64,000 bases of DNA, taken from contig JAQWPT010000005.1 in NCBI GenBank assembly GCA_029245245.1, positions 62,001-126,000 on the forward strand, in the 5' to 3' direction. The notes beneath the pieces are model-generated. The model was not told where the DNA came from. It worked only from the letters and a program-made list of their open reading frames with translations, and made no database searches. This document shows, in pieces, positions 1-64,000 of this stretch. The stretch is from Phycisphaerales bacterium. Its GTDB lineage: Bacteria > Planctomycetota > Phycisphaerae > Phycisphaerales > SM1A02. The stretch's first letter is position 1. Every line of letters starts with the position of its first letter. Position numbers and translations under genes: made by a program.

Positions 1-1
1 C

Positions 2-1291
2 ATTCGTGAGGATGCTGCACCGTCTCCCCGGCAGTCCAACAGCGAGGTGGACCGGGACCTGGAGACGATCATCTTCAAGTGCCTGGAGAAGGAACGCGGT
101 CGCCGTTACAGCCGGGCCGGTGAGCTTGGGCGGGACCTGCTGCGCTACCTTCGCAGCGAGCCCATCGAGGCTCGTCGAGCCAGTCTGGGCTACCGGGTTC
201 GACTGGGCCTGCGACGGCATCGAACGGTCGCCCTCTCGTCGGTGGCCGTCCTGCTCATACTCATGCTTGCCGTGGTGGCCATCATCTTCGTGCCCAAGTG
301 GGCCAGCACGCAGCGGGAGGCGGCACTGCAGTCCCAGATCGATAGCGCCCAGCAGGGCCAGGCCCGGGCCGAGGCGGAGCGTGACGATGCCATGCAGGAG
401 CAGGCGCCACGGCAGTGGGTTCCACAGCAGCCCTATGTTCTGAAGGGGCTCGACAGTCGGCTCAAGGCCTGCGTCATCAATGCAACGGGGACGGCTTGTT
501 GTGCGATCACGAAGAGTTCGATCGGCATCTGGACACTTCCAGACGCTCGTCGCTGGACCGGAGGCGATACCGGTGAACTTGATCCGGATCACATCGCCTA
601 CTCCCGCAACGGTTCCATCGTCGCCATTTCCGGGCGATCCGAGATGGCCTGTTTCGATACCGCCTCCGGTACGAGCCATCGATGGGAACTGCCAAAGCAA
701 AATCCCGTCTCCCTGGCAGTCAGTGATGATGGATCGATGGTTGCCCTGGGGTTCAGCGACTTCTCCGTATCCCTGTACCAGATCGATGGTCGACGCATCA
801 CCCGAACCACATCTTCCAGCGGACTGATTACCCATCTTGTCTTCGCAACCGATGACCAGGGACCGATTCTTGCCGGTGTTTCCGATGAGCGACTGACCCT
901 GTGGCGGGTGGGCGACAGGTTGAAGACGCAGTCCAGGTACTCGATTCCCGTCGGGATTCTGGATGTAGCGTTGAATCCGCATACCTCGCTGGCATACCTG
1001 GTGACGGACACGGGCACCCTGCTGACATGTCCGCTGTCGGGGGACAGCCTCGATGTCCAACGCCAGACCCTGGTTTCCGCCAAGGTTGAACAGGCTGATT
1101 TCGATGCAGGAGGCACCCATGTTCTGCTCGTGGAGAGCGGATCCATATCGGTCTGGTCTCTGGAGCAGACGCAGCGGGAGACGCCCCTGATGCCCCGTGG
1201 CGCCGCCGGCATCTATGCACTGGGTCCCGGCGGCACCATGTTCGCCCACGGCAGCCGACTCGGCGTGGTGACCATCACGCCCCTGAATTGA
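2..1291 (+). CDS. Ser/Thr protein kinase, C-terminal part with beta-propeller-like sensor (5' truncated by window edge)
   Basis: The reading frame is open from base 2, so the gene starts outside the window. The first ~55 residues match the end of a Hanks-type kinase domain as found in planctomycetes: DLETIIFKCLEKE, then RRYSRAGELGRDL, then SEPIEARRASLGYR. A hydrophobic stretch encoded near bases 230-295 (VALSSVAVLLILMLAVVAII) is a single membrane span, so the kinase lies in the cytoplasm and the rest outside. After a short coiled, Gln/Glu/Arg-rich linker come about 290 residues of repeated beta strands (for example SLAVSDDGSMVALGF) that resemble WD40/YVTN propeller blades. The kinase ATP-binding and catalytic residues are upstream and cannot be checked. 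The propeller assignment is by pattern only. Confidence 0.8.
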   Translation: MREDAAPSPRQSNSEVDRDLETIIFKCLEKERGRRYSRAGELGRDLLRYLRSEPIEARRASLGYRVRLGLRRHRTVALSSVAVLLILMLAVVAIIFVPKWASTQREAALQSQIDSAQQGQARAEAERDDAMQEQAPRQWVPQQPYVLKGLDSRLKACVINATGTACCAITKSSIGIWTLPDARRWTGGDTGELDPDHIAYSRNGSIVAISGRSEMACFDTASGTSHRWELPKQNPVSLAVSDDGSMVALGFSDFSVSLYQIDGRRITRTTSSSGLITHLVFATDDQGPILAGVSDERLTLWRVGDRLKTQSRYSIPVGILDVALNPHTSLAYLVTDTGTLLTCPLSGDSLDVQRQTLVSAKVEQADFDAGGTHVLLVESGSISVWSLEQTQRETPLMPRGAAGIYALGPGGTMFAHGSRLGVVTITPLN

Positions 1292-1356
1292 CCACCGAGT
1301 GCGGATCCCGGGATGAAATCCGTTCCATTTCCCCTGGTTGGGACGATGATGAGGGC

Positions 1357-2133
1357 ATGGCAGGATTTCTTGGTCGATTGATCGAACGCATCGGGGCACG
1401 CGAGGTCGTGGATCCCGCGGTTCGAACCGCCTTTGATCAGGCCATGGAGATCGAGGGGCGCATCACGCTCATCCGTCCGGATCCCGAGACGGGCTCGATG
1501 CTCTTCCACAAGGTTGGGATGGAATCTCTGGATGAATCGTCCTTTCTGGTGCTGGCCCAGGATGAACTGCCCCTGCAGCCCGGGGACGTCTTCGAAGTAG
1601 CAGTACTCGGCCGAGCCGGGCGTCAGTGCGGGATGGTTGAGTTTCTCGGGAGTGAGCGCGTGCCCAGCGGCGGTCGGATACCGATGACCGGCCATCGATT
1701 CGCCTATCCCCCGAGCATGGATCACAACGAACGCCGCCGTGCCCACCGGGTCTCGGTGGGCTTCGACCTGGCCCCCCTGGCAAGGATCTTCGATGGGCGC
1801 ACCAGCGGACCGGTCGAGGCGGCCATCATGGACCTGAGCATCGGGGGCATGCAGCTCAAGTGCGATGCCCACCCGGATCGATTTGCGTCGGGTCAGTCGA
1901 TCGACTTGGACGTGCAGTTGCCGGATCCCGTGGGTCGCCTGTTGGTGCCGGCACGGGTGGCTTCTGTTCGGCATGATGAGTCGGGGCAGGATCGAATCGG
2001 TGTTTCATTCGTGCAGGCCGTGGAAGGGATGGCCCAGTTGGTGCGATTGATCGAGGTGCGCCGTGCCAGTCGTCGCCGGGGAGATCGAGGCGAAAGTCGA
2101 ATCGGGGGCGGGGCGACCCATGGATCAGGATGA
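1357..2133 (+). CDS. PilZ domain protein (probable c-di-GMP receptor)
   Basis: 258 residues. The C-terminal half carries the two PilZ signatures for cyclic-di-GMP binding: an arginine-rich RxxxR site (ERRRAHRVSV) and DLSIGGMQL, a D/NxSxxG motif. These are followed by strands ending in RIGVSFV. The N-terminal half (GRITLIRPDPETGSML onward) resembles a YcgR-like beta-barrel, which suggests a two-domain effector, although no flagellar brake gene is adjacent. A TTG codon at 1288 overlapping the kinase stop would add 23 residues. ATG 1357 was preferred because it begins a folded-looking sequence and follows GAGGGC. Binding of c-di-GMP is inferred from the motifs. Confidence 0.8.
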   Translation: MAGFLGRLIERIGAREVVDPAVRTAFDQAMEIEGRITLIRPDPETGSMLFHKVGMESLDESSFLVLAQDELPLQPGDVFEVAVLGRAGRQCGMVEFLGSERVPSGGRIPMTGHRFAYPPSMDHNERRRAHRVSVGFDLAPLARIFDGRTSGPVEAAIMDLSIGGMQLKCDAHPDRFASGQSIDLDVQLPDPVGRLLVPARVASVRHDESGQDRIGVSFVQAVEGMAQLVRLIEVRRASRRRGDRGESRIGGGATHGSG

Positions 2134-2392
2134 TCATGTCTGCCTGTGCTTTCACGTCAGCCAGCGCAAGCTCGTGAACTGGCTGAAGCGGGAGCAGCCG
2201 AGCGTGGCGTCCCGCATGAGTGAATGCCTTGGTGCCGGCACGGGATGCCAGTGGTGCGTCCCTTTCCTCAGGAAACTGCACGCCCAATGGCTCGAAGGAG
2301 ATGAACCGGCCCTGCCGGTTTCTCCCGAGAACTATGCGAAGCGGCGTGCCGCGTACCGGAGCCGGCTCGATTCGTCCGATTCCGCGGAATGA
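2120..2392 (+). CDS. BFD-like [2Fe-2S] protein
   Basis: 90 residues with the bacterioferritin-associated-ferredoxin cysteine pattern: C8-x-C10, then a 32-residue gap, then C43-x2-C46, in a short helical fold (CLCFHVSQRKLVNWL ... GAGTGCQWCVPFL). BFD domains bind a [2Fe-2S] cluster and usually assist iron release or act as fused domains in oxidoreductases. This one is free-standing. The ATG at 2120 follows GGGGCG and overlaps the PilZ gene by 14 bases. A GTG at 2063 would add 19 residues without the look of a domain. No bacterioferritin gene is nearby, so the partner is unknown. The ~40-residue C-terminal tail is charged and probably flexible. Confidence 0.75.
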   Translation: MDQDDHVCLCFHVSQRKLVNWLKREQPSVASRMSECLGAGTGCQWCVPFLRKLHAQWLEGDEPALPVSPENYAKRRAAYRSRLDSSDSAE

Positions 2393-2788
2393 TCAGACCC
2401 AGACCTGGCAGATCATGACTTCCTGGGGGCCGACCTTGCCTCGCATGGTGCCGATCGTGCTGCTGACGAACTTGACTTCGTACTGGGGATTTTCATCGAG
2501 CCACTCGTTGATGGACTGGTCCATGTAGGCCACGGCGTCCTGGTTCAACTTCGTGAAGAAGGAACGGCAATGGATGGCACCAATGCCGGTGGTGTTGGGA
2601 GTTCTTGTCCACTCGTCCTCGTGTCGCTTGGTGGGGCCCATCACCTTGATCTTCTTCCGAAGGCCGTCGGGGCCTCCTTCAACGACCGGCAGTTCCTTGG
2701 CGATGGCCTCCTCCGGAACCGGTAGATCCGGTGGCAGATCGGGATTTCGAAAATGCTTGTCGTTTTCGTTGGCTGGTTTTTCCACCAT
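2393..2788 (-). CDS. Conserved hypothetical protein, 131 aa
   Basis: The ATG at 2788 has a good ribosome-binding site (GGAGGGT about 8 bases upstream), which fixes the start. A longer frame upstream is ignored. The protein is soluble and acidic. It begins MVEKPANENDKHF and ends in a compact domain (HCRSFFTKLNQDAVAYMDQ ... KVGPQEVMICQVWV). The last part has the alternating pattern of a small alpha/beta fold, and I do not recognise a family. Its stop abuts the stop of the BFD gene (convergent). It lies just downstream of the phosphoesterase-domain gene on the same strand, 68 bases away, and could be co-transcribed with it. Confidence 0.6.
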   Translation of the reverse strand: MVEKPANENDKHFRNPDLPPDLPVPEEAIAKELPVVEGGPDGLRKKIKVMGPTKRHEDEWTRTPNTTGIGAIHCRSFFTKLNQDAVAYMDQSINEWLDENPQYEVKFVSSTIGTMRGKVGPQEVMICQVWV

Positions 2789-2856
2789 CCCGCGTACCCT
2801 CCAGGCTCTTTCTCGGGGCTTTATTGATACCCGAGAAACTGGACGGGTGCAGGAAA

Positions 2857-3291
2857 TCAGTGTGTTTCGCCTCTCCAGTGCATGCAAAGGAGGGTCCACA
2901 GTTGCGGAGAGCTTCTTTGCAGGCGGACGAGTTGTCGCCGCCCGGTTGCGGGTCCTGTGAGCCATTCGAGGTGAAGCACGCCTTCGTCCACTCCGTTCCA
3001 GGCCCGGCCGGTTGCGACCCGACGTACTGATCCCCGGTTCCCCGGGATCTCTCCTTCGTATCGCAGGTACCGTGGTCGGTGCGGTGGAAGTTCAATCGCT
3101 TCGGTCTCGGCCCCCCCCGCCATCGTGTCCAGTCGCCGTTCCACACGCCAGGCCTGCAGTGGCATGTGTCCGGCGGGATCAGTCGCGCAGAGCCAGTCCA
3201 CATGATCCTCCACATGTCCTCCCCCGTGCCAGAGGAGTACGAAGGGCCTGGGCGTGCCACGGCGAGGGGATTGGACGGTTTCATCAGTCAC
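2857..3291 (-). CDS. Stand-alone LigD-type 3'-phosphoesterase domain protein
   Basis: 144 residues resembling the DNA polymerase/ligase N-terminal (phosphoesterase) domain of bacterial LigD. FVLLWHGGGHVEDHVDWL corresponds to the FVxxxHxxxxxHxDxxL metal/phosphate site. It is followed by AWRVERRLD, HRPRYLRYEGEIPG and NRGSVRRVATG, the conserved ending of the domain. In LigD the domain trims 3' ends before non-homologous end joining. Here no Ku, polymerase or ligase domain is adjacent. The second His aligns only loosely, so activity is uncertain. Start: GTG 3291 sits 8 bases after a TAGCAT hexamer with no ribosome-binding site (probably leaderless). An ATG at 3351 would add 20 residues that look non-coding. 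Confidence 0.6.
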   Translation of the reverse strand: MTDETVQSPRRGTPRPFVLLWHGGGHVEDHVDWLCATDPAGHMPLQAWRVERRLDTMAGGAETEAIELPPHRPRYLRYEGEIPGNRGSVRRVATGRAWNGVDEGVLHLEWLTGPATGRRQLVRLQRSSPQLWTLLCMHWRGETH

Positions 3292-3299
3292 GTTCGTGC

Positions 3300-3305
3300 A
3301 TGCTA
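3300..3305 (-). promoter_or_regulatory. -10-like TAGCAT upstream of the phosphoesterase-domain gene
   Basis: TAGCAT on the minus strand, 8 bases before GTG 3291, with no purine-rich ribosome-binding site between. It fits the pattern seen before many genes in this window and supports a leaderless GTG start. Confidence 0.35.
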
Positions 3306-3398
3306 GCCCCAGAGGGGGATCGCAACGGGATGCCTCTGGCTTCCAGCCCATCGGGCTCGTATGATGGCCGTGTCGGCATGATGCAAGGGAGTGCGAGC

Positions 3399-4070
3399 AT
3401 GAAGACGAATCGAATGACGAGCGTTGCCCTGGGACTGATCCTGCTTGGATTCGTCGGCTGCGCTACCAAGCCAGCCGTCACCACCACCACGCTCCGCGAG
3501 CGTGCCAGGGATGCCATGTGGCAGGAGCGATACGAGGACGCCGAGAGCCTCTACGGCGAACTGGTTGCCAAGTTCCCCCAGGATTGGCGTGCACAGTACG
3601 GGTTCGGAGCCAGTGCGATGCACACCGGCAACCTGTCGGAGTCTCGACAAGCCCTTGAGATCGCTCACACGCTTCGACCTGAAAACAGGGACATAGCGCT
3701 GGACCTGGCGGAGGTGATGTACCTTCAGGACGATCGAAACGGTCTGTTCCAGTTTCTTCGTGATCGGGCCGAGGCTCGCAGCGATTCCCGTGACTGGCTG
3801 TTGCTGGCCGAGTATTCGCTCATGACCGAGGATCCTGATTCGGCCCAGGCCTGTGTCGAGAAGGCCATGATCATCGATGACGCCAGTTCGGCGCAGACCT
3901 GGCTGGAAGCGGCCACGCTTTCGGAGCGAATGGGTGATCTTGATTCCGCGATGATCTACCTTCGCACCGCTTATACGATCGAGCCTGCGAACACGATCGT
4001 GCAGGAGCGACTTCGTGCTCACGGTCTTGTGCCGGGCCCAACCCTGGCGATGCCGAACGATCCCGCATGA
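3399..4070 (+). CDS. TPR-repeat lipoprotein
   Basis: 223 residues. The signal peptide ends in a lipobox (LLGFVGC), so the mature protein is a lipid-anchored envelope protein. The rest is helical with tetratricopeptide signatures: MWQERYEDAESLYGEL, WRAQYGFGASAMHTGN, then DSAMIYLRTAYTIEPAN near the end. TPR proteins act as assembly scaffolds, and no enzyme domain is visible. ATG 3399 follows GGGAG at good spacing, and a TATGAT hexamer at 3359-3364 may be its -10 element. The stop overlaps the next start (ATGA, 4067-4070), so the two genes are probably translationally coupled. Confidence 0.8.
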   Translation: MKTNRMTSVALGLILLGFVGCATKPAVTTTTLRERARDAMWQERYEDAESLYGELVAKFPQDWRAQYGFGASAMHTGNLSESRQALEIAHTLRPENRDIALDLAEVMYLQDDRNGLFQFLRDRAEARSDSRDWLLLAEYSLMTEDPDSAQACVEKAMIIDDASSAQTWLEAATLSERMGDLDSAMIYLRTAYTIEPANTIVQERLRAHGLVPGPTLAMPNDPA

Positions 4071-5014
4071 CCACGCCGGATACGCCGCGATCACTGCTGC
4101 ACTGGCTCGATCCGCTGACCGATGCGGCCCGGATTCGGTTGTTGAATCTGCTTGATGGCCAGGAGTTGAGTGTCGGTGAACTGGCCAGTGTGCTGCAACT
4201 GCCTCAGTCGACGGTGTCTCGACATCTGAAGCGCCTGTTCGAGGCTGGCTGGATCGTGCGTCGCAGCGAGGGAACGGCGGCGCTCTACCGCCGGGCGTCC
4301 TCGAATCTCGACGAGACGGCACGTCAACTCTGGGAACTGGCCCGACGGGACTGCATGCAGGATGCACAGTGCCGTGAGGATTCACATCGAGCTACGGAGG
4401 TGGTCGCCCAGCGACGCGTCGACAGCCGTCGATTCTTCGGGCAGGTCGGCGGTGAATGGGCGGACCTCCGCCAGGAACTCTTTGGAGGCGGCATGACCGC
4501 GGAGGGCCTTCTGGGTCTGCTCGACCCGGAGTGGGTGGTTGCGGACCTTGGCTGCGGTACCGGGATGACCGCCGCGATGCTGGCCCCGTGGATCGGTTCT
4601 CTTGAAGTGGTGGACCGTGAACCCGCGATGCTCGAGGCAGCTCGACTTCGGCTTAATGGCATCGAGAACATCCGGTTTCACGAGTGCGACCTCACGAACC
4701 TGTCCCTGGAGGATGGGAGTGTCGATGCCGCAGTGCTTTCGCTGGTGCTGCATCATGTTCCTGAACCGGGAGCGGTCATCAAGGAGGCGGCGCGCATTCT
4801 CCGCCCCGGGGGGCGGTTGATGGTGCTGGACATGGTGGAGCATGATCGAGAGGCTTACCGGGACACCATGGGCCACCTGCATCTTGGATTTTCAGAAGCC
4901 ACGGTCAGGCAGTGGTGCAGTATCGGGCACCTGGAACTGGCTCGGTTGCACCGGTTGCGTCCGGCACCGGAGGCATCGGGTCCGTCTCTCTTCGTTGCCA
5001 CGTTGAAGAAATGA
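4067..5014 (+). CDS. ArsR-type regulator fused to a SAM-dependent methyltransferase
   Basis: 315 residues. Residues 10-80 form a winged helix of the ArsR/SmtB type (LTDAARIRLLNLL, then VLQLPQSTVSRHLKRLFEAGW). Residues ~150-270 form a class I methyltransferase with motif I VADLGCGTG, the acidic post-I position EVVDREPAML, and LVLHHVPEPGAVIKEAARIL, followed by the RPGGRLMVLDM motif. Such fusions are common near methionine/SAM-cycle genes, and metG and metF occur elsewhere in the window. The ArsR metal-binding cysteine motif is absent, so it probably responds to something else, perhaps SAM or homocysteine status (inference). It overlaps the TPR lipoprotein gene by four bases. Confidence 0.85.
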   Translation: MTTPDTPRSLLHWLDPLTDAARIRLLNLLDGQELSVGELASVLQLPQSTVSRHLKRLFEAGWIVRRSEGTAALYRRASSNLDETARQLWELARRDCMQDAQCREDSHRATEVVAQRRVDSRRFFGQVGGEWADLRQELFGGGMTAEGLLGLLDPEWVVADLGCGTGMTAAMLAPWIGSLEVVDREPAMLEAARLRLNGIENIRFHECDLTNLSLEDGSVDAAVLSLVLHHVPEPGAVIKEAARILRPGGRLMVLDMVEHDREAYRDTMGHLHLGFSEATVRQWCSIGHLELARLHRLRPAPEASGPSLFVATLKK

Positions 5015-5031
5015 ACCAATCCTGAGTCGGC

Positions 5032-7032
5032 TCAGTCGTCCAGCAGATCACTGCCGACGGGTTCCGTCGGGGTGTCGTCTGCAGGCTCCTGGGCCTTCGG
5101 TGGTGCCGGAGGTGATGGTTTGGTTTCCGGTTCGGCGGAGGGCTCGGCATCAGTTGCCGGAGCCTTGTCGACAGGGTCAAGCGGGATGATCAGGTTCTCT
5201 TCGCTCGGGATGTCCTGTATTTCAGGGAGCCAGATTTCTTCCAGGAGTTCGAGGAAGGCCTCGTCACCCTGGACACGCCGCATTTCACGGAGTCCTTGCT
5301 TGACCATGGCGGGATTGTCGGTCTGGTGTCCGATGTAGGCCAGCAGGAAGGCGTAGCGATCGCTGTCACGATCCACGGTGAGGCGTCGATTCAGTTCCCG
5401 GATAGCCCGGTCAAGATCTTTCGGCAGGGGCAGGAGGGTGTCGTCGTAGACGACGTCGATCATTTCCGGCTGAAATCCCAGGAGGCTTTGCAGCGTCAAG
5501 GCACTGGAGAGGTAGAGCCCCCCGCCAAGTTGGGCGTGTGCGAGTCCGGTGGTGGCCAGGGGATTTCCGGGCTCCAATCGAAGGGCCCGGTTGAATCGCC
5601 GCTCGGCCCAGTAGTACTCGCCGGTGTTCAACTTGTCCTGCCCCGAGAGGATGAGTTCCGAGACTCTCGTCTTGTCGTCGGTGGCCAGTGCATCGATCTT
5701 CTGCCCATGACGGAGGACCTGTCCGAACTCCTCCAGTGGCATGAGAGCAGGCTTCTCATCTGTTTCGGCGGTGGGAACCTTGCTGAGGACTGGTGGTGTT
5801 TCCGGTGTGGGCGGGGTTGTGGGGAAGGTTTCGGCTCCGACATCTTCACTGCCGCCGATTCCCGTGCCGGCAATGTTTCCCGGCTGGAGTCCCATGGGTG
5901 CTTCCTGCAGTCCGTACCCGTCCATGACCTTCTGGAGCACGTTGCGATAGTCGCTCTGGAGCATGGTCAACGCCCCGGGATCCGCGGTGCCGTCGGTCTT
6001 GCGGACGGCGTCATACCGCTGTGCGATCTCCATCAGCAGCTGGTCCATGGTTTCGTAGGCCCGATCCTCGATGCGGTTGCCATCGGCATCATTGAGGACC
6101 CGATTGTCAATCTGCGAGAGGGCATCGAAGTTCGGACGCCATGTGGTTCCGGGCCTGAGGCCACCGCGCCCCATCCGATTGTCTTCCTGGACGCGTGCCA
6201 TGTCGTACTGGGAGAGTCCCATCTCGACATGGGAGTTGGGATAGGGAAGCGGCGTGATTCCCTGCAGTGTCGTCGCTGCATAACGTACGGGTACGTCCGC
6301 GGCGGCCATGCCGACACCCACGTAGTTGGGGTGGGAGTTCACGTCGCGGAGGTCGTAGTCGTTTCGGATGTGGTTGCCGCGGCGATCGTCGCGGAGAAAC
6401 CGGTTGGGTTCCCCGATGCCGTATTGGAGTGGTCGAGTCCGGTCATCGGCTTCGAGGTTGACGTAGTCGGTCTTGGAGACGTCGCGTGCACTGACGCCCC
6501 CGAAGGCGTTTTTCTGTTGCTGCCCGTAGTCCCCGATGTTCTGTCCCATCGTGAACCGTCCGGGGTTGCTGGCATCCGAGTTGTAGAAGTAGGGGTTGTA
6601 GTATCCCCCGCCTCTGTTGGCGGCACCGGCGCCAAGCCCCCCGCTTCCTCCGCCGGACCCGGACAGTTCCGTGGACAGGTTTCCGAGATTCTGCCAGTAC
6701 CAGGGGTTGTTGTAGAGCGAATCCGCGTAGAAGGTCATCTCGCTGTTGGATCTTCGAAAGTCCTCGTTGGACTTGAAACCGATGCTCTGGTTGAAGCCTC
6801 TCCCCGATTCAGCCCGCTGTGAAAGCGAGAATCGACTCTGCTCGGCCCTGACGCGGCCCGTCTCGGTGTTTTGCGTGCCACGCGTACTCAGGTTGCCATC
6901 GAGGGCATGGCCGTCTCCAAGGGCGTTCTGGGCGGCTGCAGGCAGGGCAGGCAGGGCAAGGGCCATCGTGATCGGCAGGAGCAGGCGTGCATTCATCATT
7001 GGTGGGTTCCAGGAGAGGATCGGATGTCTCAT
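5032..7032 (-). CDS. Large secreted protein with C-terminal TPR-like region
   Basis: 666 residues. The N-terminus has a hydrophobic signal (LLLPITMALALPALPAAAQ) preceded by ~17 extra residues. ATG 7032 has GAGG at 6 bases and was kept, but an ATG at 6999 would give a more typical signal peptide. The middle is Asn/Gly/Tyr-rich and low in complexity (SGSGGGSGGLG, then repeated NPYFYNS-like segments). The end (residues ~450-580) is helical and TPR-like: SGQDKLNTGEYYWAERRFNRAL, then EPGNPLATTGLAHAQLGGG. The last 50 residues are Pro/Glu-rich. I do not know the family. It is probably periplasmic. It converges with the methyltransferase gene, and a small palindrome (CTGAGTCGGCTCAG, 5022-5035) lies between the stops. 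Confidence 0.7.
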   Translation of the reverse strand: MRHPILSWNPPMMNARLLLPITMALALPALPAAAQNALGDGHALDGNLSTRGTQNTETGRVRAEQSRFSLSQRAESGRGFNQSIGFKSNEDFRRSNSEMTFYADSLYNNPWYWQNLGNLSTELSGSGGGSGGLGAGAANRGGGYYNPYFYNSDASNPGRFTMGQNIGDYGQQQKNAFGGVSARDVSKTDYVNLEADDRTRPLQYGIGEPNRFLRDDRRGNHIRNDYDLRDVNSHPNYVGVGMAAADVPVRYAATTLQGITPLPYPNSHVEMGLSQYDMARVQEDNRMGRGGLRPGTTWRPNFDALSQIDNRVLNDADGNRIEDRAYETMDQLLMEIAQRYDAVRKTDGTADPGALTMLQSDYRNVLQKVMDGYGLQEAPMGLQPGNIAGTGIGGSEDVGAETFPTTPPTPETPPVLSKVPTAETDEKPALMPLEEFGQVLRHGQKIDALATDDKTRVSELILSGQDKLNTGEYYWAERRFNRALRLEPGNPLATTGLAHAQLGGGLYLSSALTLQSLLGFQPEMIDVVYDDTLLPLPKDLDRAIRELNRRLTVDRDSDRYAFLLAYIGHQTDNPAMVKQGLREMRRVQGDEAFLELLEEIWLPEIQDIPSEENLIIPLDPVDKAPATDAEPSAEPETKPSPPAPPKAQEPADDTPTEPVGSDLLDD

Positions 7033-7129
7033 GGTAGCCTCGCGCGTTGCGTGGGGGCTCGTGGCATGGCCAAATCGAGCAAGGTGGCTCGCTGGACACC
7101 CTTGTGATCGTCAAACCCACCCTCGCGGC

Positions 7130-7135
7130 TACAAT
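7130..7135 (+). promoter_or_regulatory. -10 element TACAAT of metG
   Basis: TACAAT ends 9 bases before GTG 7145. There is no ribosome-binding site and no clear -35 at 17 bases. Transcription starting ~7 bases downstream would begin at or next to the GTG, giving a leaderless message. Confidence 0.45.
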
Positions 7136-7144
7136 GCCGCTCCC

Positions 7145-8716
7145 GTGTCGGACAGGCGATACATCACGACCCCCATCTACTACGTCAACGCCCATCCGCA
7201 CATCGGGCACATCTATACGAGCACCATCAACGATGTCTACGCCCGGTTCCAACGGAGCCTCGGGAGGGACGTGTTCTACCTCACGGGGACCGACGAGCAT
7301 GGCCAGAAGGTCGAGACGTCCGCCCGTGAACGAGGCATCACCCCGCGTGAACTCGCGGATGAGAACTCGGCGGTCTTCCGCTCCGTGCTCGAGATGTTCG
7401 ACATCAGCAACGACGACTTCATCCGGACGACGGATGCGGATCACGAACGGCAGGTTCAGGGGTTCGTGCAGCAGCTCCTGGACGCGGACATGATCTACCT
7501 CGGAGAGTTCGAGGGATGGTACGACGAAGGGCAGGAGGAGTACTACACCGAGACCAAGGCAAAGGATCTCGAGTACAAGTCGCCCGTCAGCGGCCGCTCA
7601 CTCGTTCGTGCCACGGAAAAGAATTACTACTTCAGGCTCAGCGCATTCCAGGAAGCCATCGAGGCGATGTTCCGGGACCAGCCCGACTTCGTGCGCCCCG
7701 AGGCACGGCGCAACGAGATGCTTGGTCGTATCCGGGAAGGACTCAATGACGTTCCGGTCAGCCGGACGAACTTTTCATGGGGCATTCCCGTGCCGGGTGA
7801 CGAGTCCCACGTCATCTACGTCTGGATCGATGCGCTCTTCAACTACATCACGGCCCTGGGCCTGGGGGATTCCGATGGAGATCGCCGGGAATCCAGGGCC
7901 CACTGGTGGCCCGCCGACTACCACATCGTCGGCAAGGAGATCCTCTGGTTCCATTCCGTGATCTGGCCGGCGGTCCTGATGGCATTGGACCTTCCGCTGC
8001 CCAGGTGCATCTACGCCCACTCCTTCTGGATCAGTGAAGGCCAGAAGATGTCCAAGTCGCTCGGGAACTTCATCGACCTCGATACCCTCCAGCGATACTG
8101 CGATTCCTACGGGCGTGACGCCCTCCGGTGGTACCTGGCGACCCAGGGGCCGCTGGGAGCGACGGATGCGGACTTTTCCGCTCAGCACTTCCACGAGACC
8201 TATACGACGGACCTGGTGAACACCCTGGGCAACTGCGCCAGCCGGGTGTCCGCCATGATCGGCAAGTACTGCGAGGGAGCCTGTCCGGTCGACTCCGGTG
8301 CGTGTGCCGGTGGTGGCGTGGACTGGGCGGACTTCACCTCGGGGCAGGTCGAGTCCTCGATTGCCGCGATGGATCAGTTCGACCTGGCCGGCTCGATCAG
8401 CGCTGGGTTGGCGATCATCCGGCAGGTGGACGCCTTCATCAACGACACGGCACCGTTCAAACTGGCGAAGGATCCGGATGCTCACGTGCTGGTCGAGACG
8501 ATCCTCTATCGGTGTGCCGAGGCCATCCGCATCGCCGCCTGTCTGCTCGAGCCCGTCATGCCGACCCGCATGCAGGAACTCCGCGCGGCATGGAACCTGG
8601 GCGATGCGACGAGTGATCTTCGCAGTGAGTGCCAGTGGGGACGGCTTGAGCCGGGGACAGTGATCGAGAAGGTCGCCCTCTTTCCCCGGATCGAGTTCGA
8701 GAGCAGTTCGGACTAG
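7145..8716 (+). CDS. metG: Methionyl-tRNA synthetase
   Basis: 523 residues. Attaches methionine to tRNA(Met) in the cytoplasm. Class I signatures are HPHIGH near residue 16 and KMSKS (GQKMSKSLGNF) near residue 300, along with TGTDEHGQKVE and the FSWGIPVPGD segment. The insert that usually carries a zinc-binding Cys pair reads EGWYDEGQEEYYTETKA, so it has no zinc knuckle. The C-terminal tRNA-binding EMAP domain is absent (short form). Start: GTG 7145 (SDRRYITTPIYY) is the only start giving the conserved N-terminus. It has no ribosome-binding site but a TACAAT just upstream. Its last four bases overlap the end of a gene on the other strand. Confidence 0.97.
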   Translation: MSDRRYITTPIYYVNAHPHIGHIYTSTINDVYARFQRSLGRDVFYLTGTDEHGQKVETSARERGITPRELADENSAVFRSVLEMFDISNDDFIRTTDADHERQVQGFVQQLLDADMIYLGEFEGWYDEGQEEYYTETKAKDLEYKSPVSGRSLVRATEKNYYFRLSAFQEAIEAMFRDQPDFVRPEARRNEMLGRIREGLNDVPVSRTNFSWGIPVPGDESHVIYVWIDALFNYITALGLGDSDGDRRESRAHWWPADYHIVGKEILWFHSVIWPAVLMALDLPLPRCIYAHSFWISEGQKMSKSLGNFIDLDTLQRYCDSYGRDALRWYLATQGPLGATDADFSAQHFHETYTTDLVNTLGNCASRVSAMIGKYCEGACPVDSGACAGGGVDWADFTSGQVESSIAAMDQFDLAGSISAGLAIIRQVDAFINDTAPFKLAKDPDAHVLVETILYRCAEAIRIAACLLEPVMPTRMQELRAAWNLGDATSDLRSECQWGRLEPGTVIEKVALFPRIEFESSSD

Positions 8717-9006
8717 GCCTTCACATCGATTCGAGTCAACGAGGGTGTTCGACCATCGGGCTGGTTTTCGCGCCGTTCCTGCCGGGATTGCTCGGATGCG
8801 TTGTCGGGCAGTCGCTCGACGGCATCCTGGAGCTCGACCCCGTCGATATGCAGTTCGATTCGATCGGCGCGTGATCGAATGGTCTCGGCTGCGGCTGCTC
8901 GCCGGCGATCCCGGTCCCGGGCTGCGACCTGCTGGGCCTGGGCGGCCTGGACAAGGGATGAGGTGACGGGAGAAGGAAGCAGCGGCATGCTTTCCTTATC
9001 GACCAT
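8713..9006 (-). CDS. Small hypothetical helical protein, 97 aa
   Basis: Charged and mostly helical, with Ala/Gln/Arg-rich heptad-like runs (VQAAQAQQVAARDRDRRRA) and a C-terminal polar tail. No membrane segment or signal. The stop overlaps the metG stop by four bases (convergent). Two starts are possible, ATG 9006 and ATG 8988. No strong ribosome-binding site favours either, so the longer is given. Coding is supported by protein-like composition and by its fit between metG and psd. The family was not recognised. Confidence 0.5.
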   Translation of the reverse strand: MVDKESMPLLPSPVTSSLVQAAQAQQVAARDRDRRRAAAAETIRSRADRIELHIDGVELQDAVERLPDNASEQSRQERRENQPDGRTPSLTRIDVKA

Positions 9007-9038
9007 TTTTCGCAGGCGGGTGGAGTGAACCAGTGGGG

Positions 9039-9722
9039 TCAGCCCGTCCGTGGGGCAAGAACCGCCATGAGGGTGCGTCCACCGCGGACCTTGTCCCCGA
9101 CGTTGATTCGCACATCGACCTCATCGGGCCTGGGAAGGATCAGCTCGGTGGTCGAGCCGAACTTGATCATGCCCCATCGGCGCCCCTGGACAAGGGTGTC
9201 CCCTTTGACCAGGGGGCAGACGATGCACCGGGCGATCATGCCCGACACCTGTCGGAGCCCGAATCGCTCCCCATCGTCGAATGCCAGCAGGATCACGTTG
9301 GACTCGTTGACCTTGGCTGATTCGGCGGTCTGGGCATTGAGAAACATCCCCTTGCGATAGATCGTGCCGAGGACGGCACAGTCACAGGGGGCGCGGTTGA
9401 TGTGCACATCGAGCACGCTCAGGAAGATTCGCAGCACGATGGCCGGCGCCCCATCGGTGGCCTCGTGGGCATCCACCCGTTCGATGGCGGAGATGACCCC
9501 GTCGGCGGGTGACAGCATCGAGCCCACCGGGAGGTCGGTTGGGATGCGGCGGATCGGATCCCGGAAGAACGCAGCGACGACGAACCACCCGAAGGCCACG
9601 GCAATGGCGAGGATCCAGCCCGGGAACGGGTACCAGTCGGGAAGAACGAACAGCAGGATCAGCGGCACTGCCACGATCGTGGCGAGACCCCATTCTCGAA
9701 ATCCGTATTTCGTCAGTGGCAT
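9039..9722 (-). CDS. psd: Phosphatidylserine decarboxylase (proenzyme)
   Basis: 227 residues. Converts phosphatidylserine to phosphatidylethanolamine at the inner membrane. After the N-terminal TKYGFREW there are two hydrophobic spans, then the conserved RDPIRRIP, SPADGVIS and DVHINRAP segments. The self-cleavage motif KFGSTTEL is present, with Ser190 becoming the pyruvoyl group. Length and order fit the short psd-B type of many non-enteric bacteria. A GTG at 9761 would extend the protein by 13 residues into the preceding gene. ATG 9722 is preferred because family members usually begin near this point. It follows the helix-turn-helix/membrane gene in the same direction, 25 bases apart. Confidence 0.93.
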   Translation of the reverse strand: MPLTKYGFREWGLATIVAVPLILLFVLPDWYPFPGWILAIAVAFGWFVVAAFFRDPIRRIPTDLPVGSMLSPADGVISAIERVDAHEATDGAPAIVLRIFLSVLDVHINRAPCDCAVLGTIYRKGMFLNAQTAESAKVNESNVILLAFDDGERFGLRQVSGMIARCIVCPLVKGDTLVQGRRWGMIKFGSTTELILPRPDEVDVRINVGDKVRGGRTLMAVLAPRTG

Positions 9723-9747
9723 GTGCGGACTGGCCGGCGTCTGGGGA

Positions 9748-10677
9748 TCACTCGGAAGCACGACCGACGAACATGCCGGCGAGGATGGCCAGAATGGCGA
9801 TGGCGAGCAGGCCGCCGGTCCAGATCCAGAGGCTTTCGCTGATGGTCATTGCCAGGGCGGAGGTTGATCCGCCGAGTTGCACGATCATGATGATCAGAAG
9901 CACGACGAGAGCAATGATGCCGCCGATGGATGCGCCGATGCCGAGGCCGGATCCAGCTCCGTCATAGGCTTCCTGGGCCACGACTGCGGGCATGCCGCCC
10001 ATCGGTCGGGCGGCCGGAGCGCTGGAATCGGTGATCGCGGCTCCGGCGGCTTCGGTTTCGTCTGGTGAAGCGGCTTCGAAGAGCCCCGAGGCATTGGCGG
10101 GGATTTCAAAGTTGTCGTCGTCGCTGCTGTAGACCTCCTCGAGCAGCTCGGCTCCGAGGGAGGTGTCGTCCGATTCGCGGGTGAGGTCGAGCAATCCACT
10201 GCCGGAACCAACGGATTCGAGCGTGAGGTCGTCTTCCATGCCGTCACCGACACGGGTTGCACCGGCATCATCATCGGACTGCATGTCCTGCCCGGTGTCG
10301 AAGGCGGAAAGTCCCGCGGCATCGGCCGAAGCGCTGAGATCCATTCCGGATTCACCGCCGGTGAGCCCAAGGGTGCCGGAGTCACCGAGTCCCGGGGCGG
10401 ACTGGCTTGCTCCGGCAAGTCCCATGGCCGAGCCGGTGTCGGTACCAGCGAGGCCCAGGCCAGACGCGTTGGCGTCCGTACCGCCGAGGTCGATCACCAC
10501 GTCTCCTGAATCCTCGTCCACGCCGGCCAGCAGGTTGATCTGCTCGACCTTGAAGACCAGTTCGTTCTTGTCCCGGAACTCCTGCAGTTGGCCACTGCTG
10601 ACCATCTCGCGGACCTCATCCTCGCTCTTCTTGAGAATGGTGCAGACTTCCTGGATGGTGTAGAACATCTTGTCCAT
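9748..10677 (-). CDS. Helix-turn-helix protein with low-complexity linker and two membrane spans
   Basis: 309 residues. Residues 1-55 look like an excisionase/MerR-type winged helix (MFYTIQEVCTILKKSEDEV, then VSSGQLQEFRDKNELVFK). Residues ~60-230 are low-complexity, rich in Gly, Ala, Asp and Ser (GLGLAGTDTGSAMGLAG). The C-terminus has two hydrophobic helices (IGGIIALVVLLIIMIVQL and WIWTGGLLAIAILAILAGMFVG). This would hold a DNA- or protein-binding domain at the inner face of the membrane. It is probably in one transcription unit with psd. Function unknown. A second ATG at 10668 is possible. Confidence 0.65.
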   Translation of the reverse strand: MDKMFYTIQEVCTILKKSEDEVREMVSSGQLQEFRDKNELVFKVEQINLLAGVDEDSGDVVIDLGGTDANASGLGLAGTDTGSAMGLAGASQSAPGLGDSGTLGLTGGESGMDLSASADAAGLSAFDTGQDMQSDDDAGATRVGDGMEDDLTLESVGSGSGLLDLTRESDDTSLGAELLEEVYSSDDDNFEIPANASGLFEAASPDETEAAGAAITDSSAPAARPMGGMPAVVAQEAYDGAGSGLGIGASIGGIIALVVLLIIMIVQLGGSTSALAMTISESLWIWTGGLLAIAILAILAGMFVGRASE

Positions 10678-10823
10678 GCGTGGTTCACTCCGGGGTCAGG
10701 CGGACCGGTTCAAGCCGATCCTGGGGGTGCGTCCCTGGGGTTCTGGAGGATGCCCACCAGGGTCGCGTGAACGGCTCACGGTACCCAATTCAGGCATTCC
10801 GGGCAAGATGGCATCCACCACAC

Positions 10824-13800
10824 TCAGGGGCAGGCGGGCAGCTCCTGAAGGGCAATTGCCAGGTCCAGCTCGGTGAACCGCCCATCTCCATCGAGATCAT
10901 GGAAGCCACCACGAGCCCAGGCTTCCAGAAGTACGTGGAGATCGGTGGAATTCACCGTTCCATCACGGTTCACATCGCCACGACGGGAGTGTGGACGGGC
11001 GGTTTGGCCCCCTTGGTCACGCCGGCGAACCTCCACCACGATGATGCCGCCGTGCTGGCAGAGCACCAGTTCCAGATCAGGTCCGATCTCGGGCAGTTCG
11101 GTCCAGGTGAACTCCCCGTGCAGTTCCAATGCGATCAGGACGCCGTAGCGGTCCCCCGCCTGAGCGACGAAGCCGTCTCCACAGCGGACGACGAGTCCTC
11201 CGCCGAGAGCAGCCGTTCCGTCGATCGAGAGCACATCATGTCCCTCGATGGGGTTCAGGTCGACCAGTTCGACTTCCAGTACGCCGTTCTCGGTCTGGAG
11301 GAAGTCGCTGTCCACACGGACCAGGCCACCGTCTTCGGCGGGCGCGAGCACCTCGTCATTGATGAACAGGTCGTCATCTTCTTCGGCGAGGTCGGGAGTT
11401 CGTGGTGCATCGGTTTCCTGGTCACCATCGCCGGGCATCGGTGCGCTGCGTCCTCCACTGCCCCAGTTGGCGAGGACGATCAGCAGATCATCAACGCCGA
11501 CGATGCCGTCGCCGTTGATGTCGGCCTGGCAGTCCGGTCCGCAGGGTCCCCAACTGGCAATGACGATCAGGAGATCATCCACGCCGACGATGCCGTCACC
11601 GTTGATGTCGCCGGGAATGTCATTGTTGGGGGCGATGCCGTAGAGCCGGACATCATCGATGTTCCAACCCGAGAACTGCCAGGAGGCGTCCGTGGTGCCC
11701 ATGATCCAGCGGATCTGGACGGCCGAGGCGTCGTCTGCGATGTCGGAGATGTCGTAGGACATTTCCAGCCATGAGTTGTCGGTGACCTCGCTGGTGTTTT
11801 CCCACACCAGGCTCCAGGTGAGTCCCCCATTGCCGGAGACCTCGATGGAGGCATGGTCGTAACTGGGTGTTTCAACGTTGAGCCATCTCATGAATCGCAG
11901 TTCGATCCCACTGGCTCCCGTGCAGTCGAGGTTGCCCGTAGAAACGATGCGCTCCGGGAGGTTGCTCCCGTAATCGCCTGCGAGGTTGTATCCCACGACG
12001 TGCTCACCGGTGGCGCCACTGGTTGGGTCCGGGTAGCCGTACTCGCCACCTCCGCCGGTGGGCGTGCCCCAGCCCCATTCGCCGTCCATGGTCCATCCCG
12101 GATCCTCGTCCATGGTGAACTCATGAATGACCGTTGGTCCATCGGCGACGAGGATCGTCACCATTGTCGGCGCCGAAGAGCCGCCTTCGGGTGGAACACC
12201 ACCGTCATCGGCGTGCCAGAAGAACGTGTCCTCTCCTTCCCAGGAGGCGTAGGGTTCGTAGGAGAAGTCCAGTACGTCGTCTTCCTGCATGACGTAGGGC
12301 AGATCAGCTTCGCTGAGCAGCTTCCCCGTTGCGAGGTGACGCAGCGGCATCATGGGCAGGGTGTCGATGACGAATGCCAGTGATCCGGGGGGACTCGGCA
12401 GACCATCATCACTGCCCTGGAGGGTGAACTCCAGTGGGATGCCGGGGCCGGTTTCCAGGTACAGGGTGATCGTCACCGGTGGCCGCGGCCCACAGCCGCC
12501 GTCGAGCTCGGAGAGGTCAGTGGCCAGGAAGTCGGGGTCGATGCCTTCGCCGGCGGAGAGACCGATGAGGGCGCCGTCTGCATCGAGGCCATACCAGCTC
12601 ATGCGCAGGTCACCGTTGAAGAACAGTTCAACCTGGAACGTGTTCGAGTTGTTGGTGCCGTACTGGGCGATTCCCTCGAATGTCACCACCATGGAGCTTC
12701 CAGTCTCCTTCCAGCTGACAGTGCCCCCGACGGATGGATTCAGGTCGTCCCAGAGGGCGCTGATGCGTGGCTGGCTGAAGTGTTCACCAAGGGATTCCGA
12801 GTAGTCGCTGTCACCGCCGTTGAAGGTGATGCTGCCGTTGGAGTTGACGTGAATGGTGTCCCAGTTGGTCCCGTAGAAGGGAAGCGACGTCGAACTGCTG
12901 ACGCTGGAACTCGAATCATCACTGAGACTGAGGGGCGTTCCGTCGGCGGGGTCGACCGGCAGCGCACTGATGGATTCGATGCACGCGGCGTAGAAGTCGA
13001 TCGTGCCGTTGGGGGTGAACAGGATGGACGTGCCATCCAGGTCGATGCCGCTGCTGAACTGCTCTGTGTAGAAGTCGGGGACCTGGGGTGTCGTGAAGGC
13101 GAAGCAGTCCCCCGCGTTGTCGTTGGATCCGGTGTTGCCGGCCCGATCCTCGAACTCGATGTCGTAGAAGTAGTTCGTGTCGTCTTCGAGGCCGGTGATG
13201 CTGACCTGATGGACTTCGGCGAATGCGTTCACGGATTTGCTGCCGGACAGATCGTCGCACGAGGTTCCGTAGTTCACGGTGAGCCGGCATGGCTCGTTGA
13301 GGATGACCTCGATGATCGCATTGCGAGGCTGTATGTCGATCATGTCCGTCGACACGAATGCAGGGTCGACCCCATCGACAGTCGCATCGTCTCCGACCGT
13401 CACGGGATTGCCGTCGACATCACTTTCGTCGTCGTACCACGCGCCGATGCTGCCCCCGTCGGCGACCTGCAGGACGCCGGGCGCGTCAGTGACGGAATGA
13501 GGCATGGAGCCGACGAATTCGCTGGTGGCTTCACCGGATTCCACGAGCAGAAGCGTTTCCACGTCGGCGTTCGTGGTGGAAGTCAGTTCGATCTCGACGG
13601 TTTCGATCATGGTGTCGTTGGCATTGAGGTCGCAGTCGACGACTCGGACGACCAGTTCTCCCTCGAGCGGGTAGACGCTTCGGTCCAGCGCGATGATCCC
13701 GGAGGAGGAGCAGTCGATGAGTTCGGGGGTCGTGGTGACGGACACCAGCTGGGTGTTCGTGGTGACGACGGTGCCACGGAGTTCAACCTGCCAGATGCCG

Positions 13801-15761
13801 GGGGCCGGCGTGTTCACGGTGACCTGCTCGATGTTGTTGAGGTGATCCTCGGCATCCTGCGTGGCGGGTGCGCCGGGGTCGGCCGGGTTGATCGTCCAGG
13901 GATAGTGACGGGTGCCGTCCGGGCCGAGTACGACGACATCGATGTCGTTGACCAGGGACGGAAGCACGAGTGGCTCGGCCGGCACGTCATCCCAGGCCGC
14001 GGTGACCTGGAACGTGGCCGCGTTCTCGGGAACGACGATCAGGAAACTGTAGGACTCGTCCTGGGCGATGTCCGCCTCGAGGAACGAGCCGGTGCGGAGC
14101 TGGTCCACCGCATCACGGGCGCGAATGGATCCGTAGCCGTACTGGCAGTCCGGTCCGGCGTTGCCGCCGTCGTCGGCGGAATGAGCGAGGAGCACCTTCA
14201 GAGTGCTGCCGGCCATTTCCGGAAGATCCGGGAACTGCGCCCGGTAGTCCTGGATCAGCAGGGCGCTGATGCCGCAGACGGTCGGGCTGGACATCGATGT
14301 GCCGCATTTGCTCGAGTAGCTGCCGCTGCTGGAGCAGCTGGTCACGCCACCGTCGCCATCACTCTGGCAGCCGGTGGAGGAGATGTCGGGCTTGATGCGA
14401 CCATCGTCGCATGGTCCCCAGCTGGTGAAGCTCGTGACGGAATCATCGTTGGAGTTCATGGCGCCGACGGTGATGTGATTCTTGGCGCAGGCTGGGGGAG
14501 CCGTGGTGTTGTAGAGATCACCGCACCGGTCGGTCTGGCGTTCGTTTCCGTTGGCCCAGACGATGCGCATGGGGGCACCGAGGTCGCCGCGGACGACGGA
14601 GTCGATCAGGTTGCTCGTGACGCCGTAGTCACCGGTCCACTCGCACGGGAATCCGTTGGGAGCGGTATTGGTGCCGATGGAGTTGTTGGAGAGGACGGCC
14701 CCGTAACTGTTGATGGCGTCGCCGTAGTCGTCGGCGAGATCTCCGGGATCGGAGTAAAGGAAGCCTTCGCTGAGTCCACCTTCCTGCTCGAATCCGTAGG
14801 ACTCGATGGTCACGTCCGGAGCCATGCCGCGGTACTGCCCCCCACTGACGGAACCGTCACCACCGATGGTGCCCGAGACGTGAGTGGCGTGGTCACTGAG
14901 GCCGGCGCTGTCACGGACGGTGAGTCGCCCCCCGAAGTCACCATGGGAATCCAGCGCGAAGCCACCGTCGTAGACCATGACCACGACGCCTTCGCCGGAA
15001 AGGTCGTAGGGAGCCTCGAACACCTGGTCGACCTGGGTCAGGATGCGGTTGGAATCATTGAGCTCCACGAACTTTGGAAGTGCAGGCTCGATCCATCGAA
15101 TCCGATCGTCTTCCGCCAGGGTCCATGTCTGGGAGAACGGAATCTCCATCACGATGCCGTTGAGCACCTCCACGGTGGAGGCGCGGCGGGCGCGGCTGGA
15201 GAGTTCCAGCGCAGCGGCGGTCTCCTTCAGCGGCATGTCGGCATGGAGGAGGACGTAGACGGCGATGAACGGGTCATTGGCTTCGGCCAGTTCCCGCACC
15301 AGGGCATCGGCGTCGACGGCCTCGCCGGCCAGAAGTCGTTGCTGCTGGCGACGATCCACGGTCCAGGTCGGCAGCCTGTTTTCAAGCAGCCATGGGTGCA
15401 TTTTCCAGGTCGTGTCCAGTTCCCGCACTTCACTGATGAGGCCGCTGTCGACCAGTTGGCGCACATTGAGCCCATCGTGCAGCGATGCGGTGAACCCGCC
15501 GGGGCCCACGGGGGCGAGGAGTTGGAGGCCGGTGGCCTCGATGCGTTGTCGTTCCTGGGCGGTTGGTGGCTTCGTGAAGCGAAGCCAGCAGTGCGTGGCA
15601 TGCTCACGGCCTTTGAAGCGTGTGAGTTCAAGGGTGATCTCATCACCACTCATCTGCTGGAGTTGGACCAGGCCGGTCTTCAGCCGCATGGTTTCAGCGG
15701 CAGAGGTCGACATTGAGATGAGCAGGGCTGCAAGGACGGCTGCAAGACAGGCATGACGCAT
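10824..15761 (-). CDS. Secreted subtilisin-family (S8) serine peptidase with dockerin-like repeats
   Basis: 1645 residues. Signal peptide (CLAAVLAALLISMSTSAAE), then a prodomain to ~residue 220, then the S8 catalytic domain with Asp265 (MVYDGGF), His294 (DHATHVSGTIGG) and Ser489 (CGTSMSSPTVCG). A KP-43-like beta domain follows (FQVTAAWDDVPAEP). Then come fibronectin-like segments, a nidogen-like region (GTNWDTIHVNSNGSITF) and a lectin/MAM-like region. Near the end are two dockerin-like repeats (DINGDGIVGVDDLLIV) and one more divergent repeat (GDVNRDGTVNSTDLHVLL). ATG 15761 follows GGAG. The whole triad is present, so it is probably active outside the cell. Dockerin-like repeats here probably bind calcium or anchor the protein, not assemble a cellulosome (inference). 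Confidence 0.93.
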   Translation of the reverse strand: MRHACLAAVLAALLISMSTSAAETMRLKTGLVQLQQMSGDEITLELTRFKGREHATHCWLRFTKPPTAQERQRIEATGLQLLAPVGPGGFTASLHDGLNVRQLVDSGLISEVRELDTTWKMHPWLLENRLPTWTVDRRQQQRLLAGEAVDADALVRELAEANDPFIAVYVLLHADMPLKETAAALELSSRARRASTVEVLNGIVMEIPFSQTWTLAEDDRIRWIEPALPKFVELNDSNRILTQVDQVFEAPYDLSGEGVVVMVYDGGFALDSHGDFGGRLTVRDSAGLSDHATHVSGTIGGDGSVSGGQYRGMAPDVTIESYGFEQEGGLSEGFLYSDPGDLADDYGDAINSYGAVLSNNSIGTNTAPNGFPCEWTGDYGVTSNLIDSVVRGDLGAPMRIVWANGNERQTDRCGDLYNTTAPPACAKNHITVGAMNSNDDSVTSFTSWGPCDDGRIKPDISSTGCQSDGDGGVTSCSSSGSYSSKCGTSMSSPTVCGISALLIQDYRAQFPDLPEMAGSTLKVLLAHSADDGGNAGPDCQYGYGSIRARDAVDQLRTGSFLEADIAQDESYSFLIVVPENAATFQVTAAWDDVPAEPLVLPSLVNDIDVVVLGPDGTRHYPWTINPADPGAPATQDAEDHLNNIEQVTVNTPAPGIWQVELRGTVVTTNTQLVSVTTTPELIDCSSSGIIALDRSVYPLEGELVVRVVDCDLNANDTMIETVEIELTSTTNADVETLLLVESGEATSEFVGSMPHSVTDAPGVLQVADGGSIGAWYDDESDVDGNPVTVGDDATVDGVDPAFVSTDMIDIQPRNAIIEVILNEPCRLTVNYGTSCDDLSGSKSVNAFAEVHQVSITGLEDDTNYFYDIEFEDRAGNTGSNDNAGDCFAFTTPQVPDFYTEQFSSGIDLDGTSILFTPNGTIDFYAACIESISALPVDPADGTPLSLSDDSSSSVSSSTSLPFYGTNWDTIHVNSNGSITFNGGDSDYSESLGEHFSQPRISALWDDLNPSVGGTVSWKETGSSMVVTFEGIAQYGTNNSNTFQVELFFNGDLRMSWYGLDADGALIGLSAGEGIDPDFLATDLSELDGGCGPRPPVTITLYLETGPGIPLEFTLQGSDDGLPSPPGSLAFVIDTLPMMPLRHLATGKLLSEADLPYVMQEDDVLDFSYEPYASWEGEDTFFWHADDGGVPPEGGSSAPTMVTILVADGPTVIHEFTMDEDPGWTMDGEWGWGTPTGGGGEYGYPDPTSGATGEHVVGYNLAGDYGSNLPERIVSTGNLDCTGASGIELRFMRWLNVETPSYDHASIEVSGNGGLTWSLVWENTSEVTDNSWLEMSYDISDIADDASAVQIRWIMGTTDASWQFSGWNIDDVRLYGIAPNNDIPGDINGDGIVGVDDLLIVIASWGPCGPDCQADINGDGIVGVDDLLIVLANWGSGGRSAPMPGDGDQETDAPRTPDLAEEDDDLFINDEVLAPAEDGGLVRVDSDFLQTENGVLEVELVDLNPIEGHDVLSIDGTAALGGGLVVRCGDGFVAQAGDRYGVLIALELHGEFTWTELPEIGPDLELVLCQHGGIIVVEVRRRDQGGQTARPHSRRGDVNRDGTVNSTDLHVLLEAWARGGFHDLDGDGRFTELDLAIALQELPACP

Positions 15762-15898
15762 GTGGAAACTCCAGTAGATCGCGTCCTCCTCGGACGGATC
15801 CGGTTCCCATCAAGGATACGCGGTCAAGGGCCGTTCTCCAGCCATGGTTTTTGGATTTCAACCTCTGGAATGGTCTTGGGAGCCATTCACGGTCGCTT

Positions 15899-16174
15899 CT
15901 AGGCTTCTTCCTCTGGATTTCGGATGAAGAGGTAAACGCCCAAGGCCAGGAACCCCATGGGAAGCAGGACGCCCAGCAGCGTCGCCCAGAACGGTTTCCC
16001 TTCAAGCCAAGGGGCTGCGAAGAGCCCGACGGTGTCGGTTCGATCGGAGTGGCTCACGATCGACAGCACCGTGGTTCCGGTGACGTTGGTCCCCCACCGG
16101 CAGACGACGAGGTTGATCACGATCGCAATGGCGATGCAGGCCAGAAATACGACGATACGGCCGGTCTTGGACAT
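15899..16174 (-). CDS. Small membrane protein, two spans
   Basis: 91 residues. The first hydrophobic helix is near the N-terminus (IVVFLACIAIAIVINLVV) and the second near the C-terminus (LLGVLLPMGFLALGVYLFI). Between them is a ~40-residue polar loop. No family recognised. ATG 16174 lies six bases after TACCAT with no ribosome-binding site (leaderless pattern). The next gene upstream on the strand, the sigma factor, ends 22 bases away, but the internal promoter suggests separate expression. Confidence 0.6.
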   Translation of the reverse strand: MSKTGRIVVFLACIAIAIVINLVVCRWGTNVTGTTVLSIVSHSDRTDTVGLFAAPWLEGKPFWATLLGVLLPMGFLALGVYLFIRNPEEEA

Positions 16175-16180
16175 GCCGCC

Positions 16181-16186
16181 ATGGTA
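16181..16186 (-). promoter_or_regulatory. -10-like TACCAT of the two-span membrane protein
   Basis: TACCAT on the minus strand, separated by six bases from ATG 16174. No ribosome-binding site in between. One of the clearest cases of the leaderless pattern. Confidence 0.4.
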
Positions 16187-16196
16187 TCGCTGGGAC

Positions 16197-17132
16197 TTAT
16201 GCCGAGTCGAATTGCTGCTGATCGTGCTCCGGACTCAACTGCGATCGGAGACGTCGGAGAATCGAATCCAGCCTCTGTGAGATTCGGGATTCACTGCAAC
16301 CCAGTGCCAGCCCGATTTCCCGCATGGTCATCTCTTCGTAGTAGTAGAGCAGGATGATCAGTCGATCCCGTCGATCCATGCCTCTGGTGATCCATCGCTG
16401 GAGATCGCTTCGCTGCAGCCTGAACAGTGCGTTGTCAGCTTTCGCATCCGGGGCGTTGTTCATGGCCGAACCATCGTTGTCCAGGCTGCTGCCGGTCACG
16501 ACGGAGCTGAACGGAATCACTGATGGCGCGTGGCGGTCATTGAATACCTGGGCGAAGCTGTCGTCATCCAGGTCCAGGGCCTGCTGGAGTTCCTCCGGGT
16601 CCGGCTTTCGGCCATGAAGCACCTTGAAGGATTCGATGCTGGTGTTGATCTTGCGGTAGCGCGTACGTACCAGTCTCGGGAGGTGGTCCTGCGACCGCAG
16701 GTAGTCCTGCATGGATCCTGAGATGCGTTGGCGACTGAAGGTTTCGAACTTGATCCCCCGCTCCAGTTCGAACCGTTCGATGGACTCCACCAGGCCCAGG
16801 TATCCCTGTTGGACGAGATCCTCGGTGTCCACGTGGTCCGGGAGTCGGGTTCGCATCCTGTCGGCGATGCGACGGACATGGCCGGCCATGTAGTAGACGA
16901 TCAGTTGTTCACGGAGTTCGGAGCGAGGCCGTGTCTTGTAGGCCTTCCAGATCTCCTGGATCTCCGGATTGATCGGTCTTGCAGTGCGTTGTTCCGGGCG
17001 GGGCGGAGTTGTTTGGGGCATCCGACTTCCGGCTCGGCGGCCATGGTTGTCCATGCCCTCTCGAGTGTGTCCGGTTTCTTCAAGTCGCTGCGCCGCTTCT
17101 CTCCGTGCCCGCTGCTTCGTGGCAGTCGGCAT
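16197..17132 (-). CDS. RNA polymerase sigma factor, FliA/WhiG (sigma-28) type
   Basis: 311 residues. Region 2 is clear (HVDTEDLVQQGYLGLVESIERF, then GIKFETFSRQRISGSMQDYLR), as is region 3 (RKINTSIESFKVLHGRKP). Region 4 holds the helix-turn-helix (YYYEEMTMREIGLALGCSESRISQRL). The ISGSMQDYLR segment is typical of the FliA/WhiG group, which directs flagellar or developmental genes. An unusual basic N-terminal extension of ~50 residues precedes region 2. ATG 17132 has AAGGA 8 bases upstream. GTG 17165 would add 11 residues. A FlgM-like anti-sigma gene lies 5 kb away on the same strand and may control this factor (inference). Confidence 0.88.
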   Translation of the reverse strand: MPTATKQRARREAAQRLEETGHTREGMDNHGRRAGSRMPQTTPPRPEQRTARPINPEIQEIWKAYKTRPRSELREQLIVYYMAGHVRRIADRMRTRLPDHVDTEDLVQQGYLGLVESIERFELERGIKFETFSRQRISGSMQDYLRSQDHLPRLVRTRYRKINTSIESFKVLHGRKPDPEELQQALDLDDDSFAQVFNDRHAPSVIPFSSVVTGSSLDNDGSAMNNAPDAKADNALFRLQRSDLQRWITRGMDRRDRLIILLYYYEEMTMREIGLALGCSESRISQRLDSILRRLRSQLSPEHDQQQFDSA

Positions 17133-17291
17133 CGTGTCCATCCTTGGTTTTTCGCTTTCCTTCACATGGGCGCGCCGATCCTTGGCGCACCCAATGTAAG
17201 GAGATCGGATGAAACCGACGTTCTCCTCGAATTTCGAGCGGGCAATTATCGTGCCGTGCAGTGTCCGATATTCACTGGTGTCGTGATGTGA

Positions 17292-17531
17292 TCACAACAG
17301 GGGCAGCAGCAGTCGCACGAACAGCATCAGGAGAACGCCCAGGGCCGCGATTCCGATGGTGACCTGCGTGGTCATGACGCCGACCTGCCTCCAGTAGTTC
17401 TGAAGGCTCGCGACCCGCATGGCCTTGTAGGACATGGCGATGCCGAAGGCCAGCGGGATCAGCAGCACGTACCAGATGCTCTGCAGCCCGTTCATCGGGG
17501 TCACGAATGGAATCCAGGCCAGGAGGGTCAT
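17292..17531 (-). CDS. Small membrane protein, 79 aa
   Basis: Starts MTLLAWIPFVTPMNGLQSIW. ATG 17531 overlaps the stop of the preceding gene (ATGA), so the two are translationally coupled. Two hydrophobic helices (WYVLLIPLAFGIAMSY and TIGIAALGVLLMLFVRLLLPLL) flank a short basic loop (KAMRVASLQNYWRQ). The longer open frame upstream of this ATG is out of character and was discarded. Family not recognised. The coupling suggests it works with the membrane protein encoded just before it. Confidence 0.65.
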   Translation of the reverse strand: MTLLAWIPFVTPMNGLQSIWYVLLIPLAFGIAMSYKAMRVASLQNYWRQVGVMTTQVTIGIAALGVLLMLFVRLLLPLL

Positions 17532-17971
17532 GAATCCGACCCCCTTCTCGCTGGATGCTCCTTGCTGCGATCCGGGCCTCCCAGGGCGTCGAGGATCAGC
17601 ACGATGTTCAACAGGCCACCAAGTGCGATGTAGAGCGTTCCCGTGGAGTTGATGTTGCCAAGGCTGGTCAGGCGGGCCTGGGTGGTGGCATCGGCGGTCT
17701 TGAGCAGGGATTGGTTGAGGAAGTCGGCAATGAAGGCGATGGGGCCATTGCACGCCTGTGCGATGAACCAGAGTCGGTCCTGCTTCATGTCCACTACGTC
17801 GATTCCCCCGATGAGGATCCCGCTGAAGAACAGGAAGAGAATTCCGATCATCATCAGCCAGCCTCGCCGTCGCTGGCCGATGGCGATGTGGCCCAGGCCG
17901 GGAAGGATCCAGGCGAGCAGGGCGGCTCCGGGTCGCAGGGGGGCGTTCTGGCGTTTGGACTCAGGCTTCAC
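17528..17971 (-). CDS. Membrane protein, possibly DUF6677-like
   Basis: 147 residues with several hydrophobic segments: AALLAWILPGLGHIAIGQ, WLMMIGILFLFFSGILIGG, then GTLYIALGGLLNIVLILDAL near the end. The first matches the LAWxxPGxGHxxxG pattern of the planctomycete DUF6677 family as I remember it. That link is from memory and tentative. Start is GTG 17971 (KPESKRQNAPLR) with no strong ribosome-binding site. The divergent 219-base space to the next plus-strand gene contains an inverted repeat CCTGGTGGTACCAGG at about 18134-18148 that could be an operator. Confidence 0.6.
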   Translation of the reverse strand: MKPESKRQNAPLRPGAALLAWILPGLGHIAIGQRRRGWLMMIGILFLFFSGILIGGIDVVDMKQDRLWFIAQACNGPIAFIADFLNQSLLKTADATTQARLTSLGNINSTGTLYIALGGLLNIVLILDALGGPDRSKEHPARRGSDS

Positions 17972-18190
17972 GCGTAGGTTCCAAGGCCCTTGGCAAGGGG
18001 GTCCATCTGGGGGATCTGGAAGGTTTGGTCGGGTGATTTCATGTTCGATTCGCAGCGTTCGGCTCTTCAGAGGGGTTTGGTGTCCAGTCCCCGGTGGTGC
18101 TGACCGAGGACCATCCTATGCGTTCAACCCCTCCTGGTGGTACCAGGTGGTATTGGGGGGGGAAGCGGCCATCCCAAAGGGAGTGATTCC

Positions 18191-18598
18191 ATGCAGGAAG
18201 CAAATCGATCGACACGTGATTCAGGCCTCGTGCCACCAAACCCCTTGAGCGTCGTGGACCGTCGCTGCGGGATCGATCGCCGGGACCTGCCCGGTGGATC
18301 GGATACCAATCTGGAGCGTCGAAGGGGGCCTGGCCGCCGTCGAAGCGACTTTCTTCGCAGTGCCGAGGAAGGCCAGATGACGGATGAGCAGTTCCTGTTC
18401 ATCCAGGCCATCGATGCGTTCAAGCGAGTCAATGGGAAGACATTTCCCACCTGGACGGATGTGCTTGAAGTCGTCCGGAAGCTGGGGTATCGCAAGACGA
18501 TGTCCAGCGAGTTGAATCTGGACATCGAGACATCGGACTGGACGGAAGAGCCAGATGGCCCTTCCGGGGTGGATACGGTTTCAGAAGACGCTGCCTGA
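18191..18598 (+). CDS. Hypothetical protein with Arg-rich N-terminus, 135 aa
   Basis: ATG 18191 follows GGGAG at 8 bases. The first ~60 residues are basic with DRR repeats (VDRRCGIDRRDL, LERRRGPGRRRSDF). The second half is a short helical domain (DEQFLFIQAIDAFKRVNGK, then FPTWTDVLEVVRKLGYRK) that looks like a small helix-turn-helix or protein-binding unit. The tail is acidic. The domain appears conserved-like, but I cannot name a family. No membrane segments, so cytoplasmic. Confidence 0.6.
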   Translation: MQEANRSTRDSGLVPPNPLSVVDRRCGIDRRDLPGGSDTNLERRRGPGRRRSDFLRSAEEGQMTDEQFLFIQAIDAFKRVNGKTFPTWTDVLEVVRKLGYRKTMSSELNLDIETSDWTEEPDGPSGVDTVSEDAA

Positions 18599-18646
18599 GC
18601 CCGATTGGAGGGCATACGGTGTGTTGTGTGGGCATGAAGGCTGGGA

Positions 18647-18916
18647 TCAGCCACCATGCTCCTTGTACCAATCCTCATTGACCTGAAGGTACTTCTTCCA
18701 TTCTTCCGGGAGGTCTTCCTCGGGGAAGATCGCCTGCACCGGGCATTCGTCGATGCAGAGTCCGCAGTCGATGCAGGTCTCTGGATCGATGTAGAGCATT
18801 TCGAACTCTTCAAAGTTCGATTCGTCCTTGGTGGGGTGGATGCAGTCAACGGGGCACACGTCCACGCAGGACGCGTCCTTGGTACCGATGCAGGGCTCAG
18901 CAATGATGTGGGTCAT
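18647..18916 (-). CDS. fdxA: 7Fe-type ferredoxin (FdxA-like)
   Basis: 89 residues. The N-terminal half has C9 (EPCIGTKDASC), C17, C21 and C25 (CVDVCPVDC), the pattern of a [3Fe-4S] plus [4Fe-4S] ferredoxin of the Thermus/Mycobacterium FdxA type. The second cluster site reads CIDCGLCIDECPVQAIF. The ending EEDLPEEWKKYLQVNEDWY is also typical. It carries single electrons for cytoplasmic redox enzymes. ATG 18916 follows AGAGGA at 9 bases. The gene stands alone and no obvious partner reductase is adjacent. Confidence 0.92.
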   Translation of the reverse strand: MTHIIAEPCIGTKDASCVDVCPVDCIHPTKDESNFEEFEMLYIDPETCIDCGLCIDECPVQAIFPEEDLPEEWKKYLQVNEDWYKEHGG

Positions 18917-19024
18917 CTTCGGAATCCTCTGAGTGGAGCGTGAGCATCGTAGGCTCCCGCATCGCTGATGTCATCACTTCCGCCACCATGCATCGGCTGC
19001 ACAGGCCTCTTCCTTGGAAAAGAA

Positions 19025-19054
19025 CACGGGGCCGATCCTGAGATCGGCCCCGTG
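19025..19054 (-). terminator. Rho-independent terminator of the histone-like gene
   Basis: Perfect 13-base-pair stem (CACGGGGCCGATC pairs with GATCGGCCCCGTG) with a CTGA loop. On the minus strand it is followed by TTCTTTTCC. It lies ~55 bases after the stop of the Lys/Arg repeat gene and is the strongest hairpin seen on this side of the window. Confidence 0.75.
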
Positions 19055-19110
19055 CTTGATTGCCTGATGAGGCTCTGATTCCGGAGCGTTCCACCCCGTT
19101 TCAGAGCTGA

Positions 19111-19488
19111 TCAGCGGCGACGCCTGGTCGCCTTCTTGCGTGTCTTCTTGCGTGTGGCCTTCTTGCGAGTAGCCTTCTTACGGGTCTTCTTGCGAGTGGC
19201 CTTCTTGCGGGTAGCCTTCTTGCGAGTAGCCTTCTTACGGGTCTTCTTGCGAGTGGCCTTCTTGCGGGTAGCCTTCTTGCGAGTAGCCTTTTTACGGGTC
19301 TTCTTGCGAGTGGCCTTCTTACGAGTAGCCTTCTTGCGAGTAGCCTTTTTACGGGTCTTCTTGCGAGTGGCCTTCTTACGAGTTGCCTTCTTGCGAGTGG
19401 CCTTCTTACGAGTGGCCTTCTTGCGAGTGGCTTTCTTGCGAGTCGCCTTCTTGCGAGTCGCTTTCTTCTTGGCGCGTTTCTTGGCCAT
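19111..19488 (-). CDS. Histone-H1-like Lys/Arg repeat protein
   Basis: 125 residues made almost entirely of KKATR and KKTR units after a short MAKKRAK start, ending TRRRR. About two thirds of the residues are Lys or Arg, and there are no acidic residues. The composition matches nucleoid-binding tails such as chlamydial HctB or the C-terminal extensions of HU, so it most likely compacts DNA (inference). ATG 19488 has a strong GGAGGT at 7 bases, suggesting high expression. A near-perfect terminator follows. The gene is internally repetitive at the DNA level, so its length may vary between strains. Confidence 0.8.
   Translation of the reverse strand: MAKKRAKKKATRKKATRKKATRKKATRKKATRKKATRKKATRKKTRKKATRKKATRKKATRKKTRKKATRKKATRKKATRKKTRKKATRKKATRKKATRKKTRKKATRKKATRKKTRKKATRRRR
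19181..19408 (-). repeat. 57-base higher-order tandem repeat inside the histone-like gene
   Basis: The marker CGGGTCTTCTTGCGAGTGG recurs at 19181, 19238, 19295 and 19352, exactly 57 bases apart. Each unit encodes three ATRKK pentapeptides and one TRKK tetrapeptide. 57 is a multiple of three, so gain or loss of units keeps the frame. Copies differ by a few third-position changes. Confidence 0.85.
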
Positions 19489-19955
19489 TGGTTTGACCTC
19501 CATGTGTCCGCTATAGCGTGTCGGAGAATGATGGGTACGCACGTGCACCCAAGGCGGAACGCTCTCCGTGAGGTATACCCGTATCGGAACAGGACGAAAA
19601 GAGGCTTTAGCGGAAATATGGCCGATAAAAACAAGAGGTGCATCACTTCGCACTGTTGAGTTGCAGTGGTACAACGCTGCTCGTGCAAGGTGTCACGCTT
19701 CGTTTCATGTGTCGGCTGATGAAGATGCAGCAGCATCAGGCCGGTGAATGCGAAGAGGGAACCCAGGGTTCTGGTCTACGAAGCACATACATGCGGCATG
19801 CGAAAAACATCGATTACAGTGCTGCAAACCGCGATTCGGCGCTCAATTTCCGCGAGTGCCATTTCACATGATGCAATGCACACGCCATGTTCGGAGAGCT
19901 GCTCGGCATGTAAGGTGCATGCGTACTACTTGATTCGGATGAAAGGCGAGAACCA
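19489..19955. other. 467-base intergenic region, no convincing gene
   Basis: Lies between the divergent histone-like gene and the M16 homologue. It looks less GC-rich than its surroundings, and short open frames in it have no protein-like composition. It contains many GCAT/ATGC words (for example around 19793-19925) and should hold the promoters of both flanking genes. No tRNA or clear hairpin was seen. Confidence 0.4.
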
Positions 19956-21185
19956 GTGAGCGTGATTGAAACACAGGTCTTTGAAAACGGAATGACCCTC
20001 CTTGCGGAGCCAAAAAAAAATGTGAAATCATGCAGTGTGCAGTGGGTATTTCCCGCTGGTTCGTGCAGTGACCTCCCTGAAGCGGAGGGAGCCTCCGTCA
20101 TGCTTGCGGACATGTTGCCGCGAGGAGCAGGCGAGTTTGACAGCCGGGCATTGAGTGATTCGATGGATCGGTACGGCATGAGGCGATCGACTGATGTCGG
20201 CATTCATCACCTGGTGCTGTCCTCCACGATGCTCGGTTCGGATCTCCAGGATGGCATGTCGCTGATCACCTCCATGGTCCTGGAACCAAGGATGCCGGCA
20301 GACGCCATGGAGCCCATCCGAAGCCTGTGCCTGCAGGCATTGGAGTCGCTTCAGGACGAGCCACAGCAGGAAACCATGCTTCGATTGCGGGCCAGGCACC
20401 GCCCGCCGCCCTACAACCGCAGTGGCTACGGAGCACGGGGAGCTCTTGAATCGATGCAACTGGAGGATCTTCAGGCCGCTTGGCGGCAACGCATGGTGCC
20501 TGGGGGCTCGATTCTCTCGGTTGCCGGTGACGTGGATCCGGCGGTGCTTGCCAGTTGGCTTGAGAACCATATGCAGGGGTGGGAGGGGGCATTTCCCGAC
20601 CCGCCGATGACGGGGGAGCGACTGGGAGGCGCCGAACACGTGGAACGTGATACGTCCCAGGTCCACATCGCGATGGCCTGGGATGCTCCCGCCGAACCGC
20701 ATCCCAATTCCGTCCTCGAGCGGATTGCGACGCGTGTCTTCGGCGGCTCGTCAAGTGGGCGCCTCTTCACCGAGGTTCGGCAGAAGCGATCGCTGTGCTA
20801 CAGCGTCAATGGTGCCTACCGTGGTGGGCGTGATATGGGAGTCATCGGCGTGTATGCCGGGACGACGCCGGAACGTGCGCAGGAGACCCTTGATACCTGC
20901 AAGGCCGAGTTCGATCGAATGGCCGATGGCATCACCGGAGACGAGTTTCGTCGGATCAAGACAGGCCTCGAGAGTTCGCTGGTGCTGTCGGGCGAGTCGA
21001 GTTCCGCTCGGGCACATGCACTGGTGGCGGACCAATTCCGTCTTGGCCGCCCCCGTTCTCTGGACGAGGCGAGACAGGAGATCGCTTCAGTCACTCTCGA
21101 CCAGGTCAACGAGTACCTCGGAGCACGGGTGGTCGATCCACCGACCATCGTGACGATGGGGCCGGTTTCACTGGAAACAGGCTGA
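19956..21185 (+). CDS. M16-family peptidase homologue lacking the zinc-binding motif
   Basis: 409 residues, two M16 half-domains. The first begins TQVFENGMTLLAEPKKNVKS, and the second includes VERDTSQVHIAMAWDAPAE and GRLFTEVRQKRSLCYSV, the R/Y motif that contacts substrate in M16 enzymes. Where active members have HxxEH, this protein reads EGASVMLADMLPRG, with neither His nor Glu. It should therefore be an inactive partner subunit, like the non-catalytic half of M16B dimers. No active M16 gene is in the window. Start is GTG 19956 with a weak AAGGCGAG upstream. Confidence 0.85.
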   Translation: MSVIETQVFENGMTLLAEPKKNVKSCSVQWVFPAGSCSDLPEAEGASVMLADMLPRGAGEFDSRALSDSMDRYGMRRSTDVGIHHLVLSSTMLGSDLQDGMSLITSMVLEPRMPADAMEPIRSLCLQALESLQDEPQQETMLRLRARHRPPPYNRSGYGARGALESMQLEDLQAAWRQRMVPGGSILSVAGDVDPAVLASWLENHMQGWEGAFPDPPMTGERLGGAEHVERDTSQVHIAMAWDAPAEPHPNSVLERIATRVFGGSSSGRLFTEVRQKRSLCYSVNGAYRGGRDMGVIGVYAGTTPERAQETLDTCKAEFDRMADGITGDEFRRIKTGLESSLVLSGESSSARAHALVADQFRLGRPRSLDEARQEIASVTLDQVNEYLGARVVDPPTIVTMGPVSLETG

Positions 21186-21221
21186 GTCCGAACGGGTCGA
21201 ACTCGATCCAGTTCTGCCTGT

Positions 21222-21227
21222 TACCAT
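21222..21227 (+). promoter_or_regulatory. -10-like TACCAT before the 88-aa gene
   Basis: TACCAT, nine bases before ATG 21237, no ribosome-binding site. It lies in the short gap after the M16 homologue, so the 88-aa gene may have its own start of transcription. Confidence 0.35.
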
Positions 21228-21236
21228 TGATGCCCC

Positions 21237-21503
21237 ATGAGCCTCCAAACCCTTGGATACCAGCAGGGAACCCGTGTTCGAGTGACGCAGCAGACGCCAC
21301 TTCGCGATCGCACCTGGAGTGAGGTCGTCGAGGGAGAAGTGATGCGTTGCCGCCAATCGAAGACCGGGTCCTGGTTCGCCCACGCCAAGGATGACCAACT
21401 CTGGCTCGATCGGATGGAACTGCGTCTGGATGACGGGGAACTGGCGGTTCTGAACCTGGACCAGTACTCGGTCATCGAGGTGATTGCTCCGCCTCAGGGC
21501 TGA
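21237..21503 (+). CDS. Small beta-rich hypothetical protein, 88 aa
   Basis: Alternating strands, with no signal or membrane part: TRVRVTQQTPLRDRTWSEVV, GEVMRCRQSKTGSWFAH, then DDQLWLDRMELRLDDGELA. It resembles a small barrel (SH3- or Sm-like) that could bind nucleic acid or protein. This is a shape argument only. ATG 21237 was chosen because it begins the folded part. It overlaps the stop of the lipoprotein gene on the other strand by 10 bases. Confidence 0.6.
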   Translation: MSLQTLGYQQGTRVRVTQQTPLRDRTWSEVVEGEVMRCRQSKTGSWFAHAKDDQLWLDRMELRLDDGELAVLNLDQYSVIEVIAPPQG

Positions 21504-22042
21504 GCGGTCTCGTCTTGCGGACCCGGCTCGGCGACTTCAGGCGTTGCTCGCGTAAATCGAATGCGACTGGAATCCGAGAGGGATTGTCCGTCGGGAAGGG
21601 TGAGAACCGCCCGCAGGCTCGGTTCCCAGGGAATGTTCATGTTCGGGCTCAGTTCCAGGATGGCCTGGTAGGTGCGTGTGACCTCGTCGTAGTACCGCCG
21701 GTTGTTCGTGGGGTCGGTGAGGTCGCACTCCCACTCCGTCTGGGACATCAACATGACCCCGTCTTCACTCTGGCCCGAGAGGATCAATGTGAGATTGCCG
21801 GGGCCGCGGGTGGAGAAGCCGTCCGGGTCGAGCATTTCAATCCGGGCATGGACCATGGCCTTGCCGGTGTCACGGTTGATCTTGATCCGGGAAATCGGAT
21901 GGACCTGGATCGACACCGGGGCATAGGGCCAGTCCTGTGATGCGCGGGTGACCTGTGCTCGATCAGCCTGGTTGCCGCTTGTGCATGCGGGTACCAATGC
22001 GATCAGCAGAAGCAGAAGCCGAGGATGGAGGCGAGCAGTCAC
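21494..22042 (-). CDS. Hypothetical lipoprotein, 182 aa
   Basis: Signal peptide with lipobox LVPAC (LLLLLIALVPACTSG). The mature part is beta-rich, with segments YAPVSIQVHPISRIKIN, KAMVHARIEMLDPDGFSTRG, LTLILSGQ and WEPSLRAVLTLPDG. It reads like a single beta-sandwich domain. Start GTG 22042 lies six bases after TATCCT (leaderless pattern), and no ribosome-binding site is present. No family recognised. It is likely an outer- or inner-membrane-anchored periplasmic protein. Confidence 0.65.
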   Translation of the reverse strand: MTARLHPRLLLLLIALVPACTSGNQADRAQVTRASQDWPYAPVSIQVHPISRIKINRDTGKAMVHARIEMLDPDGFSTRGPGNLTLILSGQSEDGVMLMSQTEWECDLTDPTNNRRYYDEVTRTYQAILELSPNMNIPWEPSLRAVLTLPDGQSLSDSSRIRFTRATPEVAEPGPQDETAQP

Positions 22043-22048
22043 TGCCGC

Positions 22049-22054
22049 AGGATA
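22049..22054 (-). promoter_or_regulatory. -10-like TATCCT of the 182-aa lipoprotein
   Basis: TATCCT on the minus strand, six bases before GTG 22042, without a ribosome-binding site. Confidence 0.4.
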
Positions 22055-22090
22055 CCCGCGGATGGTGCGATTTCAGACCGAAGGGGGTGA

Positions 22091-22390
22091 TCAGTCCTGC
22101 AGGTCCTGCAGGAGGCTGTCGATGGCCTGGTCGTACTTCTCGGGTGTTTCGTACCCACCAGCATCGATTGCCGAGCGAACGGCATCGATCTTGTCGGTAC
22201 GGCTTGAAGGCATCTGGCGGAGCGTCTGCAGCCAGGAGGCGAACCGTGAGACCTCGACCCGGTCAGGTCGTGTCTCGTGTTCAGCCTTGGGGAGCGTCCC
22301 CTCGGCTTTCAGGTCGTGATTCCGACCTGGGCCTGTTGCCTTGTGCAGTGGTCCCACCGAACCATTGGCGATCGAAGCGATGTCATGCAT
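22091..22390 (-). CDS. flgM: FlgM-like anti-sigma-28 factor
   Basis: 99 residues. The C-terminal half fits FlgM: DRVEVSRFASWLQTLRQMP, then RTDKIDAVRSAIDAGGYETPEKYDQAIDSLLQDL. The N-terminal half is polar and probably disordered, as in known FlgM. It would hold the sigma-28 factor inactive until the hook-basal body is complete. ATG 22390 follows GAGGAG at 8 bases, and a GTG nine bases upstream is less likely. The sigma factor at 16.2-17.1 kb is the obvious partner but is not in the same operon. Confidence 0.8.
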   Translation of the reverse strand: MHDIASIANGSVGPLHKATGPGRNHDLKAEGTLPKAEHETRPDRVEVSRFASWLQTLRQMPSSRTDKIDAVRSAIDAGGYETPEKYDQAIDSLLQDLQD

Positions 22391-22595
22391 CGAATACACT
22401 CCTCAACTCAGGATTCCAGCGAAGCCGGAACCGAGACCTAAGTATCCATCTGTTTTTCGCAGATTCTTCCCTGAATCCGTTTTGAGGGCGGGGCACCTGG
22501 GGAAACCCGCCTCCGAGGTTCACCATCGGGAAAACAGGCGTGTCGGCTTGAACATTTTCCGAGCGAGGCGGTCCCGTGGCAAGGAATCACCCATT

Positions 22596-22624
22596 TTGAC
22601 ACGTCCATTGGTGTTTCGTACCGT
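22596..22624 (+). promoter_or_regulatory. Sigma-70-type promoter TTGACA-17-TACCGT
   Basis: Perfect -35 (TTGACA, 22596-22601), a 17-base spacer and TACCGT (22619-22624), 27 bases before GTG 22652. This is the best-formed promoter in the window. It shows that TACxxT is a usable -10 in this organism. Confidence 0.65.
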
Positions 22625-22651
22625 GAGCGATTCAGAATCTGGAGGCGACTG

Positions 22652-23620
22652 GTGGCCAACATGCGTGGGAAGTGGAACATCCTGACCGCCCTTTCGACTG
22701 CTTTGTGCATCGCCGGGGGCTGCCAACCCACTTCCGGGGGCAAGGCGGCTGATCGAACGCGGGGAACGGGAATCCAGGCCTCGGAGGAAGACGAACTTTC
22801 CAACCTCGATCTGGGTGGAGACTGGGAACAGTACGAAAGCAGGTTGTCGACCCGGAACACGACTGGAGGAACTGGTGTTGAGGCTTCCCGGGGTCCGGCG
22901 TTGTCCCAGGAGGGAGGAGCTGCCGGCCCAGGTTTTTCGATCGTGCTCGGGACCTTTGCCGGCGAGGGGCATCTTCAGCAGGCCAACCAGTATCACCAGC
23001 AGGCATCAGTGCTGCTGCCCGACATGTCCAGCGGTTTGCGGGTGCAGTCATCCTTGAGCGGCTCCATGGTGGTGTACGGCAACTACACCGGATGGAAGGA
23101 CCCACGGGCCAAGAAGGACGTCAGGACCTTGCAGGACCTGACGATCAATGGTCGCCAGGTCTTTCCCCAGGCCATGATTGCGGAGTTGCCCGCGCCCCGC
23201 GACCCCGCCTCGATCGAGGAAGCCGAGTTGCTCTCGCTGCGGATTCGATACCCGGACATCAGGGTCCTCTACACGCTCGAGATTGCGATGTGGGGTGATT
23301 TCGAGAGCGGACAATGGCCTGAACGCGCTCGCAGGGCCGAAGCGGAGCAATATGCCAGGAGCCTTCGCCAGCGAGGCGTGCCGGCCTTCTACCACCATGA
23401 TTCGGCGCGTGAGATGAGCATGGTGACTGTCGGCGTCTTTGATCATCGAGCCATCGACGGTCAGACCGGCCTTCGCAGTCCCCAGGTGGAACGGTTCCTG
23501 TTGGACTTTCCGAAGCGGATGGTCAACGGGGAGCCGGTGATCGATCTCTACGATCCCAACAATCCGGACAAGGGCGGGCGCACCCAGCAGCCCAGGATCG
23601 TCGAGGTTCCCAAGCTCTGA
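22652..23620 (+). CDS. Hypothetical lipoprotein, 322 aa
   Basis: Start GTG 22652 with GGAGG 6-7 bases upstream. Signal peptide with lipobox (CIAGGC). After a ~70-residue polar linker come two similar alpha/beta segments: GFSIVLGTFAGEGHLQQANQYHQQ, then RRAEAEQYARSLRQRGVPAFYHHD followed by MVTVGVFDHRAI. The pattern of a strand, a helix and another strand resembles SPOR domains, which bind denuded peptidoglycan. That is a tentative assignment. The protein is envelope-anchored. It converges with the short aldehyde dehydrogenase gene, 8 bases apart. Confidence 0.65.
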   Translation: MANMRGKWNILTALSTALCIAGGCQPTSGGKAADRTRGTGIQASEEDELSNLDLGGDWEQYESRLSTRNTTGGTGVEASRGPALSQEGGAAGPGFSIVLGTFAGEGHLQQANQYHQQASVLLPDMSSGLRVQSSLSGSMVVYGNYTGWKDPRAKKDVRTLQDLTINGRQVFPQAMIAELPAPRDPASIEEAELLSLRIRYPDIRVLYTLEIAMWGDFESGQWPERARRAEAEQYARSLRQRGVPAFYHHDSAREMSMVTVGVFDHRAIDGQTGLRSPQVERFLLDFPKRMVNGEPVIDLYDPNNPDKGGRTQQPRIVEVPKL

Positions 23621-23628
23621 AGCCTGCT

Positions 23629-24504
23629 TCAGGTCGACGAGGGATGCCAGATGGTCTTGCTTTCCACGAAGGGTTGGATGTTCCAGGGCGAAGCGACCAG
23701 GCTGTCATCCTCCCACTGGGCATCGGAATGCTTCACGAGGTGAACCCGCTTGAGATTGTCGGCGGCGGCTTCCTGCACGCTTGTTCGCTGGGAGGGACTG
23801 AGGTTCGCTCCCAGGAGTGCGGCGATCTCCCGGTGTCGTGACATGGGCTCAAGCAGTTCCGACCGTTGTCCGGTGAGGATATTGACGACACCCGCGGGGA
23901 CGTCGGAGGTGGCGCAGATTTCGGAGAAGAGCACCGCCGGCAGCGGAGTCGAATCCGAAGCGACGGCGATGACCGGACATCCTGCGCACATGGGTCCGGC
24001 GACGAGCGTCACCAGGGCCAGCAGCGAGGGTGAGGTGGGGGCGAGGACGCCGGTGATGCCCGTGGGCTGGGGAACGGTGAAGTTGTAGTAGGGGCCGGCC
24101 ACGGGATTCTGGCACCCGAGGATCTGCTGGTACTTGTCCGCCCAGCCTGCGAATCGAACGAGACGGTCGATCGAGGCCTCGACTTCCCTGCGAGCCTTGG
24201 CGGGAGTCACTCCCGTCGTGGAACTGATGGCCGATGCAAACTCGTCGCATCGGCCTTCAAGCATCTCTGCCATGCGGTAGAGAATCTGTCCTCGGAGGTA
24301 GGCGGTGGCGTCCATCCAGCCCGGTGCCGCCTTGCGAGCGGCTTCGACGGCATTGCGCATGTCCTTGCGGGAGGCGACGCACACGTGGGCAATCACGCGG
24401 TCCTTGCCATCGAGCACGGGCCGGGATCGACCGGATTCCGTACGGGGGAATGCACCGCCGATGAACAGCTTGCAGGTCTTGATGACATCCAGTCGTGCGT
24501 TCAT
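23629..24504 (-). CDS. Half-length aldehyde dehydrogenase-like protein without catalytic domain
   Basis: 291 residues covering only the NAD-binding part of the ALDH fold: KLFIGGAFPRTESGRSRPVL, NAVEAARKAAPGW, YLRGQILYRMAEML, WADKYQQILG, then TSDVPAGVVNILTG. It ends soon after NLKRVHLVK. The segment with the catalytic Cys and the C-terminal strand are missing. It closely resembles the second, inactive half of two-domain ALDH16 enzymes, here as a separate protein encoded downstream of a full-length ALDH. It ends at a normal stop next to a convergent gene, so it is not an obvious frameshift. Likely a structural partner of the full ALDH (inference). Confidence 0.8.
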   Translation of the reverse strand: MNARLDVIKTCKLFIGGAFPRTESGRSRPVLDGKDRVIAHVCVASRKDMRNAVEAARKAAPGWMDATAYLRGQILYRMAEMLEGRCDEFASAISSTTGVTPAKARREVEASIDRLVRFAGWADKYQQILGCQNPVAGPYYNFTVPQPTGITGVLAPTSPSLLALVTLVAGPMCAGCPVIAVASDSTPLPAVLFSEICATSDVPAGVVNILTGQRSELLEPMSRHREIAALLGANLSPSQRTSVQEAAADNLKRVHLVKHSDAQWEDDSLVASPWNIQPFVESKTIWHPSST

Positions 24505-24535
24505 GGTGTGACCTCAGGGTACTGCATGCGTGGGT

Positions 24536-24871
24536 TCAACCTTCCAGAACTCTGGCCAGGGGCTTTCGATACCGCAGGAAGCAGGTCAGGGCGAGGCACG
24601 CCAGTACCAGCCACCACGCTCCGCCACGCACGGTGGAATCGTTCACGAGCACGAGGTGCTCCCAGAACTCCCAGGCTCCGTTCTTGACGAAGTACATCCA
24701 GGAGGAGGAGGTCGCTCCAGTGTCTTCGGAGCCGGCCAGCAGCATGACGTCGACCAGGAACCACACCACCCAGGCCAGCATCAGGGCTTCGAGGCAGCGC
24801 ATCAACACATGGCCGGAGATGCGAAGGGCCGTGTGGCGCTGGGACTTCGGTGGATTCGTGGAATCGCTCAT
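24536..24871 (-). CDS. Two-span membrane protein inside the deoC-ALDH operon
   Basis: 111 residues. Two strong hydrophobic segments: LEALMLAWVVWFLVDVMLLA and AWWLVLACLALTCFLRY, joined by a ~40-residue loop (SEDTGATSSSWMYFVKNGAW). A polar N-terminus precedes them. Its ATG at 24871 is one base from the stop of the full-length ALDH, so the gene is in the operon. The half-length ALDH follows 31 bases later. No family recognised. It might anchor or supply the pathway, but nothing in the sequence shows how. Confidence 0.65.
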   Translation of the reverse strand: MSDSTNPPKSQRHTALRISGHVLMRCLEALMLAWVVWFLVDVMLLAGSEDTGATSSSWMYFVKNGAWEFWEHLVLVNDSTVRGGAWWLVLACLALTCFLRYRKPLARVLEG

Positions 24872-24872
24872 G

Positions 24873-26351
24873 TCAGAACTTCACGTACGACTGGAGCCCG
24901 TGTCGTCCACCCTCCCGGCCGAAGCCGGATTCCTTGAATCCGCCGAAGGGGGAGGCGGCATCGAAGGTGTTGTAGGTGTTGCACCAGATTACGCCGGCGT
25001 CGAGTTTCCGGGCGATCTCGAAGATCTTGGACCCGGTGTTGGTCCAGATTCCCGCGGCGAGTCCGTAGGGCGTGTTGTTGGCACGGGAGATTGCTTCCTC
25101 GGGGGTTCTGAACGTCATCACGGACAGGACCGGACCGAAAATCTCCTCGCGTGCAATCAGATGGCTGGGCTGCACGCCGGTGAAGAAGCATGGTCGGTGC
25201 CAGTACCCCTTGGTTGGGAGGGGCTGGTTGTTGACCTCGTGCATGATGGCGCCTTCGTGCTCGCCGGCGTCGACATAGCGTTCGATGGTCTCCAACTGCC
25301 CGGCGGAGTTGATGGCTCCCACGTCGGTGTTCTTGTCAAGCGGATCCCCCACCCGCAGGGACTGCATCCGGTGTCGGAGCTTGTCGACGACTTCGTCGAC
25401 GATGGACTCCTCGACGAAGAGCCTGGAACCGGCGCAGCACACGTGCCCCTGGTTGAACCAGATGGAGGAGACGATTCCCTCGACGGCCTGGTCGATGGCG
25501 GCATCGGCGAACACGATGTTCGGACTCTTGCCGCCCAGTTCGAGGGTGAGTTTCTTGTTGCTGCCGGCGACGGACCGGGCAAGGATCTTGCCGACCTCGG
25601 TGGAGCCCGTGAACGCGACCTTGCGGACATCCGGATGCTCGGCGAGGGCGGCCCCGGTGTCACCGGCGCCGGTGACGATGTTGACCACGCCCGGTGGCAG
25701 GTCCACCTCCTGGAGGATCTCCGCGAGTTTCAGGGCAGTGAGTGATGTTGTCTCCGCCGGCTTCAGGACACAGGTGTTGCCGCAGGCCAGGGCGGGGGCG
25801 AGTTTCCACGCCGCCATCAGCAGCGGGAAGTTCCAGGGAATGATCTGTCCACAGACTCCCAGGGGCTTGGGGTTCCGCCCGGGGAAGGCATACTCGAGCT
25901 TGTCGGCCCACCCGGCGTGGTAGAAGAAATGCTGGGCGGCCAGCGGGAGATCGACGTCACGGGATTCCTTGATCGGCTTGCCACCATCCATGGTTTCCAG
26001 CACGGCCAGTTCGCGAGAACGTTCCTGCATGCGCCGCGCAATGCGGTAGAGGTACTTGGCGCGTTCACTTGGCTTGAGCCGGGCCCACGGCCCCTGGGCG
26101 GCCTTGGCGGCCTGCACTGCGTCATCGACATCCTTGGCCCCGGCCTCGGCGATGCTTGAAAGCACCTGCTCGGTCGCCGGGTTGATGGTGTCGAAGCGCT
26201 TGCGTGACTTGGGGGCCCGCATCGTGCCGTTGATGAAGAGTCCGTGCGATTCCTCGATCTTGACCGGGGTTCGCTCCGGGGCCGGGCTGTAGTCCCATTC
26301 CCCGGTCGGGGAGGCGTCATGTTCGTGCGTGTCGGGTGCGATGGGTTTCAT
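24873..26351 (-). CDS. Aldehyde dehydrogenase (NAD(P)+)
   Basis: 492 residues, full-length ALDH. NAD site and fold: GVCGQIIPWNFPLLMAAWKL, then KVAFTGSTEVGK. General base Glu in LTLELGGKSPNIVF and catalytic Cys305 in GHVCCAGSR. The ending SPFGGFKESGFGREGG is typical. Placed 15 bases after deoC, it most likely oxidises the acetaldehyde released from deoxyribose 5-phosphate. It resembles the catalytic half of ALDH16, and its inactive half is encoded further along the operon. The first 25 residues are a polar extension. No separate promoter is needed. Confidence 0.93.
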   Translation of the reverse strand: MKPIAPDTHEHDASPTGEWDYSPAPERTPVKIEESHGLFINGTMRAPKSRKRFDTINPATEQVLSSIAEAGAKDVDDAVQAAKAAQGPWARLKPSERAKYLYRIARRMQERSRELAVLETMDGGKPIKESRDVDLPLAAQHFFYHAGWADKLEYAFPGRNPKPLGVCGQIIPWNFPLLMAAWKLAPALACGNTCVLKPAETTSLTALKLAEILQEVDLPPGVVNIVTGAGDTGAALAEHPDVRKVAFTGSTEVGKILARSVAGSNKKLTLELGGKSPNIVFADAAIDQAVEGIVSSIWFNQGHVCCAGSRLFVEESIVDEVVDKLRHRMQSLRVGDPLDKNTDVGAINSAGQLETIERYVDAGEHEGAIMHEVNNQPLPTKGYWHRPCFFTGVQPSHLIAREEIFGPVLSVMTFRTPEEAISRANNTPYGLAAGIWTNTGSKIFEIARKLDAGVIWCNTYNTFDAASPFGGFKESGFGREGGRHGLQSYVKF

Positions 26352-26366
26352 GGTACCGGGCCGTGT

Positions 26367-27290
26367 TCAGGCCTCCGAGAAGTCGTGCATGGCCATGTAC
26401 TGGCCGGTAATTCCCTTGAGCAGTTGTCGAAGGAGGTCGTTGGTGAGGCTCGAAGCTCCAAATCGGAAGAGATCCGGGGTCAACCAGGCATCACCGAGGG
26501 TTTCCTTGACCATCACGAGGTAGTGCAGGGCGGACTTGGCAGTTCGGATGCCTCCCGCGGGCTTCATTCCGATGCGGATGCCGGTGGACAGGAAGTGGTC
26601 CCGGATCGCCTCCAGCATCACCAGCGTCACCGGCATGGTCGCTGCCGGACTGATCTTGCCGGTGGAGGTCTTGATGAAGACATCACCGTCCTGGAGAACC
26701 CCGGCGGAGTCGACGGCTTCGATGGCGAGATCACTGGCTCGTCGTACGTTGTCGTAGGTCTCCAGTTCCCCGGTCTCGAGGATGATCTTCAGGTGGGCGC
26801 CTTCGCAGGCCTGCCAGACCTGGCGGATTTCCTCGGCGACTTCACCGTATCGTCCTGCCAGGAAGGCGCCGCGGCTGATGACCATGTCGATTTCATCGGC
26901 CCCGGCCTCGACGGCGGCCGTGACATCCCGCAGTCGAACCTCCAGGGGGAACTGTCCACTGGGAAACCCGGTGGCGACCGAAGCCACGTGCACGCCGGTT
27001 CCCGTGAGCATCTTCGCGGCAGTGCGTACATGGGAGGGGTAGACGCAGACCGCGGCGACTGATGGCACGGAAGGGTTGAGGGGAGCTTCGTAGGGAGTGA
27101 TGGCCTTGCGGCAGAGTGCCCGGACCTTCTCCGGAGAATCCTTGCCCTCGAGGGTGGTCAGGTCAAGCATGGAGATGGCCAGGCGCAGCCCTTCGGTCTT
27201 CGCATCGGCCTTGATGGACCGCTTGGTGAACGAGGCGGCTCGTTGCCGCACCATCACGGAATCGACAAGGTGGTTCCGGTCTGCTTGCAT
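26367..27290 (-). CDS. deoC: Deoxyribose-phosphate aldolase
   Basis: 307 residues. Cleaves 2-deoxy-D-ribose 5-phosphate into glyceraldehyde 3-phosphate and acetaldehyde in nucleoside breakdown. TIM-barrel class I aldolase: Schiff-base Lys207 in DVFIKTSTGK, with MKPAGGIRT and DEIDMVISRGAFLAG also conserved. Longer than the ~220-260 residues common for DeoC because of an N-terminal extension. Start ATG 27290 (QADRNHLVDSVM) is six bases after TACACT with no ribosome-binding site. An upstream GTG or ATG frame to 27347 was rejected. First gene of an operon with two ALDH-like genes. Confidence 0.95.
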   Translation of the reverse strand: MQADRNHLVDSVMVRQRAASFTKRSIKADAKTEGLRLAISMLDLTTLEGKDSPEKVRALCRKAITPYEAPLNPSVPSVAAVCVYPSHVRTAAKMLTGTGVHVASVATGFPSGQFPLEVRLRDVTAAVEAGADEIDMVISRGAFLAGRYGEVAEEIRQVWQACEGAHLKIILETGELETYDNVRRASDLAIEAVDSAGVLQDGDVFIKTSTGKISPAATMPVTLVMLEAIRDHFLSTGIRIGMKPAGGIRTAKSALHYLVMVKETLGDAWLTPDLFRFGASSLTNDLLRQLLKGITGQYMAMHDFSEA

Positions 27291-27296
27291 CGACCC

Positions 27297-27302
27297 AGTG
27301 TA
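27297..27302 (-). promoter_or_regulatory. -10-like TACACT of the deoC operon
   Basis: TACACT on the minus strand, six bases before ATG 27290, without a ribosome-binding site. It supports a leaderless deoC message. Confidence 0.45.
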
Positions 27303-27351
27303 CCCGTGCGCCGGGAATACCCTGTGGGGGGCTTCCAGGCCACCCATGGTT

Positions 27352-27678
27352 CTAGGGGCGAATGGAATCGAAGAGGTGATCGATGAACCCGCCGTCGACG
27401 AGGTTGATCTTCGTCGTGGCCCCGGTGGTGGCGGATCGGTATATCAGCAGGATGCCGTTGAAGTTGTCGATCACGTACAGCAGGTCCGTCTTTTCCATAC
27501 CGCCACCGGTTCGGGCGGGAGCGGTCATGAGGGTGAAGGAATCGTCGGACGCGACCATGCCTGCTTCGACCCGGGGGGTCGGATCCCGGCCGATGACCAC
27601 GAGAATGCAGACAAGCAGCACGAGCGCACTGCTTGCCAGCATGAGCTGCAGTCGTCGGGTTGTGCGTGTCGTGTTCAT
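27352..27678 (-). CDS. Single-span membrane protein, 108 aa (paralogue pair, second gene)
   Basis: A hydrophobic helix near the N-terminus (LMLASSALVLLVCILVVIG) followed by a ~70-residue external domain: SDDSFTLMTAPARTGGGMEK, then DLLYVIDNFNGILLIY. The last segment resembles NIVWILESRNGELITID of the preceding gene, so the two look like diverged copies. The start overlaps the upstream stop (ATGA at 27675-27678). Function unknown. Confidence 0.6.
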   Translation of the reverse strand: MNTTRTTRRLQLMLASSALVLLVCILVVIGRDPTPRVEAGMVASDDSFTLMTAPARTGGGMEKTDLLYVIDNFNGILLIYRSATTGATTKINLVDGGFIDHLFDSIRP

Positions 27679-28001
27679 CGTCTGGCCTTGAGAATCGCTG
27701 CAATGTCCCGCTGGACGTTCCGGTGTGCCTTGGCATTCATGCCCTGGCCGGCATCGGCCCAGTCGATGGTGATCAACTCGCCGTTTCGGCTTTCAAGGAT
27801 CCAGACGATGTTCGTGGCGGTCCGTTCACCTTCCCCGGCGACCATCAGGAAGTTGCTGCGCCGGCCAAGTTGGGCCTGTACGTACGGCGAAGCCAGTGAT
27901 GAAACCAGGACCAGCAGCAGGACGGCATTGACCACGATCAGGGAGATCAGCCCCCGGCGAGACTGGTGGTGGCTGGCGGCGGGTGGGTGCGTATCGGCCA
28001 T
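27675..28001 (-). CDS. Single-span membrane protein, 108 aa (paralogue pair, first gene)
   Basis: A hydrophobic helix at residues ~18-42 (LISLIVVNAVLLLVLVSSLA), then a short beta-rich domain (NFLMVAGEGERTATNIVWIL). Ends in a basic helix (AHRNVQRDIAAILKARR). Same length and layout as the next gene, to which it is coupled by a four-base overlap. The strand pattern with alternating hydrophobic residues could be a small beta-propeller-like fragment or a dimerisation unit. Not recognised. Confidence 0.6.
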   Translation of the reverse strand: MADTHPPAASHHQSRRGLISLIVVNAVLLLVLVSSLASPYVQAQLGRRSNFLMVAGEGERTATNIVWILESRNGELITIDWADAGQGMNAKAHRNVQRDIAAILKARR

Positions 28002-28011
28002 CGAGGAGGAC

Positions 28012-28239
28012 TCAGTCCTGGTGACCGCGACGCGAGGGCATCAGGCTGATGGCGAGGATCACGCCGACGATGACCACCATCAGGAGCATGCCGATCCACG
28101 CCGCGGGTGCGTTCTTGTTCGCAGTCGGCTGTGGAGGGGGGATGGCTGCCGGAGCTGCCATGGCGATCTGGGCCAGCAGGAGCAGGCTTGAGCAGGCGAG
28201 CCATCGGCAGGGACCGGTGATGTGCTTCAGGTGATGCAT
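28012..28239 (-). CDS. Small membrane protein with signal peptide, 75 aa
   Basis: ATG 28239 (HHLKHITGPCRWLACS) lies nine bases after TATCCT. A start 39 bases upstream was rejected. There is a first hydrophobic segment ending ALA-like (SLLLLAQIAMAAPAA), a Pro-rich linker (IPPPQPTANKNAPAA) and a second helix (WIGMLLMVVIVGVILAISL). The start of transcription for the following two membrane genes is probably here, giving a three-gene operon of tiny envelope proteins. Function unknown. Confidence 0.55.
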   Translation of the reverse strand: MHHLKHITGPCRWLACSSLLLLAQIAMAAPAAIPPPQPTANKNAPAAWIGMLLMVVIVGVILAISLMPSRRGHQD

Positions 28240-28248
28240 GATCGGGTG

Positions 28249-28254
28249 AGGATA
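28249..28254 (-). promoter_or_regulatory. -10-like TATCCT of the three-gene membrane operon
   Basis: TATCCT on the minus strand, nine bases before ATG 28239, without a ribosome-binding site. Confidence 0.35.
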
Positions 28255-28305
28255 CCCCGGGTCGATGATGGCTGGCAAGGGGCAATCAAATCACCCCCCA
28301 TGGGG

Positions 28306-29223
28306 TCATCGTCGCAGCGATTCCGTGTCCCGAGCCCCGAGGGCCCGGAAGATTTCGAGCGTCGCATCGGAGCGGTTCAAGGTGTAGAAGTGGATGCCGG
28401 CGACTCCATGGTCGAGGAGTTCGTTGCATTGCTCCGTGGCCCACTGGACCCCGACCTGCCTGACCGCATCATCATCGTCCTGGTGGCGGTGGATGCGACG
28501 CTGAAGCTTGGCGGGGAAGTTCGTGCCTCCAGCGAGGTCGGCCATTCGCCGCATGGTCCGGATGCCGGTGATGGGCATGATGCCCGCAACCAGTGGAACG
28601 TCGATGCCTTCGAGTCGGCATCGTTCACACCAGTCGTGAAAACAGGCGTTGTCGAAGAACATCTGGGAGGTGACCCAGTCGGCTCCGGCATCGACTTTTT
28701 CCTTGAGGTATTCGAGTTGCCGCAGTCGGTTCGGCGTTTCCGGGTGCCCTTCCGGGAAGCCCGCAACTCCAATGCCGAATCCCCGCGGATCGGGATGCAC
28801 GCCGGACTCGTTGAACTGCTTGATGTGTCGAACGAGGTCGACGGCGTGCTGGTATTCGTCGCTCGTCGGGTCGTACTCCGGGTCATCGCCGGGGTGGTCT
28901 CCTCGCAGCGCAAGGATGTTGCTGACTCCGGCTTCAGCGTATCGCTGGAGGATGGGTTCGATTTCGTCGTGCGTGTGCTTGACGCAGGTCAGGTGCGGGA
29001 TCGGATCGACGCGGCCTTCCTTCTTCAGCCGGACGACAAGATCGTTGGTTCGTTGTCGAGTCGAACCACCGGCGCCATAGGTCACGGAAACGAACGACGG
29101 CTTCAGAGATTCGAACTCCGCCATTCGATCCAGCAACGCATCCCGGGCGGTGTCCGTTCGGGGAGGGAAGAATTCGAAGCTTATGGTCTTGCCATCGCGC
29201 TTGATGATGTCGCTGATATGCAT
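28306..29223 (-). CDS. metF: 5,10-methylenetetrahydrofolate reductase
   Basis: 305 residues, the usual bacterial length. Reduces methylene-THF to methyl-THF for methionine synthesis, with FAD. Family segments: FEFFPPRTD (catalytic Glu), FVSVTYGAGGSTR, HLTCVKHT, ILALRGDHP, and GADWVTSQMFFDN. The C-terminus GIHFYTLNRS is also conserved. Start ATG 29223 (HISDIIKRDGKTISFEFF) was chosen to begin the conserved fold. It is eight bases after TACCAT. The open frame to 29484 is an upstream extension with no support. It diverges from rex, leaving 78 bases between the starts. Confidence 0.97.
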   Translation of the reverse strand: MHISDIIKRDGKTISFEFFPPRTDTARDALLDRMAEFESLKPSFVSVTYGAGGSTRQRTNDLVVRLKKEGRVDPIPHLTCVKHTHDEIEPILQRYAEAGVSNILALRGDHPGDDPEYDPTSDEYQHAVDLVRHIKQFNESGVHPDPRGFGIGVAGFPEGHPETPNRLRQLEYLKEKVDAGADWVTSQMFFDNACFHDWCERCRLEGIDVPLVAGIMPITGIRTMRRMADLAGGTNFPAKLQRRIHRHQDDDDAVRQVGVQWATEQCNELLDHGVAGIHFYTLNRSDATLEIFRALGARDTESLRR

Positions 29224-29231
29224 CGATGTCC

Positions 29232-29237
29232 ATGGTA
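29232..29237 (-). promoter_or_regulatory. -10-like TACCAT of metF
   Basis: TACCAT on the minus strand, eight bases before ATG 29223, without a ribosome-binding site. Confidence 0.4.
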
Positions 29238-29301
29238 CGCGATGCAATGGATCCCGAGTCATGAGTGCTGCTCTCGCCGGGGTACACTGTGATCGAAGGC
29301 C

Positions 29302-29943
29302 ATGAGCGAACGACCTCCCATTCCCAGAGCGACCGTCAAGCGGTTGAGCCTCTACCTCAGAGGGCTTGAACGGCATCAGGCCGAGGGGGCGGTGACGGTT
29401 TCCTCGAGAACACTTGGGAGCGATCTCGGCATCACCGATGCGCAGGTCCGACGTGACCTGGGCTACTTCGGCCAGTTCGGGCAACCAGGCATCGGGTACA
29501 GCGTCGACGGGTTGATTCCCCGCATCAAGTCAATTCTCAAGATCGACCGTGAGTGGAATGCCGCTGTCTTCGGCGTCGGGAACATCGGCCGGGCTCTTCT
29601 GAACTATCCCCGCTTCGGCCCCAAGGGTTTTCACATCGCGGCCGCTTTCGACATCAATGAATCCATCATCGGCACGAAAGTCGGGGCCTGCCAGGTCTGC
29701 TCGCTCGCCGACCTCGAGGAGCAGGTTCTGGCGGCGGAGATCGATATCGGAATTCTGTGCGTGCCCATGCCTGTGGCCCAGGAAGTTGCCGATCGAATGG
29801 TCACTGCCGGGATCAGGGGGGTGCTCAACTTCACGCCTCGACGGATCGATGTCGGCAAGGATGTCGATGTGGTCAGCGTGGATTTTTCACGGGCACTCGA
29901 GCAGTTGGCCTACCAGGTGGCGGCTGCGGATGGCGAGGATTGA
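29302..29943 (+). CDS. rex: Redox-sensing transcriptional repressor Rex
   Basis: 213 residues. The N-terminal winged helix has VSSRTLGSDLGITDAQVRRDL and GYFGQFGQPGIGY. The C-terminal Rossmann domain has VFGVGNIGRALLNY, which binds NAD(H). It represses fermentation and respiration genes until NADH rises. NADH-linked genes (nuoG) and aldehyde dehydrogenases are elsewhere in the window, but no Rex operator (TTGTGAA-type palindrome) was found near them by eye. ATG 29302 lies 13 bases after TACACT (29283-29288), which is probably its -10 element. yggS follows after 56 bases. Confidence 0.95.
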   Translation: MSERPPIPRATVKRLSLYLRGLERHQAEGAVTVSSRTLGSDLGITDAQVRRDLGYFGQFGQPGIGYSVDGLIPRIKSILKIDREWNAAVFGVGNIGRALLNYPRFGPKGFHIAAAFDINESIIGTKVGACQVCSLADLEEQVLAAEIDIGILCVPMPVAQEVADRMVTAGIRGVLNFTPRRIDVGKDVDVVSVDFSRALEQLAYQVAAADGED

Positions 29944-29952
29944 ACCGAGGTC

Positions 29953-29981
29953 TTGAGCGGTTCACGTTCTGAGCGTATCCT
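29953..29981 (+). promoter_or_regulatory. Promoter TTGAGC-17-TATCCT before yggS
   Basis: TTGAGC (29953-29958), a 17-base spacer and TATCCT (29976-29981), 18 bases before ATG 30000. The gene then has an AGGGGAG ribosome-binding site. It lies just after the rex stop, so yggS can be expressed independently. Confidence 0.55.
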
Positions 29982-29999
29982 CCTTTCAGGGGAGCCACC

Positions 30000-30791
30000 A
30001 TGCCCAGTCAAGGACAGACAGCAGATCGGTACCGAGCGGTGCAGTCCCGCATCCAGGATGCGGCGGTTCGCGGTGGGTACTCCCCGGAGGGAATCCACCT
30101 CGTTGCGGTCACCAAGAACGCCTCCATTGCCCAGGTTCGTGAGCTCATTGAACTTGGCCACATGGATTTCGGCGAAAGCCGAATGCAGCATTACCTGCAG
30201 TTCGCGGCCCAGGTCGACGACTTTCTCGAGCGGCATCGTGAACTCGGGCCGACCGAGGGCAGGATCCCCCAGAACATTCGTTGGCATTTCATCGGCCACC
30301 TTCAGCGAAACAAGGTCAAGCGAATCCTTCCGATGACCCGTCTCGTGCACTCGGTGGACTCGCTTCGTCTGGCCGAGGAGATCCAGGCCTGTCCATTGCA
30401 GCGTGAGTCGGCGACCGAAGTGCTGATTCAGGTCAACACATCCGGCGAGCGAGGCAAGTACGGCATCGCCCCGGCCGCGGTCACGCACCTCATCGATCAG
30501 ATGGACACGATGATGAACATCAGGATCCGCGGGCTCATGAGCATGGCGCCGCAGGTGGAGGACCCGGAGGCGGTCCGCAGCGTCTTCCAGAGGTCCCGTG
30601 AACTCTTTGAAGAACTCAAGTCATCGGACATGACCGGCGACGAGTTCGACATCCTCTCGATGGGCATGAGCAATGACTTCGAGGTCGCCGTCGAGTGCGG
30701 CGCCAACGTGGTCCGTGTCGGCACGGCGATCTTCGGTCCTCCCGCAGAGCAGGAAGAGGAAACATCGACGAGCACGACGTCCGACGCGTGA
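30000..30791 (+). CDS. yggS: YggS-family pyridoxal-phosphate homeostasis protein
   Basis: 263 residues. TIM-barrel fold holding PLP without known enzyme activity. It balances PLP and amino-acid metabolism. The PLP Lys39 lies in LVAVTKN. The usual FGENR motif is FGESR here, followed by WHFIGHLQRNKVK, VLIQVNTSGE, GLMSMAP, SMGMSNDFEVAV and VRVGTAIFG. These cover the whole family pattern. It has a short Glu/Thr-rich tail. The start has a good ribosome-binding site (AGGGGAG). In other bacteria the gene often lies with division or pyrroline carboxylate genes, but here it lies with rex. Confidence 0.95.
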   Translation: MPSQGQTADRYRAVQSRIQDAAVRGGYSPEGIHLVAVTKNASIAQVRELIELGHMDFGESRMQHYLQFAAQVDDFLERHRELGPTEGRIPQNIRWHFIGHLQRNKVKRILPMTRLVHSVDSLRLAEEIQACPLQRESATEVLIQVNTSGERGKYGIAPAAVTHLIDQMDTMMNIRIRGLMSMAPQVEDPEAVRSVFQRSRELFEELKSSDMTGDEFDILSMGMSNDFEVAVECGANVVRVGTAIFGPPAEQEEETSTSTTSDA

Positions 30792-30799
30792 TTCGCGGA

Positions 30800-33700
30800 T
30801 CAGGATCCCAGTGCGGCGGAGAGTTCGGCGGCAGTCATGTTGCTCTGCGTAGAACCACTCTTGAGAATCCGCTGCATGGTTGTCGTCCGGGCGTAATCCA
30901 TCTCGGTCGGGTTCAGGCCACTGGCCTCGAGATCCTGGTACACGTCACCAAGTCCATTGACGTAGTCACGTGCCTTGGCATCGCCTGCTCCGCTGTCGAG
31001 CCACGTGCGGAAGCCGCTGCCTGAGCCATCATTTCCAGTGGAGTCGCTGTACTTCGTCCAGGCGTTCTGGATCGAGTTCGAGAGCGATGCGGTCTGGTTC
31101 TCTTCAAGGATGGCGATGGCGTCGCCGGGCTGCTTTGTCAGAACGCCCTGGTAGCGGATAAGTGCCTGTTCGACGATCTTGCGGCTGAGGCGGGCCTGCT
31201 TGATGCGGATGTTGCCATTGCCCGGGTTCACGTTCACGGCATTGATCGTGAAGTCCGAGAGGACATGCGATCGACTCAGTGATCCGCGAAGTTCCGTGGC
31301 CGATGAGGTTGGTACTTCGACGTCGATCCCCAGGTCCTGGAGGTTGACGAGCACGATGGGACCCTCGATGTCGAGTTCATCGACGATGGTGGCGCCGCCT
31401 TCGGTGGCGCCGACCTGTGATCCTTCAGCAATGATCAGCGACGCATCGCTGGGGTTGACCGGGATCGGGGTTGGTCCAGGAGTCGGTCCAGGAGTCGGTC
31501 CGGGAGTCGGTCCGGGAGTCGGTCCAGGTCCGGGGCCGGGTCCAGGTCCAGGTCCAGGTCCGGGCCCGGGTTGCTGGGTTGCCTGAAGGATGAGGACCTT
31601 TGATCCCCAGTAGAACATGGCGTTGTCCAAGGGGGATTGCTGCCACCAGACGAAGTCCTTGAGGGTCGAACTTTCGGACGGGGAGGTGTCCACCGAGGCG
31701 AACCAGGGAAGACCCCCTGTGCCGACCAGATCAGGCGTGCTCGTGAAGTCGATCTTTCCACCGGCGACGAAGTTGACGACGAAGCTGGGCAGGATGATGC
31801 CCCGATCGTCAAGGATCTCAATCGCTTCTCGCAGCAGGATCGTGATGACCGGTGCATCGACCAGCATGTTTCCGAGGGTGGAGATGTCGTTGATCGTGAT
31901 CTGGCCGTTGAGGGCCCGCAGGGTCAGGTCGCCCAACTGGCTGAACTTCTGGTTCTGCCCCAGGACGATGCTGCCATTGTCGGAGACGACCTCCATGTTG
32001 CTGGAAAGTCCGACGATATTCGCGATCATCGTCAGGTCACCGTGGTAATCGTTCAGGAAGATGTCGTTCACGGCGTGAACCGTGTTGCCGTTGAGCACGA
32101 CCACATGCCTCTGAGCAGAGGTGAGCTCGATCGAGTCGAGTGGGTTGACGCCGCCGATGTCGCCGTCGATGTAGATGTTGGCACCGGAGTGGACGGCCAG
32201 TTTCCCGACACCCGCCGACGTGGTATCGATGTCGCCCATGACGTTGATGTCGCCATCAACGGTCCGCATCAGCGTGTATGGCGAGTTGTCGAGGGTCAGG
32301 GAACCGTTGATGTTGATGTCGCCGTCGACCCAGGAGATCAGCTGGGCGGTTGCGCCGTCGATGACCACTTCGCCGTTGTAGGTCTGCGACCCATTGGTCC
32401 AGACGTTGATCATGGGCCAGGTTGGATCGAGGTTGATGGCGTCGGGCGCGGTGAAGATTGCGTCTCCGTTGATGTCCATCAGGCTGGTGTGGATGTTGAC
32501 GGAACCGGTCCCGCCGAGGCCGGCTTCGGCGTCGAGGTCCTGGAGACCGGTGATGGCGGCCTCGAAGTTGACATCTTCGCCTGCAAGCAGGGTCGCATCA
32601 TGTCGTCGGGCGCCACCATTGAGTGCGAAGCTGTCGCGGATCCGTACGGAACCAGTGGTGGATTCAAGAACGAGGTCGCCATCGAGCGGATCGAGAATCT
32701 GCGTGCCGACCTGTGACTGGCAGTTGACGGGGCTGTCGAGCATGTCGGAAAAGGAACCCAGCGACAGGTCGTCGGCTTCAGTATCACTCAGCGAATAACC
32801 GGTTATCGCGAATTGCGCGGAGAGGTCGCTGTTGCGGGCCGTAACGGACAGTTCGCCATCGGCGACGGGGCCTCCAAGCTTGGTCGTCGCCCGGTAGAAG
32901 ACCTTGTTTCCGCTGATGTCGACTTCGCCGCCCTGGTCACCAAAGAGGGTTGACGCGATTGCATCGACCGTCGAATTGGAGTGGAAGTAGGTCGTGCCGT
33001 CGGAGGTGTCTACCGAGATGGTGCCGGCATTGCCGTGCATCGAGTCGACGGACAGTTGGCTGTGACGGCCGAAGAACGCGTTTCGCACGGCGTTGATGTC
33101 GATGCTGCCGGCTTCGGATGCCCCGAACTCGTCTTCATTTGCACTGATGAGTCCATTGGAGACGACGACATCGGAGCCGATGGTGATGGACCCGGCCACG
33201 CCGTTGCTGGTGTCCGCTCGCACCTGTGAACCTCGCCGGTTCAGGACGGTTCCGCCTGTGGCGGCCATCTCGAGACTGCCGCCATCCGCGTCGATGCTGC
33301 TGCCGAATGTATTGTGGATCGCGATGCCGTGCAGGTCACCGGCCCCGAGGAGGATCTGCCCGTTGGAGGCGCCTCCCGTGGAAATGGATCCCCTGTTCTT
33401 GATCGAGGAACTGCCGAGGGTCCGAGGCGTGACGGTGCCCTGGGTTGGGTTCGAGGGGTCGAGGTCCTGACCATCGATCTTCAGGTGGACATGGTCACCG
33501 AGGCGGCTGATGAGCACCTCGTCGTTGCCGGTGCTCATGGTGATCAATGGAGCTTCGACGGCGGCGCCGGACTTGACCAGAATGGCCCTGCTCTTGCGTC
33601 CTCCCACGAAGTGGAGTTCCTGAGCGTTCCACGCGGCCCCGGAGGAGATCTCGATGCGCTTGCTGCTCGAGAGGTTGGTGAATCGATCGGTGCCCGCCAT

Positions 33701-34138
33701 GAAGTCACCGTTGGACATGTCGCCAATGGAGGCATAGAGGCGGCCGACGTTCATGATGCTGCCGCTCTTGAATGCGATGCCGTTTCGATTGACAAGGTAG
33801 ATGTGACCGGCGGCACCCATGAGGCCCCGGAAGGTCGAGGGCTTGTTCCCGGTGACGCGGTTGAGAACTCTCCAGTTGGAGGCCATGTTCAGGAAGTTGA
33901 CCTGCTCACCGCTGCCGATGCTGAACTTGTTCCAATCGATGATGACGTTCGGTTGATGAACGTCGATGGTCATGTTCGAGCCGTAGTGGATCGTGGCGGC
34001 CGTTGGGTCCACGGTGCCACCGGAGGGGTTTGCTCCAGCCGTCGTGGCGAGCATCCCCAGGGTCAACGTGCAGCAGAACGTGATCTGCTTCAACGGAGAA
34101 ACAGCGTGGTGATACGTGCGATTTGCCAGGCTCTTCAT
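30800..34138 (-). CDS. TpsA-type exoprotein with filamentous-haemagglutinin N-terminal domain
   Basis: 1112 residues. After a long signal peptide (KQITFCCTLTLGMLATTAGA) comes the TPS secretion domain: TIHYGSNMTIDVHQPNVIID, then FNKFSIGS-like WNKFSIGSGEQVNFLN, LNRVTGNKPSTFRGLM and IYLVNRNGIAFKSGS. These mark export by two-partner secretion. The middle has imperfect beta-helix repeats full of Gly, Asn and Asp. A Pro-Gly/Pro-Thr tract (encoded near 31468-31570) precedes a ~150-residue C-terminal helical domain. ATG 34138 follows AAGGGA. The TpsB transporter gene is directly upstream in the same direction. Likely a surface adhesin or matrix fibre (inference). Confidence 0.88.
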   Translation of the reverse strand: MKSLANRTYHHAVSPLKQITFCCTLTLGMLATTAGANPSGGTVDPTAATIHYGSNMTIDVHQPNVIIDWNKFSIGSGEQVNFLNMASNWRVLNRVTGNKPSTFRGLMGAAGHIYLVNRNGIAFKSGSIMNVGRLYASIGDMSNGDFMAGTDRFTNLSSSKRIEISSGAAWNAQELHFVGGRKSRAILVKSGAAVEAPLITMSTGNDEVLISRLGDHVHLKIDGQDLDPSNPTQGTVTPRTLGSSSIKNRGSISTGGASNGQILLGAGDLHGIAIHNTFGSSIDADGGSLEMAATGGTVLNRRGSQVRADTSNGVAGSITIGSDVVVSNGLISANEDEFGASEAGSIDINAVRNAFFGRHSQLSVDSMHGNAGTISVDTSDGTTYFHSNSTVDAIASTLFGDQGGEVDISGNKVFYRATTKLGGPVADGELSVTARNSDLSAQFAITGYSLSDTEADDLSLGSFSDMLDSPVNCQSQVGTQILDPLDGDLVLESTTGSVRIRDSFALNGGARRHDATLLAGEDVNFEAAITGLQDLDAEAGLGGTGSVNIHTSLMDINGDAIFTAPDAINLDPTWPMINVWTNGSQTYNGEVVIDGATAQLISWVDGDININGSLTLDNSPYTLMRTVDGDINVMGDIDTTSAGVGKLAVHSGANIYIDGDIGGVNPLDSIELTSAQRHVVVLNGNTVHAVNDIFLNDYHGDLTMIANIVGLSSNMEVVSDNGSIVLGQNQKFSQLGDLTLRALNGQITINDISTLGNMLVDAPVITILLREAIEILDDRGIILPSFVVNFVAGGKIDFTSTPDLVGTGGLPWFASVDTSPSESSTLKDFVWWQQSPLDNAMFYWGSKVLILQATQQPGPGPGPGPGPGPGPGPTPGPTPGPTPGPTPGPTPIPVNPSDASLIIAEGSQVGATEGGATIVDELDIEGPIVLVNLQDLGIDVEVPTSSATELRGSLSRSHVLSDFTINAVNVNPGNGNIRIKQARLSRKIVEQALIRYQGVLTKQPGDAIAILEENQTASLSNSIQNAWTKYSDSTGNDGSGSGFRTWLDSGAGDAKARDYVNGLGDVYQDLEASGLNPTEMDYARTTTMQRILKSGSTQSNMTAAELSAALGS
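31468..31570 (-). repeat. Tandem repeat encoding Pro-Gly / Pro-Thr-Pro-Gly tract of TpsA
   Basis: Units of CCAGGT (about nine, encoding PGPG) pass into 12-base units reading GGAGTCGGTCCA-like (encoding TPGP). The tract is a flexible spacer in the protein. Short identical units make copy-number change likely, and all units keep the frame. Confidence 0.75.
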
Positions 34139-34360
34139 GAGGTGTCCCTTCCCGTTGTTGGCAGAGTGGATCCGGCCCATTTGCCCCCTTGGATCCTGCA
34201 CTCGCCGACGTTTCAAGATACCACGCAGGCGGCGAAAGGGCCTTGGAATTGATGTGATTTCACGTCTGATAACGAGGCCAGCCCGCAAAGGTGGACTTGA
34301 AATCGCCAATTCATTTTGGGATTGGTTCTGACGGAAGAGGCTGTTCAGCCGTGATCCCGG

Positions 34361-36289
34361 TCAGAAGGTGAACGTGCCGCTGACGTAGAGTCGCTCGTCA
34401 CCGACTTCGACACCAGCTGCTGGAAGATCCTGCAGTGGGAATCCCCAGTCGAGACGGAATCGGAAGTTCGTCCGGAAGAGGAACTCGAGCCCGACGCCGG
34501 CGCCCATGAGGGTGTCGTCGTTCTCGTAGAAGAGCGGGTCCGACTGCATGAGCAGTCCGTAATCAAAGAATGCGCAGAGCATGAGATCCCAGTCGGTGCG
34601 ACCGTACACGTGCTGCGGTGCGGCGCGGAACTGTCCGCCGAAGAGTTCCATCGGCTCGGGATTGACCGCGAAGGCGCGGGGAATGTGGTACCGGTATTCA
34701 ACCTTGGCGAGGATGGAAGAGTCGCCGGCGGCGACGGATTGCGGGTACCCACGAACGGAGTACATGCCGCCAAGTACCTGCTGGAACTGGGGGAGCAGGC
34801 GACTGCCGAAGGAATACTGTCCGCCGAAGTACAGCATGATCTCATGTGCGAGTGTCGATGTGGCGGGAGTGTTGGGATCGGCGAATCCTTCCGGATTCAG
34901 CAGTGGTTCCAGGAAGAACCACTGGACGGCGCTCCAATTCATTCTTGCCCAGCGGTCGGCGGTATCGGGTCGACTGCCCAGTTCGAAGAGCGTCTGCTGG
35001 TCATGGCCCAGCAGGTTGAACTCAAGACCGAGGGAACCACTGAAATTCGACCAGTCGGCAAGGTGGTCGGCCTCGAGCATGACGTAGGGAACCAGGAAGT
35101 TGGCGCCCTCGTCGGTGAGCAGGAGATTGTTCGTGACCTCCAGGTGCTGCAGTCGCATGCCGCCGACGATGTCGACGAACAGCGCACCGTCCTGGACGAG
35201 ATTTCCGGTGAGGTTGCCGTCGATTGACCACGAGTTTCCCGTGAAGGCATCGTCCAGCACGCCGAACTCGTCGGCGAAGAATTCGCTCCAGTCGCCACCG
35301 ATGGACCAGCGGAGCCGGTCCGTGCCCGGCACATTGGCCGTGTATTCGGCGAAAACGGCGTTGGAGGAGCTGAAATCAGACGTGAGGTACTCCACGGAGA
35401 AGGTGTCGTCGTTCCCAGTGGCCTGGGATGTGAAGAGCCCGTACCGCTGTCGGAAGTACCCCTCCTGCTTGGTTCCGGTGTTCGAAAACTCCATGAAGAG
35501 CGCGAGCGGCTTGTTCTCCCAGACCATGAAGTCGAGTCCGACGCCGCCGGGTTGCGATGAAGCGCCCACGGAGGCCTCGACGTTTCGGCCGGGATGGCGG
35601 CTGAGATAGAGGAAGTAGTCTTCCAACTGCTTGCGCCAGAGCAGATCGCCTTCCTTGCCCTCGGTGGCGGGTCGCAGGGGTGCGTTGTCGAGGATGTGCT
35701 TGTGGGCGGGATGATTCACCCGCTCCTCGTCCGGGATGCGTTCGCCGGAGGCGAGGGTTCGGATTTCCTGGACCCGGCCGACAGCGATGTCGAAGGTCAA
35801 CGTCGTGTCCCCACCGGAACGGAGATCGGCTCCCATGGAATCGGGCTTGTCCGAGATCTGAGCTGGATCAACCGTGACGAAGACTCCCATGAGCCCGTCT
35901 CCGATGAGTTTCGCACTCATCGTCGTGGAAATGGTGGCCAGTGCAGAGGAGTAGTAGACCGCTTCACCCTGTTCATTGAGTTGCTGCAGGCTCAGAAGTT
36001 CCAACTTGAGACCGGGTCGTGGGCCAACCCATCCGTCCGGCGTGCGGGCGAGCGCGATGGGCGTGGTGAGCATGGACGCTTCCTCGGGAAGGTCCGGGTG
36101 TTCCCATCGCCAGGAAATGGTGATGTTCGAAGCCTTGTAGGGCAGCCCGTCGATGTCCGGATCGGGGCCACCATCACGTGGCGCAGTGGCTGCTGCCGGG
36201 GGATTCGAGTCCTGTGCATCTGCAAGCCCACTAAGCATGGGCCAGAGAAGGCAGGTCATGAGGCAGATCCGTCGCGTGTTGATAGTCAT
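34361..36289 (-). CDS. TpsB-type outer-membrane transporter (ShlB/FhaC family)
   Basis: 642 residues. Signal peptide (MTCLLWPMLSGLADA). Residues ~60-220 carry a POTRA-like region: WRWEHPDLPEEASML ... LEDYFLYLSRHPGRN, then VEASVGASSQPGGVGLDFMV. The rest is a 16-strand-type barrel with alternating hydrophobics, including GGMYSVRGYPQSVAAGDSS, the VRGY motif of loop L6 in Omp85 transporters. It ends LYVSGTFTF with a terminal Phe, as outer-membrane barrels do. The POTRA region is hard to delimit. It should export TpsA, encoded 222 bases downstream. ATG 36289 has a GGAG 11 bases upstream. Its presence argues for a true outer membrane here. Confidence 0.9.
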   Translation of the reverse strand: MTINTRRICLMTCLLWPMLSGLADAQDSNPPAAATAPRDGGPDPDIDGLPYKASNITISWRWEHPDLPEEASMLTTPIALARTPDGWVGPRPGLKLELLSLQQLNEQGEAVYYSSALATISTTMSAKLIGDGLMGVFVTVDPAQISDKPDSMGADLRSGGDTTLTFDIAVGRVQEIRTLASGERIPDEERVNHPAHKHILDNAPLRPATEGKEGDLLWRKQLEDYFLYLSRHPGRNVEASVGASSQPGGVGLDFMVWENKPLALFMEFSNTGTKQEGYFRQRYGLFTSQATGNDDTFSVEYLTSDFSSSNAVFAEYTANVPGTDRLRWSIGGDWSEFFADEFGVLDDAFTGNSWSIDGNLTGNLVQDGALFVDIVGGMRLQHLEVTNNLLLTDEGANFLVPYVMLEADHLADWSNFSGSLGLEFNLLGHDQQTLFELGSRPDTADRWARMNWSAVQWFFLEPLLNPEGFADPNTPATSTLAHEIMLYFGGQYSFGSRLLPQFQQVLGGMYSVRGYPQSVAAGDSSILAKVEYRYHIPRAFAVNPEPMELFGGQFRAAPQHVYGRTDWDLMLCAFFDYGLLMQSDPLFYENDDTLMGAGVGLEFLFRTNFRFRLDWGFPLQDLPAAGVEVGDERLYVSGTFTF

Positions 36290-36634
36290 CTCACCGTTGC
36301 TCCGTCGGTGGAGGAAGTCTTCCGGGGCGAAGTGAGCATGTTTGCCCCCCGAGAGATCCTGCTTGGCACACAGGTTACATCGACCAGAAGGATGAGGCGA
36401 GGCCATGCCTATCGGACCTATCACTGATGGTTGCCAGATGCCCTGGCGTGGTTCTGGAAGGATGCTGAAAGGAAATTGATCCTCCGGCATTGTCTCTTCA
36501 GAGCGTCTGGAGTGGGAAAAACCAAAAAGTCCCACGCCAGCCTGAAGTCCACCCCAAATCACGACGAAGTCCGGAAAGACCCCCAGCAAGGATGGGGCAT
36601 CGGTTTTCACAGCTTCCGCAAGAGGATACGAACC
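36290..36634. other. 345-base divergent intergenic region
   Basis: Lies between tpsB (minus) and the 78-aa lipoprotein gene (plus). It should hold promoters for both directions. I saw no protein-like frame, tRNA or strong hairpin. The second half is less GC-rich. A ribosome-binding site (AGAGGA, ~36621) ends the region. Confidence 0.4.
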
Positions 36635-36871
36635 ATGAATGCACGGATGATGACAAAAATCGCACTTGGCGGCCTCGCACTTGCGCTCCTCAACGGGTGT
36701 GCAACTCGCGATTCCCAACCTTCCCACGTGGCCCTGTCCTCCATGGAGTACGCCACGAACGTGGACCCACTCTGCCTGGCGTCCGGTGATTCGCTCGGCA
36801 TGGAACTGCACGTCTGGCACGTGGTCTCGACGGATCCCGATCCGACCTGGCTGCTGGCTGTCAGCGACTGA
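36635..36871 (+). CDS. Small lipoprotein, 78 aa
   Basis: ATG 36635 with AGAGGA at ~9 bases. Signal peptide ending in a lipobox (LLNGC, Cys22). The mature part is only ~57 residues, ending HVVSTDPDPTWLLAVSD, with no known domain. A rho-independent terminator follows directly, so it is a single-gene unit. It may be a small structural lipoprotein of the envelope (inference). Confidence 0.6.
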   Translation: MNARMMTKIALGGLALALLNGCATRDSQPSHVALSSMEYATNVDPLCLASGDSLGMELHVWHVVSTDPDPTWLLAVSD

Positions 36872-36896
36872 ACAACGAACAACTTCTTGCGGGGGT

Positions 36897-36928
36897 GAGG
36901 CGGCATGGCCAGGTGGCGATGCCGCCTC
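36897..36928 (+). terminator. Rho-independent terminator after the 78-aa lipoprotein
   Basis: Perfect 10-base-pair stem (GAGGCGGCAT with ATGCCGCCTC) around a 12-base loop, then CTCATTTTC on the plus strand. It sits between two convergent genes and may serve both, but the T-run favours the plus strand. Confidence 0.65.
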
Positions 36929-36935
36929 CTCATTT

Positions 36936-38951
36936 TCAGCGACCGCTGTAGATCGTCCGCAACTGCTCAAGGGCCTTTTTTTCTCGCCGGTTGACGGCGG
37001 TCGCCTCGAGTTGATTGATTCTGACCACGACCTGGCGATCGCCCTCGGTGCGTGCGAGCACGGGAGCAAGTCGGCGCAGATCACCGGCTGGATAGCGTGG
37101 CCGGATGGCGGCGGACATGATGCGGGCGGTTTCCGCGTCGGTGTCAGGACCGAGGGTCGGCCCCATCAGGGACCAGAGCATGTCTCGATCCCGGCTGGTC
37201 GGTTTCGCCAGCATCGTCCAGGCCAGCATGAACCCGTCGCGATCACCCCGGCGAAAGAGGGAGCCAAGGGCAGCCTCGGCACTGGCCGGGCCGGTCCCCT
37301 TGTCCTTGACGGCTCGATGCCAGAGGTCCATGGCGAGTCCATCGAGGTTGGTGAGGACCATCAGCTTGATGGCCTTGGCGAACTGTTCATCACCGGGATT
37401 TGCCAGGGCCAACTCAAGTGCATTCTGTGCGGCCTCGATCAGGTTTTCCGCACCATGTCCGTTGATCCCGGTCTCGGAGCGCCTGGAATTCGAGGGACCA
37501 CCACTGAGCATCATCGGGTCGCCGAAGAGGTTGACTCTCCAGGCGACGGAGAGGGGAGCTTCACCCTCCCACATGCGCACGGACGGTCCAAGTGGGATGT
37601 TGCTGACGATGCGTCGGGCCACCTCGTAGGCGGGGCGAAATCCACTGAGCAGAGGTTCGTGTGATGACCCGTAGACCGCATAGGCCCCGTTGCGGAGCCA
37701 TCGACCGCCAATGCTCTCGGGGTCGTCGGGGCGCTTCATCGACCAGCTGTGAATGAGGTAGAGAAAGGCGGGTCGATCGAGAATCGGCACCTCGTAGGGC
37801 GAGGCGCGGTTGGTCCCGAGGTCGAAGAAATCCGCGTTGCCTCCCGAGTTCAGGTAGATCTGATCCGCATCAAGTCCCGTTGCCACGGCATCCTGGAAGG
37901 TGGCGAGGTCGAGATTCTCATGCAGGGTGGTGGTGTACCCGTCGTGCTTGAACATGGCCTCGGTCTGAGCCATGGCATAGGCGGTGCGATCGGGTTCGTG
38001 CTCGTAGGAGTCGCCGAGCCACACGCTGGTGCGATTGAGGAAGAAGCTGCACATGGCCGCATACAGGGACGAACGTTGTCCACCGAGAATCCAACCCGTG
38101 AAGGCGAATCGGGTGCCATCGGCATGTCGCCCGAGCACATCAGTGATCGCCTTGGGGCCGTTGAGAATCTCGCGAGGAAGGTGCTCGGGCAGTTCACCGC
38201 CGATGTCGATGTCGGTGCGTGCCGACATTGATCGACAGATCGTCAGGAAATCCAGGCGATCGCCGACCGTGGCGTACGGAGTGCCGGTGCTCTTGAGCAT
38301 TGCATCGATCTGGTCCATCAGCGCCTTGGTTCGTGGTCCCGAAAGGACGTCGCCGGGGTCGCCGAGATCCCCTTCCAGGTAGAACAGGTACTGGCCGCGG
38401 GCCGCCGCCAGCACGGCGGCTGCCGGCCAGGCAGGATCCTTCAGCGAGGTGAAGACGGCTCCCAGCGGCTGGAAGGATCGCTCGTCGTACACCTCCTGGA
38501 TCGTGGTGCCGAATCCCTGTTCCAGTCTCCAGGAATTGGCGATCGCGCGATCGATCAGGGCCCGGCGTTCCTCGTGGTCGTTGGGCAGCGAACCAACGGA
38601 ACTTCGCCGGAAGACGGCAAGGGGTTCGTAGGCTCTGATGAACATGGGGGCATACACATCGTCGTCGTAGAGGATTGGCCAGCGTCCCTTGACGCTCCAG
38701 CGGGACAGCTCGTCAACAAAGGTTGCGGCATCCGGGACGAGAACGACCTGCTTGGAGATGGGGTTCAGGTTCTGCGTGATCCTGACATCCAGGGACATGC
38801 GTCGAGCCCAGTGGACATGCTCCTTGTATGACTTGGGCTGTGTATTATTGATGGTTGTCGTGGGCGACTGGCTGACCATGGCCTGCAGTGGCAGGCTCGG
38901 GACCAGAACGAGGCAGGGCAGCAGGGCAAGAAGCAGTCGTGGGTATCGCAT
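36936..38951 (-). CDS. Large secreted protein, possibly related to gingipain-type C25 peptidases
   Basis: 671 residues with an N-terminal signal (LLLALLPCLVLVPSLPLQA). The first ~500 residues look like one large alpha/beta domain: DVRITQNLNPISKQVVLVP, LFYLEGDLGDPGDVLSG, then DQIYLNSGGNADFFDLG, FLYLIHSWSMKRPDD and WLRNGAYAVYGSSHEPLL, ending VNLFGDPMMLSGGP. The order of these segments recalls the caspase-like C25 domain, where GHG and a Cys lie at the two strand ends. Here those places read NSGGN and LIHSW, so catalytic residues seem absent. The remaining C-terminal part is helical. The family link is a guess from segment order. Confidence 0.6.
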   Translation of the reverse strand: MRYPRLLLALLPCLVLVPSLPLQAMVSQSPTTTINNTQPKSYKEHVHWARRMSLDVRITQNLNPISKQVVLVPDAATFVDELSRWSVKGRWPILYDDDVYAPMFIRAYEPLAVFRRSSVGSLPNDHEERRALIDRAIANSWRLEQGFGTTIQEVYDERSFQPLGAVFTSLKDPAWPAAAVLAAARGQYLFYLEGDLGDPGDVLSGPRTKALMDQIDAMLKSTGTPYATVGDRLDFLTICRSMSARTDIDIGGELPEHLPREILNGPKAITDVLGRHADGTRFAFTGWILGGQRSSLYAAMCSFFLNRTSVWLGDSYEHEPDRTAYAMAQTEAMFKHDGYTTTLHENLDLATFQDAVATGLDADQIYLNSGGNADFFDLGTNRASPYEVPILDRPAFLYLIHSWSMKRPDDPESIGGRWLRNGAYAVYGSSHEPLLSGFRPAYEVARRIVSNIPLGPSVRMWEGEAPLSVAWRVNLFGDPMMLSGGPSNSRRSETGINGHGAENLIEAAQNALELALANPGDEQFAKAIKLMVLTNLDGLAMDLWHRAVKDKGTGPASAEAALGSLFRRGDRDGFMLAWTMLAKPTSRDRDMLWSLMGPTLGPDTDAETARIMSAAIRPRYPAGDLRRLAPVLARTEGDRQVVVRINQLEATAVNRREKKALEQLRTIYSGR

Positions 38952-39032
38952 GCATCACAGTGTAGGCCGAAGGTGGCGGAGACCGCATGAAGCCCCCTAT
39001 CCTGTCGTCAATCTTCAAAAGGCGACCATTTC

Positions 39033-39728
39033 ATGACCTGTGCGTACCGAGTCATTTCCATCGGGACCATGTCCGCCCATCCGCTGCGTGGCGAAGAGGG
39101 GATGGTCCGTACGTCCCATGCGACGACCACCCTGCTGTCGATTGATGATCGGCAGATCCTCGTGAACCCCTCGTTGCCTCCCCAGTTGCTGGAAAGCAGG
39201 CTCGATGAACGAGCGTCGCTTTCGCTGGGCGACATCACCGATGTCTTCATGACGAGTTTCTATCCCGACCATCGCCGCTCGCTGCCTGCGTTGACTGGCG
39301 CGAACTGGTACGTCTCCGAAGCGGAACGCGATGCGATGCTCGAGTTCCTCGAGAGCGAACAGGCCGGTGCCGACTCCCATGTGGACCAGGAACGGCAGTC
39401 CCTGATCGAGGCGGAGCGGGAACTGGTTGCCAACACGATCGTGGCGCCGGATCACCTTGCAGGAGGCGTCGACCTCTTCCCCTTGCCGGGTATCTCGCCC
39501 GGGTCCTGTGGTCTGCTGCTGCCCCTTCCACAGCAGACCGTGCTCATCTGTGGCGATGCCGTGCCGACCGCCGAGCATTTGGAGCAGGGGCAGATCCTCG
39601 CCAGTTGCTGGAACCGGGAACAGGCGATGGAATCGTTCAAGGAAGCAATCGAGATCGCGGACGTGCTCGTGCTCGGTCGAGACAACGCGATGCCAAACCC
39701 GATCCGGGCTCGCGGCCTGCTGGGTTGA
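39033..39728 (+). CDS. Metallo-beta-lactamase-fold protein with incomplete metal site
   Basis: 231 residues. Strand and loop order of the MBL fold: TTLLSIDDRQILVNPSLPP, then ITDVFMTSFYPDHRRSLPAL, then VDLFPLPGISPGSCGLLLPL and TVLICGDAVPTAEHLEQGQI. The HxHxDH motif reads TSFYPDH, with only Asp and the last His kept. The later Asp is present in CGDAVPT. It may bind one metal or none. ATG 39033 follows AAGGCG, and a TATCCT (38998-39003) is upstream. It shares its 3' end with the coaD gene (adjacent stops). Confidence 0.7.
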   Translation: MTCAYRVISIGTMSAHPLRGEEGMVRTSHATTTLLSIDDRQILVNPSLPPQLLESRLDERASLSLGDITDVFMTSFYPDHRRSLPALTGANWYVSEAERDAMLEFLESEQAGADSHVDQERQSLIEAERELVANTIVAPDHLAGGVDLFPLPGISPGSCGLLLPLPQQTVLICGDAVPTAEHLEQGQILASCWNREQAMESFKEAIEIADVLVLGRDNAMPNPIRARGLLG

Positions 39729-40283
39729 TCAGTCCATGTGCCCGTCGCGTGCCATTCGCCGCAGCGGTCCGTCCGGGTCCGCCTGCAGGATCCGGAGTCG
39801 TTCGATGACAAGTTCCGGAACCATGCCACCCAGCCGATCCATGTCGGCGCCGAGGCCGGCGACCTGGCGAATCAATCCGGAAGACGTGAAGGCGTAGGCT
39901 TCGCCGGTGACGAGAAACACCGTTTCCACGTCGGCGACCTGCCGGTTCGTGATGGCCAACTGGCATTCACTGGCGAGGTCGGTGACGTTCCGGATGCCTC
40001 GGACCAGTGCGGCGGCGCCCTCATTCCGGGCGAAGTCGACGGTGAGTCCCTTGTAGGCCCGAACACTCACCTCGGCCAGGTGGGGGGACCGTTCCAGGCG
40101 GGCAACCAGTTCTTCCGCCATGGCCTTGCGTTCCTCGATCTGGAACAGTGACGGTTTGTCGGGGTTGTGCCCGATGCCGAGGATGATCCGGTCAAACATT
40201 CCCCGGGCGCGATGCAGCACGTCCAGGTGGCCGTTGGTGATCGGGTCGAATGACCCGGCATAGATGGCGAGGTGTTCCTTCAC
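39729..40283 (-). CDS. coaD: Phosphopantetheine adenylyltransferase
   Basis: 184 residues. Transfers AMP from ATP to 4'-phosphopantetheine, forming dephospho-CoA. Nucleotidyltransferase motif GSFDPITNGHLDVLHRA, then LVRGIRNVTDLASECQLA and TSSGLIRQVAGLGADM, the second signature. Slightly longer than the usual ~160 residues at both ends. Start GTG 40283 (KEHLAIYAGSFDP) was chosen to begin the conserved fold. It lies eight bases after TACCCT. A frame extending to ATG 40412 exists and looks somewhat protein-like, so a longer N-terminus cannot be excluded. A cluster using ACP lies upstream. Confidence 0.93.
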   Translation of the reverse strand: MKEHLAIYAGSFDPITNGHLDVLHRARGMFDRIILGIGHNPDKPSLFQIEERKAMAEELVARLERSPHLAEVSVRAYKGLTVDFARNEGAAALVRGIRNVTDLASECQLAITNRQVADVETVFLVTGEAYAFTSSGLIRQVAGLGADMDRLGGMVPELVIERLRILQADPDGPLRRMARDGHMD

Positions 40284-40291
40284 GACCCCAC

Positions 40292-40297
40292 AGGGTA
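40292..40297 (-). promoter_or_regulatory. -10-like TACCCT of coaD
   Basis: TACCCT on the minus strand, eight bases before GTG 40283, without a ribosome-binding site. Confidence 0.35.
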
Positions 40298-40531
40298 CCG
40301 GATTCTCCAGTGGTTCCGGGGCGGTGCCGTCCCAGGCCGTCCAGACCAACCCCGGGGTGGGTGGGATTTGAGGAAAGGGTTTGGATTCGGGCCCGTCGAA
40401 TTCGACTGTCATGGTGACGCACGGGGGGGATCGCTCCCCCAGCCCCTGAATCGACCCCGGACTGGACTGCCTCCCTGGTCGGGGTCACTTCCCTTCCCAT
40501 GCCCGTTGTTCTGATGGACTTCGGGCGAACA

Positions 40532-40560
40532 CTCTCTCTTCCCTTCCTCCCTTTCTCTCT
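40532..40560 (+). repeat. 29-base pure pyrimidine tract with approximate mirror symmetry
   Basis: Only C and T for 29 bases (CTCTCTCTTCCCTTCC then TCCCTTTCTCTCT), so the other strand is pure purine. The two halves are roughly mirror images, a sequence form that can adopt triplex (H-DNA). Confidence 0.6.
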
Positions 40561-40592
40561 ATTCAGGGAAACAAGATTTCACCTTGTGCGTG

Positions 40593-40618
40593 CCGCGGCT
40601 TCCGAAAGGGAGCCGCGG
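40593..40618 (-). terminator. Putative terminator hairpin after the acyl cluster
   Basis: Perfect 8-base-pair stem (CCGCGGCT with AGCCGCGG) and a 10-base loop, directly after the stop of the last acyl-cluster gene on the minus strand. No T-run follows, so termination is less certain than for the other hairpins. Confidence 0.4.
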
Positions 40619-40621
40619 TTG

Positions 40622-41149
40622 TCATGAGGAGGAGGATTCGTCGAGGTGGTCGAGCCCTGCTTCCACGAGGAGGTCGCGGAAGTTGTCGGAGAACACGAAG
40701 TTCTCTTCCGGAAACTCGATTCCGGCCATGTTCTGATCCACATGACTGAACAGCAGGTCGATGGTGCCGAGGTCTTCCCACGAGGCGCCGTGGTCCACAG
40801 ATCGCTGCACGATCCCGGAGGTCGAAGCGCCCTTGTCGTCGATGCGGTCGAGGGTGGCATCGAAGCGGACCGTATCGCCGGCGCGGAGATCCGCTTCGAG
40901 TCGGGCCCGGGCCACCTTGGCGAGGATGACTTTTTCACGAAAGCCGTTGACGGAGCCGACGAGGATCCCAGCGGTCTGGGCCATGCCTTCGATCACCAGG
41001 GGCATCGGGAGCACGTCCATCCGGCCACCATCGTTCATCCGGGGGATGTGGGTCCGCTGGTTGTCCAGAGCGGCATCGATATCCTTGATGGCCACGAGGC
41101 GGGACTCGGGCTGAAAGTCCACGACGCGATCGATCCACATCCAACGCAT
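40622..41149 (-). CDS. Hotdog-fold dehydratase-like protein (FabZ/FabA-related)
   Basis: 175 residues. Hotdog core: WIDRVVDFQPESRLVAIKDI at the start and PMPLVIEGMAQTAGILVG, the central helix motif (MPxxLxIExMAQxAG). Then DTVRFDATLDRIDDKGAST. The catalytic HFP segment of FabZ is replaced by HIPRMNDGGRMDVLP, so the active His is not obvious. It may be a non-dehydrating or altered thioester-binding subunit. ATG 41149 follows GAGG. It comes 10 bases after the ACP gene, so it is in the same operon. Confidence 0.75.
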   Translation of the reverse strand: MRWMWIDRVVDFQPESRLVAIKDIDAALDNQRTHIPRMNDGGRMDVLPMPLVIEGMAQTAGILVGSVNGFREKVILAKVARARLEADLRAGDTVRFDATLDRIDDKGASTSGIVQRSVDHGASWEDLGTIDLLFSHVDQNMAGIEFPEENFVFSDNFRDLLVEAGLDHLDESSSS

Positions 41150-41159
41150 GGTGCCTCGG

Positions 41160-41579
41160 TCAGGTGGTTGCGGCTTCACTGGTAAGCTTGTTGGAGACGA
41201 AGTTGGCCAGGGACTGCACCGTGATCAGGTTCGCGACCTTGTCGATCTGAGGATCTGCGCTGAAGGCGGTGAAGTCGATGTGCGGCATGCGCTCCCGGAG
41301 CATGTCCAGGCCGGTGGGGGTGAGCTTTCCGTCCTCGATCCAGTCGGCATTGTCCATCAGGTTCTCGGGGAAGAGTTCTCCCTGCGAGATCTTGAACGGC
41401 GCATCGTCGGTGGAGAAGGTCTTCTCGAGTCGGAAGACGATATCGAGAAAGTCGATCGACTCTGCACCGAGGTCACCGGTGAGGCTGGCTGTCGGGGTGA
41501 TCTCGTCCTCGTCGGCGCCGAGTGCTTCTTCAAGCACTTCCTGGACCTTGGTGAAGATCTCATCCTTGCTCATGGACAT
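41160..41579 (-). CDS. Acyl carrier protein, long form
   Basis: 139 residues against ~78 for a standard ACP. The phosphopantetheine site is GDLGAESIDFLDIVF, with Ser41. The usual last helix appears only at the C-terminus (ITVQSLANFVSNKL), so about 50 residues are inserted between helix II and helix III (ENLMDNADWIEDGKLTPTGL, then MPHIDFTAFSADPQIDK). It carries acyl chains between enzymes. ATG 41579 has GGAG at 10 bases, and an ATG six bases further in is also possible. It lies between two hotdog proteins, which are its likely partners. Confidence 0.88.
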   Translation of the reverse strand: MSMSKDEIFTKVQEVLEEALGADEDEITPTASLTGDLGAESIDFLDIVFRLEKTFSTDDAPFKISQGELFPENLMDNADWIEDGKLTPTGLDMLRERMPHIDFTAFSADPQIDKVANLITVQSLANFVSNKLTSEAATT

Positions 41580-41645
41580 GGTTGGACTGCTCCTGTGCTT
41601 GGTCCGGGTGCGAGGTCGCACCGTTCCTTCGGTGCCGGGACCTGA

Positions 41646-42059
41646 TCATCCTCTGGGGACGTCGCATCTGCCCCGCATGGTAAACCTTCCGGAGAGAACT
41701 GTCTCCCCATCCCCATCGATTCCTTCGCCCCGTCGAAGAACACCACTGCCCTTGCAGGTGATCGAGCCGTCTTCACCCTTCTTGACGATGGATACATCCA
41801 CTTCGAGGGATTCTCCAGGTCGGACCATCTGGCCGTACTTCATGGCCTTGACCTCGCCGAGTACCCATGGTCCGTCTTCCCGCACCGGCAGCAGGTGGCG
41901 TGCCGCCTGCACGAGCACTTCGATCATCATCACGCCGGGCATGATGGGGAAGGTTGGAAAGTGGTCCTTCAGAAAGGCTTCGTCCCCCTGGAGTTCCTTG
42001 AGGGCCACGATCCGATCCTCGGACTGTTCCAGCACGGCACTGATCATGGTTTCTGGCAT
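41646..42059 (-). CDS. 3-hydroxyacyl-ACP dehydratase, FabZ-like
   Basis: 137 residues, the normal FabZ length. The catalytic His33 lies in DHFPTFPIMPGVMMIEVLVQAA, matching the HFPxxPxxPGVxxxE signature, and Glu in the central helix is kept. Removes water from 3-hydroxyacyl-ACP in chain elongation. Start ATG 42059 (PETMISAVLEQ) was chosen to begin the fold. A run of C precedes it, with AGGA further up. First gene of an operon FabZ, ACP, hotdog protein. No ketosynthase or reductase is next to it, so the pathway product is unclear. Confidence 0.88.
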   Translation of the reverse strand: MPETMISAVLEQSEDRIVALKELQGDEAFLKDHFPTFPIMPGVMMIEVLVQAARHLLPVREDGPWVLGEVKAMKYGQMVRPGESLEVDVSIVKKGEDGSITCKGSGVLRRGEGIDGDGETVLSGRFTMRGRCDVPRG

Positions 42060-42111
42060 GGGGGGGGAATCCTGATGGTGGTGGAATTGTAGTCCCCTTG
42101 GCGGCACATGA

Positions 42112-43683
<1,572 letters not shown>

Positions 43684-43707
43684 TCCGGCCTCCAACCAAA
43701 GCTCAAC

Positions 43708-43748
43708 CGCCCCCTCGTCCCGTGACGTGGGGGCGTTTTTTTCTTGTT
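43708..43748 (+). terminator. Rho-independent terminator of atpD
   Basis: Stem CGCCCCC/GGGGGCG with an inner GTC/GAC pairing, followed by TTTTTTTCTTG. It lies 24 bases after the stop and is the strongest terminator seen on the plus strand. It makes atpD a single-gene unit. Confidence 0.88.
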
Positions 43749-43832
43749 TCATCGTCGCGCGGTACCCTGCTCGAACTCCAGGGAGTCGCAGGCGTAGGAA
43801 GCCTCGGACCCGGACAACAAGGAACCAACACC

Positions 43833-44936
43833 ATGCACCGCACCACCATGCTGCTGACGACACTTCTGACCATCCCCTTCCTGTCGATCGTCGGATGCGA
43901 GAAGGCGACAAGTTCAACTGATACGACCACGGGCACGTCGGAAACCGCTTCGGCGGCGAGGACATCACCGGAGCCCGCGGCGGAACCCGCCCCGGCCCCG
44001 GAGCCGGCCCCGGCTCCGGAACCGGAAGCGCCAACCCCACCTGCATCGCCTGAACCTCCAGCAGCACCGGAGCCCGAGGCGGACGCCCCCGCCGGGGAAT
44101 CCACCGATGGGCCGGTGGTTGCGAACCTGCCCGGGACCGCTCCCATCAATGGAACCATGAAGCCGTTGGCCGGCCACCCGGGGTACTGGGTCGCCGACAT
44201 CGCGGTTACCGAGGTTCCCGAGGGCGAATCGCCCCCGGCATCGATCAACCCCGATTCCCGCGCCGTGAGCATCAACATGACCGCCTGGAACATGCATGGC
44301 GACCACGGCCACGAGCTGGTCAGTCGTTCCATGGTCATACCGATCGACGATCAAATGGTCTTCCCGGGTTGGGACGCGACCCTGCAGGGAATGCGCATTG
44401 GTGATTCCCGCAAACTCTGGGTGGGCCCCGGAACGTTCCCCAGCGAGCAGATGGCCCAGGGCGCTCCCGTGGTCTTTGACCTCCGCCTGGAGGGCATCGA
44501 CGAGTTCATCGACGTACCGGAGGCTGACAAGCTGCCCGGTGAGCCCGTCGGTGATGCGCCGTTGCAGAAGAGCGACACCGGCCTGGAGTGGTACGACGTC
44601 GTCGAGGGCGAGGGTGATTCACCGGGTCCCACTGATCGCGTCAAGGTTCACTACACCGGCTGGCTGGTCAACGGAACGGAGTTCGACTCATCGAAGAAGT
44701 CGGGCGTTCCCTTCACGGTCAACATGCAGGGTGGGGTGATCCAGGGATGGCTCGAGGGCCTCAGGACCATGAAGGCCGGGGGCACACGCAAGTTGATCAT
44801 TCCCGAGAGCCTCGCCTACGGCTGGAATCCAAGGCCCGGAGGTCCCATTCCACCCGGGGCGACCCTGATCTTCGATGTCGAGATGCTCGAGATCGAGAAT
44901 CCCGATGCCCCGGTCGACAACGGCGGAGGCAAGTGA
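43833..44936 (+). CDS. Lipoprotein with two FKBP-type peptidyl-prolyl isomerase domains
   Basis: 367 residues. Lipobox LSIVGC, then a Pro/Glu/Ala-rich spacer of ~70 residues (PEPAAEPAPAPEPAPAP). The first FKBP-like domain (residues ~130-230) includes VFPGWDATLQGMRIGDSRKL. The second (~250-355) is canonical: DRVKVHYTGWLVNGTEFDSS, GVIQGWLEGLRTMKAGGTRK, SLAYG and GPIPPGATLIFDVEML. Only the second keeps most active-site residues, and the first may be structural. The enzyme speeds Xaa-Pro bond rotation in folding proteins of the envelope. ATG 43833 has AAGGA at 9 bases. It precedes a secreted peptidase gene by 37 bases. Confidence 0.9.
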   Translation: MHRTTMLLTTLLTIPFLSIVGCEKATSSTDTTTGTSETASAARTSPEPAAEPAPAPEPAPAPEPEAPTPPASPEPPAAPEPEADAPAGESTDGPVVANLPGTAPINGTMKPLAGHPGYWVADIAVTEVPEGESPPASINPDSRAVSINMTAWNMHGDHGHELVSRSMVIPIDDQMVFPGWDATLQGMRIGDSRKLWVGPGTFPSEQMAQGAPVVFDLRLEGIDEFIDVPEADKLPGEPVGDAPLQKSDTGLEWYDVVEGEGDSPGPTDRVKVHYTGWLVNGTEFDSSKKSGVPFTVNMQGGVIQGWLEGLRTMKAGGTRKLIIPESLAYGWNPRPGGPIPPGATLIFDVEMLEIENPDAPVDNGGGK

Positions 44937-44973
44937 TTCCGCCGCCGTGGCAACAACGGAAAGGAAGAGCAGC

Positions 44974-47046
44974 ATGAAGCAATGCATGAGCCGGGGGCTT
45001 GCCCTCGTCGTCGTCCTGTTGTCCGCGATGCCCGTCATGGCCGCGTCCGGAGTCGTATTTCCGCAGACGCCCGAACAGGCCAGGATCCAGTTCGACGCGG
45101 CCATGGCCCGTGCCGATGATCGCATCCAGGCGATCGTGGACGTGCCCGATGATCAGCGGACGTACCTGAACACCATCGACGCCTACGACGCGATGCACGC
45201 GGAGCTCGACCGTGGTGTCAGCGGAGTGCTCTTCATGGCCTACGTGCACCCGGATGCGGGCATGCGTGAAATCAGCCAGCAGGCCGACCAGGAGTACATG
45301 TCCTGGATGATCGACCTCGGCAAGCGGCAGGATCTTTTCGACGCCATTGATTCCTATGCACGTCACGGTGAGCAGCTGGACCCGGTCCGCGAGCGACTGG
45401 TGCGGCGCATCCAGCGCGACTACCGCCGTGCGGGGATGGACATGGAGCCGGCGCGACGGGAGGAACTCAAGGCGGTGCAGAAGGAACTCGCCGAACTTGA
45501 GAGCACGTTTGATCGGAGCATCAGTGCTGACGAGACGATCGTCTTCGCGACCCGCGAAGAACTCGATGGCATGCCGGAGGACTGGATCGCCTCCCTGAAC
45601 CAGGTCGGGGGGCTCTATGCCCTGGGCATGGACTACCCCACCATCATCCCGATTCTCGACCACAGCCCGAATGCCAAGCTTCGCCAGGAGATCTGGCTGG
45701 CACGAAAGCGTCGAGGCGGCCGAGCGAACGTGGCGGTGCTGGAGAAGATCCTCCTGCTTCGTGATCTGCAGGCGACCCTGCTGGGATACGACACCGCTGC
45801 CGACTACGAGACCGAGGTTCGCATGGCTCGGGATGCCGAGACGGTTGCGATGTTCTATGAGCGATTGCGACCACTGGTTCGCCGCAAGGCCGAGCAGGAT
45901 CATGCGCAACTGCTTGCCGCCAAGCGGCGTGACACCGGGGATCCCGAGGCGCAGCTGGATCCCTGGGATTTCGGCTACTACATGGAGCGACTGCGCAACG
46001 AAACGTATGCAGTCGATTCGCGTGCGGTGCAGGAATACCTCCCCATCGACCGGGTGAAAGACGGGCTGTTCTCGATCACACAGTCGCTCTACGGAATCGA
46101 ATATCGCCGCATGGAGGAGCCGGCTGACGCGCCCTTCTGGCACGAGGACGTCGAGTGGTACCAGGTCGTCGATGCCGCCAGTGGCGACACGATCGGCGAG
46201 TTCTACCTGGATCTCTATCCCCGTCCGGAATCGAACAAGTACGGGCATGCGGCGCAGTGGGGCCTTGCCCCGCGGCGGACGAATCCCGACGGGAGCGTGG
46301 ACCTGCCCGTGGCCGCACTCGTGTGCAACTTCACCAAGCCCACGTCGGAGAAACCGTCCCTGCTGACCCACGACGAGACGGAGACGTTCTTTCACGAGTT
46401 CGGGCACTGCCTGCACACCACCCTGACGAACTCGGATGTCGCGATGTTCGCCGGCACGGCCGTTGAACGTGACTTCGTCGAGGCGCCGTCGCAGATGTTC
46501 GAGCACTGGGTCTGGGACGAGGACGTCCTGTCGACCTTCGCCGGGCATTACGAAACAGGTGAACCGATCCCGCCGGACATGCTTGCGGGCATGATTGCGG
46601 CCAAGGATCTCTGCTCGGGCATGATGGCCGAGGGACAGATCTTCCTGGGCTCGACCGATCAGGCGTACCACGTCGCCGATGGTGGCGAGATCGATACCAC
46701 GCAGGTTGGCCTTGACCTGTACGGGGACATCACGATGTTCGAGCCGGTCGAGGGAACATGGTTCCAGGGCAGCTTCGGACACCTCACCGGCTACCAGGCC
46801 GGGTACTACGGCTACATGTGGTCGCAGGTCTACGCCGAGGACATGTTCCAGCGTTTCGAGGAACTGGGCATGCTCAATCCAGAGGCGGGCGCCTACTACC
46901 GCGAGAAGGTGCTCGGTGTCGGTGGAACCCGTGACAGCATGGACATGGTTACGGACTACCTGGGCCGCGAGCCGAGCATGGAGCCGTTTCTTCGCAACCT
47001 CGGGCTCGAGGTCGAAGGCTCAACGCAGGCATCCGAGCAGCCATGA
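44974..47046 (+). CDS. M3-family metallopeptidase with signal peptide
   Basis: 690 residues. Thimet-oligopeptidase-like zinc peptidase: HEFGH (His474, Glu475, His478) within ETFFHEFGHCLH, then the third ligand region FVEAPSQMFEHWVWDEDVL and the C-terminal GYQAGYYGYMWSQVYAEDMF. M3 enzymes cut short peptides and most are cytoplasmic. This one starts with a clear signal (LALVVVLLSAMPVMAAS), so it is probably periplasmic. ATG 44974 follows AGGAAG at 7 bases. The stop overlaps the DUF1080 start (ATGA). An operon with the FKBP lipoprotein and DUF1080 is likely. Confidence 0.94.
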   Translation: MKQCMSRGLALVVVLLSAMPVMAASGVVFPQTPEQARIQFDAAMARADDRIQAIVDVPDDQRTYLNTIDAYDAMHAELDRGVSGVLFMAYVHPDAGMREISQQADQEYMSWMIDLGKRQDLFDAIDSYARHGEQLDPVRERLVRRIQRDYRRAGMDMEPARREELKAVQKELAELESTFDRSISADETIVFATREELDGMPEDWIASLNQVGGLYALGMDYPTIIPILDHSPNAKLRQEIWLARKRRGGRANVAVLEKILLLRDLQATLLGYDTAADYETEVRMARDAETVAMFYERLRPLVRRKAEQDHAQLLAAKRRDTGDPEAQLDPWDFGYYMERLRNETYAVDSRAVQEYLPIDRVKDGLFSITQSLYGIEYRRMEEPADAPFWHEDVEWYQVVDAASGDTIGEFYLDLYPRPESNKYGHAAQWGLAPRRTNPDGSVDLPVAALVCNFTKPTSEKPSLLTHDETETFFHEFGHCLHTTLTNSDVAMFAGTAVERDFVEAPSQMFEHWVWDEDVLSTFAGHYETGEPIPPDMLAGMIAAKDLCSGMMAEGQIFLGSTDQAYHVADGGEIDTTQVGLDLYGDITMFEPVEGTWFQGSFGHLTGYQAGYYGYMWSQVYAEDMFQRFEELGMLNPEAGAYYREKVLGVGGTRDSMDMVTDYLGREPSMEPFLRNLGLEVEGSTQASEQP

Positions 47047-47687
47047 TCCGTTGTGCGTTCATAATCCTGGTCCTGCTGATGCTTGCCGGTTGCACGTCGA
47101 AGCCGCATCCGCAGGCCAAGCCCCTGTTCAACGGTACGGATCTCACGGGATGGAAGGGACTGGTCGGTGATCCGATCACCCGATCCAAGATGGGTCCCGA
47201 GGAACTGGCCACGGCACAGTCGAGTGCTGACGAGTCGATGCGTGAACACTGGGTGGTCGAGGATGGCGTACTCGTCTTCGACGGCAAGGGTGACAACCTG
47301 GTTACGGAAGAGGACTACGAGGATTTCGAACTCTGGGTCGACTGGAAGATCAAGCCGCGCGGCGACAGCGGGATCTACCTTCGTGGCAGTCCGCAGGTGC
47401 AGATCTGGGATGACAAGATCGGCTCCGGTGGCATCTACAACAACAAGCGGTCCCTTTCGAAGCCATTGGTGGTCGCCGACCATCCCGTGGGTGAATGGAA
47501 CAACTTCCACATTCTCATGGAAGGCGAACTCGTCACGGTCTGGCTCAACGGCCAACTCGTGGTTGACGGGATCAAGATGGAGAACTACTGGAACCGGTCG
47601 ATTCCGATCTACCCCAGTGGGCCGATTGAACTGCAGAATCACGGCAACACGCTGTACTTCCGCAACATCTACCTCCGCGAACTGTGA
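47043..47687 (+). CDS. DUF1080 lipoprotein (3-keto-disaccharide hydrolase-like), first copy
   Basis: 214 residues. Lipobox MLAGC. The jelly-roll DUF1080 pattern: PLFNGTDLTGWKG, HWVVEDGVLVFDGKGDNL, FELWVDWKIKPRGDSGIYLRG, EWNNFHILMEGELVTVWLNG, ending ELQNHGNTLYFRNIYL. This family is abundant in planctomycetes and includes 3-keto-glucoside hydrolases. The exact sugar cannot be read from the sequence. It overlaps the M3 peptidase by four bases and is itself overlapped by the next start (GTGA). A related copy lies at 48.1-48.8 kb on the other strand. Confidence 0.9.
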   Translation: MIRCAFIILVLLMLAGCTSKPHPQAKPLFNGTDLTGWKGLVGDPITRSKMGPEELATAQSSADESMREHWVVEDGVLVFDGKGDNLVTEEDYEDFELWVDWKIKPRGDSGIYLRGSPQVQIWDDKIGSGGIYNNKRSLSKPLVVADHPVGEWNNFHILMEGELVTVWLNGQLVVDGIKMENYWNRSIPIYPSGPIELQNHGNTLYFRNIYLREL

Positions 47688-48127
47688 GTGTGCGCATTCG
47701 CACCAAGCAGATCATCAAGCTCAAGTTCCGTGGCTTTCCCGGCCCATTCGCCCCCTATCGTCCCGTCGTAGCCCAGCCCAACTTCCTGGTGATCGGTGCC
47801 CTGATCCTGTTCGGGCTGGTGACGATCGTGGTGTTGATGTGGCTCTTCCGATACGCGTTCTTCACCTACCTGTTGTTTGTCGGCGGCGGAGCTGCCCTGA
47901 CATACATCTACAAGCATCGCTGGCAGCGCCGGCTTGACCGGCACGACGGACTGTTGTGCCTGCAGTGCGGCTATCCGCTGGAGCAGGCCGCCGCGGAAGG
48001 CCGCTGCCCGGAATGCGGCAAGGCCTACACGCATGCATCCACACGGTGGGGCTGGCGTGTCTTCTGTGGTCGGTGGTCCGACGACATGGACCCGCCGCCG
48101 CCACTTCCACCGAAGCACGAGCCCTGA
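47684..48127 (+). CDS. Membrane protein with C-terminal zinc ribbon
   Basis: 147 residues. Two hydrophobic helices (NFLVIGALILFGLVTIVVLM and YAFFTYLLFVGGGAALTYIY), a basic loop, then a rubredoxin-like zinc ribbon: CLQCGYPLEQ and CPECGKAY, with CxxC twice. The tail is Pro-rich (DPPPPLPPKHEP). Start is GTG 47684 overlapping the DUF1080 stop (GTGA), so translation is coupled. Similar two-span/zinc-ribbon proteins are frequent in planctomycetes, and their role is unknown. Confidence 0.7.
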   Translation: MSVRIRTKQIIKLKFRGFPGPFAPYRPVVAQPNFLVIGALILFGLVTIVVLMWLFRYAFFTYLLFVGGGAALTYIYKHRWQRRLDRHDGLLCLQCGYPLEQAAAEGRCPECGKAYTHASTRWGWRVFCGRWSDDMDPPPPLPPKHEP

Positions 48128-48781
48128 TCAGGGCAGCGTCTTGATCTCGATGTTCCGGAAGGCGACCTCGTCGCCGTGACCGAGAAAGCCGATGTGCCCG
48201 CGTGCGCGGGTGAGCCCGGGGTGATTCTGCCCGTCGACCGTGCCGTCCTTCGTCACCTCGTCGAGATCGATGTCCAGGATCACGTGTCCGTTGAGTACCA
48301 CCTCGATGCGCCGACCGTCGACGGTCACCTGCTGCCGATTCCACTGGCCGGGTGGCAACTGGTATCCACGTTCCGCCGGTGCGATGCCGTAGGCCGACCC
48401 GTGAAACTGCCAGGGCTTGAGGTTCGCCCATCGTTCGTGCGTGTTTTCCAGGATCTGCAGTTCGATCCCCTCGTAGGCGGCATTCCCCTCCAGCGGGGCG
48501 CGAATGCCCAGTCCGTTGTTGGCCCCGGGCGTGAGCCGGAACTGGAAGCGCAGAATGAAGTTCGCGTACTCCCCGGCCGTATAGAGGTTGCCGAGGGACT
48601 CACCGGGCTTGGGGACCCGTGCGGTGAGCATGCCGTCGTGCACGACGTAGCCGCTGGTGTCGCCGACCCATCCATCAAGATTGCGCCCGTTGAAGAGGGA
48701 TACGAAGCCCTGGTCTGCCTCCGGGCTGGAGCAGCCGGTGAGCAGAACGAGCAGTGGAAGGACAAGCAGGGATCGAAGCAT
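48128..48781 (-). CDS. DUF1080 lipoprotein (3-keto-disaccharide hydrolase-like), second copy
   Basis: 217 residues. Lipobox LLTGC. DUF1080 pattern: FVSLFNGRNLDGWVG, YVVHDGMLTARVPKP, FILRFQFRLTPGANNGLGIR, QWNRQQVTVDGRRIEVVLNG, ending IGFLGHGDEVAFRNIEI. The two in-frame ATGs, 48790 and 48781, differ by three residues. ATG 48781 is preferred because it lies seven bases after TAGCAT (leaderless pattern). The gene converges with the zinc-ribbon gene (adjacent stops) and diverges from the sarcosine-oxidase gene across only a few bases. Confidence 0.9.
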   Translation of the reverse strand: MLRSLLVLPLLVLLTGCSSPEADQGFVSLFNGRNLDGWVGDTSGYVVHDGMLTARVPKPGESLGNLYTAGEYANFILRFQFRLTPGANNGLGIRAPLEGNAAYEGIELQILENTHERWANLKPWQFHGSAYGIAPAERGYQLPPGQWNRQQVTVDGRRIEVVLNGHVILDIDLDEVTKDGTVDGQNHPGLTRARGHIGFLGHGDEVAFRNIEIKTLP

Positions 48782-48788
48782 GGGAGGC

Positions 48789-48794
48789 ATGCTA
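48789..48794 (-). promoter_or_regulatory. -10-like TAGCAT of the second DUF1080 gene
   Basis: TAGCAT on the minus strand, seven bases before ATG 48781. It overlaps the -10 of the divergent gene, so the two transcripts should exclude each other. Confidence 0.4.
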
Positions 48795-48798
48795 GCCT
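48793..48798 (+). promoter_or_regulatory. -10-like TAGCCT of the sarcosine-oxidase-like gene
   Basis: TAGCCT, six bases before GTG 48805, no ribosome-binding site. It shares two bases with the -10-like element of the opposite gene. Confidence 0.4.
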
Positions 48799-48804
48799 GT
48801 CCTC

Positions 48805-49941
48805 GTGAGCGGATACGACGTCATCGTGGTCGGGGTGGGAGCCATGGGGTCAGCGGCCTGCTGCCACCTTGCACGACGCGGGGTCCGGGTCCTGGGCCTG
48901 GAGCGAGCGGGCATTCCCAATGAACGGGGATCATCGCACGGCCAGTCGCGCATGATCCGCTGCGCTTACTACGAGCACCCGGACTACGTCCCCCTGCTCT
49001 GCCGCTCCTGGGAGTTGTGGGAGCAACTGAACGCGGAGTCGGGACGGAACTGCCTGGTACCCACCGGCGGACTCTACGCCGGTCCGGCGGGGTGTGAACT
49101 GGTCGAGGCAAGCATCGAGTCGGCCCACGCCCATGGCCTGGACTACGAATGCCTCGATCACGCGGCGATCGCCGATCGGTTTCCACAGTTCGTGCTCCCT
49201 GACCACTTCACGGCCATGTACGAACCCCGGGCCGGGTTCCTGGTGCCGGAGTGGTGCATCGAGTCGCACGTCGAGTTGGCCCGACGACACGGAGCGGACA
49301 TCCGTGAGGGCGTCGCGGTTCGTGGATGGTCTACCGAGGGCGACTCGGTCACGGTGTCCACGACTGCGGGCGACTTCAGCGCAGCCCACCTTGTGCTCTG
49401 CGCCGGGGCCTGGATGCCTGAACTGGCCCGCGTGTCGGTGCCACTGTCGGTGACACGCCAACCACTGACCTGGGTTCGACCGGCGGATCCCGAGCCCCTG
49501 CAACTGGGCACCTTGCCGTGCTGGGCGGTGGATCGTGCCGAGGGTGGCCTTCACTACGGGTTCCCGATGACTCCGGGCCTTCCCGGGCCGCAGGGATTCA
49601 AGCTGGCCGTGCACGCGGCGGGGATTCCGATGGATCCCGAGGGTGATCGCGAGGCGATGCCGGGCGAGGAAGCCGATTCCCTGGAGTTCATCGCCCGGCA
49701 CCTGCCCGCGGCGAGCGGACCGGTCGAGACTGTGCGCATCTGCATGTACACGAACTCGACCGACGAGCATTTCATCATCGATCGCCATCCCGGGCACGAC
49801 CACGTGACGATCGTCGGCGGCTTCAGTGGTCATGGTTTCAAGATGGCCAGCGTCTTCGGCGAGGTCATCGCCGATCTGGCTGCGACGGGGGCCACCGACC
49901 AGCCCGTGGGATTTCTCACCCTGGACCGCTTCGACGACTGA
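48805..49941 (+). CDS. Monomeric sarcosine oxidase / N-methyl-amino-acid oxidase
   Basis: 378 residues. FAD-binding start YDVIVVGVGAMGSAACCHLARRG, then GSSHGQSRMIRCAYYE and RAGFLVPEWC. The covalent-FAD cysteine is Cys313 in RICMYTN, followed by DEHFIIDRHP and VGGFSGHGFKMAS, typical of MSOX/SolA. Oxidises N-methyl groups of sarcosine-like amino acids, giving formaldehyde and H2O2. SolA (N-methyltryptophan oxidase) is the main alternative. The exact substrate cannot be told. GTG start with a -10 element six bases before it. No glycine-betaine genes are adjacent. Confidence 0.92.
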   Translation: MSGYDVIVVGVGAMGSAACCHLARRGVRVLGLERAGIPNERGSSHGQSRMIRCAYYEHPDYVPLLCRSWELWEQLNAESGRNCLVPTGGLYAGPAGCELVEASIESAHAHGLDYECLDHAAIADRFPQFVLPDHFTAMYEPRAGFLVPEWCIESHVELARRHGADIREGVAVRGWSTEGDSVTVSTTAGDFSAAHLVLCAGAWMPELARVSVPLSVTRQPLTWVRPADPEPLQLGTLPCWAVDRAEGGLHYGFPMTPGLPGPQGFKLAVHAAGIPMDPEGDREAMPGEEADSLEFIARHLPAASGPVETVRICMYTNSTDEHFIIDRHPGHDHVTIVGGFSGHGFKMASVFGEVIADLAATGATDQPVGFLTLDRFDD

Positions 49942-50062
49942 TCACGTTTTGATCCCGTGACGGCGTGCGCATCCTGTACCGTAGGTCGGCGGCGGCAACG
50001 GCGTTCCGTCCAGATCGTGTTCGCCGAAATCACCGTTCATCCTGGAAGATGGAGCCATCGAA

Positions 50063-51754
50063 GTGCCTGACGGATCGATCTACAGCCTGCAGTCGGACGA
50101 TGTCCCCTCGTTCCGGACGCCGGAATGGGCCAAGGATGCGATCTGGTACCAGGTCATGGTCGATCGATTCCGAAACGGCAACCCTGCCAACGATCCCGAC
50201 CCGGTTCGTCCCTGGCGAAGCCGCTGGTACGAGGCCAGTGACTGGGAGGGCACCGATGGACAGACCTTCTACGAGTACTACGTCTTCTCCCGTCTCTACG
50301 GAGGCGATCTGCAGGGCCTGGGCGACCGGCTCGACTACCTCAGGGACCTCGGAGTCAACGCCCTGTACCTGAACCCGATCTTCCAGTCCCCCAGCCACCA
50401 CAAGTACGACACGACGAGTTACGTGCATGTCGACGAGCACTACGGGACCAGCGGAGACTCCGCCGTTGGCGCGTCCACCGAGGACCTGCTGGATGCTTCG
50501 ACCTGGAGCATGACCGGCAGCGACGAGGTGTTTCTCGGCTTTCTCAAGGAAGCAAAGGCACGGGGCTTTCGGGTGATCATCGACGGGGTCTTCAACCACG
50601 TGGGCACCTCCCACCCCGCCTTCGTCGATGTCCTGGAGCATGGTCGTGACAGCCGCTACGCCGACTGGTTCGACATCACCAGTTGGGAACCGTTCGAGTA
50701 CGAAGGCTGGGCTGGCTTCAAGGAGCTCCCCGCGTTCCGCAAGGACGATGAGCACGGCATCGCTTCCGAGTCGGCGCGCCGCCACCTGTTCGAGATCACG
50801 CGACGGTGGATGGACCCCGATGGCGACGGTGATCCATCGGACGGGATCGACGGCTGGCGACTGGACGTGCCTTCCGATGTGCCGATGCCCTTCTGGCACG
50901 AGTGGTGCGAGTACGTGCGATCCATCAATCCGGAGGCGTACATTACCGGTGAGATCTGGGAGCCGGCCGAGCAGTGGCTTGATGGCCGCAGTTTCGATGC
51001 GGTGATGAACTACCCGTTTGCGAAGATCGCCCTGGAGTGGATCGGCAACCAGGCGCATCGCATCACCGCGTCGGAAGCGGATCGTCGGTTCGCGGAACTT
51101 CGACTCGCGTACGACCCGGAGATCACCTACGTCCAGCAGAACCTCGTCGACAGCCATGACACCGATCGCCTTGTCTCCAAGATCAAGAATCCCGATCGAG
51201 AGTACGACCGGGGCAATCGCGAGCAGGACGACCCGACTTACGACGGATCCAAGCCGGGACCGGAACACTACCGGCGTGCCCGGCTGGTGGCGCTGCTGCA
51301 GATGACCAGCGTCGGCGCGCCGATGATCTACTACGGGGACGAGGCCGGCATGTGGGGTGCGGACGATCCGACGAACCGCAAGCCGATGCTCTGGAAGGAT
51401 CTCGAGCCCTACGAGAATCCGGCTGACAACTTCGTGATGGACGAGCACCTGGACTTCTACCGCCGCGCCATCGCGCTGCGCAATGATCATCCAGCGCTCC
51501 GCCGGGGAACGATGCGGACGCTCCTGGTCGATGACGAGCAGGACACGTGGGTCTTCGTGCGTGCGCTCGATGGCGAGGTGGTGCTCGTGGCCCTCAATGC
51601 GTCGGAGCGCGAGGGGAGGGTCACGATTCCCAGAGAGCTTCTGCCCGATGGGGCGTGGTCATTGGTATTCGGGGGTGGTCGCGCGGCCGTGGAATCTCCC
51701 CCGCACCTGGTGCTGCCTCCGCTGGCTGGTCGTGCCTGGACCCTGGACCAGTGA
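50063..51754 (+). CDS. GH13 alpha-amylase-family enzyme (maltodextrin/neopullulanase-like)
   Basis: 563 residues, cytoplasmic (no signal). GH13 core: WAKDAIWYQVMVDRFRNG, YLRDLGVNALYLNPIF, IIDGVFNHVG, then the triad Asp268 (GWRLDVPSD), Glu297 (ITGEIWEPA) and Asp366 (VDSHDTDRL). The C-terminal beta domain ends PHLVLPPLAGRAWTL. It resembles cyclomaltodextrinases and maltogenic amylases. It lacks the N-terminal dimerisation domain of neopullulanases, so specificity is open. GTG 50063 follows GGAG at 9 bases. It overlaps malQ by four bases and leads an alpha-glucan operon. Confidence 0.93.
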   Translation: MPDGSIYSLQSDDVPSFRTPEWAKDAIWYQVMVDRFRNGNPANDPDPVRPWRSRWYEASDWEGTDGQTFYEYYVFSRLYGGDLQGLGDRLDYLRDLGVNALYLNPIFQSPSHHKYDTTSYVHVDEHYGTSGDSAVGASTEDLLDASTWSMTGSDEVFLGFLKEAKARGFRVIIDGVFNHVGTSHPAFVDVLEHGRDSRYADWFDITSWEPFEYEGWAGFKELPAFRKDDEHGIASESARRHLFEITRRWMDPDGDGDPSDGIDGWRLDVPSDVPMPFWHEWCEYVRSINPEAYITGEIWEPAEQWLDGRSFDAVMNYPFAKIALEWIGNQAHRITASEADRRFAELRLAYDPEITYVQQNLVDSHDTDRLVSKIKNPDREYDRGNREQDDPTYDGSKPGPEHYRRARLVALLQMTSVGAPMIYYGDEAGMWGADDPTNRKPMLWKDLEPYENPADNFVMDEHLDFYRRAIALRNDHPALRRGTMRTLLVDDEQDTWVFVRALDGEVVLVALNASEREGRVTIPRELLPDGAWSLVFGGGRAAVESPPHLVLPPLAGRAWTLDQ

Positions 51755-53151
51755 GCAGGCCGCATCCATTCTTTCGTCGTCGTCGAGCCGGCGTGCTCCT
51801 GCACGTGACGTCGCTGCCGGGTCCCGGAGGACTTGGTGATCTCGGGCCGTCTGCCCGCGCGTTCGCCACCCAGGCCGGAGACGCCGGGCTCACGATCTGG
51901 CAGACGCTGCCGGTGCACCCCGTCGGTCCGGGCAACTCCCCGTACTCTCCCCGCTCCGCCTTTGCCGGCGAGCCCATGCTGCTGTCGCTGGAGGATCTCG
52001 CCAAAGACGGCCTCGTGCCTCGGAGCATGGCCCGGCGCCGACTGGGGCGCACCGGGCACACCGACTGGCGGGCGGCACGTCGTCTCAAGCGTGAAGCACT
52101 GTCCATCGCCTGGCAGCGATTCCACGACGACGGGGGCGAGCGGGATCCGGCCTTCCGGAGATTTGTCCGCCGCGAAGCATCATGGTTGGACGACTGGTGC
52201 ACCACGCTCCGTCGCGGCGAAACACCCGCTCAGCGTGCGTTCGAGCAGTTCCTCTTCGATCGACAGTGGGGGGCGCTGCGTACGCACGCGCGAGGATGCG
52301 GCGTGCACCTGGTTGGTGACCTGCCGATGTTCGTGCCGCTGGAATCGGTCGATGTCCTGGCTCATCCGGAACTCTTCCGCCTCGATGCCGGCGGGAATCC
52401 CACCGTGGTGACGGGCGTTCCACCCGACGACTTCTCACGCACCGGGCAACTCTGGAATCATCCCCACTACCGATGGTCGGAACATCGCCGGACGAAGTTC
52501 GCATGGTGGATCGATCGCATCGCCCGCCAACTTCGACTCTTCGATGCGGTCCGCATCGATCACTTCATCGGGTTCCACCGGGCCTGGGAGGTCCGGGCCG
52601 GAGCTCGGGATGCCCGCGTGGGTCGCTGGGGCCGGAGTCCCGGTGATGAACTGCTCGGCGCGGCACGTCGACGTCTGGGCCCGATGCCGCTGTTCGCCGA
52701 GGACCTCGGGGCGGTCACCCGAGAGGTCATCGCCTTGCGCGATCGTCATGGCCTGCCTGGTATGCGCATCCTCCAGAACGCGTTTGGTTCGCCCAACTCC
52801 GGGGATCTTCCCGCCAACCATCCCCGGCATGCGGTGGTCTGTACCGGGACGCACGACAACGCCCCTCTGCGTGGCTGGTGGCGGACGCTGCCGCCGGCGG
52901 CCCGTCGCCGGGCCGAGGGCCTGGCTGGTACAGGCGATCCGATCACCGGCCTGGTTCGCGTCTGCCTGGCGTCGCATGCCAACACGGCGATCCTTCCGGC
53001 GCAGGACCTGTTGGACCTGGGATCCGCCGCCCGCATGAACCGCCCGGGGACGCCACGTGGCAACTGGACATGGCGGCTGCCACCGGCGATGCTGCCCCGC
53101 TCCCGTGTTCGATCGATTCGAGCCCTGCTCGAGGACACGGGTCGGATCTGA
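51751..53151 (+). CDS. malQ: 4-alpha-glucanotransferase
   Basis: 466 residues, GH77. Transfers alpha-1,4-glucan segments between chains. Family signatures: RAGVLLHVTSLPGPGGLGDL, TIWQTLPVHPVG, GNSPYSPRSAF, VGDLPMFVPLESVDVLA, VRIDHFIGF (catalytic Asp), PLFAEDLGAVT (catalytic Glu) and CTGTHDNAPLRGWW. GTG 51751 overlaps the GH13 stop (GTGA), so translation is coupled. Length is usual for MalQ. It sits between GH13 and glucan phosphorylase, as expected for glycogen or maltodextrin recycling. Confidence 0.96.
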   Translation: MSRPHPFFRRRRAGVLLHVTSLPGPGGLGDLGPSARAFATQAGDAGLTIWQTLPVHPVGPGNSPYSPRSAFAGEPMLLSLEDLAKDGLVPRSMARRRLGRTGHTDWRAARRLKREALSIAWQRFHDDGGERDPAFRRFVRREASWLDDWCTTLRRGETPAQRAFEQFLFDRQWGALRTHARGCGVHLVGDLPMFVPLESVDVLAHPELFRLDAGGNPTVVTGVPPDDFSRTGQLWNHPHYRWSEHRRTKFAWWIDRIARQLRLFDAVRIDHFIGFHRAWEVRAGARDARVGRWGRSPGDELLGAARRRLGPMPLFAEDLGAVTREVIALRDRHGLPGMRILQNAFGSPNSGDLPANHPRHAVVCTGTHDNAPLRGWWRTLPPAARRRAEGLAGTGDPITGLVRVCLASHANTAILPAQDLLDLGSAARMNRPGTPRGNWTWRLPPAMLPRSRVRSIRALLEDTGRI

Positions 53152-53171
53152 ATGCAGCGGGAACTTCGCCC

Positions 53172-55262
53172 TTGACGTCCATCACCGAAACAGACCTCCG
53201 CCGGCAGTTGCGTGAACTGGCCATGAACCTCTGGTGGTCCTGGTCACCGCCGGCACGTCGATTGATGGCCGGCCTCGATACTGCGGCCTGGGATTCGACG
53301 GGCCACGACGCCCTGGCGGTCATCGAGGGGCTCACCGATGAGCGACTTGGTCGACTCGAGTCCGATGCCACCTTCATGAAGGAACTGGATTCGGTCTTCG
53401 CCTTGCGGCAGGCGGCCCTGGAGGGTGAGACCTGGTTCGACCGTCGGCATGGATCCGATGCGGGCGATCTTCGCATCGCCTACTTCTGCTCCGAGTTCGG
53501 CCTGCACGAGTCCATTCCCCAGTACGCCGGTGGGCTGGGCATTCTTGCCGGCGATCACCTGCGTTCCGCGTCCGACCTGGGGCTGCCCCTGGTGGGCGTG
53601 GGCATCGTCTACCACGGCGGGTACTACCGCCAGTGCATCGAGACGGATGGCCATACACGTGTGGAGCATCCCGACTTCAATCCCGATCGTTCACCCATGC
53701 AGGACACCGGGCATGTCATCGAGGTTCCGATGGGCGAGGGAACCGTGTTCGCCCGGGTGCTTCGCATGGACGTCGGTCGCTGCCCGCTCTACCTGCTCGA
53801 CGCCGACATCGACGCCAACAGCGAGCACGATCGGCAACTCAGCGGCTGGCTCTACGGCGGCGATCCGAACCTGCGCATGCGTCGCCAGATGCTGCTGGGT
53901 GTCGGTGGAGCCATGGCCCTGCATGCGGTGGGCGAATGCATCACCGTCGATCATCTCAACGAGGGCCACGCCGCCTTCGTCTGCGTCCAGCGTTTGCGTG
54001 AAGCGATCGAATCGGGGCTGGATCATGATGCCGCGATGGAGGCTGTCCGCAACCGCACTGTCTTCACGACCCACACACCGGTTCCCGCCGGCCACGATCG
54101 GTACGACGTCGGCTCCGTCACCGCACTGCTGGCGCGCATCACCGCTCCGGCCGGCATCAACGAAGCCACCCTCACCGACCTGGGGCGTGAGCATCCCGGC
54201 GCGATGAACGAGCAGTTCTGCATGACGGTATTGGCGCTGCGGTGTTCGAGCCATGTCAACGCGGTCTCGCGGCTGCATCGCCGCGTCACCAAGGAGATGT
54301 GGCAGGACATCTACGGCCTGCGTCGCCGGCAGGCGATCCCGATCGCCCACGTCACCAACGGCATCCACGTCAACGCCTGGATGGATTCGCACGCCTGGGA
54401 CTTCTGGCGTGAGCGAGGGATCGATCTGGAATGCTGCGACCCCGATGTCAATACCTGGGAGTCGGCCGGAGCGGTGGAGCCTGCGGACCTCTGGTGGCTT
54501 CGGAACACGCTCCGATCGAACTTCATCCACGACCTGCGTCGCCGGGTCGCCGCTCGAGCGCAGCGGTTGGGGACCGGCATCGACGCCTCGTCCCTGCTGG
54601 ACCCTGACGCATTGACCATCGGCTTTGCGCGGCGCTTCGCCACCTACAAGCGGGCTCCACTGGTCTTCCATGATCCCGGCCGACTGGCTGCGATCCTCGG
54701 TGCCACGGACCGCCCGGTGCAACTGGTCTTCGCCGGCAAGGCGCACCCCGATGATCGTGGTGGCCAGGAGTACCTGCGCTGGATCGTCGAGCATGCCGAT
54801 TCGGATGTCTTCCGTGAGCGTGTCGTGGTGCTCGAGGACTACGACATCGCCCTGGGCCGGTCGCTCGTCTCTGGTTGTGATCTCTGGTTGAACACGCCGA
54901 TCCGTCCCCGCGAAGCCAGTGGAACCAGTGGGATGAAGGTGCCCATCCACGGCGGCATGAACGTGTCGATTCCCGACGGCTGGTGGCCGGAAGCCATGGA
55001 CGGGACCAATGGCTGGTCCTTCGGAAGCACGGAGGAGTTCGATGATCCGGAGCACCGCGATCAGCGTGATGCGGATGAACTCTACGCGCTGCTTGAATCG
55101 GAAATCGTGCCCGCCTACTACGAGCGGGACGAATCCGGCCTGCCGATGCGATGGTTGCATCGAGTCCGTCGCTCGGCGGTGACCGTCCCATCGGTGTTCA
55201 ACACCCATCGAATGGTGGCGCAGTACCTCCAGGATGCCTATCTGCCTACCCACGGGCGATGA
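53172..55262 (+). CDS. glgP: Alpha-glucan phosphorylase
   Basis: 696 residues, the shorter GT35 type of archaea and many bacteria. Releases glucose 1-phosphate from alpha-glucans. Signatures: AMNLWWSWSPPARRL, YFCSEFGLHESIPQYAGGLG, HLRSASDLGLPLVGVG, DHLNEGHAAF, TTHTPVPAGHDR, GFARRFATYKRAPL, and PREASGTSGMK, with PLP Lys589. Start is a TTG at 53172, 20 bases after malQ. There is no better start, and the conserved part begins ~17 residues further. It is the third gene of the operon. No branching or debranching enzyme follows. Confidence 0.95.
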   Translation: MTSITETDLRRQLRELAMNLWWSWSPPARRLMAGLDTAAWDSTGHDALAVIEGLTDERLGRLESDATFMKELDSVFALRQAALEGETWFDRRHGSDAGDLRIAYFCSEFGLHESIPQYAGGLGILAGDHLRSASDLGLPLVGVGIVYHGGYYRQCIETDGHTRVEHPDFNPDRSPMQDTGHVIEVPMGEGTVFARVLRMDVGRCPLYLLDADIDANSEHDRQLSGWLYGGDPNLRMRRQMLLGVGGAMALHAVGECITVDHLNEGHAAFVCVQRLREAIESGLDHDAAMEAVRNRTVFTTHTPVPAGHDRYDVGSVTALLARITAPAGINEATLTDLGREHPGAMNEQFCMTVLALRCSSHVNAVSRLHRRVTKEMWQDIYGLRRRQAIPIAHVTNGIHVNAWMDSHAWDFWRERGIDLECCDPDVNTWESAGAVEPADLWWLRNTLRSNFIHDLRRRVAARAQRLGTGIDASSLLDPDALTIGFARRFATYKRAPLVFHDPGRLAAILGATDRPVQLVFAGKAHPDDRGGQEYLRWIVEHADSDVFRERVVVLEDYDIALGRSLVSGCDLWLNTPIRPREASGTSGMKVPIHGGMNVSIPDGWWPEAMDGTNGWSFGSTEEFDDPEHRDQRDADELYALLESEIVPAYYERDESGLPMRWLHRVRRSAVTVPSVFNTHRMVAQYLQDAYLPTHGR

Positions 55263-55317
55263 CCAGTTTCTCGTGGTACAGTTTTCCCTTGCACTGAAAC
55301 TCGCAAAGGAGCTGTCC

Positions 55318-57471
55318 ATGAAGAGCACGCTGATTCATGTCGTCGCGGGAATTACCGCACTGTCGTCCTCGATGCTGGCCGTGGCCACGCAGCAGGATGC
55401 GGGGCCCGCACCTGCAATCGCGATCTACTCCGGTGGGATCGATTTCCTCAAGCAGAGCCCCAAGGACCGTGCGCTGCATGATGCATTGATGCTCCTGGAA
55501 CACAATGGACTGGTTCTGCCGGCGGAGGTCGAGTCGGACATGCCGTCAGGCGCCAAGGAGGGACTGGATCTGCTCATGGACATCCTCATGAGCAGGATGT
55601 CCTTCACGCTCTCGTTCAATGATGAAGCCATCAAGCAGGGAGACATGGAGTCCGCGGTGCAACTGCAGTTGACGGTCTACGGCAACAGCGGGGTCACGCC
55701 CGAGTCCCTGCAGCAGCAGGCAAAGCACCTCATCAAGGTCTCCGGTGGCCCCACGATGGAGCCGGTGGACGGTCACGGCGGCCTGGATCGAGTACAGGTT
55801 CCAGTTCCCGTGTACATGGGCATGCAGGAGGTCGACGGCGAACAGGCGATGGTGCTCAGCGTCAATCACCTGCCGAAGACCACATCGCGCGGCTTCGGCC
55901 CCGATGGCACGTTCCCCGGTCCCGGTGGGCCCGGCACCTTCATGGCTGGAGTCGTCGATTTCAATCGCATGAACACGATGCTGCACACCGCAATGACGAT
56001 GGCCCAGATGCAGGGCGCCTCCGCGCCGGGCATGGGGCCCCAGGATGCGATGGAGATGCTCACGCGGTTCGGGATGATGGGACCCGATGCGATGCGGTAC
56101 GAGTGGAATGTCTCATCGACCAGTGACGGAGCGGGCCACATGACCGCGGCCATCAGGAACTACCGGCAGCATTTCGGGGCCCTTCTGGCCGATGCAGCCG
56201 TGAGTCGCGACGACCTGCAGATGATTCCCGAGGACGCGAACTCGATGTCAGTGAGCATCTTCCGGATTCCGGCGATCCTGGACCTCTTCGCCAGCGCAAC
56301 ACGGACTCCCGAGGGTCGCGCCGTCGAGCCCACGCCGATGGACATGGGGCTCTCGATGATCCAGGGTGTGCTCGGGGTCAATCTCCGCACGCAGTTCATC
56401 GACTACATGGGCGACACCATGATCACCTATCGGTCGAAGACGACTGGTGGTGGTGGGTTCATGTCCGGGGTCATGCTGGTGGAACTGTCCAATGCGGACG
56501 GCATGAAGCAGTCCATGGCCACGATGCGGGGGCACCTCAACAAGCTGGCGGAGCGCCAGGCCGACGGGCATGTCCGCCTGGTCAACTGGACCGACGGAGC
56601 CTGTGATGACATCACGACCCTGACCTTTCCGGGATTGCCGATACCAGTTGAACTGAGCATGGCGGTCTGCAACGACATGCTGATCATGGGGCTGTCTCCC
56701 CAGGCCGTGGTCGCGGCGGCTCGCCAGGCGGGCGCAGATCGATCCATCATGGACAACGCGTCCTTCCGGGCCGCCAAGGGCCCCGCCGCCGTCGGCAAGT
56801 CGATGGGGATGCAGTTCGCGGACGTGCCGGCCCAGTTGGCCGATGGCTACGCGATGATGAATGCGGCGATGGCCGCGATCTCCAACTTCACCCGGCCCCG
56901 CATCGAACCTTCACGGGGTGTGAACATGATCCTGCCGACGTACCCGGAACTCGCCAAGGGCGCACGGGCAAACGTCATGACCGCTGCCATGGATGGTGAT
57001 GATCTGCTCGTCACGTGCAGCGGCGACGGGTCCTTCACGGTCCAGATGACGGCCATGATGTCGGATCCCCTGCTGCTGCTCATACCGGCGGGCATGACCG
57101 CCGGCGTCGTGGCTCCGGCATTAAGCAATGCCCGCGAAGCAGCGAGGATTACCGAGAGCAAGAGCCAGGCCAGGTACCTGGCCCGGGCGATCCACGAGTA
57201 CGCCGAGGAACACGACGGGAAGTTTCCCGAGTCGTTGGAGGTACTCGTTGCCAAGCACTACACCGGCGAGAACATGCTGTTCGACAAGCGGACCGGCCAG
57301 AAGTGGGGGTACCGGAATCCAGAAACCTGGAAGCGTTGTACGTCTGTCTGGCCCTTGATCGTTGAAGCGGGTGGCCATGCCCATTTGATGCCCGAGGGAG
57401 GGTTCATCGTCGCCTTCGGCGATGGGCACGTACGTGTCGTGCAGAATCCACACGAACTGGACACGCCCTGA
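55318..57471 (+). CDS. Large secreted protein of unknown function, 717 aa
   Basis: Signal peptide (HVVAGITALSSSMLAVATQ). ATG 55318 has AAAGGAG at 7 bases and a TACAGT (55277-55282) upstream. The first ~600 residues are Met-rich (DAMEMLTRFGMMGPDAMRYE) without a known domain, perhaps DUF3352-like. The last ~110 residues resemble pseudopilin-type or DUF1559-type planctomycete tails: LSNAREAARITESKSQARYL, then IHEYAEEHDGKFPESLEVL and GYRNPETWK, ending FIVAFGDGHVRVV. It probably lies in the periplasm. It follows glgP by 55 bases but has its own start signals, so it need not belong to the glucan operon. Confidence 0.75.
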   Translation: MKSTLIHVVAGITALSSSMLAVATQQDAGPAPAIAIYSGGIDFLKQSPKDRALHDALMLLEHNGLVLPAEVESDMPSGAKEGLDLLMDILMSRMSFTLSFNDEAIKQGDMESAVQLQLTVYGNSGVTPESLQQQAKHLIKVSGGPTMEPVDGHGGLDRVQVPVPVYMGMQEVDGEQAMVLSVNHLPKTTSRGFGPDGTFPGPGGPGTFMAGVVDFNRMNTMLHTAMTMAQMQGASAPGMGPQDAMEMLTRFGMMGPDAMRYEWNVSSTSDGAGHMTAAIRNYRQHFGALLADAAVSRDDLQMIPEDANSMSVSIFRIPAILDLFASATRTPEGRAVEPTPMDMGLSMIQGVLGVNLRTQFIDYMGDTMITYRSKTTGGGGFMSGVMLVELSNADGMKQSMATMRGHLNKLAERQADGHVRLVNWTDGACDDITTLTFPGLPIPVELSMAVCNDMLIMGLSPQAVVAAARQAGADRSIMDNASFRAAKGPAAVGKSMGMQFADVPAQLADGYAMMNAAMAAISNFTRPRIEPSRGVNMILPTYPELAKGARANVMTAAMDGDDLLVTCSGDGSFTVQMTAMMSDPLLLLIPAGMTAGVVAPALSNAREAARITESKSQARYLARAIHEYAEEHDGKFPESLEVLVAKHYTGENMLFDKRTGQKWGYRNPETWKRCTSVWPLIVEAGGHAHLMPEGGFIVAFGDGHVRVVQNPHELDTP

Positions 57472-57476
57472 GCGGG

Positions 57477-57482
57477 TACCAT
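57477..57482 (+). promoter_or_regulatory. -10-like TACCAT before the 257-aa membrane protein
   Basis: TACCAT, seven bases before ATG 57490, no ribosome-binding site. It lies right after the preceding stop. Confidence 0.4.
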
Positions 57483-57489
57483 CCCCGGC

Positions 57490-58263
57490 ATGGAGTCTCA
57501 CCCCACGCCTCCGAGCGAACCCGCCGAAGAAACTCCTGCCGCCGAGGTCGAGCCCTCGGCGGAGGGGTCGGCACCTTCCAAGGAAAGTTCCAACCTCCAG
57601 TTCCTGGCGGCACTGGTCTTCCTGGCCGTCGTCCTGGTGATCGTCGTGCTCTGGGTGATGACGATACTCACGCCCTCGTGGTACACGCCACCGGCGACCG
57701 ATGATGCCGTGGCCGCGGAACTCGCTCAGCAGGCGGAGTTCGGCCTCGTTGAGAACATGCAGAAGATCCGTGAGCCCGGGGAAACATGGCGGCTTCGCAT
57801 CTCCGACGAGGCGGTCAACGCGTGGTTGGGGATCCGCATGGCCAAGTGGCTTGCACACGAGGGGCATCCACCCTGGCCGGAGTACCTCGGTATTCCCCAG
57901 GTCCATACCACGCCTTCGGGCATGATCGTGGCCATTGCCCTGGCTGCCGACAATGGCGTTGGGCGTGTCCTGGGTCTCCAGGTGGCTCCAGAGATCGGGG
58001 AGGAGTCCATGCACCTGTCCGTCGTCGGCGGCCTGCTGGGTCGACTTCCAATTCCATCGCCCCCGGGCTCTCTGCTGGAGATGGTTCGGAATGCCGCCAC
58101 CGATGGTGACGAGGCATCGGTCCTTGCAGTGGACTACCTGATCGACGGGGCGGATTTCCCCTCCGTGGTGGAACTGGTCGATGGCCGAATCGTCCAGTTC
58201 GATGACGTGCAACTGGAAGACGGGGCATTCATCCTCGTCGCCCGCACGTTGCCCCGCCCCTGA
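57490..58263 (+). CDS. Single-span membrane protein, 257 aa
   Basis: Acidic, Pro/Glu-rich N-terminus (TPPSEPAEETPAAEVEPSAE), one strong membrane helix (QFLAALVFLAVVLVIVVLWV), then ~200 residues outside: WRLRISDEAVNAWLGIRMAK, VHTTPSGMIVAIALAADNGV, then IVQFDDVQLEDGAFILVART at the end. The last part has the strand pattern of a small beta domain with lipid-binding look. No family recognised. It lies before nuoG but has its own promoter-like element. Confidence 0.6.
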   Translation: MESHPTPPSEPAEETPAAEVEPSAEGSAPSKESSNLQFLAALVFLAVVLVIVVLWVMTILTPSWYTPPATDDAVAAELAQQAEFGLVENMQKIREPGETWRLRISDEAVNAWLGIRMAKWLAHEGHPPWPEYLGIPQVHTTPSGMIVAIALAADNGVGRVLGLQVAPEIGEESMHLSVVGGLLGRLPIPSPPGSLLEMVRNAATDGDEASVLAVDYLIDGADFPSVVELVDGRIVQFDDVQLEDGAFILVARTLPRP

Positions 58264-58327
58264 CCAGGGGCTGCTGATTGCCCCGGCCCGTGCTACCATT
58301 TCCGCCTGTCGGAAGGAGACAGGGCGC

Positions 58328-59962
58328 ATGCCCAGCATCAGCATCAACGGCCGCGAGTGCGAGTTCACCCAGGGACAGTCGATCCTCGAGGTGGCCCTGT
58401 CGCATGAGCACGAGATCCCCCACTACTGCTGGCATCCCGGGCTCTCGGTCGTGGCCAACTGCCGGATCTGCCTGGTCGAACTCTGGGCTCCCAATCCACG
58501 CAACGACAACGCGCTGGAGGAGATTCCGAAACTCATGCCCGCCTGCCAGACTCCGGCCTCCGATGGTCAGGTGGTCTACACGGATTCACCCAAGGCGATC
58601 GGAAACCAGCGGGCGGTCATGGAATACCTCCTGATCAACCACCCGGTCGACTGTCCGGTCTGCGACCAGGCCGGCGAATGCTCGTTGCAGGACTACTCGT
58701 ACCGCTACGGCCGGTCGGCATCACGGTTCCAGGAACAGAAGATCAAGCAGCCCAAGAAGGATCTCGGTCCCAACGTGCTGCTGTACTCCGACCGGTGCAT
58801 CATGTGCACCCGGTGCGTACGCTTCACGCGTGAGGTCACTGGAACCGCTGAACTGCTGGTCGAGGGTCGCGGAGCGCAGGAGCAGATCGACGTCTTTCCC
58901 GGGTTGGCCCTGGACAACGAACTCAGCGGCAACGTCATCGATCTCTGCCCGGTCGGGGCCCTGCTGGACAAGGACTTCCTCTTCCAGCAGCGTGTCTGGT
59001 ACCTCACGAGTACGCCGTCGATCGACGGACTGACCAGCGGTGGCGACAACATCAACGTCGAGCACAACAACGGCGTCGTCTATCGAATCAAGCCGCGCAC
59101 CAACCCGGCCGTCAACGGGTGGTGGATTTCCGACGAGATCCGCTACGGGTGGTCCTTCCTCCACGACGAGGCTCGCCTTCGACTGCCGCGGTTGCGTGAG
59201 CACGTGTCATGGGAGCCCGAGGAAGCTGCCGGGGCATGGGATGAGGCCATCGATCGTGCCGTTGAAGGACTGCAGTCCGCCGGGCACATCACCGCGATCA
59301 TCAGTCCGATGCTTTCATGCGAGGACGCCTGGTACCTGGGCCGCCTGGCTCGTGAACTGGATCCGAAGGCCACACTGGTCGTCGGGCCGGTACCGATGCA
59401 GGGCGAGGACAAGACGTTCCCCGGCGGGTACACCGTCCGGGCCGAGAAGGCACCCAACGCCCGCGGCGTCCGCCGCGTGCTCACGGCCCTCGGCGGCGAG
59501 GTCGTCGAGTTCGACGCTGTCGCCGGTGCATGTTCCAGTGCCGATGCCGTGCTCGTGACCGGCAACTACCCCAGCGCGTGGGTGACGGACTCCCTGCTCG
59601 AGGCCGTGGGGGATCGGTTCACCGTGCTGCTCGACACCATGCCCAACCGGCTCGTCGAGCGGGCAGATGTCTTCCTCCCGACGGCGACCTGGATGGAGAA
59701 GAGCGGAACGTTCCAGAACGTGGACGACCGGCTCCAGGCGTTCGAGCGTGCGATCGAGCCTGTGGACTACTGCAAGAGCGAGGGCCAGGTCGCATTGGAC
59801 CTGTCCGCACGCCGCCGTGGCGAGGCTTCGACGTGGTTCAACGCGGCGCTGGCCCGCCAGCAGATGGCCTCCGAGGCGGGACTGGAGGCCTTCGTGTCCG
59901 AGGTGCATCAGGCCGTGGCCGAGGTCCGGGTCGAATCCGACATGGAAGTCGTGGACCTCTGA
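58328..59962 (+). CDS. nuoG: NADH-quinone oxidoreductase subunit G
   Basis: 544 residues. The [2Fe-2S] domain (IPHYCWHPGLSVVANCRICLVE, then MPACQTPASDG) is followed by the HxxxC-x2-C [4Fe-4S] segment NHPVDCPVCDQAGECSLQDY and a second 4Fe site, CIMCTRCVRFTREVTGTAEL. Then comes a molybdopterin-oxidoreductase-like domain starting YLTSTPSIDGLTSGGDNINV. Part of the peripheral arm of complex I. It is shorter than the ~700-900 residues of many NuoG because the C-terminal domain is reduced. ATG 58328 follows AGGAGA, and TACCAT (58294-58299) is upstream. No other nuo gene is adjacent. Confidence 0.93.
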   Translation: MPSISINGRECEFTQGQSILEVALSHEHEIPHYCWHPGLSVVANCRICLVELWAPNPRNDNALEEIPKLMPACQTPASDGQVVYTDSPKAIGNQRAVMEYLLINHPVDCPVCDQAGECSLQDYSYRYGRSASRFQEQKIKQPKKDLGPNVLLYSDRCIMCTRCVRFTREVTGTAELLVEGRGAQEQIDVFPGLALDNELSGNVIDLCPVGALLDKDFLFQQRVWYLTSTPSIDGLTSGGDNINVEHNNGVVYRIKPRTNPAVNGWWISDEIRYGWSFLHDEARLRLPRLREHVSWEPEEAAGAWDEAIDRAVEGLQSAGHITAIISPMLSCEDAWYLGRLARELDPKATLVVGPVPMQGEDKTFPGGYTVRAEKAPNARGVRRVLTALGGEVVEFDAVAGACSSADAVLVTGNYPSAWVTDSLLEAVGDRFTVLLDTMPNRLVERADVFLPTATWMEKSGTFQNVDDRLQAFERAIEPVDYCKSEGQVALDLSARRRGEASTWFNAALARQQMASEAGLEAFVSEVHQAVAEVRVESDMEVVDL

Positions 59963-59977
59963 TCCGCCGATCACCTC

Positions 59978-59983
59978 TACAAT
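59978..59983 (+). promoter_or_regulatory. -10 element TACAAT of pyrB
   Basis: TACAAT, six bases before ATG 59990, no ribosome-binding site. Identical in sequence to the metG element. A leaderless pyrB message is likely. Confidence 0.5.
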
Positions 59984-59989
59984 GTCCGC

Positions 59990-60946
59990 ATGACCACCGC
60001 GACCTGGACCAGCAGCGGGCACCTGCTCGGACTTGAAGACCTGGGGCGTGATCAACTCTTCTCGTTGATCGACGAAGCCGAGGCCTTCCTGCCGATCGTG
60101 CGAGGAACCGTGCCCGGCGACTCGATGCTCGAAGGTCGCATCATCGCGAACTTGTTTCTTGAAAACAGCACCCGCACCCGGGTGAGTTTCTCCATCGCGG
60201 CGCAGCGACTTGGTGGCCGCGTGGTGGACCTGCTGGGTTCGACGTCCAGTGCTTCCAAGGGCGAGAGCCTGGTGGACACCGCTGCGAACATCGCGGCCAT
60301 GGGAGTCGACGGCATCGTGGTTCGTTGCAGTGACTCCGGCGGCGCCGCCCTCATCGCCGAGCATGTCGAGGTTCCGGTGATCAATGCTGGCGACGGCCGC
60401 CACGAACATCCCACCCAGGGTCTGCTCGATCTCATGACACTGCTCCAGCACTTCGACGGCGATCTGTCCGGAAAGACCATCGCGATCGTCGGTGACATCG
60501 CCAGCAGCCGGGTGGCGAGATCGAACCTCTGGGGGCTGACCGCCGCCGGAGCAAACGTGATCCTCGTCGGCCCCGAGTCGCTTGTCCCCGGTGAGCTCAC
60601 CTCCATCGTTCCACGGGAGCCTGGTCGTGGGGTCGTGTCGATCAGCCATGATCTCGATGCGGTCCTCGATTCCGTCGACGCCCTGATGATGCTTCGCATC
60701 CAGTTTGAGCGGCATGACGGGGATGGCATTCCCGAGGATTACCGGGAACGCTACGGGCTTGACATCGCACGTGCCGATCGGCTCGCCGGCGGTGTTCCGA
60801 TCCTGCACCCGGGGCCGATCAACCGGGGACTGGAGCTCGCCCACGAGGTGGCCGACGGTTCTCGCAGCCTGATCCTGCAGCAGGTCACCAATGGCGTGGC
60901 GGTGCGCATGGCGGTCCTGGCTGGATTGCTGGCCTCCAACCGCTGA
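59990..60946 (+). CDS. pyrB: Aspartate carbamoyltransferase, catalytic subunit
   Basis: 318 residues. Second step of pyrimidine synthesis: carbamoyl phosphate plus aspartate to carbamoyl aspartate. Phosphate site ENSTRTRVSF near residue 57, then STSSASKGES, DGRHEHPTQGLLDL, GDIASSRVARSNL, LMMLRIQFER and HPGPINRGLE, all typical of PyrB. It has no regulatory pyrI next to it. pyrC, which often follows pyrB, is replaced by a FliN-like gene. Start ATG 59990 fits the family N-terminus. Confidence 0.97.
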   Translation: MTTATWTSSGHLLGLEDLGRDQLFSLIDEAEAFLPIVRGTVPGDSMLEGRIIANLFLENSTRTRVSFSIAAQRLGGRVVDLLGSTSSASKGESLVDTAANIAAMGVDGIVVRCSDSGGAALIAEHVEVPVINAGDGRHEHPTQGLLDLMTLLQHFDGDLSGKTIAIVGDIASSRVARSNLWGLTAAGANVILVGPESLVPGELTSIVPREPGRGVVSISHDLDAVLDSVDALMMLRIQFERHDGDGIPEDYRERYGLDIARADRLAGGVPILHPGPINRGLELAHEVADGSRSLILQQVTNGVAVRMAVLAGLLASNR

Positions 60947-60965
60947 AGCGGCCGATATCAAGTTT

Positions 60966-61238
60966 GTGAAACAGCACCTGCAATCCCTGCTCGGACTCGA
61001 GGTTCCGCTGATCGTGCAGATCGCGGACAAGGTCGCCACCGTGGGCGAGGTCACCAGCCTCCAGCCGGGTGTGATCATCGAGTTTCCCAAGCAGGCGAGC
61101 CAGGATCTCACGATTCTCGTGAACAACACCACCGTCGGCAGTGGCCAGGCTGTGAAGGTGGGCGAGAATTTCGGAGTTCGCATCCGCTCCATCGACACGC
61201 CGTCGCAACGGATCGATGCCCTCGCTGATACCTGCTGA
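60966..61238 (+). CDS. FliN/SpoA-domain protein (flagellar motor switch-like)
   Basis: 90 residues, the size of one SpoA domain. GLEVPLIVQIADKVATVGEV, then LQPGVIIEFPKQASQDLTIL, then GSGQAVKVGENFGVRI match the FliN C-terminal domain (LxVxVxLAxxxxxLxEVLxLxPGxVIEL). FliN forms the C-ring that sets rotation direction, and type III secretion systems use a related HrcQ. Start GTG 60966 follows GATATC without a ribosome-binding site. It stands alone, 19 bases after pyrB, and no other motor genes are near. Confidence 0.8.
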   Translation: MKQHLQSLLGLEVPLIVQIADKVATVGEVTSLQPGVIIEFPKQASQDLTILVNNTTVGSGQAVKVGENFGVRIRSIDTPSQRIDALADTC

Positions 61239-61371
61239 CAGCCCCGGCAACCCCGATTCCTTCGCAAATTGAATGGGAACCGCCGTTTGCGGGATCTTCC
61301 TGCTGGAATCATCCGTATCTGTTGGCGTGCTCACGCGTGGCAGGAACAGCACGTTGCGTGGACAAGGACAC

Positions 61372-61809
61372 ATGGAAAACACCACTCGCCACACGATCGA
61401 TCTTCAACGCAACGAGCACGAGCAGCGAACGCGGCTCGTGCTTGTGGGCCTTCCGGTCTTCTACGTGGCGGTCCTGTCGGCCACGATCATCGACGGCATT
61501 CTCGGCCGCAGCCTCATGGCGTTCTGGAGCCTGCTGCTGGTCATGACCTGCGCCTTCCTGCTGGTTCGTCTCAGCCATTTCCTGCTGCAGTTGAATACCC
61601 TGGCCGCCTGGTTGTGGCAGGTCGCCCGGTGCATCGCATTGGGAGCCGGGGTCGGTCTGGTGATCGGGCTTTCGATGATGCTCTTCGGGGACGGGACCTC
61701 GGACACGCTGTCGCGAGGCCTGGCCCTTGCATCCTTCTCGGTGCTGTACGGAGTGCTTATCGCCCTGCCCGCGGGGTGTGCGGTGGTCCTGCTCGACAAG
61801 GAACCCTGA
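61372..61809 (+). CDS. Multi-span membrane protein, 145 aa
   Basis: Four probable membrane helices: RLVLVGLPVFYVAVLSATII, SLMAFWSLLLVMTCAFLLV, CIALGAGVGLVIGLSMMLF, then LASFSVLYGVLIALPAGCAV. A short charged N-terminus (ENTTRHTIDLQRNEHEQRTR) precedes them. ATG 61372 has AAGGA close upstream (three bases), which is tight but usable. A longer upstream frame was ignored. No family recognised. Its stop abuts that of the cytochrome gene (convergent). Confidence 0.65.
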   Translation: MENTTRHTIDLQRNEHEQRTRLVLVGLPVFYVAVLSATIIDGILGRSLMAFWSLLLVMTCAFLLVRLSHFLLQLNTLAAWLWQVARCIALGAGVGLVIGLSMMLFGDGTSDTLSRGLALASFSVLYGVLIALPAGCAVVLLDKEP

Positions 61810-63771
61810 TCAACCCCAGTTGGCGATGACCAGCAACAGGTCGTTGACGTTGGCCCAGCCGTCTCCATTGAGATCGCCGTCGCAGATGACGCAGAAGCCC
61901 CAGTCCTGGATGACGATCAGGAGATCGTCGACACCCACGGTGCCGTCACCGTTGGCATCACCGGTGATCTTGCTCTCGACGAAGAAGATGACCTGGCTGT
62001 CCATGGCCACCGGTGCACTGCGGCCGTGCATGGCCCACTGGTCGTAGGCGATCTGCCCGATCGTGGGGCCACCTCCATCGGCGGGAGGGCTGTTGTCCCG
62101 CAGGTACTCGATGTATTCCTTGGTCGTCGTCTGGTAGTAGAGCGTCACGTGGGCCGCGATCGCCTCGGACGGAACGTCGTAGATCGTTTCGTCCCAGTGA
62201 TGCAGGTCGGGGTAGGTATATCCCACGGGTGCGGCGTCGAACGATTCGTAGGCGGCGTTCGTGAAGCCCGGCGGGGGAATGCGGTTGTCCTTGAGGATCG
62301 TATTGGCCAGGGTGATGCTCTTGGTCTCTCCTTCGGGAAGCCCGGTCTGCGCAGCCATCGTCGCGTCCAGGCCGAGTTTCATCTCGTAGACCTTGGTGTC
62401 GTCCAGGACCGAATCGGCGGTCTCGAAGTCGTACGAGCCGTGTTCAAGCACCATGTTCCCGTCGGCGTCGAAGAATCGTACGTTCAACCACATGCGTCGA
62501 CCCTCGGGGAATCCCGTCGGCAGTTTGTGGCCGGTCCAGTTGGTGATCGTGACGCTGAGTTCGTCCTCGACTTCGACCAGGTCCATGTCGGATGCGGCCT
62601 GGAGGAAGGACTCGGTCTGGGCTGTGACCCGGTCGATATCTTCGTCGTTGAGCCCGGTCACGTTGGGGTCCCACATGTCGTGTACGGAGCGGATCACCCA
62701 GGTGTTGGCGCCCACGAAGGCGTGGTCGGGAATGTCCGGGCTGGTGCCGACTCCCTCGACGTACCAGAAGACGCAGGAGGCGCCCGAGTGCTTGGGCATG
62801 TGGCAGTCCTGGCAGGACTGCATGGTTCCGGTGGGATGCTCGCCGCCGAAGCGTCCGTCGGTGAACGTCACCCCGCCGTTGGCGAAGTCGCTGTTGAGCC
62901 ATTCGCTGTAGGTCAGCTGCTCGGGCATCATGTCGTGCGGGTTCTGCGTGGGGTGGGCGTTGTCGTGTGCATTCGGTTCGTAGGATCCGTCGGTGCTCTG
63001 GCTGAGAATGGGGTTTCTCAGGTCGTGGCAACTGGCGCACACCGTGGATTCGTTGTGGTGGGGTGAGACGAGGATCGGGGCCCCGTGCATGTTCACGCTC
63101 CAGTCGTCCTCCGGGCCACGGCGGGTGTCCTCGGGATCGAAGATGAAGCGACCGTTGCCCGGATCATCCGGGTACGTACCTGCGTACACGAGTGCCTGGA
63201 GGATGTCTTCGTCTTCGATCGGGTTGACCGTGTCAGCGATGGGATCCACCGCGCGATGGCAGAAGTGGCAACTGACTCCGTCGAAGTGCTCGGGATCGGT
63301 GAAGTTGCTCAGGTCGCCGCTGCTGGAAAGACCAGCGGCCCAGCTCTGCGGCGCGTGGCAGCGGATGCAGTATTCACCGGACATCGTGGCCTCGGTATTG
63401 GAGATCGCCAGGGCAGCCTGCCAGATCACGTCACGAGCGGAGTGGGCCATCATGCTCGTGGTCCAGGTGTTGAAGGGGCCGACCACGTACTCCTCGTTCT
63501 GGTCGTCGTCCACCTTGTGGCAGTTGGCGCAGTTGTAGATGCTTGAGAGCATCTGCTGGTAGGGATCACCTTCAGGCGTCATGGGTTCAGGCTGCTGGCC
63601 GGGCTGGAAGAAGTCGTTGGCCGTCGTCGGCAGCGGCAGGTATCCCCGCTGCGCCGGTGGGGGTGTCGGTGGGGTGGGAGCCGAGGGCGCAGGGCGACCG
63701 TCAGCAGGGAGCGCCCCGCCGCTCAGAACCACAATCGCAGTCCAGAGTCCGGTTTTCATGCCGCCGTTCAT
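61810..63771 (-). CDS. Secreted five-haem cytochrome c with dockerin-like repeats
   Basis: 653 residues. Signal region (GLWTAIVVLSGGALPADG), then a Pro-rich linker. Five CxxCH haem sites in order: CANCH, CIRCH, CHFCH, CASCH and CQDCH, all in the first ~350 residues. Then comes a beta-rich domain (LSVTITNWTGHKLPTGFPEG, then MWLNVRFFDADGNMVLEH) like those in multihaem proteins of this type. The end has two dockerin-like repeats (GDANGDGTVGVDDLLIVIQ and GDLNGDGWANVNDLLLVIA). It is probably an extracellular or periplasmic electron carrier. The start may be ATG 63771 or 63759, and no strong ribosome-binding site decides. Confidence 0.88.
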   Translation of the reverse strand: MNGGMKTGLWTAIVVLSGGALPADGRPAPSAPTPPTPPPAQRGYLPLPTTANDFFQPGQQPEPMTPEGDPYQQMLSSIYNCANCHKVDDDQNEEYVVGPFNTWTTSMMAHSARDVIWQAALAISNTEATMSGEYCIRCHAPQSWAAGLSSSGDLSNFTDPEHFDGVSCHFCHRAVDPIADTVNPIEDEDILQALVYAGTYPDDPGNGRFIFDPEDTRRGPEDDWSVNMHGAPILVSPHHNESTVCASCHDLRNPILSQSTDGSYEPNAHDNAHPTQNPHDMMPEQLTYSEWLNSDFANGGVTFTDGRFGGEHPTGTMQSCQDCHMPKHSGASCVFWYVEGVGTSPDIPDHAFVGANTWVIRSVHDMWDPNVTGLNDEDIDRVTAQTESFLQAASDMDLVEVEDELSVTITNWTGHKLPTGFPEGRRMWLNVRFFDADGNMVLEHGSYDFETADSVLDDTKVYEMKLGLDATMAAQTGLPEGETKSITLANTILKDNRIPPPGFTNAAYESFDAAPVGYTYPDLHHWDETIYDVPSEAIAAHVTLYYQTTTKEYIEYLRDNSPPADGGGPTIGQIAYDQWAMHGRSAPVAMDSQVIFFVESKITGDANGDGTVGVDDLLIVIQDWGFCVICDGDLNGDGWANVNDLLLVIANWG

Positions 63772-63958
63772 CAGGTGTTGTGCTCTATGCGTCCCCATGC
63801 AAATCCGGGCTGCCGGGCCCGAAAAACCGTCTCCCAGCACTTCAATGTACCCCTGAGGCTGCATAGGTCAACGTGGTATTTCACCTCAAAGCCCCTTCTG
63901 ATCCACCCAGTCCTACCAAACCCTGTTTCAAGCCTTCAACGGCCAATTCCCAGGCTGG

Positions 63959-63964
63959 TAGACT
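63959..63964 (+). promoter_or_regulatory. -10-like TAGACT near the right edge
   Basis: TAGACT, seven bases before GTG 63972, with TTCAAC (63935-63940) 18 bases upstream as a possible -35. Matches the leaderless pattern. Confidence 0.35.
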
Positions 63965-63971
63965 TCATCTC

Positions 63972-64000
63972 GTGCGTTTAAGGATCGGTCAATTTTGGTG
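63972..64000 (+). CDS. Probable start of a gene cut by the window edge
   Basis: GTG followed by nine readable codons (VRLRIGQFW in raw translation) with no stop before the edge. The only support is the promoter-like TAGACT seven bases upstream, the same spacing as at many genes here. Nothing can be said of the product. Confidence 0.25.

What the first reader, a model, noticed from the sequence alone, without database searches (positions are those of the whole stretch)
30800..36289. Two-partner secretion operon (TpsB, TpsA) in a planctomycete-like genome
A complete TpsB barrel with VRGY loop and terminal Phe lies directly before a TpsA with a full haemagglutinin-type secretion domain. TPS is best known in Proteobacteria. 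Its presence implies a working outer membrane and Omp85-type export, and the exported protein has an unusual C-terminal helical domain after a Pro-Gly spacer, not the usual adhesin end. The POTRA region of TpsB is divergent.
Basis: partly seen in the sequence, partly recalled or inferred. Interest (0 to 1): 0.5.

Follow-up and report, generated by a model that had tools for sequence, protein, structure and literature searches.

The report
Planctomycete two-partner secretion with end-domain
This bacterium carries what looks like a genuine two-gene export system that pushes a long protein through its outer membrane, and in this bacterial group the exported protein nearly always ends in a conserved helical domain that the family libraries searched here do not name and that may hold it at the cell surface.

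Summary
The finding holds up. TpsB (34361-36289, minus) and TpsA (30800-34138, minus) form a type Vb (two-partner) secretion pair in a planctomycete genome. TpsA has the TPS secretion domain at 73.8 bits. The TpsB model has a 16-strand barrel and two POTRA-like domains; its best solved matches are FhaC and CdiB. The pair is common in Phycisphaerales: 217 related TpsB stretches were found, and 75 of the 78 loci kept bear planctomycete titles. Two features look new. First, an about 160-residue helical C-terminal domain (CTD) ends 50 of 53 complete, non-identical TpsA. It has no accepted Pfam or NCBIfam hit and no clear solved fold. Second, the outer POTRA of TpsB is enlarged, unmatched by Pfam POTRA_2 in 46 of 46 members, and present in 2-3 copies in 14 of 92 TpsB. 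CTD and this TpsB type co-occur: 9 of 11 genomes with the type have the CTD, against 1 weak partial hit in the other 283. I infer that the CTD is a docking or retention module; a surface-delivered module, as in FhaB, is the main rival.

The parts
34361..36289 (-). tpsB gene: outer-membrane TpsB transporter, 642 aa
   Evidence: Pfam ShlB 30.3 bits; 46 of 46 homologues match ShlB; model pLDDT 86.2; best PDB matches FhaC 4ql0 E 2.0e-24 and CdiB 6wim E 2.0e-23
36215..36289 (-). TpsB residues 1-25, signal-peptide-like start
   Evidence: by eye from the translation; no predictor was run; low pLDDT
35774..36148 (-). TpsB residues 48-172, enlarged POTRA1 ('P1'), in 2-3 copies in some relatives
   Evidence: alignments and HMM counts; strands and helices in the model; not matched by Pfam POTRA_2
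35555..35773 (-). TpsB residues 173-245, POTRA2
34364..35506 (-). TpsB residues 262-642, barrel ending in Phe
34745..34756 (-). VRGY motif of TpsB (residues 512-515)
   Evidence: R513, G514, Y515 identical in 46 of 46; ShlB and CdiB/FhaC profile matches lie here
30800..34138 (-). tpsA gene: TpsA protein, 1112 aa
33347..34036 (-). TPS secretion domain, residues 35-264
   Evidence: PF05860 73.8 bits; solved relatives; the only PF05860 match in the genome
31574..33346 (-). passenger, residues 265-855, presumed beta-helix
   Evidence: inferred from the family; similar segments in relatives; not modelled here
31448..31570 (-). Pro-Gly/Thr spacer, residues about 857-897
   Evidence: sequence; Pro-rich stretch just before the CTD in 16 of 50 complete TpsA and in 0 of 50 elsewhere between TPS domain and that stretch
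30857..31345 (-). C-terminal helical domain (CTD), residues 932-1094, followed by an 18-residue tail
   Evidence: 50 of 53 complete non-identical TpsA; model mean pLDDT 83.3, 133 of 208 residues >= 90; R983 and E1079 identical in 43 of 43

Best explanation
A two-partner (type Vb) secretion system of a phycisphaeral planctomycete. Both proteins would cross the inner membrane by Sec; the TPS domain of TpsA would be caught by the POTRA domains of TpsB, and the passenger would be threaded through the 16-strand barrel and fold outside as a rod (established for FhaC/FhaB and HMW; inferred here). The group-specific part is the end of TpsA: a separate helical domain (CTD), in about a third of cases after a Pro-rich spacer. 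I propose that the CTD stays with TpsB, docking on or below its POTRA region, so that the rod is held at the cell surface instead of being shed. Shown: genes, domains, predicted TpsB fold, near-universal CTD at the C-terminus, and co-occurrence of CTD and this TpsB type. Inferred: export, rod shape, and the retention role of the CTD. I hold the TPS part at about 0.95; the confidence below is for the whole statement with the retention role.
For: TPS and ShlB matches. TpsB model closest to CdiB (Z 28.5, 5.5 A over 476 residues) and FhaC (Z 28.3, 6.8 A over 448), with BamA (27.1) and TamA (26.7) close. In 81 of 92 non-identical TpsB loci a TPS-domain ORF follows on the same strand within 600 nt. 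CTD at the C-terminus of 50 of 53 complete non-identical TpsA, in proteins of 592 to 3196 aa; in the loci fetched with TpsB only (L082-L159), 40 of 41 complete TpsA (my count). Over the same 294 genomes, 9 of the 11 with a TpsB of at least 539 bits have the CTD; the other 283 have one weak partial hit. CTD distances track POTRA2 distances beyond barrel and TPS divergence (partial r 0.25, permutation p 0.0005, 46 operons). In L088 and L089 the gene after tpsB encodes a protein with the CTD but no TPS domain.
Against: Nothing here shows where the CTD sits. It diverges fast (mean pairwise identity 23%, against 48% for the barrel), which fits a tight docking surface poorly. It lacks a conserved Cys pair (45 of 59 have no Cys), the hook of HMW1 and HxuA, and the genome has no LapG family match. 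L070 has the enlarged POTRA1 but no detectable CTD. Barrel and CTD co-vary nearly as much (0.21) and P1 and CTD less (0.13), and the positive control POTRA2-TPS is not significant (0.09, p 0.13) in the same test. Co-occurrence is confounded by shared descent, and the three genomes outside the class are MAGs in which mis-binned contigs cannot be excluded.
Confidence: 0.5

Rival explanations
1. The CTD is a functional tip that is carried out to the surface and binds a target, as now claimed for the CT domain of FhaB, which also follows a Pro-rich region at the extreme C-terminus.
For: Same order of parts as FhaB: TPS, rod, Pro-rich region, compact CT (PMC13232309, passages seen). Fast divergence of the CTD. 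CTD on proteins without a TPS domain in L088 and L089.
Against: One domain family ends proteins from 592 to 3196 aa across many genomes, which suggests a shared machine role more than a target-specific tip. CTD distances co-vary with TpsB parts (modest).
Confidence: 0.3
2. The CTD is an export or folding aid (internal chaperone or translocation stop) that is later cut off.
For: C-terminal place in nearly all complete TpsA; a review says that folding of FHA's mature end needs its non-secreted C-terminal portion (PMC5422565, passage).
Against: No protease gene recognised beside the pair among the genes checked; cleavage sites were not searched beyond one recalled LapG-like motif, absent in the window protein.
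Confidence: 0.12
3. A contact-dependent inhibition (CDI-like) system with the C-terminal domain as toxin.
For: TpsB resembles CdiB.
Against: The C-terminal domain is one conserved family; the gene after tpsA is YggS-like on the opposite strand and ends 9 nt from tpsA, so no immunity gene follows.
Confidence: 0.03
4. TpsB is a general Omp85 protein (BamA or TamA type) that happens to lie beside a haemagglutinin-like gene.
For: BamA and TamA structures score nearly as high as FhaC and CdiB; 14 of 46 homologues also match Omp85.
Against: 46 of 46 match ShlB; FhaC and CdiB fill the first five Foldseek places; another Omp85 gene exists; 81 of 92 TpsB loci have a TPS ORF next to them.
Confidence: 0.03

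Closest known systems
FhaC/FhaB (Bordetella filamentous haemagglutinin)
   Same: TpsB fold (FhaC 4ql0, Foldseek E 2.0e-24); TPS domain; Pro-rich region followed by a conserved domain at the extreme C-terminus (PMC13232309 passages)
   Different: No H1-like helix in the model (residues 1-37 of low confidence; the FhaC helix is recalled); enlarged POTRA1; CTD of about 160 residues, almost all helical, whereas FhaB CT is about 95 residues with helices and strands
HMW1A/B and HxuA/B
   Same: TPS domain matches solved HxuA and 2odl 'Adhesin' (that 2odl is HMW1 is recalled); a C-terminal part holds the protein at the cell
   Different: Their anchor is a disulfide loop in the TpsB pore (PMC5422565 passage); here no conserved Cys pair
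CdrA (Pseudomonas aeruginosa)
   Same: A periplasmic C-terminal tail retains a TPS adhesin (PMC5422565 passage)
   Different: No LapG family protein found in this genome; no LapG-like motif (recalled pattern) in the last 260 residues of the window protein
CdiB/CdiA
   Same: CdiB 6wim is the top second-look match of TpsB (Z 28.5)
   Different: C-terminal domain conserved, not polymorphic; no adjacent immunity gene

Membership tests
Two-partner secretion (type Vb) | TpsA with N-terminal TPS domain | tested here: met
   PF05860 73.8 bits over cut-off 33.5; TIGR01901 66.8 over 29.1
Two-partner secretion (type Vb) | TpsB of the ShlB/FhaC family encoded next to tpsA | tested here: met
   PF03865 30.3 bits over 22.7; 222 nt apart; same arrangement in 81 of 92 TpsB loci
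Two-partner secretion (type Vb) | 16-strand barrel with conserved VRGY/F loop | tested here: met
   16 strands counted from the predicted model; VRGY at 512-515
Two-partner secretion (type Vb) | two POTRA domains | tested here: inconclusive
   Pfam POTRA_2 matches 0 of 46, but the model aligns with FhaC and CdiB from residue 38-49 on and shows two such domains
Two-partner secretion (type Vb) | TpsB-dependent export of TpsA | not testable with these tools
   needs an experiment
HMW1/HxuA-type C-terminal anchor | disulfide-forming Cys pair in the C-terminal part | tested here: not met
   45 of 59 CTD-to-end segments have no Cys
FhaB CT domain | sequence or fold relation to FhaB CT | not tested
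   FhaB CT was not fetched; only passages of PMC13232309 were read
CDI (CdiA/CdiB) | polymorphic C-terminal toxin with immunity gene downstream | tested here: not met
   conserved CTD; next gene YggS-like on the opposite strand

The most novel reading that the evidence does not exclude
This is a distinct TPS subtype in which both ends of the exported protein engage TpsB: the TPS domain at the start of export, and a helical C-terminal domain that docks on the POTRA region (with an enlarged, sometimes tandem POTRA1) at the end, so that TpsB is both export channel and permanent anchor without a disulfide hook.
Probability: 0.25. Interest if true: 0.6.

Novelty: new variant of a known kind. Interest (0 to 1): 0.42.

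Why it matters
It places a well-conserved TPS lineage in Planctomycetota; nothing I saw in the paper searches describes one there. It also gives a C-terminal domain present in nearly every complete TpsA of the group, so the question of how TPS proteins are kept at the surface without a disulfide hook or LapG control becomes testable with one deletion.

Tried and rejected
P0003 (36936-38951, minus) lies upstream of tpsB and I first suspected a C25-like partner (a recalled likeness; no Pfam or NCBIfam hit). It is found in 47 of 61 genomes searched, own genome included, many of them without the TPS pair, and lies beside tpsB in only six. Rejected as a part.

LapG-controlled release: no PF06035 match in the genome. 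Disulfide hook: no conserved Cys. Fold of the CTD: Foldseek best E 0.86; second look at most Z 4.6 (4.7 A over 95 residues, spider silk N-terminal domain), which the tool calls common for helical bundles. This is no clear match, not proof of a new fold; no library of predicted cellular structures was on hand. PDB sequence search with the CTD profile: best E 0.024, not trusted. Pfam and NCBIfam scans of the 43 CTDs gave only scattered families matching 1 or 2 members each, best E 0.00068 and 0.0017. Promoter and terminator scan: counts as in shuffles.

Partial Mantel tests are mixed. With barrel alone controlled: TPS-CTD 0.41, P2-CTD 0.31, P2-TPS 0.21, P1-CTD 0.16, P1-TPS 0.12, P1-P2 0.08. With barrel and the other TpsA domain controlled: P2-CTD 0.25 (p 0.0005), P1-CTD 0.13 (p 0.035), P2-TPS 0.09 (p 0.13), P1-TPS 0.06 (p 0.23); barrel-CTD 0.21 (p 0.0095). 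The positive control TPS-POTRA is thus not significant, and near-identical operons remain among the 46. I use this as weak support only.

Count mended on re-check: one search gave 13 of 81 TpsB with more than one P1, but that set held a duplicate and one split hit (L103). The recount on 92 non-identical TpsB gives 14 (8 with two, 6 with three) and 2 with none.

Papers: PMC4793230, PMC2702493, PMC7738311, PMC4827864, PMC5422565, PMC13232309 and PMC8286594 were seen as passages only; all others as search listings. The table passage of PMC4827864 lists the TPS family for Proteobacteria and Chlorobi only; PMC7738311 names a Phycisphaerales mafA homologue, not a TPS pair; figures and supplements were not seen, so a planctomycete T5bSS in PMC4793230's figures is not excluded.
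Full report
The observation. The window is G000:C31:62001-126000 of a 2.69 Mb genome in 38 contigs, 96% complete. Its nearest named relatives among the fetched loci are Phycisphaerales MAGs. On the minus strand lie tpsB (36289..34361, 642 aa) and, after 222 nt, tpsA (34138..30800, 1112 aa). TpsA has the TPS domain at residues 35-264 (PF05860, 73.8 bits against 33.5; TIGR01901, 66.8 against 29.1); its N-terminal part matches solved HxuA, 2odl 'Adhesin' and EtpA chains. It is the only PF05860 match in the genome. TpsB matches Pfam ShlB at 30.3 bits against 22.7, only at residues 487-535 around VRGY. Beyond tpsA a YggS-like gene (Pfam Ala_racemase_N) and a Rex-like gene lie on the opposite strand (the names YggS and Rex are recalled).

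TpsB. A model made with 46 homologues has mean pLDDT 86.2 and pTM 0.78; I count 16 barrel strands between residues 262 and 641 and two POTRA-like domains before them. The first five Foldseek matches are FhaC and CdiB entries (best E 2.0e-24). In the second look CdiB has Z 28.5 (5.5 A over 476 residues) and FhaC Z 28.3 (6.8 A over 448), with BamA at 27.1 and TamA at 26.7, as expected within one superfamily. All 46 members match ShlB and 14 also match Omp85. A separate Omp85 gene lies on contig C33.

The outer POTRA is enlarged. Residues 48-172 form a domain of about 120 residues; FhaC's POTRA1 has about 77 (recalled). None of 46 homologues matches Pfam POTRA_2 at E <= 0.01. It is the most variable part of TpsB (mean pairwise identity 33%, against 48% for POTRA2 and 48% for the barrel). 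Of 92 non-identical barrel ORFs in L042-L159, 76 have one copy, 8 two, 6 three and 2 none (L072, L073).

Distribution. TpsA-like matches occur in 29 of 61 genomes searched, own included; at least two of these (G037, G050) rest on the spacer alone. TpsB-like matches occur in 26 of 61, one of them weak (G029). The genome-contig scan with the TpsB alignment gave 217 relatives and kept 78 loci; 75 bear planctomycete titles, and L098, L102 and L152 are titled Cyanobacteria, Acidimicrobiales and Deltaproteobacteria, which I take for mislabelled MAGs without having tested it. Of 92 non-identical TpsB, 81 have a TPS-domain ORF downstream on the same strand within 600 nt; 11 do not: L052, L054, L065, L067, L071, L073, L088, L089, L119, L151, L156, some of them for want of contig. 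Across the phylum 25 of 294 genomes have a PF05860 match.

The C-terminal domain. An HMM grown from the window's C-terminus found 72 ORFs in L042-L159, duplicates included. Of 87 non-identical ORFs with a TPS domain, 53 are complete within their locus and 50 of these carry the CTD; after it come 11 to 45 residues, in two cases 77 and 110. The three without are L043 (a run of N interrupts the gene and the next ORF holds the CTD), L072 (only a sub-threshold hint) and L070 (a real exception). Of 34 ORFs cut by a locus or contig end, one has it. Some loci were fetched with the whole TpsA as query and so favour the CTD; in those fetched with TpsB only (L082-L159), 40 of 41 complete TpsA have it, the exception L087 being the same gapped gene as L043 (my count). 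Nine ORFs have the CTD without a TPS domain: four are cut upstream (L076, L077, L078, L080), two are the far side of the gapped gene (L043, L087), L081 starts near its contig's end, and L088 and L089 each have a small protein with a signal-like start and the CTD directly after tpsB. In L089 a tpsA follows; in L088 no TPS ORF was found.

The CTD model (208 residues with flank) has mean pLDDT 83.3, 133 residues at 90 or more, nine helices and two short strands. It has no accepted Pfam or NCBIfam family, no trustworthy PDB sequence match and no clear fold match. R983 and E1079 are identical in 43 of 43, D962 and G1074 in 39 of 43. In 16 of 50 complete proteins a stretch with 8 or more Pro in 25 lies within 140 residues before the CTD; none of the 50 has one in the rest of the passenger.

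CTD and TpsB type. Over the same 294 genomes, 11 have a TpsB scoring at least 539 bits with A3, and 9 of these have the CTD. The two without are G041 (its TpsA next to tpsB is L072) and G099 (TpsA cut by the contig end). Among the other 283 only G164 has a hit, partial and weak (E 1.9e-4). Three of the nine are outside the window's class: G122, G169, G200. There the two genes lie on different contigs, and these are MAGs with 1 to 6% estimated contamination, so mis-binning is possible. In class family f9 the TpsB of L168, L169 and L171 lack a detectable enlarged POTRA1, and their TpsA end in another, Cys-bearing segment without a CTD match. Shared descent explains much of this; it is a link, not proof of contact. 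Distance tests are mixed: CTD-POTRA2 0.25 (p 0.0005), CTD-barrel 0.21 (p 0.0095), CTD-POTRA1 0.13 (p 0.035), but the control POTRA2-TPS 0.09 (p 0.13).

Reading. That this is a TPS pair I hold at about 0.95. What the CTD does is open. The passages I read give known ways in which TPS proteins use their C-terminus: a disulfide-locked anchor in the pore (HMW1, HxuA) and a periplasmic tail cut by LapG (CdrA), both in PMC5422565, and FhaB's Pro-rich region with a CT of about 95 residues, which a 2026 preprint argues is displayed outside and acts in adhesion (PMC13232309). The window's layout is nearest to FhaB. I lean to retention because one domain family ends proteins of very different length and goes with the TpsB type; the fast divergence of the CTD and the CTD proteins without TPS domain are points for the rivals.

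Noticed in passing
L089:12349-13269 (+) and L088:12243-13106 (+): Small proteins (306 and 287 aa ORFs) with a signal-like start, a CHIPPGN..HTI motif and the CTD but no TPS domain, directly after tpsB; a tpsA follows in L089, none was found in L088.
   Followed up: partly
window 36936-38951 (-): 671-aa protein without Pfam or NCBIfam match, found in 47 of 61 genomes, next to tpsB only in six.
   Followed up: partly
L168, L169, L171: TPS pairs of another family of the class whose TpsA end in a different, mutually similar, Cys-bearing segment: lineage-specific ends may be general.
   Followed up: partly
window 36635-36871 (+): Short lipoprotein-like ORF (78 aa, LLNGC near the start) on the plus strand in the gap between tpsB and the 671-aa gene.
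   Followed up: no
L045, L064, L084, L085, L086, L090: TpsB proteins with three copies of the enlarged POTRA1.
   Followed up: partly
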